DNA from: Phycisphaeraceae bacterium
Lineage (GTDB): Bacteria > Planctomycetota > Phycisphaerae > Phycisphaerales > UBA1924
Assembly: GCA_019636655.1 (NCBI GenBank)
Contig: JAHBXB010000005.1
Span: 1 to 64,000, forward strand
Reading direction: 5' to 3'
Length of the DNA: 64,000 nucleotides
Numbering within the stretch: position 1 is the stretch's first letter; the number at the start of each line of letters is the position of its first letter. This document shows, piece by piece, positions 1 through 64,000 of this stretch. A program made the translations under genes and the position numbers. The notes beneath the pieces are model-generated. The model saw nothing but the letters and a program-made list of their open reading frames with translations. It made no database searches and was not told where the DNA came from.

Positions 1-105
1 AAGGTCGGCGACGTCGCGGAGGGTGAGGGTGGGGTCGGTGACGGAATCGAGGATTCTGGCCGCGAGGCCGGGGGAGGGGTTGAAGGAGGAGGGGAGGTTG
101 AGCAT
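1..105 (-). CDS. Partial hypothetical protein, possible HTH N-terminus (runs off window)
   Basis: The frame is open from an ATG at 105 down to base 1 (35 codons) and continues outside the window. The visible peptide starts MLNLPSSFNPSPG and ends TLTLRDVADL, which reads like the entry helix of a helix-turn-helix; this is inference from a short fragment. Codons are strongly C-ending, like confident genes nearby. A good sigma-70-like promoter lies immediately upstream, with its -10 box only 9 nt from the ATG, so the message would be leaderless or nearly so. Function unknown. If it is a regulator, it is the natural candidate to bind the palindrome at 128-142 that overlaps its own -35 box. Confidence 0.5.
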   Translation of the reverse strand, partial: MLNLPSSFNPSPGLAARILDSVTDPTLTLRDVADL

Positions 106-114
106 GACCCGTGC

Positions 115-142
115 AGGATACGGGTTTTTGACGGTATGTCAA
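115..142 (-). promoter_or_regulatory. Promoter with palindromic operator, apparently leaderless
   Basis: On the minus strand TTGACA (142-137) and TATCCT (120-115) are separated by 16 bp, and only 9 nt separate the -10 from the ATG at 105. The -35 lies inside an imperfectly spaced inverted repeat, TTGAC-N5-GTCAA (128-142). A near-identical 15-mer recurs at 428-442 in front of the toxin-antitoxin genes. Confidence 0.55.
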
Positions 143-237
143 TAGGGTTTTGATAGGAATATGTACAATTCGTCCAAGTGGTGAATTGGTGAGGAGTTGC
201 GCGAGGGTCTTGCGGTGGGGCGGAGGGTTGCGGGTGC

Positions 238-370
238 AAAGGGAACCATGCTGGTTCCCTCTGCTACTCCCTCCGGCGGGGAGTGGCGGGGTGGTGCCGG
301 AGGGCAGGATGCACCGACTCAACCGCAGAGCCGGTTGAGTCGGTGGCACGATATCGGTGCCACCTGCCAG
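238..370. other. Structured non-coding element with clustered inverted repeats
   Basis: Four inverted repeats lie back to back with no credible gene. They are: 240-248/252-260 (9 bp, 3-nt loop); 269-277/296-304 (9 bp); 312-325/332-345 (14 bp perfect, 6-nt loop); and 342-349/357-364 (8 bp). The last shares 342-345 with the preceding stem, so the two are at least partly exclusive. In addition 303-308 can pair with 363-368 and enclose the third stem. This fits a folded RNA or a decayed mobile or regulatory DNA element. No T-tract follows, so a simple terminator is unlikely. The rest of 106-461 holds the two promoters described separately and nothing else that I recognise. Confidence 0.5.
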
Positions 371-393
371 TTGGCCGCGGATCGTCATTCAGG

Positions 394-442
394 GTGGCGA
401 GCGAACAGCCGATGTATATACTGTGTATTGACGGTGTGTCAC
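394..442 (+). promoter_or_regulatory. Putative toxin-antitoxin promoter and operator
   Basis: A weak -35 (GTGGCG, 394-399) is 17 bp from a good -10, TATACT (417-422), placing +1 near 429. The 15-mer TTGACGGTGTGTCAC (428-442) sits on the start site, the usual place for an autoregulatory operator. It differs at two positions from the 128-142 copy. A strong Shine-Dalgarno AAGGAGG follows at 449-455. Confidence 0.5.
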
Positions 443-461
443 CTTGGTAAGGAGGCTTTGA

Positions 462-689
462 TTGGTCAAGACGCTCACCAAGCACGGCAACAGCTACGCC
501 CTCGTGATCGACAAGCCGATCCTCGAGTTGCTCAAGATCCGGCCGGATTCGCCGCTCGAAGTCAGCACCGACGGCAAGGTGCTGACGATCACGCCGCAGC
601 GCGACACAGATCGTGAGGAGCGAGTGTCGCGGTCGCTGGAGAAGGCGAATCGCCGGTATGGCAAGGCTCTCAAGCGGCTCGCCGAGTAG
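462..689 (+). CDS. AbrB/MazE/SpoVT-family antitoxin
   Basis: This 75-aa protein has the swapped-hairpin AbrB/MazE signature in its first 45 residues (TLTKHGNSYALVIDKPILELL, then ISPLEV-like and KVLTITP strands) and a basic/acidic helical tail (about 46-75) typical of a toxin-neutralising C-terminus. The start is a TTG at 462, chosen because AAGGAGG ends 6 nt upstream and no ATG or GTG fits. The stop is 6 bp before the toxin gene, so the pair is one operon. Such antitoxins bind palindromes in their own promoter, and the 15-mer at 428-442 is the obvious candidate. Pairing with a Doc-type toxin, rather than a MazF or PIN toxin, is less common. Confidence 0.85.
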   Translation: MVKTLTKHGNSYALVIDKPILELLKIRPDSPLEVSTDGKVLTITPQRDTDREERVSRSLEKANRRYGKALKRLAE

Positions 690-695
690 GTCCTT

Positions 696-1085
696 GTGGA
701 GCCGCAGTTTCTCCGCGTTGATGAGGTGCTTCGCATTCATGCGGACCAGGTCGAGCGCTACGGCGGGAGCGCCGACTTGCGAGACCCGGGGCTGTTGATT
801 TCAGCCGTGGAGACTCCGCGAGCGATGTACGGCGGGTCGCTACTCCATGGCGATCTCTTTGGGATGGCTGCGGCGTACCTGTTCCACATTGTTCAGAACC
901 ATCCGTTCGTGGATGGCAACAAGCGGACTGGAACGGTCGCGGCGATCGTGTTTCTCGATGTGAATGGGGTAGAGATCGACGCCGACAATGACGAGTTGGC
1001 CGAGATGGTGTTGGCGGTTGCGCGTGGGGAGATCGACAAGAATCGGATTGCGAGGTTCTTGCGGGAGCGAGCGGCGGGGCTGTAG
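696..1085 (+). CDS. doc: Death-on-curing (Doc) family toxin, Fic fold
   Basis: This 129-aa protein carries the Fic/Doc core motif HPFVDGNKRTG at residues 69-79, with the catalytic His69 and the Lys76 characteristic of Doc. Doc enzymes phosphorylate EF-Tu and so arrest translation, whereas canonical Fic proteins AMP-ylate and have GN-G-R. Length and motif position match Doc (about 126 aa). The start is a GTG at 696, 6 bp after the antitoxin stop. No inhibitory Fic helix (S/TxxxE[G/N]) is evident in the toxin, so inhibition should come from the upstream AbrB-type protein. The exact target and activity are family inference. Confidence 0.88.
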   Translation: MEPQFLRVDEVLRIHADQVERYGGSADLRDPGLLISAVETPRAMYGGSLLHGDLFGMAAAYLFHIVQNHPFVDGNKRTGTVAAIVFLDVNGVEIDADNDELAEMVLAVARGEIDKNRIARFLRERAAGL

Positions 1086-1097
1086 CTTGTCGCGGAC

Positions 1098-2411
1098 TTA
1101 TCGCTGCGACCCCTGGCTACCCATTTGAGTCCTTCGGGCTTCATGCGACACGGGGCTGCCGCATTCGGTGCAGGTTTTAGCGGTTCCGATCGGGTATCCG
1201 CACGCGGTGCACAGGCCGCGGCGGGAGCGGAGGGTGCGACGGGTGCGGCGGGTGCGGCGGATCGTGCCCGGGCCCATCGCGAGTGCGGCGATGAACGTGG
1301 CAAAGAAAGCCGTGTTGATGAAGAAGGCGGGCCATGCCGGGCTCGTGGGCAGTACTCCACGAGTTTGTGGGATCCATCCGGCGGGGGCAACGTGCCATTC
1401 TCCGATCACCGTTCCGGTACGGTGATTGCGTTGGGGATTGGTGATGCTGATTGACGCCATCGAAAGGCATGGGAACGGGAAGCCCCATGTCTTACGGCTG
1501 ACGACGAGTACTCCGGCATCGCCGAATCCGAGGGCAGTTTCGTTGCGAGAGCCGATCGTGGTCTCAACCTCCGTGGGATCGGAGGCCGTGGGCCATTCAG
1601 GCCCCGGATCGATCGGCCACGTGTAGTGACTCGCGTAACTGCGTCGCATCGGGGGCCACCACAGGCAGCTCCACGCGACGAGCACGGTGGTGACGGCGCC
1701 GAGGAGAAAACAGATCAACGTGGCGCGGAGCGAGCTCGTCCATGGTGGATGGCCGCGGGAGTGGACGGGCTCTCCGCATTCCGTGCAGCGTTTGGCGGCG
1801 CCGATTGGGTATCCGCACGCGGTGCACAGGCCGCGGCGGGACCGGAGTTTGCGGCGGACGACTCCGGGGCCCAACCACACTGCCGCGATGAGGGCGGTGT
1901 AGAACGCGATGTTGAGCGCGAGGGCGGACCAGAGCGGATGCACGGGCAGCATGCCATCGGTCCTGGCGGCCCACCGCGATCCGGGCGCGGCGACCCGCCA
2001 GCCGCCGGCGATTCTCTCCGGTGCGGCAGGTGACTGACTGAGCACGCTGATTCTCGCGATCGAGAGGCATGGGAAGGGGAAGCCGTATGTCACACTGCGG
2101 ACGAAGAGATTGGGCCGAGTGGTGCCGGGCTTGGGATCGGCATCGGTTGGTTTGAGGAGGCTCTCGGAGCGATCGGACCATGGGAATGGTTCGGAAGAGG
2201 CGAACTCGGCAAGCAGGCCGATCTCGGCGGTGGCTGAGATGCTGGCCGGGGCGGCTGGCCACTCGGGCCCGACATCGATCGGCCACTGATTTGGCCTTGG
2301 GACTTCGAAGCGTTCCAGCGCGGGCCACCACGGGCGGCTCCACGCGATGAGGATGGTGGTGATGGCGCCGAGGAGGAGGCAGATTGTGGCGGTGCGTAGG
2401 GGACGCGCCAT
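1098..2411 (-). CDS. Fused tandem membrane/zinc-ribbon protein (two modules in one ORF)
   Basis: The 437-aa protein is an internal duplication. Each half has an N-terminal membrane helix (about 7-27 and 231-251), an exported domain of about 130 residues containing YGFPFPCLS or WGFPFPCLS, a second membrane helix (about 163-185 and 369-390), an Arg-rich stretch, and a zinc ribbon CTACGYPIG...CTECG. The second half aligns with the first and with the single-module gene at 2532-3137. Its module lacks an in-frame start: the local ATG lies in another frame, so the halves are one reading frame. The stop is 12 bp from the convergent doc stop. No function is known; the architecture suggests a membrane sensor or scaffold with a cytosolic zinc ribbon. 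Confidence 0.75.
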   Translation of the reverse strand: MARPLRTATICLLLGAITTILIAWSRPWWPALERFEVPRPNQWPIDVGPEWPAAPASISATAEIGLLAEFASSEPFPWSDRSESLLKPTDADPKPGTTRPNLFVRSVTYGFPFPCLSIARISVLSQSPAAPERIAGGWRVAAPGSRWAARTDGMLPVHPLWSALALNIAFYTALIAAVWLGPGVVRRKLRSRRGLCTACGYPIGAAKRCTECGEPVHSRGHPPWTSSLRATLICFLLGAVTTVLVAWSCLWWPPMRRSYASHYTWPIDPGPEWPTASDPTEVETTIGSRNETALGFGDAGVLVVSRKTWGFPFPCLSMASISITNPQRNHRTGTVIGEWHVAPAGWIPQTRGVLPTSPAWPAFFINTAFFATFIAALAMGPGTIRRTRRTRRTLRSRRGLCTACGYPIGTAKTCTECGSPVSHEARRTQMGSQGSQR

Positions 2412-2531
2412 GGGAGAAGTGTACAGGTTGGTGCGAGTGGGGCGGTTGCTTTGATAACCCCTTTGGGGTATGGGTGAACGGGGGGGCGGTCCGGGGTGTG
2501 GCTCGTCGCGGACTCCTCGCCGCGACCCCGG

Positions 2532-3137
2532 CTACGCACTTGGAGCCCTTCGGGCTCGGGGGTGCAAGACGGGGCTGCCGCATTCGGTGCAGGCGTCGGC
2601 GGTTCCGATCGTGTAGCCGCAGGAGAGGCATTGGCCGCGGCGGGAGCGGAGGGTGCGGCGGATGGCGCTCGGGCCCATCCAGATCGAAGCGAAGAGGGCG
2701 GCGTAGAAGGCAGTGTTGAAGGCCAGCGCCGGCCACTTCGGGCGAACGGGGAGGTAGGGAATGGCCAGCCAATGCGAGTTGGCCGGGGCGAGTTGCCATT
2801 GTCCGAATTCCCCGCCAACTTCAAGGCTTCGGGAATCGATGCAACGTCCCATCGAAAGGCATGGGAATGGGAAGCCCCACGTGTCGCAGAAGACGATGGC
2901 AAGACCGCTGTATTCGGGCGAAGAAGCCGCGAACTCGCCGCAATGGCCGATTTCGACAAAGCCCGAAGTAGATCCTGGGGCGGGCGGCCAGTTGGGCCCA
3001 AGGTCGATCGGCCACCCCTCGTAGCCAAAGTCGTACATGTTGACTCTCGGCCACCACAGGCAGCTCCACGCGACGAGGACGGTGGTGATGGCCCCGAGGA
3101 GGAGGCAGATTGCAGTGGTGCGGAGGGGTCGCGCCAT
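2532..3137 (-). CDS. Membrane/zinc-ribbon protein (single module)
   Basis: This 201-aa protein starts at ATG 3137 with MARPLRTTAICLLLG, nearly identical to the start of the neighbouring fused gene. It has an N-terminal membrane helix (about 8-27), an exported region of about 110 residues with WGFPFPCLSMG, a second helix (about 140-160), an RRTLRSRRG linker, and a C-terminal CLSCGYTIG...CTECG zinc ribbon (about 170-192). It is the unfused form of the module duplicated at 1098-2411. Function unknown. A similar but decayed relative lies at 35245-35949. Confidence 0.75.
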   Translation of the reverse strand: MARPLRTTAICLLLGAITTVLVAWSCLWWPRVNMYDFGYEGWPIDLGPNWPPAPGSTSGFVEIGHCGEFAASSPEYSGLAIVFCDTWGFPFPCLSMGRCIDSRSLEVGGEFGQWQLAPANSHWLAIPYLPVRPKWPALAFNTAFYAALFASIWMGPSAIRRTLRSRRGQCLSCGYTIGTADACTECGSPVLHPRARRAPSA

Positions 3138-3224
3138 GGATTCAGTGTACAGATTGGGGTGAGAATGGCGGCGCGTCGATAACCCCTTTGAGCCCCCTCG
3201 TGGTCGACTTGCGGAGGATCAAGC

Positions 3225-3470
3225 ATGGGACTCTTTTCCAACTCGGGTGGGCATGCGAGTGCTGCCCAGCTCGCGCGGATCGAGCGGAAACTGGATGCGT
3301 TGCTGGATTTTCTCCAGGTGGAGATGCCGGTGGACGGGATGGAGGACATCCGCGCGATGGCCGCGGCCGGGAACAAGATCGGCGCGATCAAGGCGTACCG
3401 GGAGCGCACGGGCGTCGGGCTGGCGGAGGCGAAGGAGGCGGTCGAGCGGGGGTGTGAGCGGCCTGGCTAG
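3225..3470 (+). CDS. Small protein with ribosomal L7/L12 C-terminal-like domain
   Basis: The 81-aa product has an N-terminal helix (ARIERKLDALLDFLQ, about 17-31) and then the L7/L12-CTD motif NKIGAIKAYRERTGVGLAEAKEAVE (about 49-73). It lacks the dimerisation domain and hinge of true L7/L12, so it is an orphan CTD protein. GGAGG at 3213-3217 is 7 nt before the ATG. Its TAG stop lies in the palindrome CTAG (3467-3470), which also supplies the stop of the convergent dehydrogenase gene. A role in recruiting translation GTPases or in stress is possible but not shown. Confidence 0.7.
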   Translation: MGLFSNSGGHASAAQLARIERKLDALLDFLQVEMPVDGMEDIRAMAAAGNKIGAIKAYRERTGVGLAEAKEAVERGCERPG

Positions 3471-4477
3471 AAGTCCGCATCGAGGACGATGCGGTAGCGG
3501 GCCTTGCCGGCCTGGAGCCGTTCGAAGGCTTCGTTGATGCGGCTCATCGGCATGTGCTCGGTCTGCGGCGTGATGCTGTGGCGCGCGGCGAAATCGAGCA
3601 TCGTTTCCATCGCGACGGGGGAGCCGGTGGGGGAGCCGGAGACGCTCTTCTGGCCCATGATGATGGGGAAGGCGGCGACCGGGATCGGCTCCAGCACCGC
3701 GCCGACGACGTGCAGGCGGCCGCGGGGGGCGAGCGACGCGATCAGGGCGTCCCAGTCGAGGGGGACGTTGACGGTCACGACGAGCAGGTCGAAGGCGCCG
3801 GCGAGTTTCTTGATCGCGGCGGAGTCGCGGCTGGAGACGACGTGGTTGGCGCCGAAGCCGCGGGCCTCGTCGAACTTGCTTTCGCTGGAGGTGAAGGCGG
3901 TGACGTCGCAGCCGTAGGCGGCGGCGAACTTCAGACCCATGTGGCCGAGACCGCCGATGCCGACGATGCCGACGCGGCTGGTGGGCTTGGCGAACATCGC
4001 GATGGGGTTGAAGACGGTGATGCCGCCGCAGAGCAGGGGGCCGGCCTCGGCGAAATCGAGTTGATCGGGGAGCGGGATGGCCCAGGCCCAGTGGGAGCGG
4101 ACGTGGCTGGCGAACCCGCCGCGGTGCCCGATGATGGTGGGCTGGGCCTGGAGGCAGAGGTGCTGGTCGCCCGACATGCACTGGCGGCAGTGCATGCAAC
4201 TGCCCGAGTTCCATCCGACGCCGACGCGCTGGCCGACCTGGAGGCCCTTGGCGGCGGAGCCGACGGCGGTGATGCGGCCGATGACCTCGTGGCCGAGGAC
4301 GGCCGGGAACTGGGAGATGCCCCACTCGTTGTTGCGGACGGAGAGATCGGAGTGGCAGAGGCCGCAGTGGTCGACGGCGACTTCGACGTCCTCGGGGGCG
4401 AGGGGGCCGAGGTCGATCTTCTGGTGGACGAGCGGCTCTTTGGCGTTGGTGGCGACCCACGCATCGATGGATTTCAT
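3467..4477 (-). CDS. Zinc-dependent NAD(P) alcohol dehydrogenase (AdhC/YahK/CAD type)
   Basis: This 336-aa medium-chain dehydrogenase interconverts alcohols and aldehydes, probably with NADPH. Catalytic zinc ligands are visible as Cys41 (GLCHSD), His63 (LGHEVIG) and Cys150 (LLCGG). Structural zinc ligands are Cys94, Cys97, Cys100 and Cys108. The Rossmann motif GIGGLGHMG is at about 173-181. Length and motifs match the cinnamyl-alcohol dehydrogenase/YahK group. It begins 29 bp after the LptC-like gene and is probably the last gene of the kdsD operon, although its chemistry has no obvious link to LPS. Substrate unknown. Confidence 0.9.
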   Translation of the reverse strand: MKSIDAWVATNAKEPLVHQKIDLGPLAPEDVEVAVDHCGLCHSDLSVRNNEWGISQFPAVLGHEVIGRITAVGSAAKGLQVGQRVGVGWNSGSCMHCRQCMSGDQHLCLQAQPTIIGHRGGFASHVRSHWAWAIPLPDQLDFAEAGPLLCGGITVFNPIAMFAKPTSRVGIVGIGGLGHMGLKFAAAYGCDVTAFTSSESKFDEARGFGANHVVSSRDSAAIKKLAGAFDLLVVTVNVPLDWDALIASLAPRGRLHVVGAVLEPIPVAAFPIIMGQKSVSGSPTGSPVAMETMLDFAARHSITPQTEHMPMSRINEAFERLQAGKARYRIVLDADF

Positions 4478-4506
4478 TGGAGTGCTCCGGGGGGGTGGTC
4501 GTGCGA

Positions 4507-7500
4507 CTATCGCGGCGCTGTGATCGGCGAGGGCTCTTTGATTTCGACGCGGTCGTGGGCGCGGTCCCAGCGGAGTTTCCTGGCGTTGAGGACGGTGCCC
4601 TTCGAGTCGTCGTACAGCGTGATGCGGTTGTCGGGCGCGGCGGCGGCTTCGATGACATCCGTGGTCGCGTCGTAGGAGAGGGTGTCGGCGATGAGTTTGC
4701 GGAGGCCGGATTCGACGTAGACGGCGTCCTGCGCGGCGATGGCGGTCAGTTGCGTGCCGCGGGCGGCGGCGTCGGAGTCGGGCGTTGAGTCGGCGCGGGG
4801 GCGCATGGTGGCCTGGAGGCTCTCGCTTTCGAGGCGGATCGGCTCGCCGCCGTTGAGGGGGCGGTGGACGAGGGTCACGCCGCGGAGGAGGTCGAGGGCT
4901 CCCGAGGCCTGGTTGTAGTTCATGCCGCCGGTCCACGTGAAGAGCGAGGCGCCGCGGAGGGACTGGGAGCCGGGGCCCTGGGCGGTGTCGGGCGAGCGGC
5001 CATCGAAGGCCGCGGCGCGGCCGGCGCCGGGGACGGACATGACGCCGGAGTCTGGGTCGCTGTCGATGGTGGCGCCGTAGATCTTGAGGAAGCGGGTGAG
5101 GCGTTTGCCGTTGTCGGCCGCGGCGTCGGCCTCGTACCAGCGGGCTTCGGCGGTGGCAGGGGCGGCCTCGGAGCCGAAGACGGCGGCGTGGAGGAGGCGG
5201 CGATCGCCGAGGGGTTTGTCGGCGAGGTTCGCGGCAGGAGCGTCGGCGGGTTGCGGGGGGGCGGGGGAGAGGGCGAGGGTGAGGCGGTCGCCGCGGACCA
5301 CGCGGACGACGAGGCCGTCGGGGTCGGTCGCGGCGACGACTTCGCCGTCGCACTCGACCTGGCCGTTGAGGTCATCGAAGCGCATGGATGAGCCCCAGGT
5401 GACCTCGAGGGTTTCGCCGAGGCCTTGCTCGTCGGAGGGGGAGGGGGCGGCGCGCTGGCGGTGGGTGAATCGGCCGGGGGTGGTGATGTGGACGTCGCGA
5501 CGGGCGCCGTCGAGGAGGATGCGCTCGCCGGTGGCGATTGAGCGGCCCTTGCCGACGCTGGCGGTGGGGCCGGTGAGGAGGGCGGTCTTGGCGGGGGCGT
5601 CGGCGTGGAGTTCGTCTGCGGTGGCGCGGACGGAATCGAGATCGGTGTACTCGATGGAGCCCTTGGCCCAGACCTTGGAGACGGCGACGCGGTCGGGGGA
5701 CTCGGCGCCGTCGGCGGAAGGGGCGGGCTTCTCGGGGGTGAGGCCGGCTTCGAGCCAATCGGCCTTGAGGGTGGCGCCCCGGCGGGTGGCCTGGACGCTG
5801 CCGACGGCGGTGAGCAGCTCGGGGTCGGAGCGGCGGCCATCGGGGGAGCGCTGGAAGCGGACATCGATCGTGTCGGCGCGGAGTTGGCCGCCGTCGCCGG
5901 CGTCGCCCTTGGCGTTGCCCTCGATCTTCACGTGGCTGGGGGCGAGTGCCTCGCCTTCGACGGGCATGAAGGCGACGTGGAGGAACTCGCCGCTGAGCGT
6001 GGACCGCTTGTCCTTGGCGACGACCGAGCCGGTGAACGCGGCCTCTTCGAGTGTGCCGGTGACCCAGTGGTCGGGGCCGGTGGCGAACTGGTAGTCGGCC
6101 TGGTCGGACCAGGTGATGCGGCGCTGGTTGTCTTCAAGGACGCCGCCGCCGGGGATGTGGCTGACGCCGGAGGCGAGGTTGATCTCGAAGCGGCCGACGG
6201 TGGCTCGCTTGCCGTCGTCGGTCTTGAGGACGACGTCGTTCGCGCCGCGGCCGGCGAGGATCAGGTCCTTCATGGTGGCGAGGTAGCCGATCCAGACGCA
6301 GGAGCCGGAGACGCCGGCGTCGGTGTCGCTGAGGGTGACCTTGCCGGCCTTGTCCGCGGTGAAGCGGAGGGCGATGTGGTTGTTCCTGGCGAGTTCGGAA
6401 GGGGCGGTCTCGATCGGGGTGATGGTGAGGCGGCCCGCCCAGGTGAGGACGATGTCGTCGTCTCGCTGGCCGGCGAGGGAGACGGGATCGCCCGCGGCGG
6501 CGACAGCGGTCTCGTGTTGCGGGGACGGGGCAGTGGGAGCGTTGGGAGGGGGCGAACTGGCGGGGTTGGCCGAAGCGGAGGACGAGGGTGGGGCGGCCGG
6601 CGTTGTCGTGTGCTCCGGCGCGGGGGCGTTGGTGGTTGAGGGGCCGAGGGCGGCGGGGGGCAACTGGTTGTCGATCAGGCGTACCCAGACGTCGAGGGCA
6701 TCGGCCGCGAGGGTGCGGCCCATCTGGCGGACCTTGACGTCTTCACCGAAGACGGCCTGGTAGATGGTTTCACGCGGTGTCGGTGGGGGGGCTGGAGTGG
6801 CGTTGGCGGAGGCGGGGAGCTGGGTGGATGGAGCGGCGGGGGTGGGCGGGGCGGCTGCGGTCTTCGGCGGCGCGTCGCTCGCCGGGCTTCGGGTGAAGCG
6901 GAGGGAGTCGCCCTTTCGGAGTTCGAAGAACTCGAGGCGCTCGAGGACGCGGTTGAAGACCATGACCATGTCGGAGCCGCGGAACTCGAGGCTGGGTGTG
7001 GCGACGAGGACGGGATCGAGGGTGGAGAACTCGCCCTTGGGCATGTCGAAGTTGGCGCTCTGGGAGAAGTACATGCCGACAGGGCGGTCGTGGTCGAGGT
7101 CGACGGGGCGGGAGGCTTCGGTCGGGTCGTAGAGGCGGGCGAGCACGCCGCCCTCGAAGCGGCCGCTCTCGGGTTGCTGGCCCTGCTCGGGCATGTAGAT
7201 GCGGCCCTTCTCGGCCTGGATGTGCAGGGTGCGGCCGTCGCGCAGGTAGATCCACGCCCTGGGCTTGGTGATGTTGGAGCGGCCGCGCTCTTCGGTGGGT
7301 TCGAGGGCTTCCCACTGGAGTTCGCCGGCGGCACGGGTGGGATCCTCCTTCTGGACGAACGTCAGCTTGCCCCACCCGCTGGGGCCGGTCTCGCCCGCGG
7401 CGGGGGGCTTGCCGATGTCCTTCGGGGTGGGGATGACGCCGACGCGGCGCTCCGGGGACGATCCGCTGCGGGCCCAGAGGAAGAGGGTGACGCCGGCGCC

Positions 7501-7575
7501 GATGAGCGCGAACGCGACGGCGAGCAGGAGGCCCGTGGTCTTGGGGGTCAGTCTTCGCCGTGCGGAATCGGTCAT
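4507..7575 (-). CDS. Very large LptC/OstA-like LPS export protein
   Basis: The 1022-aa protein has one N-terminal membrane helix (about 15-35) and an LptC-like beta-jellyroll stretch (about 60-190: WIYLRDGRTLHIQAEKGRIYMPE, then a DP-rich and LEFRGSDMVMVFNRV segment). Several OstA/LptA-like repeats follow (for example VKIEGNAKGDAGDGGQLRADTIDV near 550 and the C-terminal LIADTLSYDATTDVIEA). Pro/Ala-rich linkers occur around 230-360. LptC is normally about 190 aa and hands LPS from LptBFG to LptA across the periplasm; this version may combine LptC and bridge functions. It lies directly after kdsC, which supports an LPS role. Confidence 0.75.
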   Translation of the reverse strand: MTDSARRRLTPKTTGLLLAVAFALIGAGVTLFLWARSGSSPERRVGVIPTPKDIGKPPAAGETGPSGWGKLTFVQKEDPTRAAGELQWEALEPTEERGRSNITKPRAWIYLRDGRTLHIQAEKGRIYMPEQGQQPESGRFEGGVLARLYDPTEASRPVDLDHDRPVGMYFSQSANFDMPKGEFSTLDPVLVATPSLEFRGSDMVMVFNRVLERLEFFELRKGDSLRFTRSPASDAPPKTAAAPPTPAAPSTQLPASANATPAPPPTPRETIYQAVFGEDVKVRQMGRTLAADALDVWVRLIDNQLPPAALGPSTTNAPAPEHTTTPAAPPSSSASANPASSPPPNAPTAPSPQHETAVAAAGDPVSLAGQRDDDIVLTWAGRLTITPIETAPSELARNNHIALRFTADKAGKVTLSDTDAGVSGSCVWIGYLATMKDLILAGRGANDVVLKTDDGKRATVGRFEINLASGVSHIPGGGVLEDNQRRITWSDQADYQFATGPDHWVTGTLEEAAFTGSVVAKDKRSTLSGEFLHVAFMPVEGEALAPSHVKIEGNAKGDAGDGGQLRADTIDVRFQRSPDGRRSDPELLTAVGSVQATRRGATLKADWLEAGLTPEKPAPSADGAESPDRVAVSKVWAKGSIEYTDLDSVRATADELHADAPAKTALLTGPTASVGKGRSIATGERILLDGARRDVHITTPGRFTHRQRAAPSPSDEQGLGETLEVTWGSSMRFDDLNGQVECDGEVVAATDPDGLVVRVVRGDRLTLALSPAPPQPADAPAANLADKPLGDRRLLHAAVFGSEAAPATAEARWYEADAAADNGKRLTRFLKIYGATIDSDPDSGVMSVPGAGRAAAFDGRSPDTAQGPGSQSLRGASLFTWTGGMNYNQASGALDLLRGVTLVHRPLNGGEPIRLESESLQATMRPRADSTPDSDAAARGTQLTAIAAQDAVYVESGLRKLIADTLSYDATTDVIEAAAAPDNRITLYDDSKGTVLNARKLRWDRAHDRVEIKEPSPITAPR

Positions 7576-7587
7576 CGCGCCATCCTA

Positions 7588-7603
7588 ACCACCCCGGGGT
7601 GGT
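7588..7603. other. Perfect 16-bp palindrome between kdsC and the LptC-like gene
   Basis: ACCACCCCGGGGTGGT is self-complementary over 16 bp and fills the middle of the 43-bp gap between the kdsC stop (7619) and the downstream start (7575). It could be a protein-binding site or, in RNA, a stem with a tight loop that affects coupling. No T-tract follows in the direction of transcription, so it is not a classic terminator. Confidence 0.4.
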
Positions 7604-7618
7604 GCACACGGTCGTCCA

Positions 7619-8152
7619 TCAGGCGTCGTACAGGCCCACGGCACGGTCCATCATTCCCTTGGCGGCGAGCAGGTGCTCGACGGCTTCGCGGACGGCCCCG
7701 CGGCCGCCGAGGCTGCGGGTGACGAACGCGGCCTTCTCGATGATGCGCCGATCCGCGTCGCCGACGGCCATCGGGTAGCCGACGCGGGACATGATCGCGA
7801 GGTCGGGCCAGTCGTCGCCGAGGAAGGCCATGTGTTCGCGGGGGATGTTCGTGCGGGTCTCGAGCAGAGCGAGCGACTCGGCCTTGTCCTTCGACCCCTG
7901 GATGACCTCACCTACGCCGAGTTCCGCCATGCGATGCTGCACGGAGCGGCCGCAGCGACCGGTGACCACGGCGGCGCCGAAGCCGAGGCGGGTCCAGACT
8001 CGGAGGCCGAGGCCGTCGCGGATGTTAAAGCGCTTGATCTCGCGGCCGTCGTCGTCGAGCAGGATGGAGCCGTCGGTGAGCACGCCGTCGACGTCGAGGG
8101 CCAGGAGCCTGACGTGCGCCGGATCGGTGAAGATGCGGGTGGTCGGGGTCAT
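7619..8152 (-). CDS. kdsC: 3-deoxy-D-manno-octulosonate 8-phosphate phosphatase
   Basis: KdsC removes phosphate from Kdo-8-phosphate to give Kdo for the LPS inner core. The 177-aa HAD-type C0 phosphatase shows motif I LALDVDGVLTDG with Asp20 and Asp22, motif II VVTGR near 62-66, the KDKAESL lysine region (about 88-94) and GDDWPDL (about 113-119). Length fits the family. Its ATG overlaps the kdsD stop as ATGA (8149-8152), so the two are translationally coupled, matching their consecutive or nearby steps in Kdo synthesis. Confidence 0.93.
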   Translation of the reverse strand: MTPTTRIFTDPAHVRLLALDVDGVLTDGSILLDDDGREIKRFNIRDGLGLRVWTRLGFGAAVVTGRCGRSVQHRMAELGVGEVIQGSKDKAESLALLETRTNIPREHMAFLGDDWPDLAIMSRVGYPMAVGDADRRIIEKAAFVTRSLGGRGAVREAVEHLLAAKGMMDRAVGLYDA

Positions 8153-9234
8153 CCGCTGACCACTTTCATCGCCATCAGGTCCTGGACGTCGAGGATGCCG
8201 ACGGGCCGGCCGCGGGTGTCGACGACGGGGACCTCGTCGCTGCGGAACTCCCGCATCAGGCGGACAGCGTCCTTGACCAGGGCGGTGTGGGGGAGGGTGC
8301 GGGGCGACCTGGTCATCAGGTCGCGTACGGGCCGGCGGAGGTCGGCGGGGTCGTTGCGGACGAGACGGCGGAGGTCGCCGTCGGTGAAGATGCCGGTGAG
8401 CACACCGGTCTTGCGGTTGACCAGCAGGAGGGCGCCGGGCCGCCGGACCGCGCCGTCGGCGAGTTCGAGGGCCTCGGCGACGGACACATCATCGGGCACG
8501 GGCTCGACGTTCTTGCCAACCTCGAAGCGCAGCGCGCCGAGCACCGGCCGCAGGAGGCCGCCGAGCGAGCCGCCGGGGTGTCGCTTCGCGAAGTCGTCGA
8601 CGGTGAAGTTCCGGCGGCGGGAGGCGACCAGGGCGAGGGCGTCGCCGAGCGCGAGCATCGCCGTGGTGGAGCAGGCCGGGGCGGGGGAGATCTTCTCGGT
8701 CTCCTCCACCGCGCCGATCGCGAGCACGTGGGTGGCGACGCGCTCAAGGCCGGAGGCGTCGCGCCTCGCGCCCCGCTGGTGTCCCGAGGTGATCGCGAGG
8801 ATCGGGATGCCGTCCTGCTTGAGGATCGCGGCGAGGGCCACGACCTCTTCGGTCTCGCCGGAGTAGGAGAGGGCGACGCAGACGTCCTGGCGGCGGAAGC
8901 TGCCCAGGTCGCCGTGGGCGGCCTCGGTGGGGTGGACGAAGTGGGAGGGGATGCCGAGCGACTTGAGGGTCGCCGAGATCTTCTGGGCGATATGCCCCGA
9001 CTTTCCCAGCCCGGTGACGAGCACCGTTCCATCGGCGTCGGCGCACCGCACGACAGCGTCCACCGCGGCCTGGAACTCCGGCCCGAGGCGCCGCACCAGC
9101 CCGCCGACCGCCCGGCTCTCGGCCCGCAGGACCTCCGCGGCGAAGGCCAGGTCACCCCGGCGTCCCGCCGGCGGCCGTCCGCTGCGGCGTGCCGGGCTCT
9201 TTGTCCGATGCTTCCCGTTCGGTGATTCGCCCAT
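8149..9234 (-). CDS. kdsD: Arabinose-5-phosphate isomerase (SIS plus two CBS domains)
   Basis: KdsD converts ribulose 5-phosphate to arabinose 5-phosphate, the first committed step to Kdo. The 361-aa protein has an SIS domain (about 50-190: VTGLGKSGHIAQKISATLKS, LSYSGETEEV, AITS) followed by two CBS repeats (about 230-355), the order and size of KdsD/KpsF/GutQ. The conserved HPGGSLG is at about 215-221. The first about 25 residues are basic and poorly conserved; ATG 9234 is the first plausible start. It heads a minus-strand operon with kdsC, the LptC-like gene and an alcohol dehydrogenase, and is divergent from scpA with 78 bp between them. Confidence 0.93.
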   Translation of the reverse strand: MGESPNGKHRTKSPARRSGRPPAGRRGDLAFAAEVLRAESRAVGGLVRRLGPEFQAAVDAVVRCADADGTVLVTGLGKSGHIAQKISATLKSLGIPSHFVHPTEAAHGDLGSFRRQDVCVALSYSGETEEVVALAAILKQDGIPILAITSGHQRGARRDASGLERVATHVLAIGAVEETEKISPAPACSTTAMLALGDALALVASRRRNFTVDDFAKRHPGGSLGGLLRPVLGALRFEVGKNVEPVPDDVSVAEALELADGAVRRPGALLLVNRKTGVLTGIFTDGDLRRLVRNDPADLRRPVRDLMTRSPRTLPHTALVKDAVRLMREFRSDEVPVVDTRGRPVGILDVQDLMAMKVVSG

Positions 9235-9312
9235 CGTCCCTAGTTTATGCACCCCTCGCACGCGGCCGGGCCGGGCGATAGAGTCCCTGGAACTCCGTTG
9301 CAGAGAGAGCCT

Positions 9313-10173
9313 ATGACCACCGAATACCAGGTCCGTCTCGACGCCTTCGAGGGCCCCCTCGACCTGCTGTTGTTCCTGATCCGGCGGGCCGAGGTGGAGG
9401 TCACGGACATCCCGATCGCGGTGATCGCCGACCAGTTCATCGAGTCGCTGCGGGACATCGACACCATCGACATCGACACGGCGGGGGAGTTCCTCGTCAT
9501 GGCCGCGACGCTGACGGAGATCAAGGCGCGCATGCTCGCGCCGCCGGTGGCGGCGAAGGCGGACCCCGACAACCCCGATCAGCCCCAGGCGGCGCAGGCC
9601 GCGATCGACCCTCGCGCAGAGTTGGTGCGGCAACTGCTGGAGTACAAGCGGTACCGCGATGCGGCCCACGCGCTCCTGCAGCGGAGAGACCGCTGGGAGG
9701 CGATGTACCCCGCCGCGAAGGCGCACCCGGACGCGGCGGCGATCAGGGCGATCGTGGAGCAGCAGGCCGACGAGGCCGCGACCGATATCGAGGATGTCAC
9801 GCTGGCCGACCTGGTCGATGCGTTCTCGAAGATCCTGGTCTCGGTGGACTTCACCCGCGTCGGCGAGCACCACGTGCTTGTCGATGAGACGCCGATCGAG
9901 TTGCACGCAGAGGACATCCTGGAGCACCTGCGGCGCGAGCCGGAGGGCGGACTCGTGGGTGTCGCCGCCGGGCGGGGGGAGGTCCCGTTCGCCAGCATCT
10001 TCGCAGGACGCACGCGAACGGAACTGATCGGGCTCTTCCTGGCGATGCTCGAGCTGGTGCGGCAGCGGCGGATCCAGGTTCGGCAGGATCGCGTGCACGC
10101 GCAGATCACCCTGTCGCTGCGTGAGCCGGACCTGGCCGAGGCGGGGGCCGAGCCGGCGACGCACGCCGGGTAA
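9313..10173 (+). CDS. scpA: Segregation and condensation protein A
   Basis: ScpA is the kleisin that joins SMC to ScpB in the bacterial condensin-like complex for chromosome organisation. The 286-aa protein begins MTTEYQVRLDAFEGPLDLLL with the characteristic kleisin N-terminus, continues with FLVMAATLTEIKARMLAP (about 60-77), and ends with a winged-helix region containing VPFASIF...ELIGLFLAMLELVRQRRI. ATG 9313 was chosen over an upstream in-frame ATG because the family starts just before the FEGPLDLL motif. smc and scpB are not in this window. Confidence 0.92.
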   Translation: MTTEYQVRLDAFEGPLDLLLFLIRRAEVEVTDIPIAVIADQFIESLRDIDTIDIDTAGEFLVMAATLTEIKARMLAPPVAAKADPDNPDQPQAAQAAIDPRAELVRQLLEYKRYRDAAHALLQRRDRWEAMYPAAKAHPDAAAIRAIVEQQADEAATDIEDVTLADLVDAFSKILVSVDFTRVGEHHVLVDETPIELHAEDILEHLRREPEGGLVGVAAGRGEVPFASIFAGRTRTELIGLFLAMLELVRQRRIQVRQDRVHAQITLSLREPDLAEAGAEPATHAG

Positions 10174-10176
10174 GCC

Positions 10177-11427
10177 TCAGGTCAGGGCGCGAACGAAGAT
10201 GGCGATTCGGTTCATCCCCTCGGCGATCTGCTCCTCGGAGCAGGCGAAGGACATCCGCACGTGGTTTGCGCCGCAGCCGCCGAAGTCCTCGCCGGGGACG
10301 ACGGCCACGCGGTGCTCGTCGAGGAGCGCCTCGGCGAAGTCCATCGCGGACCCGATCCGCCGCCCGGCGGCGGAGGTGCGTCCGAAGAGCGCCGACACAT
10401 CAATAAACAGATAGAACGCGCCGGTCGGCTTCACGCACGACAGGCCCGTGATGGACCGAGCGAGGTCGTAGATCATCGAGGCTCGCTGCGCGAACGCGCG
10501 CCGCATCTGCTCCACCTCGCCACCGCAGGCCGTGATGGCGACGGTCGCCGCGGAGTAGACGAACGACGTGACGTTGGTCGTCGTCTGCCCCTGCAGCTTC
10601 TCGCACGCCTTGGCCACCTGGAGCCCTGCTTCGCCGCTTCCGGCGAGGTAGCCGACGCGCCAGCCGGTCATCGAGTAGGCCTTGCTCATCCCGTTGATGG
10701 TGACGACGCGGTCCGCGATGGCGGGCGACGCACCGATCGAGAAGTGGGGGATGCCGCCGAAGGTGATCTTCTCGTAGATCTCGTCGCTGACCACCACAAG
10801 GTCGGGGGCCTTCGATGCCGCGGCCCGCTCCACGACGGCGGCGATCAGGGTTAGTTCTTCGGGCGTGTACATCGTGCCGCACGGGTTGCTCGGCGAGTTG
10901 ATCACCAGCAGCCGCGACCTGGGGGTGATCGCCTGCTCGAGTTGCTCGGGCGTGATCTTGAAGTCTGTCTTGGCGCTGGTCGGTAGTTCCACAACCCGCC
11001 CGCCCGAGAGGCGGGCGATCGGGTCGTAACTCACCCACGCGGGCACGGGGAGCAGCACATCCCAGGGCTCCTCGCCGGGGAGCGGCGGGTCGAGGAGGGC
11101 CTGGAAGACGAGGTAGATCGCGTGCTTGCCGCCGGTCGTGATCACGACATGCTCGGGGGTCACGCCCGGGATGGCGTTCTCCTGCGAGAGTTTCTCGGCG
11201 ATGGCACGCCTGGTGGCGGGGTCGCCTGCGGTGGGCATGTACTTGGTGTGCCCGGCCCGCAGGGACTCGATGGCCGCCGCGACAATCGGGGGTGGGGTAT
11301 CGAAGTCCGGCTCGCCGGCAGCGAAGGAGAGGACCTCTACCCCCTGGGCGGCCAGCGCCTTGGCCTTGTTGGCGACCGCCAGCGTGGCGGAGGGCTTGAG
11401 GGCACGAACTCGGCGTGACAGTTGCAT
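10177..11427 (-). CDS. aspC: Class I/II pyridoxal-phosphate aminotransferase (aspartate aminotransferase type)
   Basis: The 416-aa protein transfers an amino group, probably between aspartate and 2-oxoglutarate, and may also act on prephenate as many of this subgroup do. It contains the N-terminal SxTLAVANKAKAL and FAAGEPDFDTP motifs, Asn181 (NSPSNPCG), Asp215 (SDEIYEK), and the PLP Schiff-base Lys249 in GMSKAYSMTGWRVGY. Length matches the I-gamma aspartate aminotransferases. It is convergent with scpA, with 3 bp between stops, and divergent from rpsO. Confidence 0.88.
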   Translation of the reverse strand: MQLSRRVRALKPSATLAVANKAKALAAQGVEVLSFAAGEPDFDTPPPIVAAAIESLRAGHTKYMPTAGDPATRRAIAEKLSQENAIPGVTPEHVVITTGGKHAIYLVFQALLDPPLPGEEPWDVLLPVPAWVSYDPIARLSGGRVVELPTSAKTDFKITPEQLEQAITPRSRLLVINSPSNPCGTMYTPEELTLIAAVVERAAASKAPDLVVVSDEIYEKITFGGIPHFSIGASPAIADRVVTINGMSKAYSMTGWRVGYLAGSGEAGLQVAKACEKLQGQTTTNVTSFVYSAATVAITACGGEVEQMRRAFAQRASMIYDLARSITGLSCVKPTGAFYLFIDVSALFGRTSAAGRRIGSAMDFAEALLDEHRVAVVPGEDFGGCGANHVRMSFACSEEQIAEGMNRIAIFVRALT

Positions 11428-11570
11428 CGGGGACAGCCTACACCGTCGCGGCGCCCCCCAGAGCGGCTGTCCAGAGTGGCCGTCCGGACACCAAACCGTT
11501 GATCGGCTACGGGCATCAGCCTACCATCGCCGGCAACATACCGCACGCTTGAACGCAGGATTGATTGACT

Positions 11571-11840
11571 ATGCCGATCGCCCCGGAACGCAAGTCCAAG
11601 GTTGTCTCTGAGTACCGCATCCACGGCACCGACTCGGGATCTCCCGAAGTCCAGGTGGCCGTCCTGACGACGCGGATCAACGAACTGGCCGAGCACCTCG
11701 ACGGCCATGCGAAGGACAACCACAGCCGCCGGGGCCTGATCCGGATGGTGAGCCGGCGCAACCGGCTGCTGCGGTACCTGGCACGAGCCGATCGCGAACG
11801 GTACCTGGGGCTCATCTCCCGGCTCGGCCTGCGAAAGTAG
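11571..11840 (+). CDS. rpsO: 30S ribosomal protein S15
   Basis: S15 binds the central domain of 16S rRNA early in small-subunit assembly. The 89-aa product has the family motifs TGSPEVQVAVLT-like (SGSPEVQVAVLTTRINELAEHL, about 22-43), HSRRGLIRMVSRRNRLLRYL and YLGLISRLGLRK at the C-terminus. ATG 11571 gives the usual 89-residue length; an upstream in-frame TTG two codons earlier is less likely. It precedes pnp, the widely conserved rpsO-pnp pair. Confidence 0.96.
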   Translation: MPIAPERKSKVVSEYRIHGTDSGSPEVQVAVLTTRINELAEHLDGHAKDNHSRRGLIRMVSRRNRLLRYLARADRERYLGLISRLGLRK

Positions 11841-11848
11841 TTCTTCTT

Positions 11849-11878
11849 CGGCCCGCGTCTCGAAAGAGCCGCGGGCCG
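11849..11878 (+). terminator. rpsO-pnp intergenic hairpin (attenuator, terminator or processing site)
   Basis: CGGCCCGCG (11849-11857) pairs perfectly with CGCGGGCCG (11870-11878). Inside, after one mismatch, CTC and GAG close a GAAA tetraloop. It begins 8 bp after the rpsO stop. Only a weak T-run follows, so partial termination or endonuclease cleavage is as likely as full termination. In E. coli an RNase III-cleaved hairpin here mediates pnp autoregulation. Confidence 0.6.
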
Positions 11879-12116
11879 CTTGTGTCAATCGGAACCACCC
11901 GTCGGACGCGGAGGCGGCAGTGGGCACCGGGCAGCCGCCGGTTTCTCGGCTCAGCAGGCCGAGTAATCGGGATCGTCTGCCCCATGCCTTCTGCCCCTGA
12001 GGCGACCGTTCGGGTCAACCTCACCCCGGCCAGCCCGGGCCTATCCGCCCAGATCGCGCGAGAGGCCCTCCCGCCGGCCACAGCCGCACCCATTACGGTG
12101 CGAAGGCAGATTCCAC

Positions 12117-14258
12117 ATGGCGTACGTCCGAGTTGAGCGCGAAATCGCGGGCCGTCCCCTCATCCTTGAAACCGGCAAGGTCGCCAAGCTGTGCAACGGC
12201 GCGGTGGTTGCGACCTACGGCGGGACCACCGTGCTGGCGACCGTCGTCCGGGCCAAGCCGCGCGAGGGTCTGGACTTCTTCCCGCTGACGATTGATTATC
12301 GCGAGAAGACCTCCGCCGCGGGCAAGTTCCCCGGCGGGTTCCGCAAGCGAGAGGGAGCGCCCAACGAGCGCGAAATCCTGACGATGCGTCTGATCGACCG
12401 CCCGATCCGCCCGCTGTTCCCGGATGGGTTCATCGACGAGGTGCAGGTGCAGGTCTTCGTGATGTCGCACGATGGCGAGAACGACTCGGACGTGCTCGCG
12501 GGCACCGCGGCCTCGGCCGCGCTCGCGATCAGCGACTGCCCCTTCGAGGGCCCCACGGCGACGGTCCGCGTCGGCCGGATCCACACGGAGGAGGGCCCCA
12601 AGTACGTTGTCAACCCCACGCTCACGCAGCTTGAGTTCTCGGATCTCGACATGGTCCTGGCCGGTCACAAGGACGGCATCAACATGATCGAGGTCGGGGC
12701 CGCCGAGGTCGACGAGGCGGGCGTGCTGGGTGCGGTGGAGTTCGGGTACGAGGCGGTCAAGGACACGTTGGGCCTCATCGACGAGTTGGTTCGCAAGGCG
12801 GGTGTTGAGAAGCGGATCGGTGAACTGACGCTGCCGACCGAGGAGATCACCGAGTTTGTCCGCAAGACCATCGAGACGGAACTCACCACCGCCCGCCAGA
12901 TCAAGTCCAAGAAGGAGCGGGGGGAGAAGGTCGAGCAGCTCCGCGACCGCCTGCTTGATACCCACTTCAAGCTGAACCCCACCGGCACCTACGAGGTGTA
13001 CGCCGACTCGGTGAAGCGGCGCTCACAGGCCAAGGAGGCGTTCCGCCGGCTCGAGGAGAAGATCACCCGCCGGCTGATCGTTCAGTCCGGCGTCCGCGCC
13101 GACGGTCGCAAGCCCACCGAGATCCGCCCGATCGAGTCCGCCGTGGGCCTCTTCGCCCGCACGCACGGCTCGGCCTTCTTCCAGCGAGGCGAGACGCAGT
13201 CGCTGGTCTCGTGCACGCTCGGAACCGGCAAGGACGAGCAGATCGTCGACGGCCTGATCCCCGAGTACTCGAAGAAGTTCATGCTCCACTACAACTTCCC
13301 CCCCTTCGCCACGGGCGAGGCCAAGCGGATCACTGGCCCGGGCCGTCGCGAGATCGGGCACGGCGCCCTCGCCGAGCGGTCGCTGATGGGCATCCTCCCT
13401 TCTCCCGAGGACTTCCCCTACACCATCCGCATCGTCTCGGACATCACCGAGTCCAACGGGTCGTCGTCCATGGCCTCGGTCTGCGGCGGCTGTCTCGCGC
13501 TGATGGACGCCGGCGTGCCGATCAAGGCGACGTGCGCCGGCATCTCCGTCGGCCGGTTCTCGGATGACAACGACCAGAACGAGATCTTCGTCACCGACAT
13601 CATCGGCGAGGAGGACTTTTTTGGCGATATGGACTTCAAGGTCGCCGGCACCCGCGACGGGATTACTGGCATCCAGCTCGACCTCAAGGCCCGCGGCCTG
13701 GTCGTCTCCCAGATCGAGCGGATCTTCGAGCAGGCCCGCACCGGGCGGCTCGAGATCATCGAGAAGATGGAGCAGTGCATCGCCGCGCCCCGCCCGGAGA
13801 TCTCGGTGCTGGCCCCGCGGCTGGTTACGCTCAAGATCAACCCAGAGAAGATCGGCAAGCTGATCGGCCCGGGCGGCAAGACCATCCGTGGCCTGCAGGA
13901 CAAGTACGGCGTCACCATCGACGTCGAGGACGACGGCACGGTCTTCCTCGCCGCCCCGAACGGCGAGGCGATCGACATGGCCCGTTCCGAGATCGAGGCC
14001 CTCGCGGAGGAGATCAAGGTCGGGACGGTCTACACCGGCAAGGTGGTCTCTACGAAGGACTTCGGCGCGTTCATCGAGCTGGCCCCGGGCACTGACGGCA
14101 TGTGCCACATCTCAGAACTGGCCGATGGGTACGTGAAGAGTGTGCACGACGTGGTGAAGGTGGGCGACGTGGTGAAGGTCAAGGTCATCAATGTGGATGA
14201 CCAGGGCCGGATCAAGCTGTCCCGCAAGGCGGCGATGGCCGAGCAGCAGCCCGCCTGA
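12117..14258 (+). CDS. pnp: Polyribonucleotide nucleotidyltransferase (PNPase)
   Basis: PNPase degrades RNA 3' to 5' phosphorolytically. The 713-aa protein has two RNase PH domains (about 1-145 and 315-545, the second with GPGRREIGHGALAERSL, SNGSSSMASVCGG and GTRDGITGIQLD), a linker helical domain, a KH domain (about 560-615, IGPGGKTIRGLQ) and a C-terminal S1 domain (about 625-700, GTVYTGKVVSTKDFGAFIEL). All domains are complete and the length is typical. The ATG lies 276 bp after rpsO, behind a strong hairpin, so expression is probably adjusted separately from S15. Confidence 0.96.
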   Translation: MAYVRVEREIAGRPLILETGKVAKLCNGAVVATYGGTTVLATVVRAKPREGLDFFPLTIDYREKTSAAGKFPGGFRKREGAPNEREILTMRLIDRPIRPLFPDGFIDEVQVQVFVMSHDGENDSDVLAGTAASAALAISDCPFEGPTATVRVGRIHTEEGPKYVVNPTLTQLEFSDLDMVLAGHKDGINMIEVGAAEVDEAGVLGAVEFGYEAVKDTLGLIDELVRKAGVEKRIGELTLPTEEITEFVRKTIETELTTARQIKSKKERGEKVEQLRDRLLDTHFKLNPTGTYEVYADSVKRRSQAKEAFRRLEEKITRRLIVQSGVRADGRKPTEIRPIESAVGLFARTHGSAFFQRGETQSLVSCTLGTGKDEQIVDGLIPEYSKKFMLHYNFPPFATGEAKRITGPGRREIGHGALAERSLMGILPSPEDFPYTIRIVSDITESNGSSSMASVCGGCLALMDAGVPIKATCAGISVGRFSDDNDQNEIFVTDIIGEEDFFGDMDFKVAGTRDGITGIQLDLKARGLVVSQIERIFEQARTGRLEIIEKMEQCIAAPRPEISVLAPRLVTLKINPEKIGKLIGPGGKTIRGLQDKYGVTIDVEDDGTVFLAAPNGEAIDMARSEIEALAEEIKVGTVYTGKVVSTKDFGAFIELAPGTDGMCHISELADGYVKSVHDVVKVGDVVKVKVINVDDQGRIKLSRKAAMAEQQPA

Positions 14259-14290
14259 GGTCCTAACTACCAGCCTCTCCAGAATCCCCC

Positions 14291-14321
14291 GCACCCCCGC
14301 AAACGCGGGGGTGCTTTGTTT
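14291..14321 (+). terminator. Rho-independent terminator after pnp
   Basis: GCACCCCCGC (14291-14300) and GCGGGGGTGC (14305-14314) form a perfect 10-bp stem with an AAAC loop, followed by TTTGTTT. It lies 33 bp past the pnp stop and separates pnp from the cold-shock gene. Confidence 0.9.
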
Positions 14322-14527
14322 CGTTCTTGGCCCTTGGCACACCAGCGATCTGTTGATAATCTGGGTAGACTTTCCCAGTAGCTTTTGCCCGGTCGCGCTT
14401 GGACAGATTGAAGGTGCTCCTGGGTGAGGCATCGTCGTGGTTGCTGGGGCTCTGAAGCCTCAGGTCGTCGGGTTCGTGATCGCTCGCGCCCTTGCTCGTG
14501 GGCCGGTGCGTCGAAGCGGGGTACACG

Positions 14528-14815
14528 ATGAGTGACGAACAGGTTCGCACGATAACCGAGGTGACCGGGGCGGTGAAGTGGTTCGACCCCAAGAAGGGGT
14601 ACGGCTTCATCGTCGGTCCCGAGGGGCAGGACATCTTTGTCCACTACACCAAGATCGAGGGCGAGGGCTTCCGTGTCCTCAAGGACGGCTCGATGGTGGT
14701 CTACGACGCCAACCTCACGGACAAGGGGTGGCACGCGACGAAGGTCCGCCGGGTAGATTCCCCGGAGGTGACCATCCCGCCCAAGCGAGGGCACGCGCGC
14801 TCGCCCCGCCGCTGA
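14528..14815 (+). CDS. Cold-shock-domain protein
   Basis: This 95-aa single-stranded nucleic acid binding protein has the CspA-type fold: GAVKWFDPKKGYGFIV (RNP1, about 16-31) and DIFVHYTKI (RNP2, about 37-45). The family is usually 65-70 aa; here an N-terminal arm (MSDEQVRTITEV) and a basic C-terminal tail (PPKRGHARSPRR) are added. Start ATG 14528 leaves an untranslated leader of up to about 200 nt after the pnp terminator, long leaders being common in cold-shock genes, although no specific cold box is recognised. An RNA chaperone role is family inference. Confidence 0.9.
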   Translation: MSDEQVRTITEVTGAVKWFDPKKGYGFIVGPEGQDIFVHYTKIEGEGFRVLKDGSMVVYDANLTDKGWHATKVRRVDSPEVTIPPKRGHARSPRR

Positions 14816-14915
14816 TTTTCGCCGTCGTGTGTGCTCGGCCCCTTGACCCGCGAGCCTCTACACTCGCCGGTCCCGGGGAGATCCACCGCTGCTGCAACTG
14901 GTTCTTGCATTTGCC

Positions 14916-15782
14916 GTGGGTGCTGCCGCCGCCGCGTTCGGCGCGTGGCTGGTCACGCGCCGGAGGCTCAAGCGGGCCCGGGCCGCCGAGCGGCGTGCGC
15001 GGACTGCGGAGCGGATGGCCGCCATCGGCGCCATGACCGGGGGGCTTGCGCACGAGATCAAGAATCCGCTCTCGACCATCGGCCTCAACGCGCAGCTCCT
15101 GGGTGAGCAGATCGAAGAGATGCCGATCCCCGGGGATATCCGCTCGCGGCTGCTGATGCGGATCGGCACGCTCCGGCGCGAGGTCGAACGGCTCCGCGAC
15201 ATCCTCGCGGACTTCCTGGCGTTCGCCGGGAGTGTCCGCCTTGACAGGGCGCCCACGGATGTCAACGCGCTGGTCTCGGAGCTTGTCGACTTCTACCTGC
15301 CCGAGGCCAACCGCCTGGGCATCCGGCTCACCGCGGATCTGGCGAAGGAGGATATCGTCGCGGACATCGACGCCCGGGCGGTCAAGCAGGCGCTGCTGAA
15401 CCTGCTCATCAACGCCACGCAGGCCGTCTCCGGACGCACCAACCCTGGCCCCGCGAGCGACGCCGCGCGGGCCGCATCGCCGATCGGCGAGGTGATCCTG
15501 CGCACGCGGGCCGCGCGCGACACCGACCGCAGCGACGTGGTGCGCATCCACGTCGTGGACACCGGGCCGGGCATCCCGCCCGAGTCGATCGAATCTGTTT
15601 TTACGCCGTACTTCACGACCAAGTCGGGCGGCTCGGGGCTCGGGTTGCCGACATCGAGGCGGCTCGTCGATGAGCACGGCGGCCGGATCGACGTCGTCTC
15701 AGAGGTCGGGAAGGGCACGGTCTTTACGGTGACCCTGCCCCGGCTGCGCGGCGCGCAGCCCAGGCCCAGTCCCGCGGTGTGA
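14916..15782 (+). CDS. Sensor histidine kinase
   Basis: The protein autophosphorylates on a conserved His and passes phosphate to a response regulator. It has a short N-terminal hydrophobic segment, a HisKA domain with GLAHEIKNPLSTIGLNAQLL (phospho-His46), an N box LLNLLINATQAV (about 160), a G1 box VDTGPGIPPE and a G2 box GGSGLGL. There is no separate sensor domain and no adjacent response regulator, so it is an orphan. The annotated GTG 14916 cuts the hydrophobic helix in half. In-frame CTG codons at 14889 and 14892, 8-11 nt after GGGGAG, would restore LLQLVLAFAVGAAAAAFGAWLV, so the real start may be CTG. Confidence 0.88.
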   Translation: MGAAAAAFGAWLVTRRRLKRARAAERRARTAERMAAIGAMTGGLAHEIKNPLSTIGLNAQLLGEQIEEMPIPGDIRSRLLMRIGTLRREVERLRDILADFLAFAGSVRLDRAPTDVNALVSELVDFYLPEANRLGIRLTADLAKEDIVADIDARAVKQALLNLLINATQAVSGRTNPGPASDAARAASPIGEVILRTRAARDTDRSDVVRIHVVDTGPGIPPESIESVFTPYFTTKSGGSGLGLPTSRRLVDEHGGRIDVVSEVGKGTVFTVTLPRLRGAQPRPSPAV

Positions 15783-15789
15783 CCGACCG

Positions 15790-16017
15790 TCAATCCCCCG
15801 ACGGCACCCCGGCCACAGCGCGCGAAGGCGGCGCTATGGGAAGGGCCAGGGTGGTGCCAGCGCCCTCGTTTGGGACCAGCACGCGGCTGTGGGCGTCGTA
15901 GTGGCGGTCTCGTGCAGAAGCCTCGCACCCGGCGATAAGCGCCGCCGCCGCTGCCGCGAAGAGGATCGCCGGCAGCGCCTCTCGCAGGGATCGAACACAC
16001 CCGGCACGCATCGACAT
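15790..16017 (-). CDS. Small putative lipoprotein
   Basis: This 75-aa ORF starts MSMRAGCVRSLREALP and has a hydrophobic stretch AILFAAAAAALIAGC ending in a lipobox (L-I-A-G-C), so Cys about 31 would be lipidated. The mature part is only about 45 residues and Ala/Pro-rich, with no recognised domain. It ends 7 bp from the convergent kinase stop. Codon use resembles its neighbours. The short length leaves real doubt. Confidence 0.5.
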   Translation of the reverse strand: MSMRAGCVRSLREALPAILFAAAAAALIAGCEASARDRHYDAHSRVLVPNEGAGTTLALPIAPPSRAVAGVPSGD

Positions 16018-16276
16018 GTTGGGGCTCGCTGGGACGGCTGCCGACCCGGGGCGGAAACGCAACCCCGGACCGACGGCCTTTCCCTTGCATCGAACCCCGC
16101 CTGGCGCGGCTGCAGCCCGTGTCGGGCCCCCGGCCGCCCGGCGGGCGGTTCTGCCGGTGCTCCCGGCATGATGGTCAAACCCGCACGTCCCATCTCGGGT
16201 TGACCACGATCCCGCCCCCAGTACCATCCGGGGTATCGGACGACAGCGCCCCCGCCGGCCGGAGCCCAAGGACAGC

Positions 16277-17152
16277 ATGATCAAACCAGCATTCAGCACG
16301 ATCGCCTGCCCGGAGTTGACGCTCGCCAACGCGGCGCAGCTCGCGGCGGACACCGGCTTTTCCGGCGTCGAACTGCGGACCTTCGGCTCGGCCTCCACCA
16401 CCATCGCCTGCGACCCCGCGATGACCGACGAGGCCAAGACCCGCGGCCTGTTCAGCTCCCGCGGCGTCGAGATCCTCTCCGTCGCGACCTCGTGCCGGTT
16501 CGACGAGCCGATCCTGCCGCCCGTCCTGGGGCTGGTCATCTCGGACACGGAGGCCTCTGTGCGGGAGGCTCGACGGGCCGTCGATCTCGCGGTGGCCATC
16601 GAAGCGCCGCTGGTCCGCGTCTTCGGCTTTCAGATTCCCGCGAGGGAAGGCCGGGCCTCCGCGGTGCGGCGTATCGCGAAGCGGCTCGGCTCGGTCGTCG
16701 ACCACGCCCACCGCACCGGCGTCCGCGTCGCCCTGGAGAACGGCGGCTCGTTCGCCACCGCGGCGCAGGTCGCGCAGGTGCTCGATGCGGTCGGCAGCCC
16801 GCTCCTGGGGGCGAGTTACTCCATCGCGGCGGCACGCGAGGCGGGCGAGGAGCCCCGGCGCGGTATCGCCACGCTCGCGCCGCGGCTGTGGCTGGCCCGG
16901 ATCAAGGATCTTCGCAACGGCAGGCCGTGCGCCCTGGGCGCGGGCGACCTGCCCGCACGCGAGTTCGTCTCGGCGCTGGCCCAATCCGGATTCGACGGCC
17001 CGCTGGTCTACGAGTGGGACCGGCTGTGGTTCCCGGACCTCGCGGCCGCCGCCGAGGTGCTCCCCGCGGCGGCGCGGTCGCTGGTTGCGTGGATCGCGGA
17101 GGCCGGCGGTCCGACAGGCTCTCGCCCGGTCGATTCGCCCGTGAGGGCCTGA
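16277..17152 (+). CDS. Sugar phosphate isomerase/epimerase-like TIM-barrel protein
   Basis: The 291-aa protein belongs to the xylose-isomerase-like TIM barrel (AP endonuclease 2) superfamily. It shows the N-terminal strand with GFSGVELRTF (about 27-36), VRVFGF (about 116-121), RVALENGG with a candidate metal-binding Glu (about 155-162), LARIKDLR (about 210-217) and VYEWDRLWFP near the C-terminus with another acidic ligand. These enzymes isomerise or epimerise sugars or related polyols using divalent metal; the substrate cannot be read from sequence. It is 21 bp before queG and probably co-transcribed with it. Confidence 0.75.
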   Translation: MIKPAFSTIACPELTLANAAQLAADTGFSGVELRTFGSASTTIACDPAMTDEAKTRGLFSSRGVEILSVATSCRFDEPILPPVLGLVISDTEASVREARRAVDLAVAIEAPLVRVFGFQIPAREGRASAVRRIAKRLGSVVDHAHRTGVRVALENGGSFATAAQVAQVLDAVGSPLLGASYSIAAAREAGEEPRRGIATLAPRLWLARIKDLRNGRPCALGAGDLPAREFVSALAQSGFDGPLVYEWDRLWFPDLAAAAEVLPAAARSLVAWIAEAGGPTGSRPVDSPVRA

Positions 17153-17173
17153 GCCCCACTCTACGATTGATCC

Positions 17174-18247
17174 GTGCCCGCCACGCCCGAACAACTCGCC
17201 GGCGAGGTTCTGGATCGCTGCCGCCGCCTGGGATTTTCCCTCGCCGGGATCGCCCCCGCGGCCCCGGCTTCGCGGCCCGATGAGATGCTCGCCTGGCTCG
17301 CCGCGGGCCGTCATGGAGAGATGGACTGGTTGACGGAGTTTCTTCCGGAGCGGCTCGATATCCGGGCGCTGATCCCCGGCGCTCGCAGCGTGGTGATGGT
17401 GGGGGACCTCTATGCCGCCCGTGACGGCGCAGCGCCGGTCGCGCCGGAGGGGCGGGGCCGGGTGGCCCGCTACGCCCACGGGCGGGACTACCACCGCGTG
17501 ATCAAGCGACGGCTGCACATCTTGGCCGATGATCTCCGCGGTCGCTTTCCAGAGCACACGTTCCGGTCCTTTGTCGACACCGCACCGGTGATGGAGCGGG
17601 AGCACGCTCTTCGCGCGGGGCTCGGGTGGATCGGCAAGCACACGCTGCTGATCCATCCGCGGCTGGGGAGCTACCTGCTGCTGGGCGGGCTCGCCACCAC
17701 GCTCGAACTCGCGGTTCCGCCGGACCAGGAAGCGATTCCCGACCGGTGCGGGGCGTGCACCCGCTGCATTGATGCCTGCCCCACGGGGGCGATCGCGCCC
17801 TACGCGGTCGATGCGTCACGCTGCATCTCGTACCTGACGATCGAGCACGAGGCGCCGATCGATCGGTTGCTGCACGCGGCGATGGGATCATGGGTGGCCG
17901 GGTGCGACGTCTGCCAGGAGGTGTGTCCGCACAACTCGGCGCGACCGGCGGGCGGCCACGCGGGATCCCCGGGCCCGAATCCGGAGTACTCCGCGGCGGC
18001 GACCGGCTTTGACCTGGTCGAACTCCTCGAGTGGACCGAGTCACGCCGGCGGGCGGCGTTCGCATCCAGCGCGCTCAAGCGCATCAGCCTTCCGATGATG
18101 CGGCGCAACGCGGCGATTGCCGCGGGCAACGCGCTGCGGACCCGGGACGATCCGGCCCTGCGCTCGCAACTGGAGCGAGCGGCGTCGGATCCCGGCGAGG
18201 CGGAGATGGTCCGTTCGGCGGCCGCGGCGGCGCTGAAGACGGGGTAG
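17174..18247 (+). CDS. queG: Epoxyqueuosine reductase
   Basis: QueG reduces epoxyqueuosine to queuosine in the wobble position of GUN tRNAs, using cobalamin and two [4Fe-4S] clusters. The 357-aa protein has the family core GRDYHRVIKRRL, FVDTAPVMEREHALRAGLGWIGKHTLLI (about 135-162), the ferredoxin motif CGACTRCIDACPTGAI (about 194-209) and the second set CDVCQEVCPHN (about 249-259), with an ARM/HEAT-like C-terminus. The start is a GTG at 17174. Length matches QueG. Confidence 0.94.
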   Translation: MPATPEQLAGEVLDRCRRLGFSLAGIAPAAPASRPDEMLAWLAAGRHGEMDWLTEFLPERLDIRALIPGARSVVMVGDLYAARDGAAPVAPEGRGRVARYAHGRDYHRVIKRRLHILADDLRGRFPEHTFRSFVDTAPVMEREHALRAGLGWIGKHTLLIHPRLGSYLLLGGLATTLELAVPPDQEAIPDRCGACTRCIDACPTGAIAPYAVDASRCISYLTIEHEAPIDRLLHAAMGSWVAGCDVCQEVCPHNSARPAGGHAGSPGPNPEYSAAATGFDLVELLEWTESRRRAAFASSALKRISLPMMRRNAAIAAGNALRTRDDPALRSQLERAASDPGEAEMVRSAAAAALKTG

Positions 18248-18263
18248 GGGCAAGCGTCCGGGC

Positions 18264-18307
18264 GGGCCCAAAAGAAGCGACGCCCGCGTGTCTCCACGCG
18301 GGCGTCG
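18264..18307 (-). terminator. Strong hairpin terminator for the minus-strand secreted protein gene
   Basis: CGACGCCCGCGTG (18278-18290) and CACGCGGGCGTCG (18295-18307) form a perfect 13-bp stem with a TCTC loop. Read on the minus strand, the stem is followed by CTTCTTTT, so it terminates the gene ending at 18356. The same stem could stop queG transcripts, but without a T-tract in that direction. Confidence 0.85.
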
Positions 18308-18355
18308 GATGATTCGATTCAGACGACCCGGTCAGGGACCGGGAGCTGGATCAAC

Positions 18356-20536
18356 TTATGGGCAGCCCAGGTTGCCCGGGGTCGTGCCGCCGACCCAGTA
18401 CTGGATGAAGACGGCGATGTCAGACGGCTCAACGAGGCCGTTGCAATCGACGTCCGCATAGATCGCGGGCGTACCGGGGTTGCTGACCGCGAAGTTCCAG
18501 GTCTGGATGAACTGCGCGATGTCAGCGGGCTCGACGACGTTGTTGCGGTCCCAGTCGCCGACGCACTGGGTGTTGTCCGCCGTGCCGTCCGCGCCGCCGG
18601 CCACGAAGAAGCCGCCCTGCTGCGGAGCGGTCCGGTTGAAGCAGTCCGGGCCCTCGGGCGGGCACAGGGGCGATGAGAACTTGATGCGGTAGTGTGTGCC
18701 CTGAGCGCCGCAGGCGGGGGCGCCGGCGGGGCCGAAGGTCATCGGAGCGATCTGCACCAGGAACGTATCGCCGGGGGTCACGCCGGAGACGGTCCGGCTG
18801 TAGGGGACGCAGGTCACGAAGTTGGCCTGGCCAGGGGAGGCCACCAGGAACGCGGCGCACGGGTTGAAGGGGTCGCCGGACTCGAGCATGAACAGGATGC
18901 CGGCGAACTCGGAGTTCACAGCAACGGTGAACGAGGTGTCCACGGCCGTGTAGAGGAACGCATCGACGCCGCGGACGTTGCCGCCGAGGCCATCGTCGCC
19001 GCGTGTGATGCTGTCAAAGTAGGTCGTGCAGTCTGCACCAGTCTGTGAGGTGGCGCAGGTGCCAAAGGGGCTGGACGGAACACCGCAGGTGGGGTTGAGG
19101 CCGGTCAGGTCGGTCGCGCCGGTCGCGTTAAGGGTGCACGCCGCGGCGGGGCAGTTCGTGGACTCCTCCGTCACGACGAGGCTGAAGTTGCCGCCGGTGA
19201 CGCCGTCAAAGGGACGGACGTAAATGAGGTAAGGCACACCATTGGCCGCGCAGAACGTCGCCGTTCCGGCGTCAAGGTTGGTCGAGCAGCCGAGTCCGGC
19301 ATCGTCCGCGCCGGCCACGCACACAGGGGCGGCACAGCCGCCGGAGTAGACAGCGACGACGGAGTCGAAGGCGCCGGGGCCGCAGGTCGACGCGGTCGTA
19401 ACCTTGCCGCGGCCGGTGAAGGAGTACCAGACGCCCTGCTGGGTCGCAGGGATGCCGACGCCGCAGGCCGGGGGAACCGGCGCGTCGGTCGTCGCGCCGA
19501 GAGTCGTCTGATTGGCGATCGTCACGGTGGACGGGGCGCCACCGGGCATCGTCACAACAGTCGCACTTGTGCAGTTATTGTTTACTGGCGGCGGAATGCC
19601 AGCGATGTCGGCAGAAACCCTGAGGTAGACATTGCCCCAGTTCTGACCGCCCGCATCGGTGTCGTAGACGTCTTCGTAGAAGGTGATGTTCGTATCACCG
19701 GCCCAGAACTGGCCATCCTGGAACGTCTGAGCCTGGCCCGCAGCCGCGGCCACGTTGTTGTCAAACCAGTAGTGGCCGACACCGTCCGCCGGATACGGCG
19801 TGCCGATGGACGGGGCATTCGGCGGCGGGAACGTGCCGCCGAGGGCGCTCTGGGTGCTCATGATGTCGCAACCCATGCTCGTATCGAGGTTGGCAAGGAG
19901 CGCCGCATCCGCCGTGGTCGTCACGGAGTTGTTGATCATGCGGATCTCGACGCCGATGTTGCTGTCCGCCGGGATGATCCCCGCTGGCATCGCGAGATTG
20001 AAGCCGACCGTGTACTGGCCGCTGACGGTGAACCCGGCTCCACCGTTGGTGAAGAACATATCCGGGCCGAGCTGCACGCTCTTGACGTCGGTGCCCGGCG
20101 CTGCCGCAGCGTTCACGTTGTCCCAGATGCGGACAAAGATCTTGAACGTGCGAGAGGCGGGGATCATCTTGCGTACGCCGATGCTCAGCGTCGTAATCGG
20201 AGAGCCGGCTGTCCAGCCCTGCATCGTCACGGCTTCGAGGGCCGGGTTGAACAGGGCGGGGACCTGCTGCGCTGAGTAGGCGTAGACGGTGCCGGTGTTC
20301 GTGTTGTCGTACACCACCTGGACCGCGCGGAGGTCGCTGGCCGGCGGGACGTACCCGTCCGGGTACGCCATGATGTTGACCACATCAGGCTGGACGGCCT
20401 GGTACTTGACCTTCTGCATGTCCTTGCGGACCTGGTTCGCCGATTGAGCGACCGTCTTGCGGACGCTCACTTGCGCCATTGCATTCGTCGCCAAGCCGAC
20501 GGATGCGCAGAGCGCTGCGATGAGACACGTTTTCAT
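18356..20536 (-). CDS. Large secreted protein with C-terminal paired dockerin-like repeats
   Basis: The 726-aa product starts with a clear signal peptide (MKTCLIAALCASVGLATNAMA, cut before Gln). The body is rich in Thr, Gly, Ala and paired Cys and looks like beta-sandwich domains; YIYVRPFDGVTGGNFSLVV-type strands suggest repeats of about 130 residues (around 330-470 and 470-640). The last 70 residues contain two Ca-binding-type motifs, DWDRNNVVEPADIAQFIQTW and DVDCNGLVEPSDIAVFIQYW, resembling dockerin repeats; the same tail ends the beta-propeller protein at 46225-47571. Its function is unknown; an exported surface or extracellular protein is likely. GGAGGAAA lies just before the ATG. Confidence 0.8.
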   Translation of the reverse strand: MKTCLIAALCASVGLATNAMAQVSVRKTVAQSANQVRKDMQKVKYQAVQPDVVNIMAYPDGYVPPASDLRAVQVVYDNTNTGTVYAYSAQQVPALFNPALEAVTMQGWTAGSPITTLSIGVRKMIPASRTFKIFVRIWDNVNAAAAPGTDVKSVQLGPDMFFTNGGAGFTVSGQYTVGFNLAMPAGIIPADSNIGVEIRMINNSVTTTADAALLANLDTSMGCDIMSTQSALGGTFPPPNAPSIGTPYPADGVGHYWFDNNVAAAAGQAQTFQDGQFWAGDTNITFYEDVYDTDAGGQNWGNVYLRVSADIAGIPPPVNNNCTSATVVTMPGGAPSTVTIANQTTLGATTDAPVPPACGVGIPATQQGVWYSFTGRGKVTTASTCGPGAFDSVVAVYSGGCAAPVCVAGADDAGLGCSTNLDAGTATFCAANGVPYLIYVRPFDGVTGGNFSLVVTEESTNCPAAACTLNATGATDLTGLNPTCGVPSSPFGTCATSQTGADCTTYFDSITRGDDGLGGNVRGVDAFLYTAVDTSFTVAVNSEFAGILFMLESGDPFNPCAAFLVASPGQANFVTCVPYSRTVSGVTPGDTFLVQIAPMTFGPAGAPACGAQGTHYRIKFSSPLCPPEGPDCFNRTAPQQGGFFVAGGADGTADNTQCVGDWDRNNVVEPADIAQFIQTWNFAVSNPGTPAIYADVDCNGLVEPSDIAVFIQYWVGGTTPGNLGCP

Positions 20537-20972
20537 TCGAGTTTCCTCCGAAATAGTGAGGTTGGGCCAACCTCATGCCGGTCAACGTGACCGGCACCTG
20601 TTGCCACACCATAACGCGAACGGTTCATTCAGCCGCGGCGCGGCGGAACGACCACAAGGGCTCCCACGAGAGGGAACCCACCCCGCACGACTCCTCTACA
20701 CACACGAAATGACGAGAACCTCCTAGAGCCCAACCAGGGCAGCCTTCACCTTAGTCTAACCGAGATTCGCCCTGCGCCAAGGGCATCACATATATCGCAC
20801 CCAGAACCCTTGGCCTTGCTGAAACTGCACTCAGACCACGTTTTCCCGATCTTTCCGCGCCTTGGCGGACAGGGTTATCGCCCCGCCGGCCCAGCGTTGC
20901 GTCGCTGGGGAGGAACCCACGGCTGAGCGAGTCCCAAGTCCGATACCCGTACCGAACGGCCGGTATCGATCC
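20537..20972 (-). other. Intergenic region with structured 5' leader
   Basis: No gene is seen in these 436 bp. The minus-strand message of the secreted protein probably starts near 20746 and has a leader of about 210 nt. Two perfect 9-bp inverted repeats lie side by side at 20557-20575 (TGAGGTTGG-G-CCAACCTCA) and 20576-20596 (TGCCGGTCA-ACG-TGACCGGCA), directly upstream of the ribosome binding site at 20542-20549. The remaining part (20781-20972) shows nothing recognisable. Confidence 0.55.
20753..20780 (-). promoter_or_regulatory. Putative promoter of the secreted dockerin-tailed protein
   Basis: On the minus strand TTGGCG (20780-20775) and TAGACT (20758-20753) are 16 bp apart. The same -35 hexamer and spacing occur at the RRM gene promoter (53474-53501). 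Confidence 0.4.
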
Positions 20973-22223
20973 TCACTCTTCGCACCCCATCTTCACACGG
21001 TTGCACCGGAATTGGTGGCCTCCAATTTGGGCCTTTTCCCGAAGATTCCCGAAGATTCCCGCAAGAATCGCAACCGCCACTCCAACCAGGGTCCACATCG
21101 TGCCCCGCTCTACGAAACCGATCCAGAATGCCGGTGCGGCGATGGCCACACCGGTTACCCACCATGCCAGACGCCGGCGCAGCGGTTTTGTGGCCGCTGA
21201 AGAGCCGGCCATGCAGATCCAGACGTACGCTGGGAACACCAGGCCGTAGAAACTCATGAACAGCCGGTAGACAAGTTCAAACCGGGCGTTCAGGTCCGCT
21301 GCCCCCGGTGCGATGGAGATCGGGCAGGTGCTGATCCACCCGGCACCCGCGGCGAGAACCGCGGCAAGGGCTGCCATCTCTCCCACTCCACCCACCTTGC
21401 CAGCCGCCGCCGTCTCTCTCGTATGGAAGCCGGTCGTCGCCCCGGTCTGGACGAGCAGGTGCGCCAGCACGACGGCGAGTGCCGCGCGCGACCACGACTG
21501 CCCGAGCCACATCCCTGCATAGGCCGCGGTCAAGAGGATGGCGCCAAGGAACAGCACGCCGAACCCAATGGCGAAGGCGGCCTTGGCCGCCGGCGCGGTG
21601 AGCGACTGCCTCGCGCGATGGAAGGTGAGGTCCAGGTAGGGGCAGAGCAGGAACCCGAACCCGCACGCCGCGGCGAGGCCGAGCAGGTGGCTCCGCGGCA
21701 GCTCGGGCGCGGGGAGGTCTCCGGCAAACAGGCCGCCAGGGCCACCCCGGAGCAGGTACACCCCGGCGAGGACCGCGCTGATGCACAGTGCTGCCACGCC
21801 GACACACGGCGGTCGAAGTGCCCATCCCGCAAGGACCGCGATCGCGAACACCGCCGCGGCGCCGAGGCCCCAGCCGAAGACGGCGTCCGTGGTCGCGACG
21901 ACCACACCGGTGACAAAGAACTGGAACGCGATGGTCGCGATCGAGAACCACCGCATCGAAGTGCGGTGTCGCGCGACCAGTGATTCGCTGGCGCCCTGCC
22001 TGGACAGGACCCACGCCATCGCCGCGGCGCCGACGACGTTGGGCACCGCAAACACAACGAACCCGAGAGGGCCGAAGTCGCGGATCAGCAGCACGGGGAG
22101 GAACATCCCGATGCACCAGGTCCATGATGTGGCGAGGTAGGCCGCCCAGGCGAGGACCGCGGGGCGCCCGCCCGATGCCCCTGATCCCCCCGGCGTGTGG
22201 CTTGAGTGGATGGCGTGAATCAG
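20973..22223 (-). CDS. Polytopic membrane protein, unknown function
   Basis: About 415 residues with roughly ten hydrophobic helices (for example PAVLAWAAYLATSWTWCIGMFLPVLLI, VVFAVPNVVGAAAMAWVL, AAAVFAIAVLAGWAL, FVFPAYVWICMAG-like) and no recognised family motif. No ATG, GTG or TTG lies between the upstream gene's stop and the first helix. CTG at 22223 or ATT at 22220 overlaps that stop and would allow coupled initiation; ATG 22106 would delete half of helix 1. The last 25 residues (GNLREKAQIGGHQ...) follow a tandem 10-bp DNA repeat and may be an altered tail. It is last in the valS operon. Confidence 0.6.
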   Translation of the reverse strand: MIHAIHSSHTPGGSGASGGRPAVLAWAAYLATSWTWCIGMFLPVLLIRDFGPLGFVVFAVPNVVGAAAMAWVLSRQGASESLVARHRTSMRWFSIATIAFQFFVTGVVVATTDAVFGWGLGAAAVFAIAVLAGWALRPPCVGVAALCISAVLAGVYLLRGGPGGLFAGDLPAPELPRSHLLGLAAACGFGFLLCPYLDLTFHRARQSLTAPAAKAAFAIGFGVLFLGAILLTAAYAGMWLGQSWSRAALAVVLAHLLVQTGATTGFHTRETAAAGKVGGVGEMAALAAVLAAGAGWISTCPISIAPGAADLNARFELVYRLFMSFYGLVFPAYVWICMAGSSAATKPLRRRLAWWVTGVAIAAPAFWIGFVERGTMWTLVGVAVAILAGIFGNLREKAQIGGHQFRCNRVKMGCEE

Positions 22224-22981
22224 GCCGAGTCCCGCAGGCGTCGTTGCTTGTGGTGGGCCTTGGGCGTCACGTGGAACGTCGCCTCGCACCGCCCGACGCG
22301 CCGGTCCTTCCCGCCCAACTTCTTGATCTGCTGGATGATGTCCATCTCGACTGTCAGGTTGAACTCCCGCCCGGTCGCGATCAGGGGCTCGATGGCCTCC
22401 CGCGGCTTGAGGCGGTAGATCGCCGGTCCGAAGCAGGGCCGGAGGAAGCGGTACTGCAGGTGCTTGCATACGACCGTGTAATCACCACCGCAGACGCCGA
22501 AGACGTACATCCCGCCGGCGATCTCCGAGTTGGCGAGCAGGGCCGCCCCGGCCATCGCGTTGTACCAGTTGCGGTTGAAGCGGCGGAAGGGGAGGACCGC
22601 CGCGAAGGTCGTGGCATCCACCCGCTTCATGCGGATGCCGCTCTTGGCCGCCAGGGGGAGCCAGATGATGGAGCAGACGCGGTGCCAGAAGTTGTTGCGG
22701 GTGGAGAGGCGGCTGATGTAGGCCTCGAGCTTGTCGAAGAAGCTCTTCTTGGGGGGGATCGCCGCGGAACTCATCGCCGGGGCCGGCTCGAACTGCTCGT
22801 CATCGTGGTCGTGCAGGGCCGGATGGGGCGCCGACACACCCGCCTTGGCAGCCGACCCGTTCAGCCCCGCGCCGGCGCCTTCCGCGGGCGCGGTCCCCAG
22901 CGGCGGTCCTTGCTCGGAGTGTTCGGCGGTTCTCACGGCGGTGGCGTTCAAGCAAATGGGTTCCGGTCGAAACTCGATCAT
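22220..22981 (-). CDS. Hotdog-fold DUF4442-like protein
   Basis: From ATG 22981 the product is 253 aa. The first about 65 residues are low-complexity (Ala, Gly, Pro, His/Asp runs), so ATG 22774 (MSSAAIPPKK) is an alternative start giving 184 aa. The conserved part has RMKRVDATTFAAVLPFRRFNRNWYNAMAGAALLANSEIAGGMYV, a helix-strand pattern typical of the DUF4442/PaaI-like hotdog group thought to handle acyl thioesters. No catalytic residue can be assigned with confidence. It lies 44 bp after the MBL-fold gene and overlaps the start region of the next membrane protein. Confidence 0.65.
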   Translation of the reverse strand: MIEFRPEPICLNATAVRTAEHSEQGPPLGTAPAEGAGAGLNGSAAKAGVSAPHPALHDHDDEQFEPAPAMSSAAIPPKKSFFDKLEAYISRLSTRNNFWHRVCSIIWLPLAAKSGIRMKRVDATTFAAVLPFRRFNRNWYNAMAGAALLANSEIAGGMYVFGVCGGDYTVVCKHLQYRFLRPCFGPAIYRLKPREAIEPLIATGREFNLTVEMDIIQQIKKLGGKDRRVGRCEATFHVTPKAHHKQRRLRDSA

Positions 22982-23025
22982 ATCCGCTCGTCGATCCGTG
23001 CGCCGGGACGGAACACCCAGGCGGG

Positions 23026-24033
23026 CTACGCCTGCAGGGTGAACCACCCCTTGCCGTTCGCGGCCACGCGACGGACCGCGTCGCCCGGCTCGTGGTCGAG
23101 CACCAGCGTCCAGCCCGCGGCGGCGGCCTCCTCCAGGAACCAGCGGCGCGTGACCATGCTGGTGTAGGGCTCGACGTCGTACGCGAGGCTGTACGCGGCC
23201 CCAACGTGGTTCACAGTCGGCATGACGTCCGGCGTGAAGACGATGGTTTGACCGTCGGTGTCCGTGAACTTCACGGCCTGCTGGCCCCAGGTGTGCCCCG
23301 GGGTCAGGAAGACGCTGACGCCGGGGAAGATCTCGGTTTCCCGCAGGGCAACCGGGGCGGCGGGGGCCTCGTCGCGCCCGGGTGTGACCCCCGGTGAGAA
23401 CGGGCGTGGCGAGTCGGTCAGGGAGAGTCGCTCGCGGATGGGCTGGAGGTGGTCGGGGAAGTAGGTCCGGGTCATGACGCTCCGGTTGGCGATCGCATCC
23501 TCCCATTCGCGCCGCTGGACATGGACCGTCGCGTTGGGAAACGTGACCTTGACGCCGTGGTCGCCGCGGGCCCCGGTGAAGGTGGAGGCGGGGCCGGTCC
23601 AATCCGGGGATTCACCCCCGCGGCAGAGCCGCGTCAGGCCCCCGGCGTGGTCGAAATGCAGGTGGCTGACGACGACGGCCTCGACGTCCTCGCACCGGCA
23701 GTCGGCCTCGTGCAGGGCATCGATCACGGATCGCTCTTCCATCGCGAAGAGGTCGCGGGACTTGGCGTCGAGCTTGTCGCCGGTTCCGCACTCGATCACG
23801 ATCAGGCGGGGGGAGGAGGGAGGGGAGGGGAGGGGGGGGCTCCCCTTGGCGGGTGCGGGCGCCGGGCCGGCCCGCTCCAGAAGCAGGCAGTTGTGCTGCA
23901 CCGAGATGCGGCCGCGGTCGTCGGTCGGGACATCGCGGGACCAGACCGTGCGGGGGATCAGGCCGAACATGGAACCGCCATCGAGGCGGAACGCCCCTGC
24001 CCGCAGCAGCCGCCAGGAATAGGTGGTCGTCAT
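23026..24033 (-). CDS. MBL-fold metallo-hydrolase
   Basis: The 335-aa protein has the metallo-beta-lactamase motif SHLHFDHAGG (about 124-133) and the downstream ligands in TPGHTWG (about 240-246) and LDHEPGD. Two low-complexity inserts (PAPAKGSPPLPSPPSSPR near 60-78 and SPRPFSPGVTPGRDEAPAAP near 206-225) are absent from usual relatives such as quorum-quenching lactonases and similar hydrolases. Substrate unknown. ATG 24033 is 25 bp after the lipoprotein gene, in the same minus-strand operon as valS. Confidence 0.85.
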   Translation of the reverse strand: MTTTYSWRLLRAGAFRLDGGSMFGLIPRTVWSRDVPTDDRGRISVQHNCLLLERAGPAPAPAKGSPPLPSPPSSPRLIVIECGTGDKLDAKSRDLFAMEERSVIDALHEADCRCEDVEAVVVSHLHFDHAGGLTRLCRGGESPDWTGPASTFTGARGDHGVKVTFPNATVHVQRREWEDAIANRSVMTRTYFPDHLQPIRERLSLTDSPRPFSPGVTPGRDEAPAAPVALRETEIFPGVSVFLTPGHTWGQQAVKFTDTDGQTIVFTPDVMPTVNHVGAAYSLAYDVEPYTSMVTRRWFLEEAAAAGWTLVLDHEPGDAVRRVAANGKGWFTLQA

Positions 24034-24058
24034 GCGGGAGAGAGCGTAGGGCGTTTGA

Positions 24059-25123
24059 TCACGGAGACAGGGGGTTCCGGCCCTCCGCGACGGCCTGGCG
24101 CGAGCCGGTCCGCACCACATCCGCAACGAACTGGTCGTACCCCTGGGAGACCCGTTCGAGGTCGCGCCCGAAGTAGACCTCGAAGATCCCCCGGCCCCGA
24201 CGGGCGGAGAGCACCCGCCCCGCCGCCTCCGGTCCCAACTCCATCGCCAGACGTGGACGCAGCCGCCCCTCCGCCGCATCGCTCAGCAGGCGGTTCAGCG
24301 CCGGGGCGTGGGTCCCCCTGTCGCCCTCGCGCAGGTAGTGCACGAGCGCCCAGGCCTGGGCGTACCACGTCAGCGCGCCGTCCGAAGCGGTGCTCGCGCC
24401 CATGATCATCCCTTGCGGAGTCCCGGCCAGCAGGTCTTCGAGCGAGAGGAGCGAGCCCGTCGCGGCGGCGTCGCGGAGCTGGTCGAATCGCTCGAGGTTC
24501 GCCCAGCCGAGGAAGACCGGGGTGGCCCCGCTCCAGCGGTGGCCCTCCATGAACGTCGCGACCCCCTCCTCCAGCCAGGCGGGCAGCGGGTCCTTGAACG
24601 TCCGCTGGGTGTACTGGTGCCAGCCCTCGTGCGCGGCGATCGTGAACGTGCCGCCGGCGCCGATGTCGTACAACACCGACTTGCCGCCCCAGGCGTAGCC
24701 CCCGCGTGGAATGGAGAGGTAGACGCCCGAGCCGTCGCCCAGCAGTTGCCGCGTGAGCGTTTCCCACTGCGAACGCGTCGCGAGCACGAACGTCTCGAGC
24801 CGCTGCGGGCCCACGAGCGGCGGCGCGGGCAGGCGGGCGATCCCGAGGCGGTACTGCTCCAGCGCCGCTTCGAGGAACTCGGGCAGGCGTGAGAGCGTCG
24901 CCTGATCCGTCATCGTGCTGTACAGGCGGTAGTTCTGCGTGGTCACGACGCGCCCGGGCTTGCCCGCGTACGACCACGCCTCGACGTTCTCGACGACCGG
25001 GCCACGGCGTGCCGGCGTCGCGGGGGCTTCCGCGGCGGCGACCCGGTCCGCCGAATCAGAGCGCGGGGCGCACCCCGCGGCGGCGACCAGAGCCACGATG
25101 ATGCCCGCCGCTGCCAGTTTCAC
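24059..25123 (-). CDS. Lipoprotein with HExxH metalloprotease-like motif (DUF1570/gluzincin type)
   Basis: This 354-aa protein has a lipoprotein signal (KLAAAGIIVALVAAAGC) and a candidate zinc motif HEGWHQY near residue 164, followed about 17 residues later by LPAWLEEGVATFMEG, whose Glu could be the third ligand as in gluzincins. This matches the planctomycete DUF1570/peptidase-MA-like pattern. It would act on the periplasmic side of a membrane; the substrate is unknown. The start is a GTG at 25123 that overlaps the valS stop (GTGA), so translation is coupled to valS. Confidence 0.75.
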   Translation of the reverse strand: MKLAAAGIIVALVAAAGCAPRSDSADRVAAAEAPATPARRGPVVENVEAWSYAGKPGRVVTTQNYRLYSTMTDQATLSRLPEFLEAALEQYRLGIARLPAPPLVGPQRLETFVLATRSQWETLTRQLLGDGSGVYLSIPRGGYAWGGKSVLYDIGAGGTFTIAAHEGWHQYTQRTFKDPLPAWLEEGVATFMEGHRWSGATPVFLGWANLERFDQLRDAAATGSLLSLEDLLAGTPQGMIMGASTASDGALTWYAQAWALVHYLREGDRGTHAPALNRLLSDAAEGRLRPRLAMELGPEAAGRVLSARRGRGIFEVYFGRDLERVSQGYDQFVADVVRTGSRQAVAEGRNPLSP

Positions 25124-28100
25124 CCAAGCCGCCCCAGGGCCGCCCTCGCGGCCTCCAACTCCTCCACCGCCGCGGCCCGCTGGGCCTTGGTCTCGTCGAC
25201 GAGTTTCGGCGGCGCCTTGGCGAGGTAGCCGGGGTTGTTGAGCCGGCCGTCGAAAGTGGCGATCTTCTTCGTGGAGTCCGCGATGATCCGCTCGAGGCGT
25301 TCCTTCTCCGCCGAGGCGTCGACGGCCTCCGCGAGGCTGCTGGCCTGGATCTCAAAGGCCTCGAAGCGGAACGCGACGGCGGGCCCGGCGGGCGTCTCCG
25401 CCGTCACGAGGTCGACCTTGCCGAGGGTCCGGACCAGGTCGATGTCCGCCGCGAGTTCGGCGAGCAGGGCTTGGGGGGGGTGCAGGGAGATCTTCCGCTT
25501 CTCGTGCACCTTGTGCTGGGCGCGGATCTTGTTGATCTCTTCGACCAGCGCCCGCACGCGTTCGAATCGCTGGACGGCTTTATCGTCGATCAGAGAGGCG
25601 TCGACCACCGGCCAGGAACTGGAGCAGAGCAGGTCGGCGGATTCGAGCGTCACGCCGGCGACAGGCGATCGCGGGACCTCCCGGAGCCGTTCGTGGATCG
25701 CCTCGGTGATGAAGGGCATCACCGGGTGCAGGAGGCGGATGATCGAATCGAGCGTCGCCCGGAGTGCGGCCCGTTGCCCGGCATCGGCGGCGATGGTGGG
25801 CTTGATCGCCTCCAGGTACCAGTCGCAGAAGTCGCGCCACAGCAGGTCGTAGACACTCTGCGCGTAGTCGCTGAACTGGTAGTTGCGGAGGGCCGACTCG
25901 ATGTCGCGGGTGGCGGTCGCCAGGCGGGAGAGGATCCAGCGGTCGGCAAGCGAGAGCGAAGCGGGCGCGACGCCAGCGCTGTGGTCGGCGGCCGCGGCTC
26001 CGCCGCTCCCGAGCATTCCCATCGCGAAGCGCGCGGCGTTCCACAGTTTGTTGGCGAAGTTGCGGCCGAGGTCGAACTTCGGGGAGGTGTTCTTGCCGGT
26101 CGCCGGGTCCTTCGACACGGGCATGCGGACGTCCTGCGTCTGCGTGGTCATGTGGCAGAGCGTGAAGCGCATCGCATCGGCGCCGTGGGACTCGATGATG
26201 TCGAGCGGATCGACGCCGTTGCCCAGCGACTTGGACATCTTGCGGCCGTCGCCGTCCTGGATCATGGCGTGGATGAAGACGTCGTTGAACGGCACAGCGC
26301 CGCCGCGGAAGTAGCGGTTGAACATCACCATGCGCGAGACCCAGAGGGTGATGATCTCGCGGGCGGTGCAGAGGACGCTGGAGGGGTTGTACGCGCTGAG
26401 CAGCGGCGTCTCCTCCGGCCAGCCCATGGTGGAGAGCGGCCAGAGGGCGGAGGAGAACCAGGTGTCGAGGACGTCGGGGTCTTGCTCTGCACCGATCACG
26501 ATGGAGGAATCCAGTCCGCTCGCTAGGCTGGACGCGTCCTCCCCGTAATTGTCACGGAGTAGTGCAAGCGACTTCTGATCGTGATTGGATACTGAATACT
26601 TGATTATAAAACTAAGGAGGTCGCTAGCCTCGGTAGAAAGGGCTGCCACGAACATCTGCTCTGGTGGATCACCCTCAATAGTCTGAAGTCCGCAAACGGA
26701 CGCTTCGCTGCGAGTGCAGAAATGACCAGCCAAGCCGACGGTTGCAGCAATCTGATCAAGCGTCCCTGCCCATGCCGAAGCCCGCTGGGTCAATTCGGTC
26801 ACGTGAGATGCCGGATCCAAAGGGGATTCGAATCCGGCGGTACTCAGCCTAATGCGCCACACCGGAATCCTGTGCCCCCACCACAACTGCCGCGAGATGC
26901 ACCAATCCCGGATGTTGTCGTGCCAGTTCTCGTATGTCTTGGCATACCGAGCCGGGTAGAACCGCATCGCCTCATCGCCGTCCGCACCAGGGCCGGCCTC
27001 TGCGGTGGGCCGGCTCTCCGGCCCACCGGGGGCACCCCTGCCGGGGTGAGCCGTCCGCTGCTCGCTCACCAGCGCCGCATTCGCGGCCTGCGCCATGCGC
27101 GGGTGCGTCACCCGCACGTACCACTGGTCGCTCAGGTACGGCTCGACGATCGCCTTGCTCCGGTCCGAGTGCTTCACGCTGTGCGCGTGCGGCCTGGTGC
27201 CCTCCAGCAGCCCCCGATCCGAGAACGCGTGCACCACATCCTTCCGCGCCTGCTCGCGAGTCTTCCCCACGAAGATGTGCGCATCGCCCACATCCGACCA
27301 TCCGTGCTTGTCGCTGATCGACCCATCGGGCGCCATCACGTTGATCATCACCGCGATTCCCGCGGCTTCGATCTCCGCCTTGTGCCGCTGCCCCAGTTCG
27401 TAGTCGTTGGGATCGTGCGCCGGCGTCACCTTCAGGAAGCCCGTCGCCATCTTCGCCTTCGGGTCGTTCCGCTCCTCATCCGTCCGCGCCATCGACTCGG
27501 GGAGCACCACGTAATCATCTTCGATGATCGGGATGATCCGCCCCACCAGCGGCAGCTCCACGAACAGCCCGCGCAGCGATTTCGCCCGCGGATCGTGCGG
27601 GTTCACGCCCACCGCGGTGTCCCCCAGGTACGTCTCCGGCCGCGTCGTCGCGACCGTCACCCACGCCTGCTCCTCCCCCGGGTGCTCGTCCGCGCCCGGA
27701 TACCCCCGGCGTGCCAGCTCATTCCAAGTCACCGGCTGCGGGTCTTCCTTCTCATTCCTCACCGCGCTCGCGTGCACGAGCGGGTATCGCAGGTAGTAGA
27801 ACGCCCCCTGCACCTCCTCCTCGTAGCACTCGTCGTCCGCCACGGCCGTCTGCAGCACCGGGTCCCAGTTCACCAGCCGCTTGCCGCGGTAGATGAGCCC
27901 GTCCTTGAAGAGCCGGAAGAACGCCTCCCGCACCGCCCGGGCGCACTGCTCATCCATCGTGAACCGCTGCCGGTCCCAGTCGCACGAGCACCCCATCGCC
28001 TTGAGTTGCCCGGTGATGACCGCCTCGTACTCGTCCTTGAACGCCTGGATCTTCGCGACGAACTCATCGCGGGAGAACTCCGTCCGCCGCTTTCCCTCCT

Positions 28101-28548
28101 CCTTGAACACCCGCCGCTCAACCACCGCCTGCGTCGCGATGCCCGCGTGGTCCGTCCCCGGCATCCACAGCGTCTCGAACCCCATCATCCGGTGCGCCCG
28201 CACCAGGATGTCCTGGATCGTGTTGTTCAGCGCGTGCCCGAGGTGCAGCGCCGCCGTCACGTTCGGCGGCGGGATGATGATGCTGTACGGCTTCGCCGTG
28301 CCCCCCGCCACGCGCTGCGGATCCGCATGGAACGCGCCCGACCCTTCCCACAACTCGCGGATTCGCGGCTCGGTCTCCGCCGGCCGGTACTGCTTCGGCA
28401 GCCCGGCCCCCGCCTCGTTCCCGCTCACCGGGCCGCCGTTGTCAACGGACGCCGCCGCGGCGGGCCGGGATTGGCGCCCCACGTGCGGTGGGGGCGCTGG
28501 ATGGTGGGTGGGGGGAGGGGTGGGTGGTGGTGGGGGTGAAGAGGGCAT
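25120..28548 (-). CDS. valS: Valyl-tRNA synthetase with unusual insertions
   Basis: ValRS charges tRNA-Val. From ATG 28548 the protein is 1142 aa, much longer than the usual 880-950. Class I signatures are PPNVTAALHLGHA (HIGH type) and KMSKSLGNGVDPLDII. The editing domain, WWGHRIPVW, DPDVLDTWFSS and a C-terminal coiled coil are all present. Additions are a proline-rich start of about 50 residues, a low-complexity insert of about 35 residues (near 27000-27080) and a segment of about 125 residues between WWGHRIPVWRI and EQDPDVLDTW encoded at about 26480-26860, where G+C falls sharply. The frame is intact throughout, so the enzyme is probably functional. Confidence 0.93.
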   Translation of the reverse strand: MPSSPPPPPTPPPTHHPAPPPHVGRQSRPAAAASVDNGGPVSGNEAGAGLPKQYRPAETEPRIRELWEGSGAFHADPQRVAGGTAKPYSIIIPPPNVTAALHLGHALNNTIQDILVRAHRMMGFETLWMPGTDHAGIATQAVVERRVFKEEGKRRTEFSRDEFVAKIQAFKDEYEAVITGQLKAMGCSCDWDRQRFTMDEQCARAVREAFFRLFKDGLIYRGKRLVNWDPVLQTAVADDECYEEEVQGAFYYLRYPLVHASAVRNEKEDPQPVTWNELARRGYPGADEHPGEEQAWVTVATTRPETYLGDTAVGVNPHDPRAKSLRGLFVELPLVGRIIPIIEDDYVVLPESMARTDEERNDPKAKMATGFLKVTPAHDPNDYELGQRHKAEIEAAGIAVMINVMAPDGSISDKHGWSDVGDAHIFVGKTREQARKDVVHAFSDRGLLEGTRPHAHSVKHSDRSKAIVEPYLSDQWYVRVTHPRMAQAANAALVSEQRTAHPGRGAPGGPESRPTAEAGPGADGDEAMRFYPARYAKTYENWHDNIRDWCISRQLWWGHRIPVWRIRLSTAGFESPLDPASHVTELTQRASAWAGTLDQIAATVGLAGHFCTRSEASVCGLQTIEGDPPEQMFVAALSTEASDLLSFIIKYSVSNHDQKSLALLRDNYGEDASSLASGLDSSIVIGAEQDPDVLDTWFSSALWPLSTMGWPEETPLLSAYNPSSVLCTAREIITLWVSRMVMFNRYFRGGAVPFNDVFIHAMIQDGDGRKMSKSLGNGVDPLDIIESHGADAMRFTLCHMTTQTQDVRMPVSKDPATGKNTSPKFDLGRNFANKLWNAARFAMGMLGSGGAAAADHSAGVAPASLSLADRWILSRLATATRDIESALRNYQFSDYAQSVYDLLWRDFCDWYLEAIKPTIAADAGQRAALRATLDSIIRLLHPVMPFITEAIHERLREVPRSPVAGVTLESADLLCSSSWPVVDASLIDDKAVQRFERVRALVEEINKIRAQHKVHEKRKISLHPPQALLAELAADIDLVRTLGKVDLVTAETPAGPAVAFRFEAFEIQASSLAEAVDASAEKERLERIIADSTKKIATFDGRLNNPGYLAKAPPKLVDETKAQRAAAVEELEAARAALGRLG

Positions 28549-28791
28549 CGGTGGCTTCACATCTCGCGGGTTTGGCAGTGCGAAAGCCGCACCTCGCCCG
28601 CCGGGGCACAGGGGGGATTTGGCGGGCGGGAGTGCGCTGCGTCTCTCCGCCCGGCCGATACAGTTCGTTCGCTGACCGGAAGGACCCGGCCAGATCCGAA
28701 GTGTAGGGACTCTCGCCCGCGCGACCCCCGCGGCAAGACACGGCCCAAGGCCCTCCCTGCACCCCGATCCCCGCCTCGGAGACCCCCATCG

Positions 28792-29859
28792 ATGACGGAC
28801 CATCCCGCCTCTTCGACCGCCTCCTCGGCCTCAGCCTCCCGCCGCGCTCCCGGGGGGCGCCGACTCGGCGGCCTGCTCATGGTCGTCCTGGTCATCGCCC
28901 TCGCGGCGGGCCTGGTCGTCATCATCAAGACCCTCGCCTCGCCCCAGTCCCCCGCCGAGGCCGCCGCGGCCGGCTCCGGGCTCGCCGGCGCCGCCGGCGC
29001 CAAGCAGATCGAGGAGACGCTCGCCGCCGCCCGCCAGGCCATGTCCTCCCGCGAGTACGACAAGGCCGCCGCCCTGCTCGCCCGCACCGTCGAGGCCAAC
29101 CCCAACGACCAGGAGCTCCGCGTCGCCTACGGCGAGGCGCTGATGGCCCAGAACAAGTTCTCCGAGTCCTTTGCCCAGTACGACCGCGCGACCGGCATGG
29201 GCCAGCCCAACGCCAAGCTCCACTTCATCGCCGGCACCATCGCCAACAAGGCCGGCCGCCTCGACCGCGCCGAGGACCACTACTCGATGGCCCAGCGCCT
29301 CGATCCTCGCATCCCCGATTACTCCCTCTACCTCGCCATGATCCAGCTCAAGCGCGAAGAGCCCACCGCCGCGGCGAAGAACCTCCTCATGGTCGTCCAG
29401 ATGCAGCCCGGCCGGGCCGAGGCGTGGGGCACGCTCGGCGAGATCTACATGAAGGACGACAAGCTCACCATCGCCCTGCAGAACACGCAGAAGGCCCGCG
29501 AACTCCAGCCCGAAGTCCTCCGCTGGCGCCTCAACGAGGCCCGCATCATCAAGCGGCAGAACGACCCGCAGAAGGCCGCGACGATCCTCCTCGCCCTCGA
29601 CGACGCCCAGCGCCGCCAGGACGAGGTCATGGCCCTCCTCGCCGAGTGCTACGGCATGCTCTCCAAGCCCGCGGAGGCCGCCCGGATGTTCTCCGCCGCC
29701 GCATCGGACTCGACCGGGCCCGAAGCCGGCGCGATGCACTACCAGGCCGCGCTCTGGTTCCAGCGGGCCAAGGACCTCCCGCACGCCCGCGAATCCGCCC
29801 AGGCCGCCGCTGACCTCGGCAACGCCGATGCGAAGGAACTCCTCGCCGATCTCGAGTAG
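28792..29859 (+). CDS. Membrane-anchored TPR protein
   Basis: The 355-aa protein has an N-terminal low-complexity tail, one membrane helix (about 28-48, LLMVVLVIALAAGLVVII) and at least six TPR-like helix pairs from about 70 to 350 (for example AMSSREYDKAAALLARTVEANPNDQ and GRAEAWGTLGEIYMKDDKLTIAL). TPRs are scaffolds for protein contacts; here they face the periplasm or another non-cytoplasmic side. It is divergent from valS, with 243 bp between starts that hold no other gene. Specific partner unknown. Confidence 0.8.
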   Translation: MTDHPASSTASSASASRRAPGGRRLGGLLMVVLVIALAAGLVVIIKTLASPQSPAEAAAAGSGLAGAAGAKQIEETLAAARQAMSSREYDKAAALLARTVEANPNDQELRVAYGEALMAQNKFSESFAQYDRATGMGQPNAKLHFIAGTIANKAGRLDRAEDHYSMAQRLDPRIPDYSLYLAMIQLKREEPTAAAKNLLMVVQMQPGRAEAWGTLGEIYMKDDKLTIALQNTQKARELQPEVLRWRLNEARIIKRQNDPQKAATILLALDDAQRRQDEVMALLAECYGMLSKPAEAARMFSAAASDSTGPEAGAMHYQAALWFQRAKDLPHARESAQAAADLGNADAKELLADLE

Positions 29860-29874
29860 CCCCGGCCGCCGCGG

Positions 29875-30645
29875 CTAGAGCAGGTTTCGCCCCCCGTCGA
29901 GCCGCAGGATCTCCCCGGTCACGTACGTCGCATCCATCGCCAGCCACCGCACCGCCTCCGCCGCATCCTCCGGCGTCCCGCTTCTCCCCAGCGGCACCCG
30001 GCTGAGGTACGCCTGCTGCATCGCCTTGTCAGATTCGTGTCCGCTCTCCGGGAACGCCACCACTCCCGGCGCGACGCCGTTGACGCGCACCCGAGGCGCC
30101 AGGTCCCGTGCCATCGACCGCACCATCTCCGCCAGCGCCGCCTTGGACATCGCATACGACGCAAACTCCCGCCGCGGCAGGCCGTGCTCGCCGAGCGCAT
30201 GGATATCGCACATCGCCACGACCGCGCCCCCGCCCGCGCGGGCGGACCTCGACAGGGCTGCCGCGAGCCCCTTGGTCAGCAGCAGCGGAGAGAGGGCGTT
30301 GACCGTGTAGTCCTCCACCGCCCGCGCCGGCGTGATCTCCGCCAGCGGCGAGGGGGAGTACGCGGACGCATTGTGCACCAGCACATCCAGCGGCGCTCTG
30401 TCGTCCGTGGCGTACCCCGCCGCGAATCGCTCTACCTCCTCGGGTCTCGCGAGGTCCAGCCGGCGCCACTCGATCCCGACCGCCCCGGCCCCCTTCAGTC
30501 GCGCCGTCGCCTCGTCGATCTCGTCGCCGCTGCTCCGGTAGGTCAGCACCAGCCGCCACCCCCGCGAGGCGAACGCCATCGCCGTCGCGAGCCCCACCCG
30601 GCGGGCAGCGCCCGTGATCATCACCGTCCCATCAGCGCCGCTCAT
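29875..30645 (-). CDS. SDR-family oxidoreductase, pteridine reductase-like
   Basis: The 256-aa short-chain dehydrogenase has the cofactor motif TGAARRVG (about 11-18), NAS (about 91-93), a catalytic YAMSK pair (Tyr about 163, Lys about 167) and the C-terminal VTGEILRLDGGRNLL. TGAARRVG with an Arg pair after the Ala run is typical of NADPH-using FolM/pteridine reductase relatives, but 3-oxoacyl-ACP reductase-like activity cannot be excluded. The start ATG overlaps the stop of the small membrane gene upstream (ATGA at 30642-30645). It is convergent with the TPR gene. Confidence 0.82.
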   Translation of the reverse strand: MSGADGTVMITGAARRVGLATAMAFASRGWRLVLTYRSSGDEIDEATARLKGAGAVGIEWRRLDLARPEEVERFAAGYATDDRAPLDVLVHNASAYSPSPLAEITPARAVEDYTVNALSPLLLTKGLAAALSRSARAGGGAVVAMCDIHALGEHGLPRREFASYAMSKAALAEMVRSMARDLAPRVRVNGVAPGVVAFPESGHESDKAMQQAYLSRVPLGRSGTPEDAAEAVRWLAMDATYVTGEILRLDGGRNLL

Positions 30646-30986
30646 GCGACACCGCCGCCGCGTCCGTTGCGCGGTCCCTGCGGATCCTCCGGCTCATCAT
30701 CGAGCCCGTGTTCATGCTCCCCCTCGTCCTCCCCCGGCACCTCGATCGGCTTCGCCCTCCGTCCGGCCTCGAACCATGGATCGATGTTGTGCACGCTCCG
30801 CGGCCCGGGCTGACCGCCGCCCTTCGACCGCATGATCCGCATCCGCACCACCCGCTGCACGATCAGCAGGATGATCGCCAGCAGCAGCACCACGATCACC
30901 AGCAGGGTGCCTGCCAGCAGTTTCGCGTCCCGGCGGACCGGGTCCGCCGCCGCCACGATCGTCAGTATCCAGTCGCCCGCGGCCAT
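30642..30986 (-). CDS. Small single-pass membrane protein
   Basis: The 114-aa product has one membrane helix (about 25-45, LLAGTLLVIVVLLLAIILLIV) followed by a basic patch (QRVVRMRIMRSKGG) and an acidic, Gly-rich tail. The basic patch after the helix predicts N-out, C-in. No family is recognised. ATG 30986 was chosen; an upstream in-frame ATG at 31025 is possible. It overlaps the downstream SDR start by 4 bp and is 35 bp after the sigma-operon membrane protein. Confidence 0.7.
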   Translation of the reverse strand: MAAGDWILTIVAAADPVRRDAKLLAGTLLVIVVLLLAIILLIVQRVVRMRIMRSKGGGQPGPRSVHNIDPWFEAGRRAKPIEVPGEDEGEHEHGLDDEPEDPQGPRNGRGGGVA

Positions 30987-31021
30987 GCGGTCACTATACA
31001 ACACGCCAGCGGCGCACCAAG

Positions 31022-31576
31022 TCACCCACCCGTGCCGGGCGAGCGTGTCCCCATCGCCGTCGAACTCACCAGCATCGTCCGCCCTTCGCTCCTGATCATC
31101 CCCGCCGGCCGCCCCGCCCGCGCCAGCAGGTCCAGCAACTCGTCATCACCGATCCAGGTCGCCGCGGAATGCTCCGTCGCCGCCGCGCTGTAGCGGGCCA
31201 CGATCGACGGATCCGTCTCGACCACCACGACATTGATGTGCGACAGCGCCGCCACCCCCGGTGGTCGCTCGGCCGGCGCCGTCTCGTTTTCGCGAACGAC
31301 CCTCGTGCCGCCCGGCTTCTCCACCGCGACGTTCACCTGCGCCCCCCTTGTCCCCACTCCCCCGTCCGGCCACACCCGCCACGCAACCCCGACGACGACT
31401 CCAAGCACCGCGACCCCGGCCCCGATGCCCACCGCTCGTCGAACCGTCCTCGTCCTTGCCTGTGCCCGCGCCGCCCGCCGCTGCACATCGGCCAGGATCT
31501 CCCGCTTCCGCGCCGCTCCTTCGCGCGAGAGCGTCTCGCCACCGTCCCCGATCCTCATCCAGTCGTGCCCGTTCAT
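31022..31576 (-). CDS. Membrane protein encoded with a sigma factor (possible anti-sigma factor)
   Basis: This 184-aa protein has a cytosolic helical N-terminus of about 45 residues (EGAARKREILADVQRRAARAQ), one membrane helix (about 47-68, AVGIGAGVAVLGVVVGVAW) and a short outer domain ending GRTMLVSSTAMGTRS. That layout fits a single-pass anti-sigma factor, but the zinc-type H-C-C motif is absent. The ATG overlaps the sigma gene stop (ATGA at 31573-31576). Function as anti-sigma factor is inference from position and topology only. Confidence 0.6.
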   Translation of the reverse strand: MNGHDWMRIGDGGETLSREGAARKREILADVQRRAARAQARTRTVRRAVGIGAGVAVLGVVVGVAWRVWPDGGVGTRGAQVNVAVEKPGGTRVVRENETAPAERPPGVAALSHINVVVVETDPSIVARYSAAATEHSAATWIGDDELLDLLARAGRPAGMIRSEGRTMLVSSTAMGTRSPGTGG

Positions 31577-32304
31577 GACCACCACTCCTGCGCAGCGACC
31601 CTCAGCCGCGCCAACACCCGCCGGATCCGCCCGTGCGCCGCTCCCTTCGTCACGCCCAGCACCGCGGCCGCCCGCTCCAGCGTCTGCCCTCGGCCGAACC
31701 GCAGCGACAGCAACTCCCGATCCCCTTCATCAAGTCCTCCAAACACCGCGTTGATCCACTGCTCCAACGCCTCCCGCGACTCGTTCAACTCGTCCTCCGC
31801 CGCGACCCGCGGCTGGTCCGCCGCCGATCGCCCCGCCTCCCTCGCCCGCCTCCGCGATTCCCCCCGCAACCGGTCCAGCGCCGCCGTCCGCACCACCCGC
31901 GACATCCACCGGTCCAGTTCCTCCTTTGATGCGATCCGCCCGATCACCCTGCGGGCCCCGATCACCCTGACAAACGCATCGTGCACCACGTCCAGGCAGA
32001 ACGCCTCGTCTCTCCCCGTCAGCCGCCGCGACATCGCATACGCCCGATCGAACCACTCCTCATACAAACGCTCGATCGCCTCCGCCTCCCCACGTGCGAC
32101 GCCCCGCCACGATCCGTCGTCCGCGCCCGTCCCGGCGTTCCCGCCCGCGGCCACCGCGCGCGACGGCGCCGCCCGCCCCGGTGTCTCCCCCGGCGCTCGG
32201 ACGGCTTTGCCGTCGCGGTTGGTCATCTCGGCGTGCGGACCCGGCATGCGACTCCCGGTCAGGAGCGTTCGTGCGGTGGCCGTCCTTTCGGCGAGCGACG
32301 TCAC
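31573..32304 (-). CDS. ECF-type RNA polymerase sigma factor
   Basis: The 243-aa protein contains sigma region 2 (about 85-140: YEEWFDRAYAMSRRLTG and CLDVVHDAFVRVIG) and region 4 with the HTH (about 195-235: LSLRFGRGQTLERAAAVLGVTKGAAHGRIRRVLARLR). Regions 1 and 3 are missing, as in ECF factors. The N-terminal about 65 residues are unrelated low-complexity sequence, so an internal start is possible. The annotated GTG 32304 overlaps the stop of the upstream secretin-N-like gene (GTGA), and the ATG of the following membrane protein overlaps this stop. Confidence 0.85.
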   Translation of the reverse strand: MTSLAERTATARTLLTGSRMPGPHAEMTNRDGKAVRAPGETPGRAAPSRAVAAGGNAGTGADDGSWRGVARGEAEAIERLYEEWFDRAYAMSRRLTGRDEAFCLDVVHDAFVRVIGARRVIGRIASKEELDRWMSRVVRTAALDRLRGESRRRAREAGRSAADQPRVAAEDELNESREALEQWINAVFGGLDEGDRELLSLRFGRGQTLERAAAVLGVTKGAAHGRIRRVLARLRVAAQEWWS

Positions 32305-33602
32305 TGGGGCTGCTGGTCCTTCTTGGTTACCTCCCGCCCATTGACCTCAGGGAGATTCGGGTCGTTCCCTTTCACGCGCCGGATCGCCGTCAGCACCCGC
32401 GACACCGCCGCCTGCTCACCCGGCGCCGCCCGCACGATGATCTCCCGTTGCTCGGCGTTCACGGCATCTCCGTGAGCCACCACCGCCTGGCACGCGGCGA
32501 CCAACTCGGGCATCGCCGCCATCATGTCCTCCACATCATAAACCATCACCTGCACCCCCAGGCTCTCCCGCTCCGCCGCGGCCACCGCGGTGACATCCTC
32601 CAGTTCCGCCTCCGCTTGCCGCATCTTCAGCCGAGCCGACTCCAGCGTGTCGAGCCGGCGCTGCACGAGCGCCCGGGCCTGCGTCAGTTCATCCGTGGGG
32701 GCCACGCCCGCCTCCACCCGCTTGGCGAACTCGTTCGCGGCCTCGCGTGCTCGCGCGAACTCTCCTTCCGACCGCCGGATGTCGTCCATTGCTCGCTCCA
32801 GCGCCCGCTGCGCCGCGGCCACCGCCTTCGCCCGATCCCGCTGGCGCTCCGCCGCGGTCATCGCCGCGACCCGGCGATCCACGATGTCCCCCTGCATCGT
32901 CTGGAGGATGCTCTTGATCGTCGTCAGTTGCTGCGGGAGGGCCCGCACGATCAGCACGCCCGAGTCCTTGTGATAGCGGATTTGCGGCTGCTCGGCCTCG
33001 GCGCCGGCCAGCTGCGCCGCCGCATCGATCGCCGTCAGCACCGATTCGATCGGAACACCGGGTCCGGCACCCCGGTCCATCACCGGATTCGTGAGTTCCC
33101 GCACCGAGAAGACCGCCGTCTCAGGCCCTGGCGCTGGGAACGGGCTCTGCGGCATTGGCTGCGGAATGAAGTTGGGTTTCGATGCGACCGAATACACCCC
33201 CGTTCCCGCCACCACATCCCCGACCGTCTGCACGTACGCGGTTCGTCCTTCCGCTCTCGCCATCATCGGCAGCACCTCCAGCGCCGACGACACCGCCACT
33301 CCCTTCATCTCCGTCGGCGGCACCATCATGCTCGCCGCATCCGACGACACCATGATGTTCACGTTCCCCGGTGCCGCCGCCTGGATCGCCTTCACATACT
33401 CCGACAGCGTCCCCCCGGGGAACTTCAGCGAGATCACCATCTCCGCCGCACGAGTCGCCGGCTCCACCCGGTTGGCGTTCCCACCCCGCGCCGGCTGACC
33501 CTGCTGCGCCGCCGCCGGCGCAGGCCACATCGCACTCAGCACCCCGGCCGCCACCCCGATCACCCCGTACCGCGCGAACGCCGCCACTGTGCCGCCCATC
33601 AT
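32301..33602 (-). CDS. Periplasmic secretin-N/STN-domain protein with coiled coil, no secretin barrel
   Basis: The 433-aa product has a signal peptide (about 1-32, ending APAAAQ) and a region like secretin N0/STN domains (about 55-110: ISLKFPGGTLSEYVKAIQ...VSSALEVLPMM). A second secretin-N-like stretch (about 170-235: ESVLTAID, IRYHKDSGVLIVRALPQQLTTIKSILQTM) is followed by a coiled coil (about 240-345) and a short tail. No C-terminal secretin barrel is present. It is the first gene of a tightly overlapped set with a sigma factor and a membrane protein. AAGGAGG precedes a double ATG at 33602. Confidence 0.75.
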   Translation of the reverse strand: MMGGTVAAFARYGVIGVAAGVLSAMWPAPAAAQQGQPARGGNANRVEPATRAAEMVISLKFPGGTLSEYVKAIQAAAPGNVNIMVSSDAASMMVPPTEMKGVAVSSALEVLPMMARAEGRTAYVQTVGDVVAGTGVYSVASKPNFIPQPMPQSPFPAPGPETAVFSVRELTNPVMDRGAGPGVPIESVLTAIDAAAQLAGAEAEQPQIRYHKDSGVLIVRALPQQLTTIKSILQTMQGDIVDRRVAAMTAAERQRDRAKAVAAAQRALERAMDDIRRSEGEFARAREAANEFAKRVEAGVAPTDELTQARALVQRRLDTLESARLKMRQAEAELEDVTAVAAAERESLGVQVMVYDVEDMMAAMPELVAACQAVVAHGDAVNAEQREIIVRAAPGEQAAVSRVLTAIRRVKGNDPNLPEVNGREVTKKDQQPQ

Positions 33603-33804
33603 GAAGCCTCCTTGGCCGCCCCCGAATACCAGGACAACGCCGCCGACGTGCCGGTGTGGCGCTCGCCGCCTCGATTCTCACGGTTTTGCTCGCCGCGTCA
33701 GGCTAGAGTTGCGACCAAAGCGCCCCCGCCGCGTTGGCGAGAGGGCGAAGAAAGCCCGGGCCAGAGCCCGCGGCTGGGGAGGGGAACGCGGAGCCTTGAC
33801 CGCC

Positions 33805-34939
33805 ATGCATTTCGACGCCCACCAGCCCGTCATCGATGATCTCGAGGCGCGGATCTTGACGATCCGCGACTCTCTTTAACTTCGACACCAAGAAGCAGAC
33901 GATCGCCGAACTCGAACGCCAGATGGCTGATCCCAACTTCTGGGACGCCCCCGACCGCGCCCGCAAGGTCGTCGGCGACATGAAGGGCCTCAAGGCCCAG
34001 CTCGACCCCCTCACCAAGGTCATCGCCGATTTCGAGGACGCCCGCGTCGCCTACCAGATGTCCAGGGAGGCCGGCGGCGACAAGGACCTCCTCCAGGAAG
34101 CCGACGAGCAGCTCCACTCCCTCGTCTCTCGGATGGCCAAGGTCGAACTCCAGTCCCTCCTCTCCGGCAAGCACGACTTCCGCAACTGCTTCCTCACCAT
34201 CTCCGCAGGCGACGGCGGCACCGAGGCCAACGACTGGTGCGAGATGCTCCACCGCATGTACATCTACTACTGCGAGAAGATGGGCTGGCAACTCGAGGAG
34301 GTCGAGAAGTCCTTCGGCTCCGAGGTCGGCCTCGATTCCGTCACCTTCCACGTCAAGGGCCAGTTCGCCTTCGGCTACCTCTCCTGCGAGCGCGGCACCC
34401 ACCGCCTCGCCCGCGTCTCCCCCTTCAACGCCCAGGGCAAGCGGCAGACCTCCTTCGCCACCGTCGACGTCACCCCCGAGTTCGAGGAGACCGACCTCGA
34501 AATCCCCGAGAAGGACCTCGAGATCACCCCCTTCGTCCGCGCCTCCGGGCCCGGCGGCCAGAACGTCAACAAGGTCGCCACCGCCATCCGCCTCGTCCAC
34601 AAGCCCACCGGCATCATGGTCGTCGCCAGCACCTACCGCGACCAGCCCCAGAACCGCAAGCAGGCCATGTCCGTCCTCCGCGCCAAGCTCGAGCAGATCG
34701 AGGAAGAGCGCCGCGAGCGCGAGATCGCCGCTGCCACCGGCGGCGCCGTCGAGCGCGGCTGGGGCACCCAGATCCGCTCCTACGTCTTCTACGACAACCG
34801 CGTCAAGGACCACCGCACCGGCTACGAAATGTCCGACTACGAGCGAGTCCTCCGCGGCGAGATCGAGGGCTTTGTCGACGCCGAACTCCAGCGCCGCCGC
34901 AAGGAGAAGGCCCAGGCCGCCATGACCGCGCGAAAGTAA
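33805..34939 (+). CDS. prfB: Peptide chain release factor 2 with programmed +1 frameshift
   Basis: RF2 recognises UGA and UAA and triggers peptide release. The message is read as 24 codons from ATG 33805 to CTT (33874-33876), meets TAA at 33877-33879, and continues in the +1 frame at AAC (33878) to the stop at 34939, giving about 377 aa. The joint peptide DSLNFDTKKQTI matches the E. coli RF2 junction YLDYDAKKERL in position. Downstream are the codon-recognition SPF (RVSPFNAQGKRQ) and the catalytic GGQ (ASGPGGQNVNKVATA). The stop at the slip site is UAA, not the usual UGA, and no AGGGGG-like internal Shine-Dalgarno precedes it. Confidence 0.92.
33871..33880 (+). promoter_or_regulatory. prfB recoding site (CTT TAA C)
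   Basis: The zero-frame stop TAA follows a slippery CTT; sliding by one base puts UUU in the P site and AAC in the A site. Frame 1 carries the N-terminus and frame 2 the remainder of RF2, so the shift is required for a full-length protein. Confidence 0.85.
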
Positions 34940-34988
34940 GTCCGCCCGGCAGGATCAGGAGCGAGCCCCGGCGCACCCCGCGCTGCCC

Positions 34989-35222
34989 CTACGGCAACCC
35001 GTAGAACCCGCTCCCCATGTCCTTGATCTTCCCCTGCCGCGTCAACTCCTCCCACACCTCCTTCGGAAACTCCCGCGGCGGCACGATCCCCACCACGCCC
35101 GACTTCTTCCCCCCGGTCGTCGGCCTTCCCCCGCCGAGCTTCGACTCATCATCGAGCCTCGTCAGTTTCAGCCTCTTCTTGAAGGCCGTCATCGCCGCTT
35201 TCAGCCGTTCCGTGTCGTCCAT
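34989..35222 (-). CDS. Small conserved-looking hypothetical protein
   Basis: The 77-aa product begins MDDTERLKAAMTAFKKRLKLTRLDDESKLGGG and ends PREFPKEVWEELTRQGKIKDMGSGFYGLP, mixed helical segments around a Gly-rich linker. No known domain is recognised. Codons match real genes. It is convergent with prfB and divergent from the next gene, with only 22 bp between starts. Its -10 TATGAT sits 9 nt before the ATG, so it is probably leaderless. Confidence 0.65.
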   Translation of the reverse strand: MDDTERLKAAMTAFKKRLKLTRLDDESKLGGGRPTTGGKKSGVVGIVPPREFPKEVWEELTRQGKIKDMGSGFYGLP

Positions 35223-35247
35223 GGTGCCTGTATCATAACTTCTCATG
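35220..35247. promoter_or_regulatory. Divergent leaderless promoter with shared -10 bases
   Basis: Bases 35231-35237 (TATCATA) read as TATCAT on the plus strand and TATGAT on the minus strand. The plus ATG (35245) is 8 nt and the minus ATG (35222) 9 nt from the respective -10, leaving no room for a ribosome binding site. The -35 boxes are weak. Confidence 0.5.
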
Positions 35248-35949
35248 CGCCAGGGAAGCAGGCGATGCCCGACTCGTTCGCAGGCGACGCTCGCGGCCGT
35301 CTCCCTCCTCCTCGGCGCCATCGCCACCCTCACCACCGCGTGGGCCCCCGGCATCATCGACGGTCTGCGGGCCACGCCGCGGAGACAGTGGTGGCCCGAC
35401 GTGGAGTCCGAGTTCATCGATGCTCGCGGCATCTGCGTCGGGAGCATCGACTCAGGCTGGTGGACTGCCCACAGCGAGTTCCCTCCCTTTGCCCTGTTTG
35501 ACGTTGGATCGAACCATGTCGGCTTCCTCGCCGCCATGCCGCGCAAACTCCCGATGACCCATCTACCTCGATGGGCCGCGACGCCCCCGATGCGTTCTGT
35601 TGACGGCCAAGTCCCGCCGTTCTACACGATCGATGCAACAGGGCTGCCGTGGCGCTGCGCTAAGTCGGCTGGTCTCTGGATAGGGGACTACACCCTCGAA
35701 CACCAGGGCGCCTGGGTGTTCCGTCTCCATGGAACCACCCACTGGACCGTCCCATTCTCCCCCATCTGGCCCGGCCTGATCGGCAACCTGATCGTCTGGT
35801 CCACGCTCGCCGCTCTCCTCCTCTGGAGCCCCGCGGCCGCGCACCGCTGGTATCGCCGCCGCGCCGGTTGCTGTCCGACCTGCCGCTACGACCTCACCGG
35901 CCTCTCCCGCGGCGCTCCCTGCCCGGAATATGTGCAGTCTCATTCCTAG
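35245..35949 (+). CDS. Decayed membrane/zinc-ribbon family protein
   Basis: The 234-aa protein shares the layout of the module at 1098-3137: N-terminal membrane helix (about 15-35, LAAVSLLLGAIATLTTAWAPG), an exported domain with WWTAHSEFPP, a second helix (about 175-195), RRRAG and a C-terminal ribbon start CCPTCRYDLTGLSRGAPCPE. The final CPEC pair is broken: Tyr replaces the last Cys and the frame ends within nine residues (CPEYVQSHS). The zinc site therefore probably cannot form normally. Sequence similarity to the first cluster is low outside these anchors. Confidence 0.6.
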   Translation: MRQGSRRCPTRSQATLAAVSLLLGAIATLTTAWAPGIIDGLRATPRRQWWPDVESEFIDARGICVGSIDSGWWTAHSEFPPFALFDVGSNHVGFLAAMPRKLPMTHLPRWAATPPMRSVDGQVPPFYTIDATGLPWRCAKSAGLWIGDYTLEHQGAWVFRLHGTTHWTVPFSPIWPGLIGNLIVWSTLAALLLWSPAAAHRWYRRRAGCCPTCRYDLTGLSRGAPCPEYVQSHS

Positions 35950-35961
35950 CAGCGCTGCTTC

Positions 35962-36054
35962 ATGGTGCGACGAGCCAAATCCAGTGTGGCCCTCTTTGCG
36001 AGTGTCATGCTGATCGGCTTCCTGGTCACCATGGCAACCGCGTGGGTGCCCTAG
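35962..36054 (+). pseudogene. N-terminal remnant of a further membrane/zinc-ribbon copy
   Basis: A 30-codon ORF encodes SVALFASVMLIGFLVTMATAWVP and stops, matching the first membrane helix and the TAWAP motif of the gene just upstream. It is best read as the stub of a tandem copy that has lost everything after helix 1. Its TAG shares CTAG (36051-36054) with the stop of the convergent DtxR-type gene. Confidence 0.5.
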
Positions 36055-36740
36055 ATATCGCGCGGTCCAGCCTGTTTTCTCACGGCTTGACACACCACCT
36101 TCGTGGCCGCCGCCATCGCAAGGGCAACCGCCGGCCTGGTATCGGCACGAATGGTCATCGTCTCCGCCGACGCGTCGACCGAGAGCACCGACACCGTGGC
36201 GCCGGGACGGAGCCCGTGGCTGGCAATGAACTTCAGGAACGCAGCCTCCTGGTCGGCAATGCGCGACACGCGAACCCGTGCTCCCTCGCCGAATGACGAC
36301 AGCAAGGCGCCCCGTGGCTCGGGGACCTGGCCTTCGGCGCTGGGAATGGGATCGCCATGCGGGTCCACGGAGGGGTGGCCGAGGTGCGCATCGAGCGCCG
36401 CCAGCACCACGGGCGAGATGGCGTGCTCGAGCCGTTCCGCCTCCGCGTGGACCTGCGACCAGTCGAGCTTGAGCGTCTCGACAAGGAAGGTCTCGACGAT
36501 CCGGTGCCGCCGCAGGATGTCGAGCGCTGCGACCTCGCCCTTGGCCGTCAGTTTCACGCCGCCGAACCGCTCGTACCGGGCCAGCTTCGCCGCCGCCAGC
36601 CTCTTGATCATCGTCGTCGCGGTGCCCGTGGTGACCCCCACGATCGCAGCCACCCGCGTCATACCCGCCTCGCCGGTGGGCGATTCGCGGCAGAGCGTGT
36701 AAATGGCTTTCAGGTAGTTCTCGACGGTCTCGGTGGCCAT
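36051..36740 (-). CDS. DtxR/MntR-family metal-dependent repressor
   Basis: The 229-aa regulator starts ETVENYLKAIYTLCRE with a winged helix (GMTRVAAIVGVTTGTATTMIKRLAAAKLARYERFGGVKLTAKG, about 26-68), followed by the dimerisation/metal region with RRHRIVETFLVETL and HAEAERLEHAIS, and a C-terminal SH3/FeoA-like domain (about 150-225). The order and length are those of full-size DtxR/IdeR proteins, which bind DNA with Fe or Mn. The divergent intergenic region holds palindromes that fit an operator. No metal transporter is adjacent; the divergent gene is a prepilin-like gene. Confidence 0.88.
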   Translation of the reverse strand: MATETVENYLKAIYTLCRESPTGEAGMTRVAAIVGVTTGTATTMIKRLAAAKLARYERFGGVKLTAKGEVAALDILRRHRIVETFLVETLKLDWSQVHAEAERLEHAISPVVLAALDAHLGHPSVDPHGDPIPSAEGQVPEPRGALLSSFGEGARVRVSRIADQEAAFLKFIASHGLRPGATVSVLSVDASAETMTIRADTRPAVALAMAAATKVVCQAVRKQAGPRDI

Positions 36741-36782
36741 GGGCGGGTCGCTCCCGCTCCGAGTGTAGGGCCGTGGTTGAAA

Positions 36783-36835
36783 GAGTAATCGGCTTGACTT
36801 CGATCAGTCAATCACTATAGTTTGAGTAATCAAAC
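36783..36835 (+). promoter_or_regulatory. Divergent promoter with candidate DtxR-type operators
   Basis: TTGACT (36794-36799), 16 bp, TATAGT (36816-36821) reads toward the prepilin-like gene. Inverted repeats overlap it: TTGAC/GTCAA at 36794-36798 and 36807-36811, and GTTTGA-GTAA-TCAAAC at 36820-36835. GAGTAATC occurs twice, at 36783 and 36824. On the minus strand TTGACT-N17-TTACTC could serve the regulator gene. Confidence 0.5.
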
Positions 36836-36871
36836 ATTGCCGGGCTCCCCCGCCCACGAGGAGACTCCGCC

Positions 36872-37747
36872 ATGCCCGCCCGCTTTCGGCTCGCCGTCCG
36901 CCGCAGCTCCGGCTTTACCCTCATCGAGTTGCTGGTGGTCATCGCCATCATCGCCCTGTTGATCGGCACCCTGCTTCCATCCCTTGGGGCCGCGCGCCGG
37001 GCCGGCCAGGGCGCGGTCTGCATGAGCAACATGCGGCAGATCGCCATGGCCGCTGTCATGTACTGTGACGACAACAAAGAACGCTTCCCCCGCACCATGG
37101 AGCCCCCCCCCGGAGGCATCCCCGAGACCATCAACTTCTGGGACATCCAGGGCTACCAGAACGCGCTCAACGAGTACATCGGCGGGATGCAGGGCGGTGT
37201 GGATGATGGGGGCCGCGAGCACAGCAAGCGCAACGTCTGGTACGACCCCGCCGATACCGATCGCGCCGTGCCGGCGATGTGGGGCTCGTTCAGCGACAAC
37301 GGTCTCATCACCGGCATTGGAGCAAGGCAGCAGGACATTCAGCGCCCCAGTTCGTGCGTCTACGCCGCGCTCCGCCACAGCCGCTGGAGCGATGTCGTTC
37401 AAGTGCCGGTCCCCGAGCCGCTCCCCCTCGGCAGTCCGGACCATCCCTTCTGGTCCAGCGAGTTCTTCGACATGTGCTTCGACCCATGGTCTGACAGCAC
37501 CGACCCGTCCGATCGGTACTACTGGCGGCGGGGAAAGGCCGCGCCCCCGGCGGAGCTCTTCCCCGGCGAACCGGGCGCGACGGAGTGGGCCCAGCAGATC
37601 GAGGGCCGCAAGCCGGACATCGCCGAAAACGGGCGAGGTCGCTACGGCAAGGGCGGGTACTACTCGTTCTGCGACGCACACGTCTCATTCATGCAGTTCG
37701 AGGACACGTACAAGAGCCCGGACAGCAACATGTGGAGCATCCGATGA
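36872..37747 (+). CDS. Prepilin-type N-terminal cleavage/methylation protein (pseudopilin-like)
   Basis: The 291-aa protein has a textbook type IV prepilin leader: a short basic stretch, then G^FTLIELLVVIAIIALLIGTLLPSL (processing after Gly14). The mature domain continues SNMRQIAMAAVMYCDDNKERFP, with a C-terminal GGYYSFCDAHVSFMQFEDTY typical of planctomycete pseudopilin relatives. Many paralogues are expected in such genomes; most have no assigned function. It overlaps the next gene by ATGA (37744-37747) and is divergent from a DtxR-type regulator, from which it may be controlled. Confidence 0.85.
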   Translation: MPARFRLAVRRSSGFTLIELLVVIAIIALLIGTLLPSLGAARRAGQGAVCMSNMRQIAMAAVMYCDDNKERFPRTMEPPPGGIPETINFWDIQGYQNALNEYIGGMQGGVDDGGREHSKRNVWYDPADTDRAVPAMWGSFSDNGLITGIGARQQDIQRPSSCVYAALRHSRWSDVVQVPVPEPLPLGSPDHPFWSSEFFDMCFDPWSDSTDPSDRYYWRRGKAAPPAELFPGEPGATEWAQQIEGRKPDIAENGRGRYGKGGYYSFCDAHVSFMQFEDTYKSPDSNMWSIR

Positions 37748-38013
37748 GGAGGTCAACCTCGCCGGCCAAACCGTTGCTGCTGGATGGCATCGACATCGCG
37801 GGCGCTCCGCGGCTGGGTGCGTCTCGTCCCGTCACACCGCAAACGCGATGGAGTGTGTCCGGACGATCCCGGTTCCGCTGCATCGCCTGCACGCTGCTGG
37901 TGCTGGGGACAGTCGGCGCCGTCGCTTACTTCGCGACCCAACGGCGAATCCCCGCACGCGAAGTCGGACTGATCGGTCCCCAGGCTCGCCCGACACCGAC
38001 GCCTCATCGGTGA
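37744..38013 (+). CDS. Small single-pass membrane protein coupled to the prepilin-like gene
   Basis: This 89-aa product starts [15 protein letters not shown], has one membrane helix (about 48-66, [19 protein letters not shown]) and a short Pro/Arg-rich tail. The ATG overlaps the upstream stop (ATGA), indicating coupled translation. No family is recognised; a partner of the upstream prepilin is plausible by position only. The 187 bp after it (38014-38200) hold no other gene that I can support. Confidence 0.6.
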
Positions 38014-38200
38014 AGAGCCGCCGTCATGGCTCGCGGCGACAGCCTCGGCACGTCCGCCACGCGCCAGAGCCCGCGCGGCTCGGTCGCGCCCTGCCATTCA
38101 GAATCTGGGTGGCGGCTCCTTTCACGCCTCCGCGCCGCAGAATTCCGCCACTACCCCGCGCCCCGTCCCCCTCTTCTCGCCCCTCCCCTATCCTTCCCTG

Positions 38201-39058
38201 ATGCACGCCCCATCCACGAATCCTCCCTCTCCCGACATCCTCGCCGACCTTCCCGCCCCCATCATCGCCCGCGAGGGCTGGCCCATCGTCGCCGCCTTCG
38301 CCATCGGCTCCATCATCCTCAACATCCTCGCCGTCCGCTTCCTCGGCCCTTGGGGCTCCATCCCCGTCGCGGCTTCCCTCGCCCTCACCGTCTGGTGCAT
38401 CTGGTTCTTCCGCGACCCGCCGCGGCGACTTCCCACCGATCCTCGCGCCATCATCTCCCCCGCCGACGGGGTCATCTGCGCCGTCGGCCCCGCCTCACCC
38501 CCGCCCGAACTCGGCGTCCCCGCCCACATCGCCACGCGCATGACGCGCATCAGCGTCTTCATGAACGTCTTCAACGTCCACGTCAACCGCGCCCCGATCG
38601 CCGGCACCGTCAGGAAGATCTCCTACCGCCCCGGCAAGTTCTTCAACGCCTCCCTCGACAAGGCCAGCGAGTTCAACGAGCGCTGCGCCCTCTGGATCGA
38701 GCCACGCTCCTCGTTCCTCTCCGCACGCCCGGACGCGGCGGGGAACGGCGGGAGGTCCGGCGAGGCTGGCCATGGGGGGGGAAGGGGGGAGGGGGGGGTG
38801 GCGTGTGTGCAGATTGCGGGGCTCATCGCCCGCCGGATCGTCTGCCGTGTGAAGGAGGGCGAATCACTCGCCGCCGGCCAACGATTCGGCCTCATCCGCT
38901 TCGGTTCCCGCGTGGATGTCTACCTTCCCGAGGGGATCCTGCCGATGGTCAAGAAGGGCGACCCCTCGGTCGCCGGTGAGACGATCTTCGCCGTCCTGCC
39001 CCTGCCCCCCTTTACCGACGCCCCCGCCGCGGACGCCCCCAAGGAGGCCGCTCGATGA
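38201..39058 (+). CDS. psd: Phosphatidylserine decarboxylase proenzyme
   Basis: Psd makes phosphatidylethanolamine from phosphatidylserine and self-cleaves to form its pyruvoyl cofactor. The 285-aa protein has two N-terminal hydrophobic helices (about 29-65), [29 protein letters not shown] and [14 protein letters not shown], with Ser236 as the self-processing residue. It matches the short (about 210-250 aa) type. A Gly-rich insert (about 173-200) lies between WIEPRSSF and [16 protein letters not shown]; the underlying DNA has three long G runs. Its stop overlaps the pss start (ATGA). Confidence 0.92.
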
Positions 39059-39927
39059 AAACCGACGTCTTCATCGGCTACCCCTCCCGCAAGCGCGATA
39101 TCCCCGTCCGCCGCCTCATCCCCAACCTCCTCACCGTCATCGCCCTCTGCTCCGGCCTCGCGGCGATCCACTTCGCCCTCAAGTCCGATTGGGACCGCGC
39201 CCTCTCCGCCGTCGCCGTCGCCGCGATCTTCGACGCCCTCGACGGCCGCGCCGCCCGCCTGCTCCGGGCCACCAGCCCCTTCGGCGCGGTCCTCGACTCG
39301 CTCTCCGACTTCCTCGCCTTCGGCGTCGCCCCCGCGCTGCTCCTCCACCAGTGGATGCTCGCCCGCACCGACGCGATCGGCCTCGCCGCCGTCATGACCT
39401 TCGCCCTCTGCGCCGCCCTCCGGCTCGCCCGCTTTACCGCCGCCGTCCAGCGGCCGCGGGTCGATCCCGATGAGCACGCCCCAGCGTGGACCAACAAGTT
39501 CTTCGTCGGCATGCCCACCCCCGCCGCGGCGGGCTGCGTCCTGCTCCCGATGCTGGTCGAGCAGTCCCGCCTGCTGAAGAACACCCGCTGGCCCGAGTGG
39601 TCCGTCGTGGTCTTCACCTTCGTGGTCGCCGGGCTGATGATCAGCCGTCTCCCCATGTTCTCGTTCAAGAAGGCCCGCATCGAGCGCCGCTTCGTCGTCC
39701 CCCTCATGGTCGTCATCGGCCTGCTCGTCGTCCTCGCCTCCCGCGATCCGTGGCTCACCGCCACGCTCATCTGCGGCGGCTACCTCCTCACCCTTCCCCT
39801 GAGCGTCTGGCGCTACCGCGAGCACCGCCGCGCCGACCACGCCGCCGCCTCCGCCCTCGCGACCACATCCGGCGACACCTCCCAGCACAGCGCCCCCCGC
39901 GGCCTCGAGCTGCGCCGCGCCGAATGA
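39055..39927 (+). CDS. pssA: CDP-diacylglycerol--serine O-phosphatidyltransferase
   Basis: This 290-aa integral membrane enzyme joins CDP-diacylglycerol and serine to make phosphatidylserine, the substrate of the upstream Psd. It carries the CDP-alcohol phosphotransferase signature [15 protein letters not shown]...GAVLDSLSD (about 63-86) with its four Asp residues, and about eight membrane helices. Translation is coupled to psd by a 4-bp overlap at 39055-39058. The C-terminal 35 residues are polar. Confidence 0.93.
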
Positions 39928-39936
39928 CCAACGCCC

Positions 39937-42627
39937 ATGACCGTGGCGATGCCCCATCACGCCGAGGCCCCCGCGCTCCCAACGGCCGTCGCCGACTTCT
40001 TCTCCCGTCGCGGCTGGACCCCGTTCGATTTCCAGCGCGAGTGCTGGAGCGCCTACCTCGACGGCGCCAGCGGCCTTGTCCACGCTCCTACCGGAGTCGG
40101 CAAGACCCTCTCGGTCTGCCTCGGCCCCATGATCGAGGCGCTCCACACCGAGGCACTCCGCGAGCCGCACAGGGCCGCGCCCGCGAACCCCAGCGCCCGG
40201 CGCCGCGCCCTTGCCCGTCAGGCCGCCGAACCCTTCCGCCTCCTCTGGCTCACGCCGATGCGAGCCCTCGCGGGCGACACGACGGCCTCGCTGCTCGAAC
40301 CCTGCCGCGAACTCGGCCTCAACTGGACCATCGAGCAGCGTACCGGCGACACGCCCGCCACCCTCAAGAAGAAGCAGCGAGAGCGGCTCCCCACCGCCCT
40401 CGTCACCACCCCCGAAAGCCTCAGCCTGCTCCTCTCGTTCCCCGAGACGCGCGAGGCCATGCGCTCCCTCCGCTGCGTCGTTGTCGATGAGTGGCACGAA
40501 CTGATCGGCACCAAGCGCGGCGTCCAGACCGAACTCGCCCTCGCCCGCCTCCGCGCCTGGTCCGCCGACCATCCGTACCCGCTCCGCACCTGGGGCCTCT
40601 CCGCGACCCTGGGCAACACCGAGCAGGCCGCCCGCGTCCTCCTCGGCCCCGCCGCGGTCGCCCCCAGGATCGTCCGCGGAATCGTGCCCAAGGCGGTTCA
40701 GGTCGACACCATCCGGCCCGCCAACATCGACCGCTTCCCCTGGTCCGGCCACATGGGCCTCAAGTCCCTCGATCAGGTCCTCGACGCCATCGAACGAACC
40801 TTCGCCGACGGCGGCGGTTCGACGCTGCTGTTCACCAACACCCGCGCCCAGGCCGAGATCTGGTTCGGCGCCATCTTCCGCGCCCGCCCCGACTGGCTCG
40901 GCACCGTCGCCATCCACCACGGCTCGCTGGACAAGAAACTCCGCTCGAAGGTCGAGGACCTCCTCAAGACCGGCGGGGCCGCCCGCGCCGGTCCCGGCCT
41001 CCGCTGCGTTGTCTGCACCTCCAGCCTCGATCTCGGGGTTGACTTCTCCCCCGTCGCCCAGGTCATCCAGGTCGGCAGCCCCAAGGGCATCGCCCGCCTC
41101 ATCCAGCGCGCCGGCCGAAGCGGCCACCGACCCGGCGTCGCGAGCCGAATCCTCGGCGTCCCGACTAACGCGATGGAACTCGTCGAGTTCTCCGCCGCGA
41201 GAGAGGCCGTCGCCGCCGCGCGCGTCGAGTCCCGTATCCCGGTGGCGAGGGCTATGGACGTGCTCGTGCAGCACCTGGTCACCATCGCCGCGGGCGGGGG
41301 TTTCCTCGAGGCCGACCTCGCACGCGAGGTCCGCGACACGGCCGCTTTCGCCGACCTCTCCGACGGGCAGTGGACCTGGGCCATGGACTTTGTCCGCGGC
41401 GGGGGTGCCGCCCTCCACGCCTACCCCGAGTACGCCCGCATCGCCCCCGAGCGCGGCCTCGGCCCCCGGCTTGCCGTCGCCGGCGACCGCATCGCCCGCC
41501 GGCACCGCCTCAACATCGGCACCATCGTCGGCGAGCAGTCCATGCTCGTGAAGTTCCGCTCCGGTCGCACGCTGGGAACCATCGAGGAGTCGTTCATCAC
41601 GCGTCTCCAGGTCGGCGACCGCTTCGTCTTCGCGGGGCGCGTCCTCGAACTGCTGCGCGTGCGCGAGATGACCGCCTACGCCACACCGGCCCGATCCCGC
41701 GGCGGCGCCGTCCCCCGCTGGAACGGCGGCCGCATGCCACTCTCCACCCAGCTCGCCGAGGGCGTCCGCCGCCGGCTCGACGAGGCCCGGCGCGGCGAAT
41801 ACACCGACGACGACATGCTCGCCGTCCGCCCCGTGCTCGAACTCCAGTCCCGCTGGAGCGTCATCCCCGGCCCCGACGACGTGCTCATCGAGGACATCAC
41901 CACCCGCGATGGCCGCCACTGGTTCATCTTCCCCTTCGAGGGCCGCCTCGTGCACGAGGGCCTCGGCGCCCTCCTCTCGTACCGCCTCACCCGGCTCCGG
42001 CCCCGATCCGTCTCCGCCGTCTGCACCGACTACGGCATCGAGCTGCTCTCCCCCGATGGCGAGGATCTCGGCGAGGCCCAGTGGCGCGACATCCTCACCA
42101 CCGACGGCATGCTCGACGACCTCCTCGCCTGCCTCAACTCGACCGAGCTCGCACGCCGCCAGTTCCGCGAGATCGCCCGTATCGCCGGCCTGGTCAACCA
42201 GGGAATGCCCGGAAGCCCAAGGCCCTCCCGCCAACTCCAGGCCTCCAGCGAGATGTTCTTCGAGGTCCTCAGCGAGTTCGACCCGGCGAACCTCCTCCTC
42301 GACCAGGCCCGGCGCGAGGTGCTGGAGAGCCAGCTCGAGATCCGCCGCCTCTGCGAGACGCTCGAACGCATCGCGCGCCAGCGGCTCGTCATCGTCCACC
42401 CGCGCGACCTGACGCCCTTCTCCTTCCCGCTCTGGGCCGAGAGCCTCCGGGCCACGCACGTCACCAGCGAGAGCTGGACCGCCCGCATCGCCAAGATGGC
42501 TCTCCGCCTCGAAGAGCAGGCCGCCGCAACCCGCGGCGACGCCCGACCAATGATCGGGCCCAAGAGCCCGCGAAAGCGCCCCGCGCGCCCGAAGGGAGGG
42601 AGACGTGCTGTTCCAAGCCGCCGGTGA
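39937..42627 (+). CDS. Ligase-associated DEXH-box helicase (Lhr-core type)
   Basis: The 896-aa protein belongs to the Lhr-like superfamily 2 helicases that occur beside LigB-type DNA ligases. Motifs are APTGVGKT (Walker A, about 49-56), TPMRAL (Ia), TTPESL, DEWHEL (motif II), SATLGN (III) and the C-terminal helicase half with TSSLDLGVDFSP and QRAGRSGHR (VI). A winged-helix/Lhr C-terminal region follows to about 870, then a basic tail. It overlaps pdeM by 23 bp. A role in DNA repair is inferred from the family. Confidence 0.9.
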   Translation: MTVAMPHHAEAPALPTAVADFFSRRGWTPFDFQRECWSAYLDGASGLVHAPTGVGKTLSVCLGPMIEALHTEALREPHRAAPANPSARRRALARQAAEPFRLLWLTPMRALAGDTTASLLEPCRELGLNWTIEQRTGDTPATLKKKQRERLPTALVTTPESLSLLLSFPETREAMRSLRCVVVDEWHELIGTKRGVQTELALARLRAWSADHPYPLRTWGLSATLGNTEQAARVLLGPAAVAPRIVRGIVPKAVQVDTIRPANIDRFPWSGHMGLKSLDQVLDAIERTFADGGGSTLLFTNTRAQAEIWFGAIFRARPDWLGTVAIHHGSLDKKLRSKVEDLLKTGGAARAGPGLRCVVCTSSLDLGVDFSPVAQVIQVGSPKGIARLIQRAGRSGHRPGVASRILGVPTNAMELVEFSAAREAVAAARVESRIPVARAMDVLVQHLVTIAAGGGFLEADLAREVRDTAAFADLSDGQWTWAMDFVRGGGAALHAYPEYARIAPERGLGPRLAVAGDRIARRHRLNIGTIVGEQSMLVKFRSGRTLGTIEESFITRLQVGDRFVFAGRVLELLRVREMTAYATPARSRGGAVPRWNGGRMPLSTQLAEGVRRRLDEARRGEYTDDDMLAVRPVLELQSRWSVIPGPDDVLIEDITTRDGRHWFIFPFEGRLVHEGLGALLSYRLTRLRPRSVSAVCTDYGIELLSPDGEDLGEAQWRDILTTDGMLDDLLACLNSTELARRQFREIARIAGLVNQGMPGSPRPSRQLQASSEMFFEVLSEFDPANLLLDQARREVLESQLEIRRLCETLERIARQRLVIVHPRDLTPFSFPLWAESLRATHVTSESWTARIAKMALRLEEQAAATRGDARPMIGPKSPRKRPARPKGGRRAVPSRR

Positions 42628-43273
42628 GACCCTCGAAGCGCTCCCCTCCCGGGCGCTCTGGTGGGCACGCGAGCACACGCTCATCGTCGCCGACCTGCAC
42701 CTGGGAAAGCCCGCCTCGTTCCGCGCCGCGGGAGTGCCGGTCCCCGAAGCGGCGACCGCATCCGACCTCGACCGCCTCGCGATCGCCGTCGAGTCAGCCG
42801 CCGCCCGCCGCGTCATCATCCTGGGCGACATGCTCCACGCCCGCGACGGCCGCACCGCCGCCACGCTCTCGGCGCTCGCGGCCTGGCGCTCCCGTCTCGT
42901 CGGCGTCAAAGTCACCCTCGTCCGCGGCAACCACGACCAGCGGGCCGGCGATCCGCCCGCCGATCTCGCCATCACCTGCGTCGACGAGGGTGTGCGAGAG
43001 GGACCCTTCGAACTCCGCCACCATCCCGCATCCGGCCACGCCTTCGTCCTCTGCGGCCACGTCCACCCCGTCGTGACGCTCCACGGCGGTTCCGGCCGCG
43101 CTTCGATGCGGGTCCGTTGCTTCCACCTCACCCCCGCCATGCTCACCCTCCCCGCCTTCGGCGCGTTCACCGGCGGGAAGGTCATCACCCCCCGTCCCGG
43201 CGAGCGGACCCTCCTGATCGGCCCCGACTGCGTCACCGAGGCCCCGTACCCCCTCGCCGCCTCGCTCGCATGA
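42605..43273 (+). CDS. pdeM: Ligase-associated DNA-damage endonuclease PdeM (metallophosphoesterase)
   Basis: The 222-aa calcineurin-type phosphoesterase shows the ordered metal motifs DLHLGK (about 29-34), GDMLH (about 73-77), GNHDQ (about 103-107) and CGHVHP (about 146-151). Start GTG 42605 lies inside the helicase gene, so translation is coupled. The pair matches the ligase-associated repair cluster, but the ligase and the MBL-fold exonuclease usually found with it are not in the window. It is convergent with the M16 gene, 11 bp away. Confidence 0.88.
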   Translation: MLFQAAGETLEALPSRALWWAREHTLIVADLHLGKPASFRAAGVPVPEAATASDLDRLAIAVESAAARRVIILGDMLHARDGRTAATLSALAAWRSRLVGVKVTLVRGNHDQRAGDPPADLAITCVDEGVREGPFELRHHPASGHAFVLCGHVHPVVTLHGGSGRASMRVRCFHLTPAMLTLPAFGAFTGGKVITPRPGERTLLIGPDCVTEAPYPLAASLA

Positions 43274-43284
43274 TCGCCGCCGCG

Positions 43285-46008
43285 CTACCGCGGCTTCACC
43301 GGGTCGCCCGCGGCCGTCACCTCCACCGGCTCGGGCAACCCCGAACCCTTGATCTGCTCCATGATGAGTTCCTTGTCGCCGACGAGCACGAGCACCCCCT
43401 TCTCCAGCGGGATCGCGCCGGGCGAGATCGCCGAGAGTTCGCCCGCCGACACCGAGGCCAGCCCCGCCATGTCCGCGGCGATCGTGTCGAACTCCAGCCC
43501 CGCCGAGCGCCGCTCCGCGGCCTGCGCGATGATCCCGCGAAGCCCGGCGAACGCGTTGATCGTGTTGGTTCGGACCGTCTGCCGGGCCTTCTCGACCTCG
43601 TCCTCCGGGATCGGTTCAGCGGCCATCGCCGCGGAGCCGCGGAGGCGCGCGAACTCCTTCAGGAACTCGGCGAGCGCCGGGCCTGTGGTATCGGCCTTGA
43701 CCGACGACGTCGCGACGAAGTACCCCTGTGTTGGGCCCATGGTGTACCCGGCGCGGGCGCCGTAGGTGTAGCCGTGTTCCTCGCGGAGATTCTGGTTCAG
43801 CCGGCTGGTGAACGACCCGCCCAGCAGCGTCGACAGCACCTCGTAGGGCACACGCTCAGGGTCGCCCATCTTCGGCCCCGGCATGATGAACCGGATCACC
43901 GTCTGCACCGCGCCGGGGCGATCGACGAGCACCACCCGCGGAGCATCCGCCATGGGGATCGGCGATGTGGCGGGCCGGGAGGGCGGTGTTCCCGTCGGCC
44001 GGAAGGATTCGAAGAGGGGGCCAAGCGTCGCGCGGACGTCGGACTCCGAGATGTTGCCGGCGATGAGGATCGCGGCGAGGTCCGGGGTGTACATCTCGCG
44101 GTACGCCGACTTCACATCGGCGAGCGTGAGCGGTTCCACGCTGGCCGGGGTTCCCTCGGAGGACCAGCCGTACCGGTTGGCATCGCCAAAGAGCGTGCGC
44201 AGGCCGACGCGAGAGGCGACCACCGTGGGCTCGTCGTCCTCTTGCCGGAGGCCCTCGAGCTGCAGCCCCTTGACGCGGTCGAAGTCCTTGGCGTTCATCC
44301 GCGGCCGCAGGATCGCGTCGGCAACGAGCCGGGCCGCCTGCGGGAAGTTGCGGCGCAGCACGGTGATCGAAACCGCGGCGTCGTCGCGGTCGGCGCCCGA
44401 GGCGAAGCTGGCGCCGAGGGACTGGATGGCCTTGCTGAACGCGACCGAATCGAGGTCGCCCGCCCCCTCGCCGAGCATGGACGCGGTGAGCGAGGCCAGC
44501 CCGGCGCGATCGACCGGCAGGCGCACCGGGGCCCCCGCGAAGAGCACATCCATCGCGACCAGCGGCAGGTCGTCGCGCTGCCAGAGCATGACCGGGACGC
44601 CGCTGGCCAGCGTGAACCGAGCCGGCGACGGCGGGGCAAACGGCTTCGCGGCGAGGTCCGCCGGGCGAGTGTCGCGTGCGGAGGGCGGCTGCTCGGATTC
44701 CTCCGGGAGCACCCAGATGATGGCCCGGGCGCTGGGCGTGAGCGTGCGGGCCGCCCAGTCCTTGACCGTCGCCGGAGTCGCATCGCGGAAGCGCTGCAGA
44801 TCGCGGGCGAACGAGTCGGGCTCGCCGAGGTAGTACTGGTACGCGTTGAGCTGGTCCGCCTTGGCCTGCACCGATTGCAGCCTGGCGAGCATCGCCATCT
44901 CGGTGGTGGCCTGTCGCTCCGTGAGCTCCTCGGGCGTGGGGCCGCCGGCGCACAGCCGGGCGATCTCCTCGTCGACCGCGCTCTCGACCGCTCCCAGATC
45001 GGCGCCGGGCTTGGCGTAGACCTCCACGAAGAACTGCGACCCGAGCACGTTGGAGTCGACAAACGCGCTGACGTCCACGCAGGTGGCGTCGTCGATCACC
45101 AGCCGCTTGTACAGGCGCGAGGCCTTGCCCTCGGCGAGGATCTCCGCCGCGAGGTCCATCTCCGCGGAGCCGGGGGCGTACGCGGCGGGCGCGTGCCACG
45201 CCATCAGGATCTTGGGCTGCTGGCACTTGTCGAGCATGGTGGTGCGGGCCACGCCGGCGAGCGTGGCGGGGGGCGCGGTGCGCTGCGGCGGCTCCTGCCC
45301 GGCGGGGATGGTCGCGAACAGGTCGTGGATCAGCGGCTTGATCGCCGCGGAGTCAAAGTCGCCCGCGACGACCAGCGACGCGTTGCGCGGCACGTAGTAG
45401 GTGGCAAAGAAGTCCTGGACGTCGGCGACGGTGGCGGCCTCGAGGTCCTCGTGCGTGCCGTAGACGGCGTTGTGGTACGGGTGGCCCTGCGGGTACAGCA
45501 GCCGGTAGATGAACTCGCCGGCCTTGCCGTAGGGGGTGTTCTCCACCTGCTGGCGGATCTCGTTGCGGACCACGTCCCGCTGCTTGTCGAGCTTGGCCTG
45601 GTCCATGGTCTTGCCGAGGTCCTCGAGCCGGTCGGCGTCGAGCCACAGCAGCGTCGGGAGGAGCGACGAGGGGCCGGAGGAGTAGTAGTTGGTGCGGTCG
45701 AGCGAGGTGGAGGCGTTGTTGGAGCCGCCGCCGCTCTCCATGACGATGTCGAAGTCGCTGCCCGGCACGCGGCGGGTGCCCATGAACATCAGGTGCTCGT
45801 AGAGGTGGGCGAAGCCGGAGCGGCCGGGGGGCTCTTCCTTGGCGCCGACGCGGTACCAGAGGTTCACGCTGGCGACCGGGAGGGAGTGGTCCTCGTGGAG
45901 GATCACCGTCAGGCCGTTGGGGAGGGTGTACTTCTCGTACTTGATGTGCTGCGCGGGCGCCAGGGCGGCGGTGAGCAGGAGGAGGCAGGCGGCAATGAGG
46001 TATCGCAT
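43285..46008 (-). CDS. Secreted M16-family zinc peptidase (pitrilysin type)
   Basis: This 907-aa protein has a signal peptide (MRYLIAACLLLLTAALAPAQ) and two M16 halves. The first carries the inverted zinc motif HLYEH (about 66-70, HxxEH) and the downstream Glu region about 75 residues on; the second half (from about 470) keeps the fold but lacks HxxEH. The R/Y pair common in M16 C-domains is visible near EEHGYTYGARAGY (about 735). It would degrade peptides in the periplasm. ATG 46008 was chosen because upstream in-frame codons would run through the tRNA gene. Confidence 0.9.
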   Translation of the reverse strand: MRYLIAACLLLLTAALAPAQHIKYEKYTLPNGLTVILHEDHSLPVASVNLWYRVGAKEEPPGRSGFAHLYEHLMFMGTRRVPGSDFDIVMESGGGSNNASTSLDRTNYYSSGPSSLLPTLLWLDADRLEDLGKTMDQAKLDKQRDVVRNEIRQQVENTPYGKAGEFIYRLLYPQGHPYHNAVYGTHEDLEAATVADVQDFFATYYVPRNASLVVAGDFDSAAIKPLIHDLFATIPAGQEPPQRTAPPATLAGVARTTMLDKCQQPKILMAWHAPAAYAPGSAEMDLAAEILAEGKASRLYKRLVIDDATCVDVSAFVDSNVLGSQFFVEVYAKPGADLGAVESAVDEEIARLCAGGPTPEELTERQATTEMAMLARLQSVQAKADQLNAYQYYLGEPDSFARDLQRFRDATPATVKDWAARTLTPSARAIIWVLPEESEQPPSARDTRPADLAAKPFAPPSPARFTLASGVPVMLWQRDDLPLVAMDVLFAGAPVRLPVDRAGLASLTASMLGEGAGDLDSVAFSKAIQSLGASFASGADRDDAAVSITVLRRNFPQAARLVADAILRPRMNAKDFDRVKGLQLEGLRQEDDEPTVVASRVGLRTLFGDANRYGWSSEGTPASVEPLTLADVKSAYREMYTPDLAAILIAGNISESDVRATLGPLFESFRPTGTPPSRPATSPIPMADAPRVVLVDRPGAVQTVIRFIMPGPKMGDPERVPYEVLSTLLGGSFTSRLNQNLREEHGYTYGARAGYTMGPTQGYFVATSSVKADTTGPALAEFLKEFARLRGSAAMAAEPIPEDEVEKARQTVRTNTINAFAGLRGIIAQAAERRSAGLEFDTIAADMAGLASVSAGELSAISPGAIPLEKGVLVLVGDKELIMEQIKGSGLPEPVEVTAAGDPVKPR

Positions 46009-46095
46009 GGCCTGATCGTACAGGCTCAGCGCCCGGCGCGCGGGCGGTTGATATGTGAGTTGATGCCCCATCCCCAGCCCCCCTGTTCCCCTGAA

Positions 46096-46168
46096 AGCCA
46101 CCCATCGGATTTGAACCGACGACCTATGCTTTACGAAAGCATCGCTCTACCAGCTGAGCTAGGGTGGC
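46096..46168 (-). tRNA. tRNA-Thr (anticodon CGT)
   Basis: On the minus strand the acceptor GCCACCC (46168-46162) pairs with GGGTGGC (46103-46097); the D arm GCTCAGCTGGTAGAGC, the anticodon arm ATGCT-TTCGTAA-AGCAT with CGT in the centre, and the T arm GTCGG-TTCAAAT-CCGAT complete the cloverleaf. It reads ACG codons. No CCA is encoded. There is no integrase or attL/attR-like repeat next to it. Confidence 0.95.
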
Positions 46169-46224
46169 GAAAGGCCCATGAGTATCGGCCCGTGGGTTGC
46201 GGAAGTCCACCCCCTCTGGCTGCG

Positions 46225-47571
46225 TCAGCAGCCGTTCTGGACGGCTGAGAGCCATTGCTGCACGAAGACTGCGATATCGGTTGGGCCGTGGGTGCGGTCG
46301 CCGTCGGCGTCGGCGTACAGCGAGCCGTCGGTGAGGCCGGTGGTCCAGGCGTTGATGAAGTCGGCCAGGTCGACGGGGTCGATCTCGCCATTGCCGTTGT
46401 AGTCGCCGGGGCAGACGGTGGTGGGGTTCCAGACGGCGATGCCTCCTTCGGGGCGGGGGGTGCCGGTGTAGACGAGCCCGCCGATGGGTGAGAGCGTGCC
46501 GGTGGGGCCCAGACGCAGTGAGTAGATGCCCTGGACGCCGTCGAGGGCCGAGGTGTCGTCGGTGACGAAGACCAGGTCGCGGAGCGAGGCGACCTCACCG
46601 ATGGCGCCCTGGAGGTTCTGGACGAGGAACGAGTTGCCGGTGGAGGTGAGCACGCCGGTGGAACTGGCCTCGAACGAGCGGAGCGTGGCGTCGGTGCCGT
46701 GGCCGACGAGGACGAAGCGGTCGTCGCCGTTGCTCGCGAGGTAGGCGGGGGAGTTGCCGGGGCTGGTGAAGGGGGAGCCGGGGATCGCGACCGGTGGCTG
46801 GCCGTCGGTATCGAGGCCGAAGCCGAGGATGGCGTGGCGGTCGCCGCTGATGCCGCCGCCGGCGTACATGAACTCGCCGGTGCCGGTGGTGATGATGTTC
46901 AGCGGGTAGTGCGCGAGCGGGGTGGCGCCGGCGTCGGTGAGCATGCCGTAGGTGGCGTCGTCGAAACTGATGAGCCACTGGCGGACTTCGAGGCTGGTCT
47001 GGGAGTTCTGGGTGTAGAGGTAGGGGCGGCTCGGGTGGTAGGCGAGGGCGGAGTTGAACGAGCCGGTGCTCTTGCGGTCGCGCTGGAGCAGCGACGGGGC
47101 GTCGGGGTTCCAGCGGTAGATGCCGACGGACGAGCCGCCGAGCTGGGTGGCGGTGATGGCGATGAGGTCGTCGGTGATCCAGACCATCGCGAGGGGGCTG
47201 TCGGGGACGAGGGCCTGGTGGTGGAGGGTGAGGGAGGCATCGGCGTTGACGCGGAAGAGGCGGACCTCCTCGAACTGCGTGGCGGAGGTGCCCGCCGCGG
47301 CGGCGAGCCAGCGGCCGGAGGGGGAGAGGGCGAGGGATTGGGTCCACGGTCCGGAGTCGGCGTTGCCGAGCAGCGTGAGCGTGCCGTCGGGGTTGACGCG
47401 GAGGGAGGCGACGGTGCCGCCGGCGCCGGTCTGGGAGTTGAAGTAGTAATGGCCGACGAAGACGGCGCGGAAGGTGGCCTGGGCGGAGGCGGTGGAGAGG
47501 GGGGCCGCGGCGAGCGCGGCGGCGGCGAGGAGGAGGGTGAGGGGACGGGGGGCGGGGAGTCCGGTGGTCAT
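46225..47571 (-). CDS. Secreted beta-propeller protein with dockerin-like C-terminal pair
   Basis: The 448-aa product has a signal peptide (about 1-30, ending STASA) and seven or so YncE/lactonase-like blades with repeats such as LALSPSGRWLAAAAG, WITDDLIAITAT and RFVLVGHG. The C-terminal 65 residues have CPGDYNGNGEIDPVDLADFINAW and DADGDRTHGPTDIAVFVQQW, the same paired Ca-binding pattern as the protein at 18356-20536. ATG 47571 is preferred over an ATG 11 codons earlier because it starts the signal peptide. Ligand or substrate unknown. Confidence 0.82.
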   Translation of the reverse strand: MTTGLPAPRPLTLLLAAAALAAAPLSTASAQATFRAVFVGHYYFNSQTGAGGTVASLRVNPDGTLTLLGNADSGPWTQSLALSPSGRWLAAAAGTSATQFEEVRLFRVNADASLTLHHQALVPDSPLAMVWITDDLIAITATQLGGSSVGIYRWNPDAPSLLQRDRKSTGSFNSALAYHPSRPYLYTQNSQTSLEVRQWLISFDDATYGMLTDAGATPLAHYPLNIITTGTGEFMYAGGGISGDRHAILGFGLDTDGQPPVAIPGSPFTSPGNSPAYLASNGDDRFVLVGHGTDATLRSFEASSTGVLTSTGNSFLVQNLQGAIGEVASLRDLVFVTDDTSALDGVQGIYSLRLGPTGTLSPIGGLVYTGTPRPEGGIAVWNPTTVCPGDYNGNGEIDPVDLADFINAWTTGLTDGSLYADADGDRTHGPTDIAVFVQQWLSAVQNGC

Positions 47572-47630
47572 GGGACTGCTCCTGGTATGGCGTAACGAGG
47601 TCACGACGACGCCCCACGTAATCAGAGATG

Positions 47631-49070
47631 TTACCCGCCCGGTTCGGTGGCGCCGCGGAGGGTGCGGATGGCGACGGCGCGGCCGGCGACCGAGCGGACC
47701 TGGTCGAGTTGGCGGTGGCCGATGCGGCAGCGGATGACGGCGGCGCCGTTCTCGTAGTCGCGGCTGAGGACGGTGGCGAGGGTCTCGATGAGTTGGACGG
47801 CGCGGCCAGCTTCGAGCGGGAGTGTGATCTCGACCTCGGCGACGCCGCCCTGGGCCAGGGCGCGGACGCGGGCGCGGAGGGCTTCGAGGCCGGGGTCGGC
47901 GGCGTCGCGGGCGCAGATGGCGATCGAGCCGGGGACCTGGCGTTCCCAGACGAGGAGGTTGCGGTTGTCGTCGAGGCGGTCGACCTTGTTGAGGAGCAGG
48001 AGACGCTCGGGGGGCTTCCAGGCATCGAGCCGGGCGTCGGGATCGGAGCGGCGGGACCTGAGGTCGTCCTCGCGGGCGTCATCGAGGAGGTGGTCGAGGG
48101 TCTCGGTGACGGTCTGGTACTGCATTTCCGCCGCGGGATCGGAGGCGTCGAGGACGATGATGAGCAGGTCGGCGTGGGTGGCTTCCTCGAGGGTGGCGCG
48201 GAAGGAGGCGACGAGGTCGTGCGGGAGGTCGCGGACGAAGCCGACGGTGTCCGAGAGCATGACCTTGAGACCGCCGCCCGGCGCCTCGGCGTTGTCGGCG
48301 GCGGCGGGCGGGGTGAGGTCCCAGTTGCGGGTGCGGGTGACGAGGGTGGCGAAAAGGCGGTCGTCGGCGTAGGCGCCGCCGGTGGTGAGGGTGTTGAAGA
48401 GGGTGGACTTGCCGGCGTTGGTGTAGCCGACGATGCAGACGGTGAAGTTGTCGGCGCGGCGGTCGCGGACCATGCGGCGTTTGCGGGCGTGGATCTCGGC
48501 GAGTTCGCCTTCGAGGGCGAGGCGGCGTTTCTGGACGAGCCGGCGGTCGATCTCGAGCTGTTGTTCGCCGGGGCCGCGGGTTCCGATGCCGCCGATTCCG
48601 CCGTGGCCGACGATGCGTTCGAGGTGGTCCCACATGGCGCGGAGGCGGGGGTAGGTGTATTCGAGCTGGGCGAGTTCGACCTGGAGCTTGGCCTCGTGGG
48701 TGGTGGCGCGGGAGGCGAAGATGTCGAGGATGAGTTCGGAGCGGTCGATGACCTTCTTGCCGACGGTCTCCTCGATGTTGGCGATCTGGGATGGGGAGAG
48801 TTCGTGGTCGAAGATGACGGTGGAGGCGTTGAGGGACTCGCATAAGGCCTTGAGTTCGTCGACCTTGCCCGAGCCCATGAAGGTGGCGGAGACGGGCTTT
48901 TGGGCGCGCTGTTCGAGTTCGCCGACGACGATGGCGCCGGCCTGCTCGGCGAGGGAGCGGAGTTCGCCGAAAGGGTCGCGGAGGTCGTAGCGGGAGGTGG
49001 GGAGCCGGACGGCCGCGAGGACGGCGCGTTCGGATTGGACCTTGATGGTGGGGTCTTTGGGTTGCGGCAC
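47631..49070 (-). CDS. hflX: Ribosome-associated GTPase HflX
   Basis: HflX binds 50S or 70S ribosomes and splits stalled ones under stress. The protein (479 aa from GTG 49070) contains the HflX N-domain (GELEQRAQKPVSATFMGSGKVDEL, ELSPSQIANIEE), the glycine-rich GTRGPGEQQLEIDRR, then the G domain: G1 GYTNAGKST, G2 region with FATL, G3 DTVGFVRDLP and G4 NKVD, with a C-terminal extension. The start is not certain: the frame is open upstream with no stop for over 600 codons; GTG 49070 gives MPQPKDPTIKV just before the conserved ERAVL. Confidence 0.92.
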   Translation of the reverse strand: MPQPKDPTIKVQSERAVLAAVRLPTSRYDLRDPFGELRSLAEQAGAIVVGELEQRAQKPVSATFMGSGKVDELKALCESLNASTVIFDHELSPSQIANIEETVGKKVIDRSELILDIFASRATTHEAKLQVELAQLEYTYPRLRAMWDHLERIVGHGGIGGIGTRGPGEQQLEIDRRLVQKRRLALEGELAEIHARKRRMVRDRRADNFTVCIVGYTNAGKSTLFNTLTTGGAYADDRLFATLVTRTRNWDLTPPAAADNAEAPGGGLKVMLSDTVGFVRDLPHDLVASFRATLEEATHADLLIIVLDASDPAAEMQYQTVTETLDHLLDDAREDDLRSRRSDPDARLDAWKPPERLLLLNKVDRLDDNRNLLVWERQVPGSIAICARDAADPGLEALRARVRALAQGGVAEVEITLPLEAGRAVQLIETLATVLSRDYENGAAVIRCRIGHRQLDQVRSVAGRAVAIRTLRGATEPGG

Positions 49071-49202
49071 GGGTGGGGGTTGCGGGGCGGTGGCGTGGTG
49101 GGAGGCGGGGCTACACGTTATGCGCTGAGGTGTTGGAGGCGCGGGGTTCGCGGGTGCTAGGCTGCGATCCGGTTTGGGCGGGTGGGGCGTCGGGAGCGGT
49201 TG

Positions 49203-50465
49203 ATGCGGTCGCGCAAGCCCGGGCTGGGGTTCATCCTGGTGACGATCGCCCTGGATGTGCTGGGGTTCGGGCTGCTGATTCCGGTCGGGCCCAAACTCGT
49301 GGAGTCGCTGCTGCACGGCGGGCTCGGGGGGACCGAGGCCGAGGCCGCGCCGAAGGTCGCGCTGCTGATGACCACGTGGTACACAATGTCGTTCCTGCTG
49401 GCGCCAACATTGGGGTGCCTGTCGGACCACTTCGGACGGCGGCGGGTGCTGCTGGTCTCGCTGCTGGGTTCGGGGATCGACTTCTTCGCGCAGGCGCTCT
49501 CGCCAACCCTCACGTGGCTGTTCATCACACGGGCGATCAACGGGCTGTCCGGGGCGAGCCTGACCGTCGCCAACGCGTACATCGCCGATGTCACCCCGCC
49601 GCAGAAGCGGGCCGCAGCCTACGGCATGGTCGGGGCCGCGTTCGGGCTGGGGTTCGTGATCGGGCCGCTGCTGGGCGGGGTGCTGGGAGGAGTGAACATC
49701 CGGTTGCCGTTCTTCGTGGCCGGGGGGCTGACGCTGTTGAACTGGCTGTACGGGTTGTGGGTGCTGCCCGAGTCGCTGCCGGAGGATCGGCGTCGGCGGT
49801 TCAGCCTCGCGCGGGCGAACCCCGTCGGCGCGCTGCACGCGGTCGGGCGGTACCCGTTGGTGACCGGGCTCGCGATTGCGATGTTCATGCTGAACATGGC
49901 GCAGTTCGCGCTGCATGCCACGTGGGTCCTGTACACCGGGCATCGCTACGGGTGGGAGTCGGAGAAGGTCGGGTTGTCGCTGTTCGCCGTCGGGATCGGG
50001 GCCGCTGTCGTGCAGGGCGGGCTGGCGCGGAAGATCATCCCGGCGCTGGGGGAGCGGCGGTCGCTGATGCTCGGGCTGGCGCTGGGGGTGCTGAGTTACA
50101 TCGGATACGGGATGGCGACCGAGGGGTGGATGATCTTCGTGGTGATCGCCATCGGGTCGCTGGGTGGGATCAGCCAGCCGGCCGGGCAGGCTCTCATCAC
50201 CCGGGCTGTGAGGCCGGACGAGCAGGGGGAGATCCAGGGCGCGCTGACGAGCCTGCAGAGCATCGCCGGGATCCTGGGGCCGCCGGTCGGCGGCACGGTG
50301 CTTGGTTACGCGATCGGCGGCCACGCCGCGTTCAACATGCCCGGGGCGAGTTTTTTCGTCAGCGCCGGGCTGGCGGGAATCGGATGGATCATCGCGGGGT
50401 GGGCCGTGCGGCGTGGCGGCGGGGAGGGAGCCGAGGAGGCGGTTGGCGCGGCGGCGGCGGAGTAG
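49203..50465 (+). CDS. MFS transporter, TetA-like drug/proton antiporter type
   Basis: The 420-aa protein has twelve hydrophobic helices and the MFS loop motif GCLSDHFGRRRVLL (about 79-92) as in the TetA/DHA1 group. Motif C is suggested by GLGFVIGPLLGGVLGG (helix 5). It probably exports a small hydrophobic or cationic compound using the proton gradient. ATG 49203 was chosen over an upstream in-frame GTG at 49182. Its 3' end runs antisense to the minus-strand helical gene at 50466-50876. No regulator is adjacent. Confidence 0.88.
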   Translation: MRSRKPGLGFILVTIALDVLGFGLLIPVGPKLVESLLHGGLGGTEAEAAPKVALLMTTWYTMSFLLAPTLGCLSDHFGRRRVLLVSLLGSGIDFFAQALSPTLTWLFITRAINGLSGASLTVANAYIADVTPPQKRAAAYGMVGAAFGLGFVIGPLLGGVLGGVNIRLPFFVAGGLTLLNWLYGLWVLPESLPEDRRRRFSLARANPVGALHAVGRYPLVTGLAIAMFMLNMAQFALHATWVLYTGHRYGWESEKVGLSLFAVGIGAAVVQGGLARKIIPALGERRSLMLGLALGVLSYIGYGMATEGWMIFVVIAIGSLGGISQPAGQALITRAVRPDEQGEIQGALTSLQSIAGILGPPVGGTVLGYAIGGHAAFNMPGASFFVSAGLAGIGWIIAGWAVRRGGGEGAEEAVGAAAAE

Positions 50466-50876
50466 TTCCTCGCGGGCGAGATCGTCGGCAGAGGGCTGGC
50501 GGGGCTCGGGCTCGGGGCGGTCGCGCGGGTCGCGGGGTTCGGCGATGGAAGGCGGGGCCGGGGTGGGGGCGAGGGAGCGGGCGGCGGGCATGGCGAGGCG
50601 CAGCAGGGCGCCGGCGCACTTGCGGGAGGTCTCGTTGGAAGACTGCTCGAGGAGCCGGTGCATCAGGGCGACGGCGTCGGCGGCGGCGTGGGAGGCGAGG
50701 AGGCGGGCACGGCGGAGGGCGAGCGACTCGAGGGAATCGAGCGTGGCTGCGACCTCGGGGTTGCGGGCCCAGTCGAGGAGTTCCTCGAGCTTGAACTCGG
50801 AGCGGAAGGCGACCTCGGGGAGGGCGAGGGTCTCGTTGACGAAATCGAGCAGTGTCTGGCGATCTTCGGCGTTCAC
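50466..50876 (-). CDS. Helical hypothetical protein without a stop codon of its own
   Basis: From GTG 50876 the frame reads NAEDRQTLLDFVNETLALPEVAFRSEFKLEELLDWARNP, then a further helical stretch (LIHRLLEQSSNETSRKCAGALLRLA-like) and a Pro/Arg tail. Codons are strongly C-ending, like real genes. No stop follows before the MFS gene ends, and the frame stays open antisense to that gene and on into hflX. The end given here is only where the MFS gene begins to overlap. Either the protein is longer and overlaps, or a frameshift or sequence error removed its stop. Function unknown. Confidence 0.5.
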
Positions 50877-51024
50877 ACCCACCCCCTTGCCCTGGCAACC
50901 AACCTGCGCCACTCTCGCGTGACCATACGGCGCGGCGGCGTGGATGCAAGAGGGATGCGTCGCAGTGACGCGATTTGGCGCACAGGACCGGAGTTGTGTG
51001 CGAGGACTCCGCGGTGGAGCGGCG

Positions 51025-52770
51025 TCAGCGGCGGGCGCCGCCGGTGGGCATGCGGATGGTGCGCGGGACGGCGGCGCGCGATGGGCCGGCGCTCCGCGAC
51101 GGGGCGGCGCTGCGAGAGGGGCCGATGCCGCGTGATGGGGCCGCGCTGCGGATCGCCTGCGGAGCCGACGAGGAGGTGGCGGTGGGGCGGGCGCCGCCGG
51201 TGGGCATGCGGATCGCGCTGCGCGGCACCGCGGAGGGTGTGGCCGCCGAGCGCGTGGGGCGGGACGGCGAGCCGGTGAGGCGCGGGATGGTGACCGGGGC
51301 GCTCGACGACGCGGCAGGCGAGGCGGCGCGGGCTGGGGGCATGCTGATCGACCGGGCGCCGCGGGATGATGAGGGGGCGACGCCGGTGGGACCGGAGCGC
51401 GGCGCGGAGCCGGGCATCGGGGCGACGGCGGCGCTGTCGCTGATCAGGGTCCTGCGGGGGGCGGCGCCGCGGTTGCCCGAGGGAGCCACGACGCCCGATG
51501 GGCGTGCTCCGCCGGTGGGGGGAACGGCGTTGCCGAGGCGAGAGGGGGCGCGGGGCGCGGCGACGAGGTCGGCGCCGGTGCGGCCTGTGGAGAGGGACGA
51601 GCCGGTCGGCGCGGCGGCGAGCGAGCCGGCGCCGACGGGGGAACCGGTGAGGCGCGGGCCGCCGCGGTCGGGCCGGGCGAAGGTGGGCGCAGGGGGCGTC
51701 GCGGCGCTGGCGCTCACGATACCGCGCGGAGCGCCGGGCGCGCCCTGCGGGGGGCGACCGCCGCCACCGTTCCAGTTTCCGCCATTCCAGTTGCCGCCAT
51801 TCCAGTTTCCGCCGCCGTGGGGCTTGCCGCCGTAGTAGCGGTTGCCGCCGCTCCAGGCGTAGCCGCCGTTCCAGCAGTACGAGCCGCTGTAGCGCGGGGG
51901 GCACCAGACGGGGTAGGACGAGTACCACCAGGGGCTGCAGTAGTAGAAGGGGTTGGTGTAGGTGTAGTAGGGGTAGATCACGGGGGAGGCGTAGACGTAG
52001 GTGGTGCCGACGTAGGCGGTGTCGTAGACGGGGAGGGTGTCGGCGTAGACGATCTGCTGCGTCGGCGCGGGGGCGGGCGTGGAGTTGGGGACCACGATGG
52101 GTTCTGACGCGGGCGCGGCCGGCGCGCTGGGCGCGGGTTGCTCGGGCGCGGGCGGCTCGGGCTGGGCGGGGCTGGCGGCGAAGGACTCGACGGCGGCGTC
52201 GTAGGCGCTGGTGAACTCGGGGTTGGTGGAGAGGGACTGGCGGACGGAGACGAGGGCGGCGCGCGTGGGATCGGGGATGGTGGACTGATCGGCGTTTTTG
52301 TCGTACCACGCGAGGAGTTGTGCGGCGGTGCGGACGGTGAAGGGATCGGAGCCGCCGCGGTCGACGGCGGCGGCGATCTCGGTGTAGGCGGGGCCGAGTT
52401 GGCCGCGGCGTGCGGACATGTAGGCGCTGACGGACCAAGGGAGCGGGTTCGTCGGGTCGGTCTGGGTGAGTTCGCGGGCCTGGGACTCGGCCATCTCCGG
52501 GAGGCCGAAATCGACCATGCGCTGGACGTAGGCGGAGGCGACGGCGGTGGAGCCGGGAAGGGCGGCGGCAGCCGCGGCGAAGGCCTGGATCGCGGCGGAG
52601 GGATCCTGGGCGGAGGCGATCGATTCGATGAGGGGTTCGGAGAGGGGCTGCGCGGGCGGCTGTGCGGCGGAAGAATCGGAGATGGATTGAAGAGCGTTGG
52701 CGGCGCAGGCTCCGAGGCCGATGACGACAGCGGATGCCGCGGCGAGGAAGGCGGGGGTGCGGTGGTTCAT
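51025..52770 (-). CDS. Lipoprotein with helical N-domain, aromatic patch and long low-complexity tail
   Basis: The 581-aa product has a lipobox (AVVIGLGAC, about 14-22), a TPR-like helical domain (about 55-205), a Pro-rich linker, an unusual Tyr/Trp/Pro patch (about 260-310, VIYPYYTYTNPFYYCSPWWY), the repeat GGNWN three times (about 320-335), and about 230 residues of Ser/Arg/Pro/Ala with IRMPTGGAR twice near the end. It is preceded by AGGAGGGA before ATG 52770. A surface or wall-associated role is possible; none is known. It is divergent from the DinB-like gene. Confidence 0.7.
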   Translation of the reverse strand: MNHRTPAFLAAASAVVIGLGACAANALQSISDSSAAQPPAQPLSEPLIESIASAQDPSAAIQAFAAAAAALPGSTAVASAYVQRMVDFGLPEMAESQARELTQTDPTNPLPWSVSAYMSARRGQLGPAYTEIAAAVDRGGSDPFTVRTAAQLLAWYDKNADQSTIPDPTRAALVSVRQSLSTNPEFTSAYDAAVESFAASPAQPEPPAPEQPAPSAPAAPASEPIVVPNSTPAPAPTQQIVYADTLPVYDTAYVGTTYVYASPVIYPYYTYTNPFYYCSPWWYSSYPVWCPPRYSGSYCWNGGYAWSGGNRYYGGKPHGGGNWNGGNWNGGNWNGGGGRPPQGAPGAPRGIVSASAATPPAPTFARPDRGGPRLTGSPVGAGSLAAAPTGSSLSTGRTGADLVAAPRAPSRLGNAVPPTGGARPSGVVAPSGNRGAAPRRTLISDSAAVAPMPGSAPRSGPTGVAPSSSRGARSISMPPARAASPAASSSAPVTIPRLTGSPSRPTRSAATPSAVPRSAIRMPTGGARPTATSSSAPQAIRSAAPSRGIGPSRSAAPSRSAGPSRAAVPRTIRMPTGGARR

Positions 52771-52914
52771 GGCGGTCCCTCCTGAGTACGAACGCTGGAC
52801 CTAAGGGGTTTATGTCATGAAAAGGTCCGGGGTTGCCGGAATGTCGGGAGTGAGGTCAGAACCCCGGGTCGGGAAGGCCGTAGGCTGGCGTGGGGCGGGG
52901 CTTGGAGGCTGGCG

Positions 52915-53427
52915 ATGTTGAATGGTGAGGTGATGTGGACGCTGTTTCGATACTCGGATTGGGCCGACACGCGGGTGCTGGAGTGTTCGCAGGGGGTTGT
53001 GGACGAGGGGTTGGATCGGGTGATCGGGATGGGGCCGGGGTCGCTGCGGCGGACGCTGCTGCACATCCATGCGGGCGAGGCGACGTGGCTGAGGCGGTGG
53101 ATGGATGGGCGAGAAGGGGGCGTGGCGGAACCGAAGTGGCCGGCAGAATCGGAGCGGGTGGGGATCGGGGCATTGCGGGAGCGGTTCACGGCGACGTGGG
53201 CGTCGAGGGACGGGTTTCTCGGGTCGCTGGCGGAGGGGGATCTGGGGCGGGTGCAGGCGTACCGGGATTCCAAGGGCGGGGTGTTCAGGGCAACGTTGTC
53301 GGACATGGTGCTGCAGGCGTGTCTGCATTCGCACCATCACCGGGCGCAGGCGGTGAACATGCTGCGGCAGGTGGGCGGGGAGGCGCCGGAGGTGGACTAC
53401 ATGATGTGGGTTCGGGAGCCGGCGTAG
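52915..53427 (+). CDS. DinB-family (four-helix) metal-binding protein
   Basis: The 170-aa protein has the DinB/YfiT fold: helix 1 with TLFRYSDWADTRVLE, LLHIHAGEATWLRRW (about 44-58, first His) and HSHHHRAQAVNMLRQVG (about 138-154, clustered His). Such His triads bind a divalent metal in bacillithiol- or mycothiol-dependent transferases and other members. Substrate unknown. It begins 144 bp from the divergent lipoprotein gene and ends before the RRM gene's promoter. Confidence 0.82.
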   Translation: MLNGEVMWTLFRYSDWADTRVLECSQGVVDEGLDRVIGMGPGSLRRTLLHIHAGEATWLRRWMDGREGGVAEPKWPAESERVGIGALRERFTATWASRDGFLGSLAEGDLGRVQAYRDSKGGVFRATLSDMVLQACLHSHHHRAQAVNMLRQVGGEAPEVDYMMWVREPA

Positions 53428-53473
53428 GGGCGGAGGGGGCGGGCGGTGAGGGGGCGACCCGGGAACTGGGGGA

Positions 53474-53501
53474 TTGGCGGAACGAGGGGGTGTGGTATAT
53501 T
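53474..53501 (+). promoter_or_regulatory. Promoter of the RRM gene
   Basis: TTGGCG (53474-53479), 16 bp, TATATT (53496-53501). The expected start near 53508 leaves a leader of about 130 nt before ATG 53638. The -35 and spacing match the promoter proposed at 20753-20780. Confidence 0.6.
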
Positions 53502-53637
53502 CGTTGGGAATGCACGCGCGGCCGGTGCGGGGTGGACCCGTGACCGGGGCGTGCTCGACCGACGCTCAATCAGGCCCGAGGTGCGGCAGCGGTTCAGACT
53601 CTCATTGTGCTCGGGCAGGATTGGATCAGGTCGGACT

Positions 53638-54000
53638 ATGAAGAAGCTCTACGTTGGGAACCTCTCGTTCGGAACGAATGACTCGGCGCTGCGATCACTG
53701 TTTGAGCCGTTTGGCGAGGTGTCGTCGGCGTCGGTGGTGATGGACCGCGAGACGGGTCGCAGCCGCGGGTTCGGGTTTGTCGAGATGACGAACGACGGCG
53801 ACGCGGAGAACGCGATCAACGAAATGAATGGGAAGAACGTGGATGGGCGGGACCTGACGGTGAACGAGGCGAGGCCGCGTGAGCCACGATCGGGTGGGTT
53901 CGGCGGAGGTGGCGGCGGACGCGGCGGGTACGGGGGCGGTGGTGGTGGCGGGCGGGGTGGGTATGGTGGTGGGGGAGGCGGGGGTCGCGGGGGGTGGTAA
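53638..54000 (+). CDS. Glycine-rich RRM RNA-binding protein
   Basis: The 120-aa protein has one RRM domain: KKLYVGNL (RNP2, about 2-9) and RSRGFGFVEM (RNP1, about 41-50), ending near residue 80. The last about 35 residues are Gly with regularly placed Arg and Tyr (GGYGGGGGGGRGGY repeats). It closely resembles the small RRM proteins of cyanobacteria and planctomycetes. ATG 53638 gives the exact RRM start; upstream in-frame codons are not supported. A promoter and strong terminator make it a single-gene unit. Confidence 0.93.
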   Translation: MKKLYVGNLSFGTNDSALRSLFEPFGEVSSASVVMDRETGRSRGFGFVEMTNDGDAENAINEMNGKNVDGRDLTVNEARPREPRSGGFGGGGGGRGGYGGGGGGGRGGYGGGGGGGRGGW

Positions 54001-54037
54001 GCGGCTTGTGTTAAGCAAGGTTTCATGAAAGTGAAGG

Positions 54038-54070
54038 CCCCGCATTGCAGGATGCGGGGTCTTTTCTTTG
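54038..54070 (+). terminator. Rho-independent terminator after the RRM gene
   Basis: CCCCGCAT (54038-54045) and ATGCGGGG (54052-54059) form an 8-bp perfect stem with a TGCAGG loop, followed by TCTTTTCTTT. Confidence 0.92.
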
Positions 54071-54175
54071 AAGGAGGAGGGTTGCGTGGTGGCCGGAGTT
54101 TTGTTAGGTTGTCGCCGCAAATTGGGCTGAAGATGTTCGGAGAATGCGTTGGGTGGGTGGGGCAGGAGCGGATGC

Positions 54176-54544
54176 ATGGGACGGATTATCGGGATCGTGG
54201 TTGTGGTGGCCGTGGCGATCGGCGTGATCTGGATGAAGTTGGGTCGCAAGGACGACCAGTCGAAGATCATGCATGAGAACGTGCTGACGGCGCTGCAGTC
54301 GCTGCCGGACTACAAGACCCACGAGGGGCTGTACCTGCAGCTTGTGGAGGAGCACCACAAGGATTCGTTCGATCACCACTACACGATGGGCGGGAGGCGG
54401 TCGTCGGGGCGGTTCGACGTGGAGGGGTATCTGACGGAGATGTTCTCGACGATGGCGAAAGACGCCGAGCGGCAGGGGTACAAGACGCAGGCGAAGGAGA
54501 TCCTCGAGTTGCGGTCGCAGATGGTGACGACGACGAGGCCGTGA
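54176..54544 (+). CDS. Small membrane-anchored hypothetical protein
   Basis: The 122-aa product has an N-terminal signal anchor (about 3-21, IIGIVVVVAVAIGVIWM) and a soluble domain with HENVLTALQSLPDYKTHEGLYLQLVEEHHKDSFDHHYTMGG. Clustered His and acidic residues could bind metal, but no family is recognised. AGGAGCGG lies 5-11 nt before ATG 54176. It is convergent with purL, 15 bp away. Confidence 0.65.
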   Translation: MGRIIGIVVVVAVAIGVIWMKLGRKDDQSKIMHENVLTALQSLPDYKTHEGLYLQLVEEHHKDSFDHHYTMGGRRSSGRFDVEGYLTEMFSTMAKDAERQGYKTQAKEILELRSQMVTTTRP

Positions 54545-54559
54545 GACTGGCGACGGTCG

Positions 54560-57500
54560 CTACCAATCGAGCGTGCCAGTCCAGGCTTCGCGGAGGCGGG
54601 TGACGGGGATCGGGGCGGGCTCGCCGCGGACGATCAGGGAGCCGGAGTCGTCGAGTTCGCCGATGACGGCGTGGGGGATGTCGTGGAGGATCTTCGCGGC
54701 GGCCGGGAGGTCGGCCGCGGCGATCTCGATGAGGTAGCGGCTGGGGGATTCAGCGAAGGCGACGGCGATCGGGTTGAGTGGGGCGGCCGTGACGGTGGCC
54801 TTGGCGAGGTCGATTGAGGCGCCGATGGGGGCGGCATCGGTGTGACCGGCGATGAGCATCTCGGCGAGCGCGGCGAGGAGGCCGCCGTCGGAGACATCGT
54901 GGGCGGAGCGGACGAGGTTGGCGCGGATGAGGGCGTGCACGGCGAGGGCGGCGCGTGGGCCGAGGGTGAGGTCGGTGGCGGGGACGGCGGCGGAGAGGCC
55001 CGGGGCGGCGGGGAGGCCGAAGAGGTGCTGGTAGTGCGAGCCGCCCATGTGCGGGGCGGTTGCGCCGACGAGGAGGAGGAGGTTGCCGGGGCGCTTGGCG
55101 TCCATGGTGATGCAGCGGGCAACATCGGGGACGGTGGCGATGCCGGTGATGAGCAGAGTGTAGGGGATCTCGACGGTGTGGGAGCGGCCGGTCTCGGGGT
55201 CGGTGTAGGTGAGTTGGTTGTTGAGGGAGTCCTTGCCGGAGACGAAGGGGGTGCGGTAGGCCTTGGCGGCGTCGTAGCACCCCTCGGCGGCGCGGACGAG
55301 GGCGCCGAGGTGGTGGGGCTTCTGGCAACTGGGCCAGCAGAAGTTGTCGAGGATGGCGATGCGTGTGGGATCGGCGCCGACGCAGACGAGGTTGCGGACG
55401 CACTCATCGACGGCGGCGAGGACCATGAGGTAGGGGTCGCCGCGGAGCGAGGGGTCGCCGATGCCGGTCTGGAGTCCCTGGGAGATGGCGAGGGCGCGTG
55501 TGGAGCCGGGGACGGGCTGGATGATGGAGGCGTCGGAGGGGCCGCGGGAGTCGGGGCCGACGAGGGGCTTGACGAGGGTGTTGCCGCGGACCTCGTGGTC
55601 GTATTGGCGGATGATCCAGTGCTTGGAGGCGATGGAGGGGTGGGCGAGGAGGTCGAGGAGCGAGGCGGAGAGGGGGCGGGGGTGGGAGGTGCGGGGAGGC
55701 GTGGGGGCCGGGGAGTGGGGCGGGGGCCAGGTGGCGTCGCGGTGCGGGGTGGGGATGCCGTCGTGGAGGAAGTGCATGGAGAGGCGGCCGACTTCCTGGC
55801 CGTGGAAGAGCAGTTGGAGGTCGGGGCCGGCGGAGGCGGGGGCGTTTGGGGCGGGGGCCGGGGAGCGGAACTCGCCGAGGACGGCGAGTTCGACGGATTC
55901 CTCGGCGCAGATCTGCTTGAGGGCTTCGAGGTTGGCGGGGGGGACGGCGAGGACCATGCGCTCCTGGGCCTCGGAGATCCAGATCTCGGTGTAGGAGAGG
56001 CCGTCGTACTTGAGGGGGGCGCGGTCGAGGTGGACAATGGCGCCGGTGTCCTTGGCCATCTCGCCGATGGCTGAAGAGAAGCCGCCGGCGCCGCAGTCGG
56101 TGAGAGCGGTGAAGAGCGGGGTTGGCTCGGCACTCGCAGCGACTCCGCTACGGTTCCAGCGGGCAACGGGCTTGAGCCTGCGAGAATAGAGGTCAATGAA
56201 CTTCGAGATGTCTGTCGGGGGTGTTGTTCCCGCAGCGCTGATGCTGAACAAGCGTCCGTCGTCGGCGCCGATGATCTCGTGGTAGCCGCCTGGGTTTAAA
56301 TGCTCCATTCCGAGCCGTGCATAGGTACGGATTCCAAGATCGCGCATCTGTCGCGCGACGACGTCATCGAGTTCGGTTTGCTTCGTAGAAAGAGGCTGGG
56401 CGTAGTCCCTGGCCCGCATGATTGCATCAAGCAGTCGCTTTTCTTCGATGGCGTTGCCGATCTGCACGGCGTGGGCGAACTCATCGGCGGAGGTGTGCTC
56501 GAGTTCGGCGGAGGAGAAGGTGGCGCCGTGGATGCCGTCGCGCCCGGTGCGGCCGCCGAGGGCGACGATCAGGTCGCCGGCGCCGACTGCGCCCTTGATG
56601 AGGCTCCGGGGCATGACGCCGATGCAGCCGCAGAAGACGAGTGGGTTGCCGATGTAGCGGTCGTCGAAGGAGACGGCGCCGGAGACGGTGGGGATCCCCA
56701 TGCGGTTTCCGTAGTCACGGACACCGGCGACGACCTGGGAGAGGACGCGGCGGGGGTGGAGGGTGTTGGGAGGGAGAGGAAGCGCGGGCCGGGCGGTGGA
56801 AGGTTGCGGGCTTGGGGATGAGACGGCGGCGGCCTCTGACCAGTGATCGGGGAAAGCGACGCAGAAGACGTCGGTGTTGGCGACGGGGCGGGCGGCGAGG
56901 CCGGTGCCGATGACGTCGCGGATGCAGCCGCCGGCGCCGGTGGCGGCGCCGCCGTAGGGCTCGATGGCGGAGGGGTGGTTGTGGGTCTCGATCTTGACGC
57001 AGACGGCGGTGGTGTCGTCGAAGGCGATGACGCCGGCGTTGTCGACGAAGACGGAGAGGGTCCAGTCGACTCCGCCCTTTGGGGCAATGAGCTCGTGGGT
57101 CGCGGCGGCGACGGTGGACTTGAGGAGGTTGCTGATGGTGACGGTGCCGTCGGCGGCGACGGCGTGACCGGGGCGGTTGATCCAGGTGATCGGATCGTCG
57201 GTGGCCGGGGCGGCGCGGTAGTGGATGGAACTCTTGAGGGTCTTGTGGACGCAGTGCTCGGACCAGGTCTGGGCGAGGGTTTCGAGTTCGATGTCGGTGG
57301 GGTCTCGCGAGAGGGAGGTGTAGTGGGCCTGGATGGCGCGCATCTCATCGAGGGAGAGGAAGAGGTGGGCGTCGCGGGAGAGGCGGGTGAGCTGCTCGTC
57401 GGAGAGGTTGAGGAGCGGGATGCTGCGGACGGCGTGCTCGTGGGAGCGGCCCTGGGGGAAGGTCTCGGGGTGGTATGGCTCGGTGTGGATGCGGTGGATG

Positions 57501-57952
57501 ACGGGGTTGGCGAGGAGGCGAGCGGCGAGGCGGCGGGCGGAATCGGTAGTGAGGCCGTCTCCGGCGAGGTCGTAGCGCCAGCCGGTGGAGACCCTGGCGT
57601 CGACGCCGGAAAGGTCGCGGATCGCGTCCTGCACGGACTGCGCGACTGGGTCCATCACGCCGGGGAGCGGGTGGACCTCGATGAGTTGGGCGCCGGGGAC
57701 GCAGAGGTCGGGGGAGGAGCCGAGGATGGCGATCTCGGTGACGGGGTCGGCGAGCAGCCGCGTGCGGAGGGTCTCGAGCTGCGCGGCGGAGAGCGCGGCC
57801 TGGACGAGGTAGACGTGGGCGGAGCGGACGGAGGAAAGGGCGATGCCAAGGGCCGCGGCGTCGCGCTTGAGGGCGTCGGCGATGGGGTCGGCGTGGGTGG
57901 GGCGGGGCGAGACTTCGATTCGGTGGACGGGCGCTGGGGGAGAGGATGGCAT
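54560..57952 (-). CDS. purL: Phosphoribosylformylglycinamidine synthase, PurL-type, with N-terminal PurS-like region
   Basis: PurL makes formylglycinamidine ribonucleotide in purine synthesis. The 1130-aa protein has a PurS-like start (about 9-165, AHVYLVQAALSAAQLETLRT), then the two AIR-synthase-related halves: TWSEHCVHKT, IETHNHPSAIEPYGGAATG (about 300-320), GGRTGRDGIHGATFSS, and LTDCGAGGFSSAIGEM, plus the second half with VSGKDSLNNQ and SDGGLLAALAEM. No glutaminase domain is present, so PurQ must be separate. A lower-G+C insert of about 100 residues lies between AIMRARD and LFTALTDCGAGG (about 56110-56420). Confidence 0.92.
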   Translation of the reverse strand: MPSSPPAPVHRIEVSPRPTHADPIADALKRDAAALGIALSSVRSAHVYLVQAALSAAQLETLRTRLLADPVTEIAILGSSPDLCVPGAQLIEVHPLPGVMDPVAQSVQDAIRDLSGVDARVSTGWRYDLAGDGLTTDSARRLAARLLANPVIHRIHTEPYHPETFPQGRSHEHAVRSIPLLNLSDEQLTRLSRDAHLFLSLDEMRAIQAHYTSLSRDPTDIELETLAQTWSEHCVHKTLKSSIHYRAAPATDDPITWINRPGHAVAADGTVTISNLLKSTVAAATHELIAPKGGVDWTLSVFVDNAGVIAFDDTTAVCVKIETHNHPSAIEPYGGAATGAGGCIRDVIGTGLAARPVANTDVFCVAFPDHWSEAAAVSSPSPQPSTARPALPLPPNTLHPRRVLSQVVAGVRDYGNRMGIPTVSGAVSFDDRYIGNPLVFCGCIGVMPRSLIKGAVGAGDLIVALGGRTGRDGIHGATFSSAELEHTSADEFAHAVQIGNAIEEKRLLDAIMRARDYAQPLSTKQTELDDVVARQMRDLGIRTYARLGMEHLNPGGYHEIIGADDGRLFSISAAGTTPPTDISKFIDLYSRRLKPVARWNRSGVAASAEPTPLFTALTDCGAGGFSSAIGEMAKDTGAIVHLDRAPLKYDGLSYTEIWISEAQERMVLAVPPANLEALKQICAEESVELAVLGEFRSPAPAPNAPASAGPDLQLLFHGQEVGRLSMHFLHDGIPTPHRDATWPPPHSPAPTPPRTSHPRPLSASLLDLLAHPSIASKHWIIRQYDHEVRGNTLVKPLVGPDSRGPSDASIIQPVPGSTRALAISQGLQTGIGDPSLRGDPYLMVLAAVDECVRNLVCVGADPTRIAILDNFCWPSCQKPHHLGALVRAAEGCYDAAKAYRTPFVSGKDSLNNQLTYTDPETGRSHTVEIPYTLLITGIATVPDVARCITMDAKRPGNLLLLVGATAPHMGGSHYQHLFGLPAAPGLSAAVPATDLTLGPRAALAVHALIRANLVRSAHDVSDGGLLAALAEMLIAGHTDAAPIGASIDLAKATVTAAPLNPIAVAFAESPSRYLIEIAAADLPAAAKILHDIPHAVIGELDDSGSLIVRGEPAPIPVTRLREAWTGTLDW

Positions 57953-58032
57953 GGCGCGGCATCCTATAGAGGAAGGCGGGCGGACGGAGGGGGAGGAGGC
58001 CGGAGGGGCGGGGCACTGGTACAGTGGCGGCC

Positions 58033-58521
58033 ATGGCGTCGAGCGCGAACAAGGACGGAGCGGCAGAACAGCCGCGGGTGGAGTTGTACACAGACGGGGC
58101 GTGCTCGGGGAACCCCGGTCCGGGCGGGTGGGCGTTCGTGCTGAAGCATCCGGCGAGCGGGAAGGTGGTGGAGCAGTCCGGAGGGGAGCCGGACACGACG
58201 AACAACCGGATGGAGTTGCGGGCGGTGATCGAGGGGCTGGCGTGGATCAAGAAGCCGGCACGGGTGGAGTTGTACTCGGATTCCAAGTACGTGCTGGACG
58301 GGCTGTCGGAATGGATGGCGGGGTGGAAAGCGCGTGGGTGGAAGACGGCGGCGAAGAAGCCGGTGAAGAACGTGGAGTTGTGGCAGGAACTGGATGGGCT
58401 GAGGACGCGGCACGAGGTGAGTTTTCACTGGGTGGAGGGGCACTCGGGGCACCCGGAGAACGAGCGGTGCGACGAGTTGGCGGTGGCGGAGATCCAGAAG
58501 ATGAGGGCGCGGGGAGGGTGA
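58033..58521 (+). CDS. rnhA: Ribonuclease HI
   Basis: RNase HI cuts RNA in RNA-DNA hybrids. The 162-aa protein has the DEDD active site: [16 protein letters not shown] (Asp at about 21), [15 protein letters not shown] (Glu about 60), [12 protein letters not shown] (Asp about 82) and ERCDELA (Asp about 147), plus the basic handle [17 protein letters not shown] 58033 and GTG 58024 are both possible starts. It is divergent from purL, with 80 bp between. Confidence 0.94.
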
Positions 58522-58731
58522 GTGCGGCGGGTGCGAGGGGCGGCCGGGGGGTGGGGTTGTAGGGATTAGGGAAGGACGTGACGGGCTCGGCCGCCCAGTC
58601 GGCAGGGTTGTCGCCGCTTGCGCGGAAGGAGCGGTCAAGGGGTGGGTCCGGAAGTCCGATTGCGAGGGGGCGTGGTGGCGCGGGCCGCCCGGGCGGCGGC
58701 TGGTCGGGTGGGGCGGGCAGGAGGCGGAACC

Positions 58732-59790
58732 GTGGTGAAGCTGAGCGACATCCTGAAGGCGGCGTTCGAGAACGATGCATCGGACGTGCACCTGATCGCG
58801 AACCACCCGCCGATGGTGCGTGTGCACACGGTGATGACGCCGATGGATTTCCCCGCGCTGAGCCCCGAGAACACGCGGAAGATGTTCGAGGAGATGGCGC
58901 CGAAGGAGGCGATCGCGACGTTCGACCGCCAGAAGGACTCGGACTTCTCGTACGAGATGCCGGGGCTGGCCCGGTACCGCGTGAACGCGCACATGCAGCG
59001 CGGCTCGGCGGCGCTGGCGATGCGCATGATCAAGACGAAGGTTCCGCCGCTGGCGAACCTGAACCTGCCGGAGGTCATCGCGCGGCTGACGTACCTGCCG
59101 CGCGGGCTGGTGCTGGTGACAGGGGACACGGGCTCGGGCAAGTCGACGACGCTGGCGGCGATGATCCAGGCGATGAACGAGCGGTACCGCAAGCACATCA
59201 TCACGCTCGAAGACCCCGTCGAGTACTCGTTCGTGAGCAACCGGTGCGTGATCGAGCAGCGTGAGCTGGGGCAGGACATGCCGTCGTTCGCGTCGGGCCT
59301 GAAGCACGCGCTGCGTCAGGACCCGGACATCATCCTGGTCGGCGAAATGCGCGACCTGGAGACGACGGCGCTGGCGATCTCGGCCGCCGAGACGGGCCAC
59401 CTGGTGCTCAGCACGCTGCACACGTGCAACGCGTCGCAGACGGTGGAACGCATCATCGACATGTACCCCGCGGGACAGCAGAACCAGATCCGCTCGATGA
59501 TGGCGAACACGCTGCAGGCGGTGGTGAGCCAGACGCTGTTCAGCCGGATCGACAAGCCGGGGATGTGCCCGGCGGTCGAGGTGCTGCTGTGCACGCCGGC
59601 GGTGCGGAACCTGATCCGCGAGGCGAGGACGTTCGAGATCCCGAACGTGATCGAGACGAACCGCGCGATCGGGATGAAGAGCCTGGACACGGCGATCGCG
59701 GAGTTGTACTTCAACGGGATGATCAGCCGCGAGGATGCGATCGCGCAGGCGGCGTACCCGGACAAGCTGGACCGGACGCTGGTGGCGTGA
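58732..59790 (+). CDS. pilT: Type IV pilus retraction ATPase PilT
   Basis: PilT is the hexameric ATPase that disassembles type IV pili. The 352-aa protein has VKLSDILKAAFENDASDVHL at the start, Walker A GDTGSGKST (about 129-137), Asp box LEDPVEY, Walker B ILVGEMRD and the His-box STLHTCNASQTVERIIDMYP. ATP-binding and length fit PilT rather than PilB. GTG 58732 follows AGGAGGCGG. It starts a cluster of pilus genes. Confidence 0.92.
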   Translation: MVKLSDILKAAFENDASDVHLIANHPPMVRVHTVMTPMDFPALSPENTRKMFEEMAPKEAIATFDRQKDSDFSYEMPGLARYRVNAHMQRGSAALAMRMIKTKVPPLANLNLPEVIARLTYLPRGLVLVTGDTGSGKSTTLAAMIQAMNERYRKHIITLEDPVEYSFVSNRCVIEQRELGQDMPSFASGLKHALRQDPDIILVGEMRDLETTALAISAAETGHLVLSTLHTCNASQTVERIIDMYPAGQQNQIRSMMANTLQAVVSQTLFSRIDKPGMCPAVEVLLCTPAVRNLIREARTFEIPNVIETNRAIGMKSLDTAIAELYFNGMISREDAIAQAAYPDKLDRTLVA

Positions 59791-59867
59791 GTCGGCGTCC
59801 CCGGTAGCGCCGGGGGTCGTGGCGTGTGGATCGAGTGCTCGCGGGGGCCGGGAGCTGGTGAGACGAC

Positions 59868-61094
59868 ATGGCGAACTATCGATTCCAGGTCAGGAACCCT
59901 CGCGGCGAGGTGCAGATCGGCGTGATGGCCGCGGACAGCGCGGCGGCGGCCGCCGCGATCCTGCGGGCGCAGGGGTCGCACGTGCTGGCGGTGAACCCGG
60001 TGCAGGCCGGGGCGGTTGACGGGAGCTGGGCCGAGTGGCTGGGGCGTGTGAACGCGGGGAAGCCGAAGCAGAAGCATGTTCTGGACTTCACGACGCAGCT
60101 GGCGGTGATGATCCGCGCGGGCATCAACATCCGCGCGGCGCTGGACGGGATCGCGGAGCAGACGGAGCACCCGTCGTTCAAGAAGGTGATCCAGGGACTG
60201 AAGACGGACGTCGAGGCGGGCAAGCAGTTCTCCGAGGCGATCGCGCGGCACCCGAAGCTGTTCGGGCCGCTGTACGTGAACATGGTGCGGGCGTCGGAGA
60301 TGTCGGGCTCGTTCGCGGAGATGCTGGATCGGATCGCGGGGTACATCGGGCAGCAGATCGAGACGCGGAAGATGGTGATCGGCGCCGCGATCTACCCGGG
60401 CGTGATCGCGACGATGGCGGTGGCGGTGACGATCTTCCTGCTGACGTTCGTGCTGCCGAAGTTCGCGGCGGTGTTCCAGGGCAAGGAGGACGTGCTGCCG
60501 TGGGCGACGAAGTTCCTGATGGGGCTGAGCGAGTTCATGGTGAACCACTGGTACTACGTGGTGGGGGCGATGGTGGCGGCGGTGGCGGGGATCTGGGCGT
60601 TCTCGCGGACGGACGTGGGAGCGTTCTGGTTCGACCGGATGCGGCTGAGCGTGCCGGTGGTGAAGAGCATGTTCCGGGCGCTGTACATCAGCCGCTCGCT
60701 GCAGACGATGGGGCAGCTCATCAACGCGGGCGTGCCGATGCTGGACACGATCGCGATCACGGGCGACATCTCGGGGAACCGGCTGTACAAGGACTTGTGG
60801 CGGAGCGTGTACACGTCGGTGAAGCAGGGCAAGAAGATCGCGCAGCCGCTGACCAAGAGCCGGCTGCTGCCGCGCGCGGTGGTGCAGATGATCGCGGCGG
60901 GAGAGGAGTCCGGTAAGCTCGGCGAGGTGCTCGACGAGATATCGGTCTACTACGCGAAGCTGCTGAAGGACCGGATCAAGGCGGTGACGTCGATGATCGA
61001 GCCCATCATGATCATTCTTATGGGCTCGGTGGTCGGGTTTATCGCGATGGCGATCATCCTGCCCATCTTCAAGATGAGTTCGATCGTGAAGTGA
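59868..61094 (+). CDS. pilC: Type IV pilus/type II secretion inner-membrane platform protein
   Basis: PilC/GspF forms the inner-membrane platform for pilus assembly. The 408-aa protein has two GspF domains: FTTQLAVMIRAGINIRAALDGIAEQ (about 74-98) and SRSLQTMGQLINAGVPMLDTIAI (about 280-302), each followed by helical repeats and membrane helices (about 175-200, 225-245 and 375-400). Spacing from pilT is 77 bp. Length and order match the family. Confidence 0.92.
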   Translation: MANYRFQVRNPRGEVQIGVMAADSAAAAAAILRAQGSHVLAVNPVQAGAVDGSWAEWLGRVNAGKPKQKHVLDFTTQLAVMIRAGINIRAALDGIAEQTEHPSFKKVIQGLKTDVEAGKQFSEAIARHPKLFGPLYVNMVRASEMSGSFAEMLDRIAGYIGQQIETRKMVIGAAIYPGVIATMAVAVTIFLLTFVLPKFAAVFQGKEDVLPWATKFLMGLSEFMVNHWYYVVGAMVAAVAGIWAFSRTDVGAFWFDRMRLSVPVVKSMFRALYISRSLQTMGQLINAGVPMLDTIAITGDISGNRLYKDLWRSVYTSVKQGKKIAQPLTKSRLLPRAVVQMIAAGEESGKLGEVLDEISVYYAKLLKDRIKAVTSMIEPIMIILMGSVVGFIAMAIILPIFKMSSIVK

Positions 61095-61162
61095 CCGAAA
61101 GAGGGGGTATGTGCGCGGATCGGGCGGGCGGAGGCGCCGTCCGACGCGGAAGGGGGACGGCC

Positions 61163-61900
61163 ATGTCGAGGAGCGGCACGTTGGGTGCGCGTGAGTATCA
61201 GAACCCGAGGCGGGCGGGGCGGGCGGCGCGGCGGGTGCGCGGCCGGCGCGGTTTTACGCTGATCGAGACGGCGCTGACGACGGTGATCGTGGGCGTCGGC
61301 GTGCTGGCGCTGATCGAGTCGCAGCAGGCGTTCATGAAGAGCAACGACTGGTCGACGCACGCGGCGACGGCGGCGTACCTGGCGAACGAGATCCGCGAGA
61401 TGACGCGGAAGCTGCCCAAGCACGACCCGGTGACGGGGCTGACGATCCAGACATCGGGGGGGAACTCGGTGGTGGTGGGGTGGGGGCCGGAGCCGGGCGA
61501 GGTCCGGGTGCAGGACTTTGACGACATCGACGACTTTGACGGGATGACGTTCAGGCCGGGCGGGACTCTGCTGGTCAGCGACGGGGACCTGCCCGGGCCG
61601 GTGGATGCGTTTGGGAACGTGATCCCGCAGATTCTAAACGATGGGACGGTGGTGCTGGACGGGGAGGGGAACCCGGCGCCGCTGCAGGGGTGGTCGCAGA
61701 TCGTGCGGGTGGAGAAGGTCGATCCGTTCAACTTCTCGACGGTGAGGCCGCATGGGTATGAGGTGGCGCCGAACCTGCCGGACTTCGAGGGTCTGCGGGT
61801 GGATCAGTTCCCTCTGCAGGTGACGGTGATCGTGCAGTACCAGGGGCCGTTTGACGCGGCGCCCCAGACGGTGGCGACGGTGGTGTGGGTGGTGCCATAA
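61163..61900 (+). CDS. Prepilin-type minor (pseudo)pilin
   Basis: The 245-aa protein has a long basic N-terminal stretch (about 1-29) before the prepilin motif RG^FTLIETALTTVIVGVGVLALIE. It then has an unrecognised mature domain ending TVATVVWVVP. The leader is longer than the usual 6-10 residues but has the invariant Gly-Phe and Glu5. ATG 61163, preceded by GGGGG, was preferred; an in-frame GTG at 61091 overlaps the pilC stop (GTGA) and would add 24 residues. Context suggests a minor pilin that joins PilC and the next PilX-like protein. Confidence 0.8.
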   Translation: MSRSGTLGAREYQNPRRAGRAARRVRGRRGFTLIETALTTVIVGVGVLALIESQQAFMKSNDWSTHAATAAYLANEIREMTRKLPKHDPVTGLTIQTSGGNSVVVGWGPEPGEVRVQDFDDIDDFDGMTFRPGGTLLVSDGDLPGPVDAFGNVIPQILNDGTVVLDGEGNPAPLQGWSQIVRVEKVDPFNFSTVRPHGYEVAPNLPDFEGLRVDQFPLQVTVIVQYQGPFDAAPQTVATVVWVVP

Positions 61901-61965
61901 GGGCGCGGCGGAGCGGCGTCGTCGGTGTGGCGGGTTTGGGCGCGGAGGCGGACAGGGGCCAGGCG

Positions 61966-64000
61966 ATGAAGGTTCGAAGCCAAGGGAATCGGACGACGGG
62001 ACGGCAGAGGGCGTGGCTGCGGTCCAGGCGCGGCGTGGCGAGCGTGCTGGCGATGATGTTCGTCGTGCTCTTCGGCTCGCTGGCGGTGGCGATGGCGATC
62101 GTGAGCAAGGGGAACCTGCGCACGGCGCAGACGCACCTGCACGTGATCCGCGCGATGGGCGCGGCGGAGACGGGGCTGGAACTCGCGAAGAAGCGGCTGT
62201 CGGATGCGGCGGCGCGGTTCGTGATCGAGAAGGGCGCGATCGACCAGGACTACGGCACGCGGCTGTGGGCCGGGACGCTGGGGAGCGGGGACGGTCAGGT
62301 CGTGGTGCTCGGTCCGCAGGACGGGCACAGCGAGGGGGCGACGCCGCGGGGCATCGCCGATGCGCTGGTAAGCGTCCACGGGGCCGACGGGAACGTGGTG
62401 ACGATCCCTGGGGTGGTGAGCACTCCGGTGGTGACGACGGCGCCGTCGGGGACGGACACCACGGTGTACTCGGGGAGCAACTGGGTGGTGACGCCGGCGA
62501 TCGCGGTGGACGGCTCGGCGACGGACGAGGGGTCCGGGCCGGCGGCGTTCCAGATCACGTATGCGCCGCTCGCGACGGGGACCGGGGTGCGGGTGATCGT
62601 GACGGGGTACTCGAGCGTGACGGACCTGGGCTCGTCGTACACGGGGTCGTACGACCGGCTGAACAACCGGTACCGGCCGCTGTCGCGCGTGCTGGAGCAG
62701 GACTTCCGGATCGAGAAGCGGCACCGGCACGCGATGCTGAGCCCCAGCCGCATCATGATCGGGAAGAACGTGCTGGTGAACGGAAAGTTGGGGGCGCGGT
62801 ACACCGACGTGACGCAGAACAACGGGCATCCGATCGAGATGAGGTCGGACTTCAAGGGGATGTCGCCGGTCCTGGACACGAAGCTGCAGCGGCTGCTCGA
62901 CAAGCTGGCGGACTACGACGTTGACGGGGACAACCGGCTGCGGGTGGGGCATCCGATCGAGGGGCAGGGGATGCCCGAGCCGGAGGACTTCGACGGTGAC
63001 GGTGCGCCCGACAACGCGTTCGCGGACGTGACCGGGGATGGGTACGTCGATGAGTTCGACGTGTTCATCAGTCACTACGACACGAACGGGGACGGGCGGG
63101 TGGTGCTGTCGTCTCGCCTGACGACGGGGACGCCGGCGGAGGGCTCGAGCCCGGAGTTCACGGCGGACGACGACCTGGCGCTGCTGCTGGACTCGGCCAT
63201 GCCGGACCGGAACCGCAACGGCGTGTTCGGCTTCGAGGACGACAACCGCAACGGGCGGTGGGACGCGGGGGAGCGGCTGCTGGACTTTGATGCGCGCAAC
63301 GGGGTTTACCCGGATCGCGTGCTGGGGTGGCGGGACGGGGTGATCGACAAGAAGGATGCGTACGCAAAGGTGAAGGGCCGGCTGGTGTTCACGGCGACGC
63401 AGAGCGCGTGGCAGACGGCGCAGGGGGACGTGCACCAGCACCTGCGCGGGCCGATCGTGCCGACCGACGGGCAGTCGGCGACGCGGTATGACGCTCCTGA
63501 CCGGGAGGCGCCGGCGCTGTCGGCGGCGAGTTTCACGAACTCGCAGACGCCGCTGCGGGCGGCCGCGGACGGGGCGTCGTTCGCGGACCAGGTGGCGGCG
63601 CAGCTGGGCGTGGGCGCGGCGGACCTGCCGGGGTATACCGAGGCGAGCACGGACCCGACGGCGCCGCGGTACTTCCGGAGCGACCTGGACGATGCGGCGG
63701 TGTACGCGCAGACGGGGCGGCACCTGTACGAGCACGTGCCGTTCAACGCGCCCGCGTACTCGGACTACTACTACCGGGCGCGGTACGAGAACATGCACTT
63801 CAAGAACGTGCAGATCCCTGCGGGCAACAACGGGCTGTTCATCAACTGCACGTTCGCCGGGGCGACGTACGTCAGGACGGCGACGCAGAACACGCACCCG
63901 AACTGGTCGCTGTATGGCAAGATGGACTGGAACGAGACCGCGGGGCGCCCGGTGGCGAACACGCAGCCGCTGGACAAGAGCGACTTCCTGCGGTACACGA
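61966..64000 (+). CDS. PilX-like minor pilin with Ca-binding-type repeats (partial, runs off window)
   Basis: From ATG 61966 the frame is open to the window end (678 codons). The N-terminus, RRGVASVLAMMFVVLFGSLAVAMAIVSKGNLR, is a hydrophobic segment of the PilX type without the classical GFTLIE, followed by a helix ending GAAETGLELAKKRL. The mature part carries at least six EF-hand-like loops between about 325 and 440: DVDGDNRL, DFDGDGAPDN, DVTGDGYVDEFD, DTNGDGRV, DRNRNGVFGFED, DDNRNGRWDAGE. The later part is a mixed beta-rich sequence. An adhesin-like tip protein that depends on calcium is plausible, but this is inference. Confidence 0.7.
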   Translation, partial: MKVRSQGNRTTGRQRAWLRSRRGVASVLAMMFVVLFGSLAVAMAIVSKGNLRTAQTHLHVIRAMGAAETGLELAKKRLSDAAARFVIEKGAIDQDYGTRLWAGTLGSGDGQVVVLGPQDGHSEGATPRGIADALVSVHGADGNVVTIPGVVSTPVVTTAPSGTDTTVYSGSNWVVTPAIAVDGSATDEGSGPAAFQITYAPLATGTGVRVIVTGYSSVTDLGSSYTGSYDRLNNRYRPLSRVLEQDFRIEKRHRHAMLSPSRIMIGKNVLVNGKLGARYTDVTQNNGHPIEMRSDFKGMSPVLDTKLQRLLDKLADYDVDGDNRLRVGHPIEGQGMPEPEDFDGDGAPDNAFADVTGDGYVDEFDVFISHYDTNGDGRVVLSSRLTTGTPAEGSSPEFTADDDLALLLDSAMPDRNRNGVFGFEDDNRNGRWDAGERLLDFDARNGVYPDRVLGWRDGVIDKKDAYAKVKGRLVFTATQSAWQTAQGDVHQHLRGPIVPTDGQSATRYDAPDREAPALSAASFTNSQTPLRAAADGASFADQVAAQLGVGAADLPGYTEASTDPTAPRYFRSDLDDAAVYAQTGRHLYEHVPFNAPAYSDYYYRARYENMHFKNVQIPAGNNGLFINCTFAGATYVRTATQNTHPNWSLYGKMDWNETAGRPVANTQPLDKSDFLRYT

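Follow-up and report, generated by a model that had tools for sequence, protein, structure and literature searches.

Within the window, the 64,000-nucleotide stretch of DNA that was analysed, three genes lie one after the other on the minus strand. P1 (32301-33602) encodes an exported periplasmic protein of 433 aa that consists of a signal peptide, secretin N0 and N1 domains and a coiled-coil hairpin, and is barrel-less. P2 (31573-32304) encodes an ECF-type sigma factor of 243 aa if counted from GTG 32304, with alternative starts at 32247, 32226 and 32154, and P3 (31022-31576) encodes a single-pass membrane protein of 184 aa that is predicted to be an anti-sigma factor. The original prediction had named these genes, all three of which are present, and had described them as overlapping by 4 bp. 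For P2 and P3 this overlap (ATGA) stands if P3 starts at ATG 31576, but for P1 and P2 it holds only with the sigma start at GTG 32304. Relatives of P2 lack the first approximately 60 residues and the conserved sigma core begins approximately 60 residues past GTG 32304; judged from the sequence, a true start at 32247, 32226 or 32154 is therefore as likely as one at GTG 32304. Of the 69 complete triads that were collected, 66 show overlapping frames for P2 and P3 (P3 start codon 4, 8, 11 or 14 bp over the sigma stop), a figure that is an upper estimate, the P3 start having been taken nearest to the sigma stop. Gene overlap is a usual sign of a sigma/anti-sigma pair that is made together.

Domain composition of the three proteins

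P1 begins with a signal peptide of the AAA-Q type. In Pfam the window copy matched Secretin_N only, below threshold (E=0.036), while 36 of 64 P1 family members matched the same domain (best 1.5e-6); Pfam STN was matched by neither the window protein nor the family members. An AlphaFold2 model was built on a 64-sequence alignment, with pLDDT mostly >90 in the folded parts. The N0/STN-like domain (residues 56-142; 33177-33437, minus strand), assigned from the model and from matches to secretin N0, has the predicted order beta-alpha-beta-beta-alpha-beta-beta, with 10-residue block means of pLDDT between 72 and 97 over residues 61-130. It is followed by an N1/Secretin_N-like domain (residues 161-221; 32940-33122, minus strand) and, in the same model, by a long two-helix coiled-coil hairpin (residues 223-347; 32562-32936, minus strand). 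P1 relatives range in length from 147 to 571 aa, and the hairpin is therefore probably not constant. Neither a barrel nor a plug is present, as PF00263 was matched neither by the window copy nor by the family and the AlphaFold2 model contains none; of the parts of a secretin, P1 has the N0-N1 periplasmic domains. The N1 domain holds a near-invariant histidine, His211 (32970-32972), which 99% of the 69 P1 proteins share across classes and which may serve in metal or pH sensing or in docking.

The reading of P1 as a barrel-less protein with STN-like and secretin-N domains gained support from a Foldseek search of the PDB with the P1 model. Secretin N0-N1 domains were the best matches, headed by GspD in the GspC-GspD complex 3oss (E=3.6e-5) and followed by EscC, GspD, PilQ, MxiD, InvG and XcpQ. 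By its predicted N0/STN-like fold P1 would carry an STN-type domain, but the domains resemble secretin N0-N1 (GspD, EscC, MxiD) and not the TonB-receptor signalling domain alone. This fold, together with six secretin genes in the same genome (G000) and a P3 topology that is also like that of GspC, the partner of GspD N0, raises the possibility that P1 is part of a secretion or pilus machine in which N0-N1 would co-assemble with or check one of the six secretins, with the sigma circuit responding to that machine. No secretion or pilus gene recurs beside the triad in the 69 loci and no sequence link between P3 and GspC was found, and we regard this explanation as improbable. The likeness to GspD N0-N1 and GspC lies in the P1 fold and in a bitopic inner-membrane partner with a linker and a small periplasmic domain; the triad differs in that it lacks the barrel and other T2SS genes and has a sigma factor as its constant partner.

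P2 matched the sigma70-ECF model TIGR02937 with E=3.7e-18 and 65.7 bits, above the cut-off of 42.9, and the Pfam region 4 model Sigma70_r4 with E=1.2e-9. Region 2 is present, and its score of 22.7 in the window copy is just short of the Pfam cut-off of 24. With regions 2 and 4 only and the ECF model above its cut-off, P2 is an ECF sigma factor, and its relatives form a conserved subfamily. Among the best 25 NCBIfam families only TIGR02937 passed, the named ECF subfamily and equivalog models all being far below cut-off; P2 is therefore left without an ECF group. None of the papers searched describes a planctomycete unit that joins a secretin N0 domain to an anti-sigma factor, and an earlier ECF group number for P2 is possible.

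P3 is made up of a short basic cytoplasmic helix (LSxxGxxRRxxxL), a membrane helix, a Pro-rich linker and a small periplasmic helix-hairpin domain. The anti-sigma-like topology proposed earlier was confirmed: there is one membrane helix, oriented N-in by the positive-inside rule, and 65 of the 69 P3 proteins have one membrane segment. Over the 69 proteins the N side has a median of 40 aa and a net charge of +5, the C side 110 aa and a net charge of -3. In the model, residues 18-68 form a single continuous helix from the cytoplasm through the membrane. The conserved C-terminal domain (residues 142-178, around WIGDDELLDLLARAGRPAGMIRSEGR; 31043-31153, minus strand) consists of a helix and a beta-hairpin with conserved columns, modelled with pLDDT >90 for residues 141-170.

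P3 matched no family in Pfam or NCBIfam, and no family recurred among 67 relatives. Neither a known anti-sigma domain nor a FecR-type match was found in 67 P3 proteins, and the zinc motif HxxxCxxC occurs in 0 of 69. A fold search with part of the P3 model gave no match above noise, so that a known fold is still conceivable, and the profiles of P1 and P3, compared in view of a common STN fold, did not match. Class I anti-sigma domains have a mean length of 101 aa (PMC7406223); P3 has neither a cytoplasmic domain of about 100 aa nor the Hx3Cx2C of the zinc types. In the class II factor CnrY two short helices wrap the sigma factor (PMC7406223). The length of the P3 tail fits this class, although the model shows one long helix, and no sequence similarity beyond chance was detected between P3 and CnrY (CnrY only E=5.8, in the membrane-proximal part). 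CnrY, which works with two short helices, is the nearest precedent for so short a tail.

The missing anti-sigma domain and the shortness of the tail could also mean that P3 is not an anti-sigma factor at all, with P2 regulated through its amount alone and driving an unrelated envelope pair made up of P1 and P3. The overlap with the sigma gene, the full co-inheritance and the precedent of CnrY speak against such an arrangement, which is considered highly improbable; P3 is probably the anti-sigma factor that holds P2 in check.

Conservation and genomic neighbourhood

Wider profile searches for the triad proteins took in 298 genomes from the class and 392 from the phylum, and the fetched loci were searched again with profiles built in this analysis, giving the 69 complete triads. 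The counts leave out weak P1 matches in the class that fall on profile positions 228-310, as these are coiled-coil noise. The order P1-P2-P3 on one strand was found in all 69 complete loci, seven of which (L154-L160) come from genomes outside the class; the original prediction was to be refuted by a lack of conserved operon order, and it survived this check, the order extending far across the phylum. A scan of the public genome collection with the sigma factor only gave 80 loci, 71 of them with P1 before and P3 after the sigma gene. The other nine comprise six cut by contig ends, one without a recognisable P1 (L320) and two unrelated sigma factors. A search of 101 relatives at the protein level detected P1 in 37 genomes and P3 in 21, the two at matching places. 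In the named genome collection the relatives are nearly all Phycisphaerales or Planctomycetota MAGs, which marks the host as a Phycisphaerales-type planctomycete. The P1-P2-P3 trio is a real unit common to planctomycete bacteria; the order in 69 of 69 loci and the sigma-first sampling rule out a chance juxtaposition of three genes.

Two genomes (L097, L173) have P1 but neither the sigma factor nor P3, from which it follows that P1 may have work of its own. One locus (L074) is seemingly decayed, with P1 and sigma parts inside one short frame. In another (L171, G317:C6) P3 is followed by a further P1-like gene, and the sigma/P3 pair is thereby flanked by P1 on either side.

No constant neighbour beyond the triad was found among the 69 loci. 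On the 3' side of the triad in the window (29875-31025, minus strand) are P4 (30642-31025), a small one-helix membrane protein with a likely start at ATG 30986, and P5 (29875-30645), a pteridine-reductase-like SDR; an SDR gene follows the triad in 18 of the 69 loci. P4 and P5 form a pair that adjoins the triad only in part of one family and is separate from it in certain relatives (L074, L177), and both were rejected as parts of the system. The divergent prfB gene lies upstream of the triad in about half of the loci, which belong to one family. Retention of the triad merely through this neighbour is ruled out, as families in which prfB does not adjoin have the triad and the promoter as well.

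The prfB gene of the window (33806-34939, plus strand), encoding release factor 2, has the programmed frameshift site CTT TAA C with the stop UAA; the textbook site is CTT TGA C. Of 34 prfB copies in loci of the prfB-adjoining family, 22 have CTTTAAC alone, 4 CTTTGAC alone, 5 both and 3 neither. UAA is also read by RF1, so the autoregulatory logic of this prfB is worth attention.

Predicted promoter element and regulon

An ECF-type promoter, GCGCCACA-N10-GGCG-n-CGTT, is predicted upstream of P1 (33635-33662, minus strand), with the -35-like part at 33655-33662 and the -10-like CGTT at 33636-33639; CGTT is a typical ECF -10. The element ends approximately 32 bp before the P1 ATG, and a Shine-Dalgarno-like AAGGAGG, read from the sequence (33607-33613, minus strand), lies in between. 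The family pattern before P1, GCGCSMAA-N10-GGCGnCGTT, keeps a fixed spacing across classes. A promoter weight matrix was made from the first 72 loci and applied to a test set of 40 loci sharing no 40-mer with those 72, with a 1% threshold from shuffles. The element scored above this threshold in 34 of the 40 independent loci (median 18.5 bits vs -1.1 for the null), and the window copy scored 28.65 bits against the same null median of -1.1. It is also present outside the class (L156, L157, L160), where the neighbour is not prfB. This conserved ECF-like promoter before P1 is new here.

Throughout the 3.66 Mb of the organism's own genome, the family pattern is matched exactly at the operon site and nowhere else. 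With up to one mismatch there were 6 sites vs 15 in the control, and those examined among the five one-mismatch sites are in or antisense to coding frames. There was no sign of a large regulon: across 25 genomes the strict motif had approximately 17 operon sites and approximately 20 scattered ones vs 10 in the control. A scan of five genomes gave one conserved extra site, at a sigma gene and a tatC-like gene and with a changed -10, which was judged unsure. Two species of one genus (g64; L235, L237) have a near-match, GCGCGAAATCGGA...GGCGAT, in the gap that separates a tatC-like gene from a divergent sigma gene. We infer that P2 recognises the element before P1, and the promoter predicts autoregulation with a narrow regulon. 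Since the sole exact motif match in the genome is the operon site, the targets of P2 with this form of site are most likely its own operon and at most a few other genes; a degenerate regulon of P2 is conceivable.

The position of the sole strong promoter site leads to the main rival explanation, in which P2 and P3 sense envelope stress themselves and P1, as the main product of the regulon, is the output, an envelope protein that might serve as a periplasmic adaptor or help a secretin. Room for this explanation is left by the orphan P1 genes of two genomes and by the promoter, and the helical hairpin of P1 resembles the HlyD/MacA adaptor hairpins (Z about 11-12), though hairpins of this type are common. 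The promoter is not decisive, as the sigma factors of cell-surface signalling often drive the genes of their transducers too; N0-type domains typically dock inner-membrane partners, and the length of P1 varies widely. On this balance P1 as output is rather unlikely.

Relation to known systems and proposed signalling

The original prediction had held a soluble STN-like protein in place of a receptor to be a possible undescribed design. Such a design has already been reported: in PUMA3 of Pseudomonas aeruginosa the gene of VreA, a mostly soluble barrel-less STN protein, precedes those of the sigma factor VreI and the anti-sigma factor VreR (PMC2729926, PMC4971064), with an overlap of 4 bp between vreA and vreI (PMC2729926, PMC4971064). 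As PUMA3 has a barrel-less STN protein, a sigma factor and an anti-sigma factor in the same order, the architecture is known in kind. The triad shares with it a barrel-less soluble STN-type protein, an ECF sigma factor and a membrane regulator in identical gene order. VreA, compared by its description, consists of an STN and a TolA/TonB-like C-terminal domain, whereas the P1 model consists of N0, N1 and a coiled-coil hairpin; VreR is described as a cell-surface-signalling anti-sigma factor, whereas P3 matches no such family; and expression of vreAIR relies on PhoB rather than on VreI (PMC4971064), whereas the triad operon has an apparent promoter of its own sigma factor. The triad seems to resemble PUMA3 without relatedness, differing from it in every part.

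With FecA-FecR-FecI and PupB-PupR the triad has in common an STN-type periplasmic input, a single-pass regulator and an ECF sigma factor. In PupB-PupR iron signalling an STN-type domain docks the FecR-type regulator, and in PupR the anti-sigma domain has 82 residues and the periplasmic domain consists of two parts (PMC7186176), whereas P3 has approximately 40 cytoplasmic residues and a periplasmic domain of approximately 40 residues. The triad contains no TonB-dependent receptor with an STN domain, and none recurs as a neighbour. The comparison with Fec-type systems made earlier holds as a statement of how the triad may work; P3 has no FecR family match and no FecR domain occurs anywhere in the organism's own genome. 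CnrY-CnrX-CnrH has, like the triad, a very short cytoplasmic anti-sigma part, one membrane helix, a separate periplasmic partner and an ECF sigma factor; CnrX is of the metal sensor type, whereas P1 is a secretin N0-N1 protein.

By a modest margin of belief we favour a three-gene envelope-signalling module in which P1 signals to P3, P3 is the anti-sigma factor for P2, and P2 drives the transcription of its own operon. The basic cytoplasmic helix of P3, approximately 40 residues long, would hold P2, and its small periplasmic domain would be the receiving end. Exported P1 would sit in the periplasm, where its N0-N1 part would act on the P3 periplasmic domain and set the hold of P3 on the sigma factor; the contact may follow that of GspD N0 with GspC or of a TonB-transducer STN with a FecR-type regulator. 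On a change in the state of the envelope P3 would let go of P2, which would transcribe P1-P2-P3 from the conserved promoter upstream of P1, and the circuit could amplify or reset itself through its own promoter.

The observations counted for the module are the co-inheritance of the genes in constant order, the P2/P3 overlap, the P3 topology, the predicted secretin N0-N1 fold, the conserved promoter-like element and the lack of a constant neighbour. Counted against it are a P3 with no anti-sigma family or zinc motif and a tail far shorter than a class I domain, the two genomes that keep P1 without the sigma factor and P3, the regulon beyond the operon that was not found, and a P3 periplasmic domain with no clear structural match. 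Column covariation among the three proteins was above shuffles for all three pairs alike, with neither P2-P3 nor P1-P3 singled out; it therefore reflects shared descent and separates none of the readings.

The original observation stands and is strengthened, and its interpretation is supported in part: the triad is real and probably signals as had been proposed. More tentatively, and with doubt prevailing, it might be a separate ECF signalling class, mainly of Planctomycetota, with a free N0-N1 messenger, a new minimal anti-sigma factor and a self-targeting sigma factor, and might report on the assembly of secretins or of the outer membrane. For most ECF sigma factors of planctomycetes no input is known. 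P2 has a conserved pair of partners and a sharply defined promoter, and input, switch and output are therefore testable with a reporter. If the proposed signalling is true, sigma signalling would have recruited secretin-type N0 domains on more than one occasion and independently of TonB receptors.
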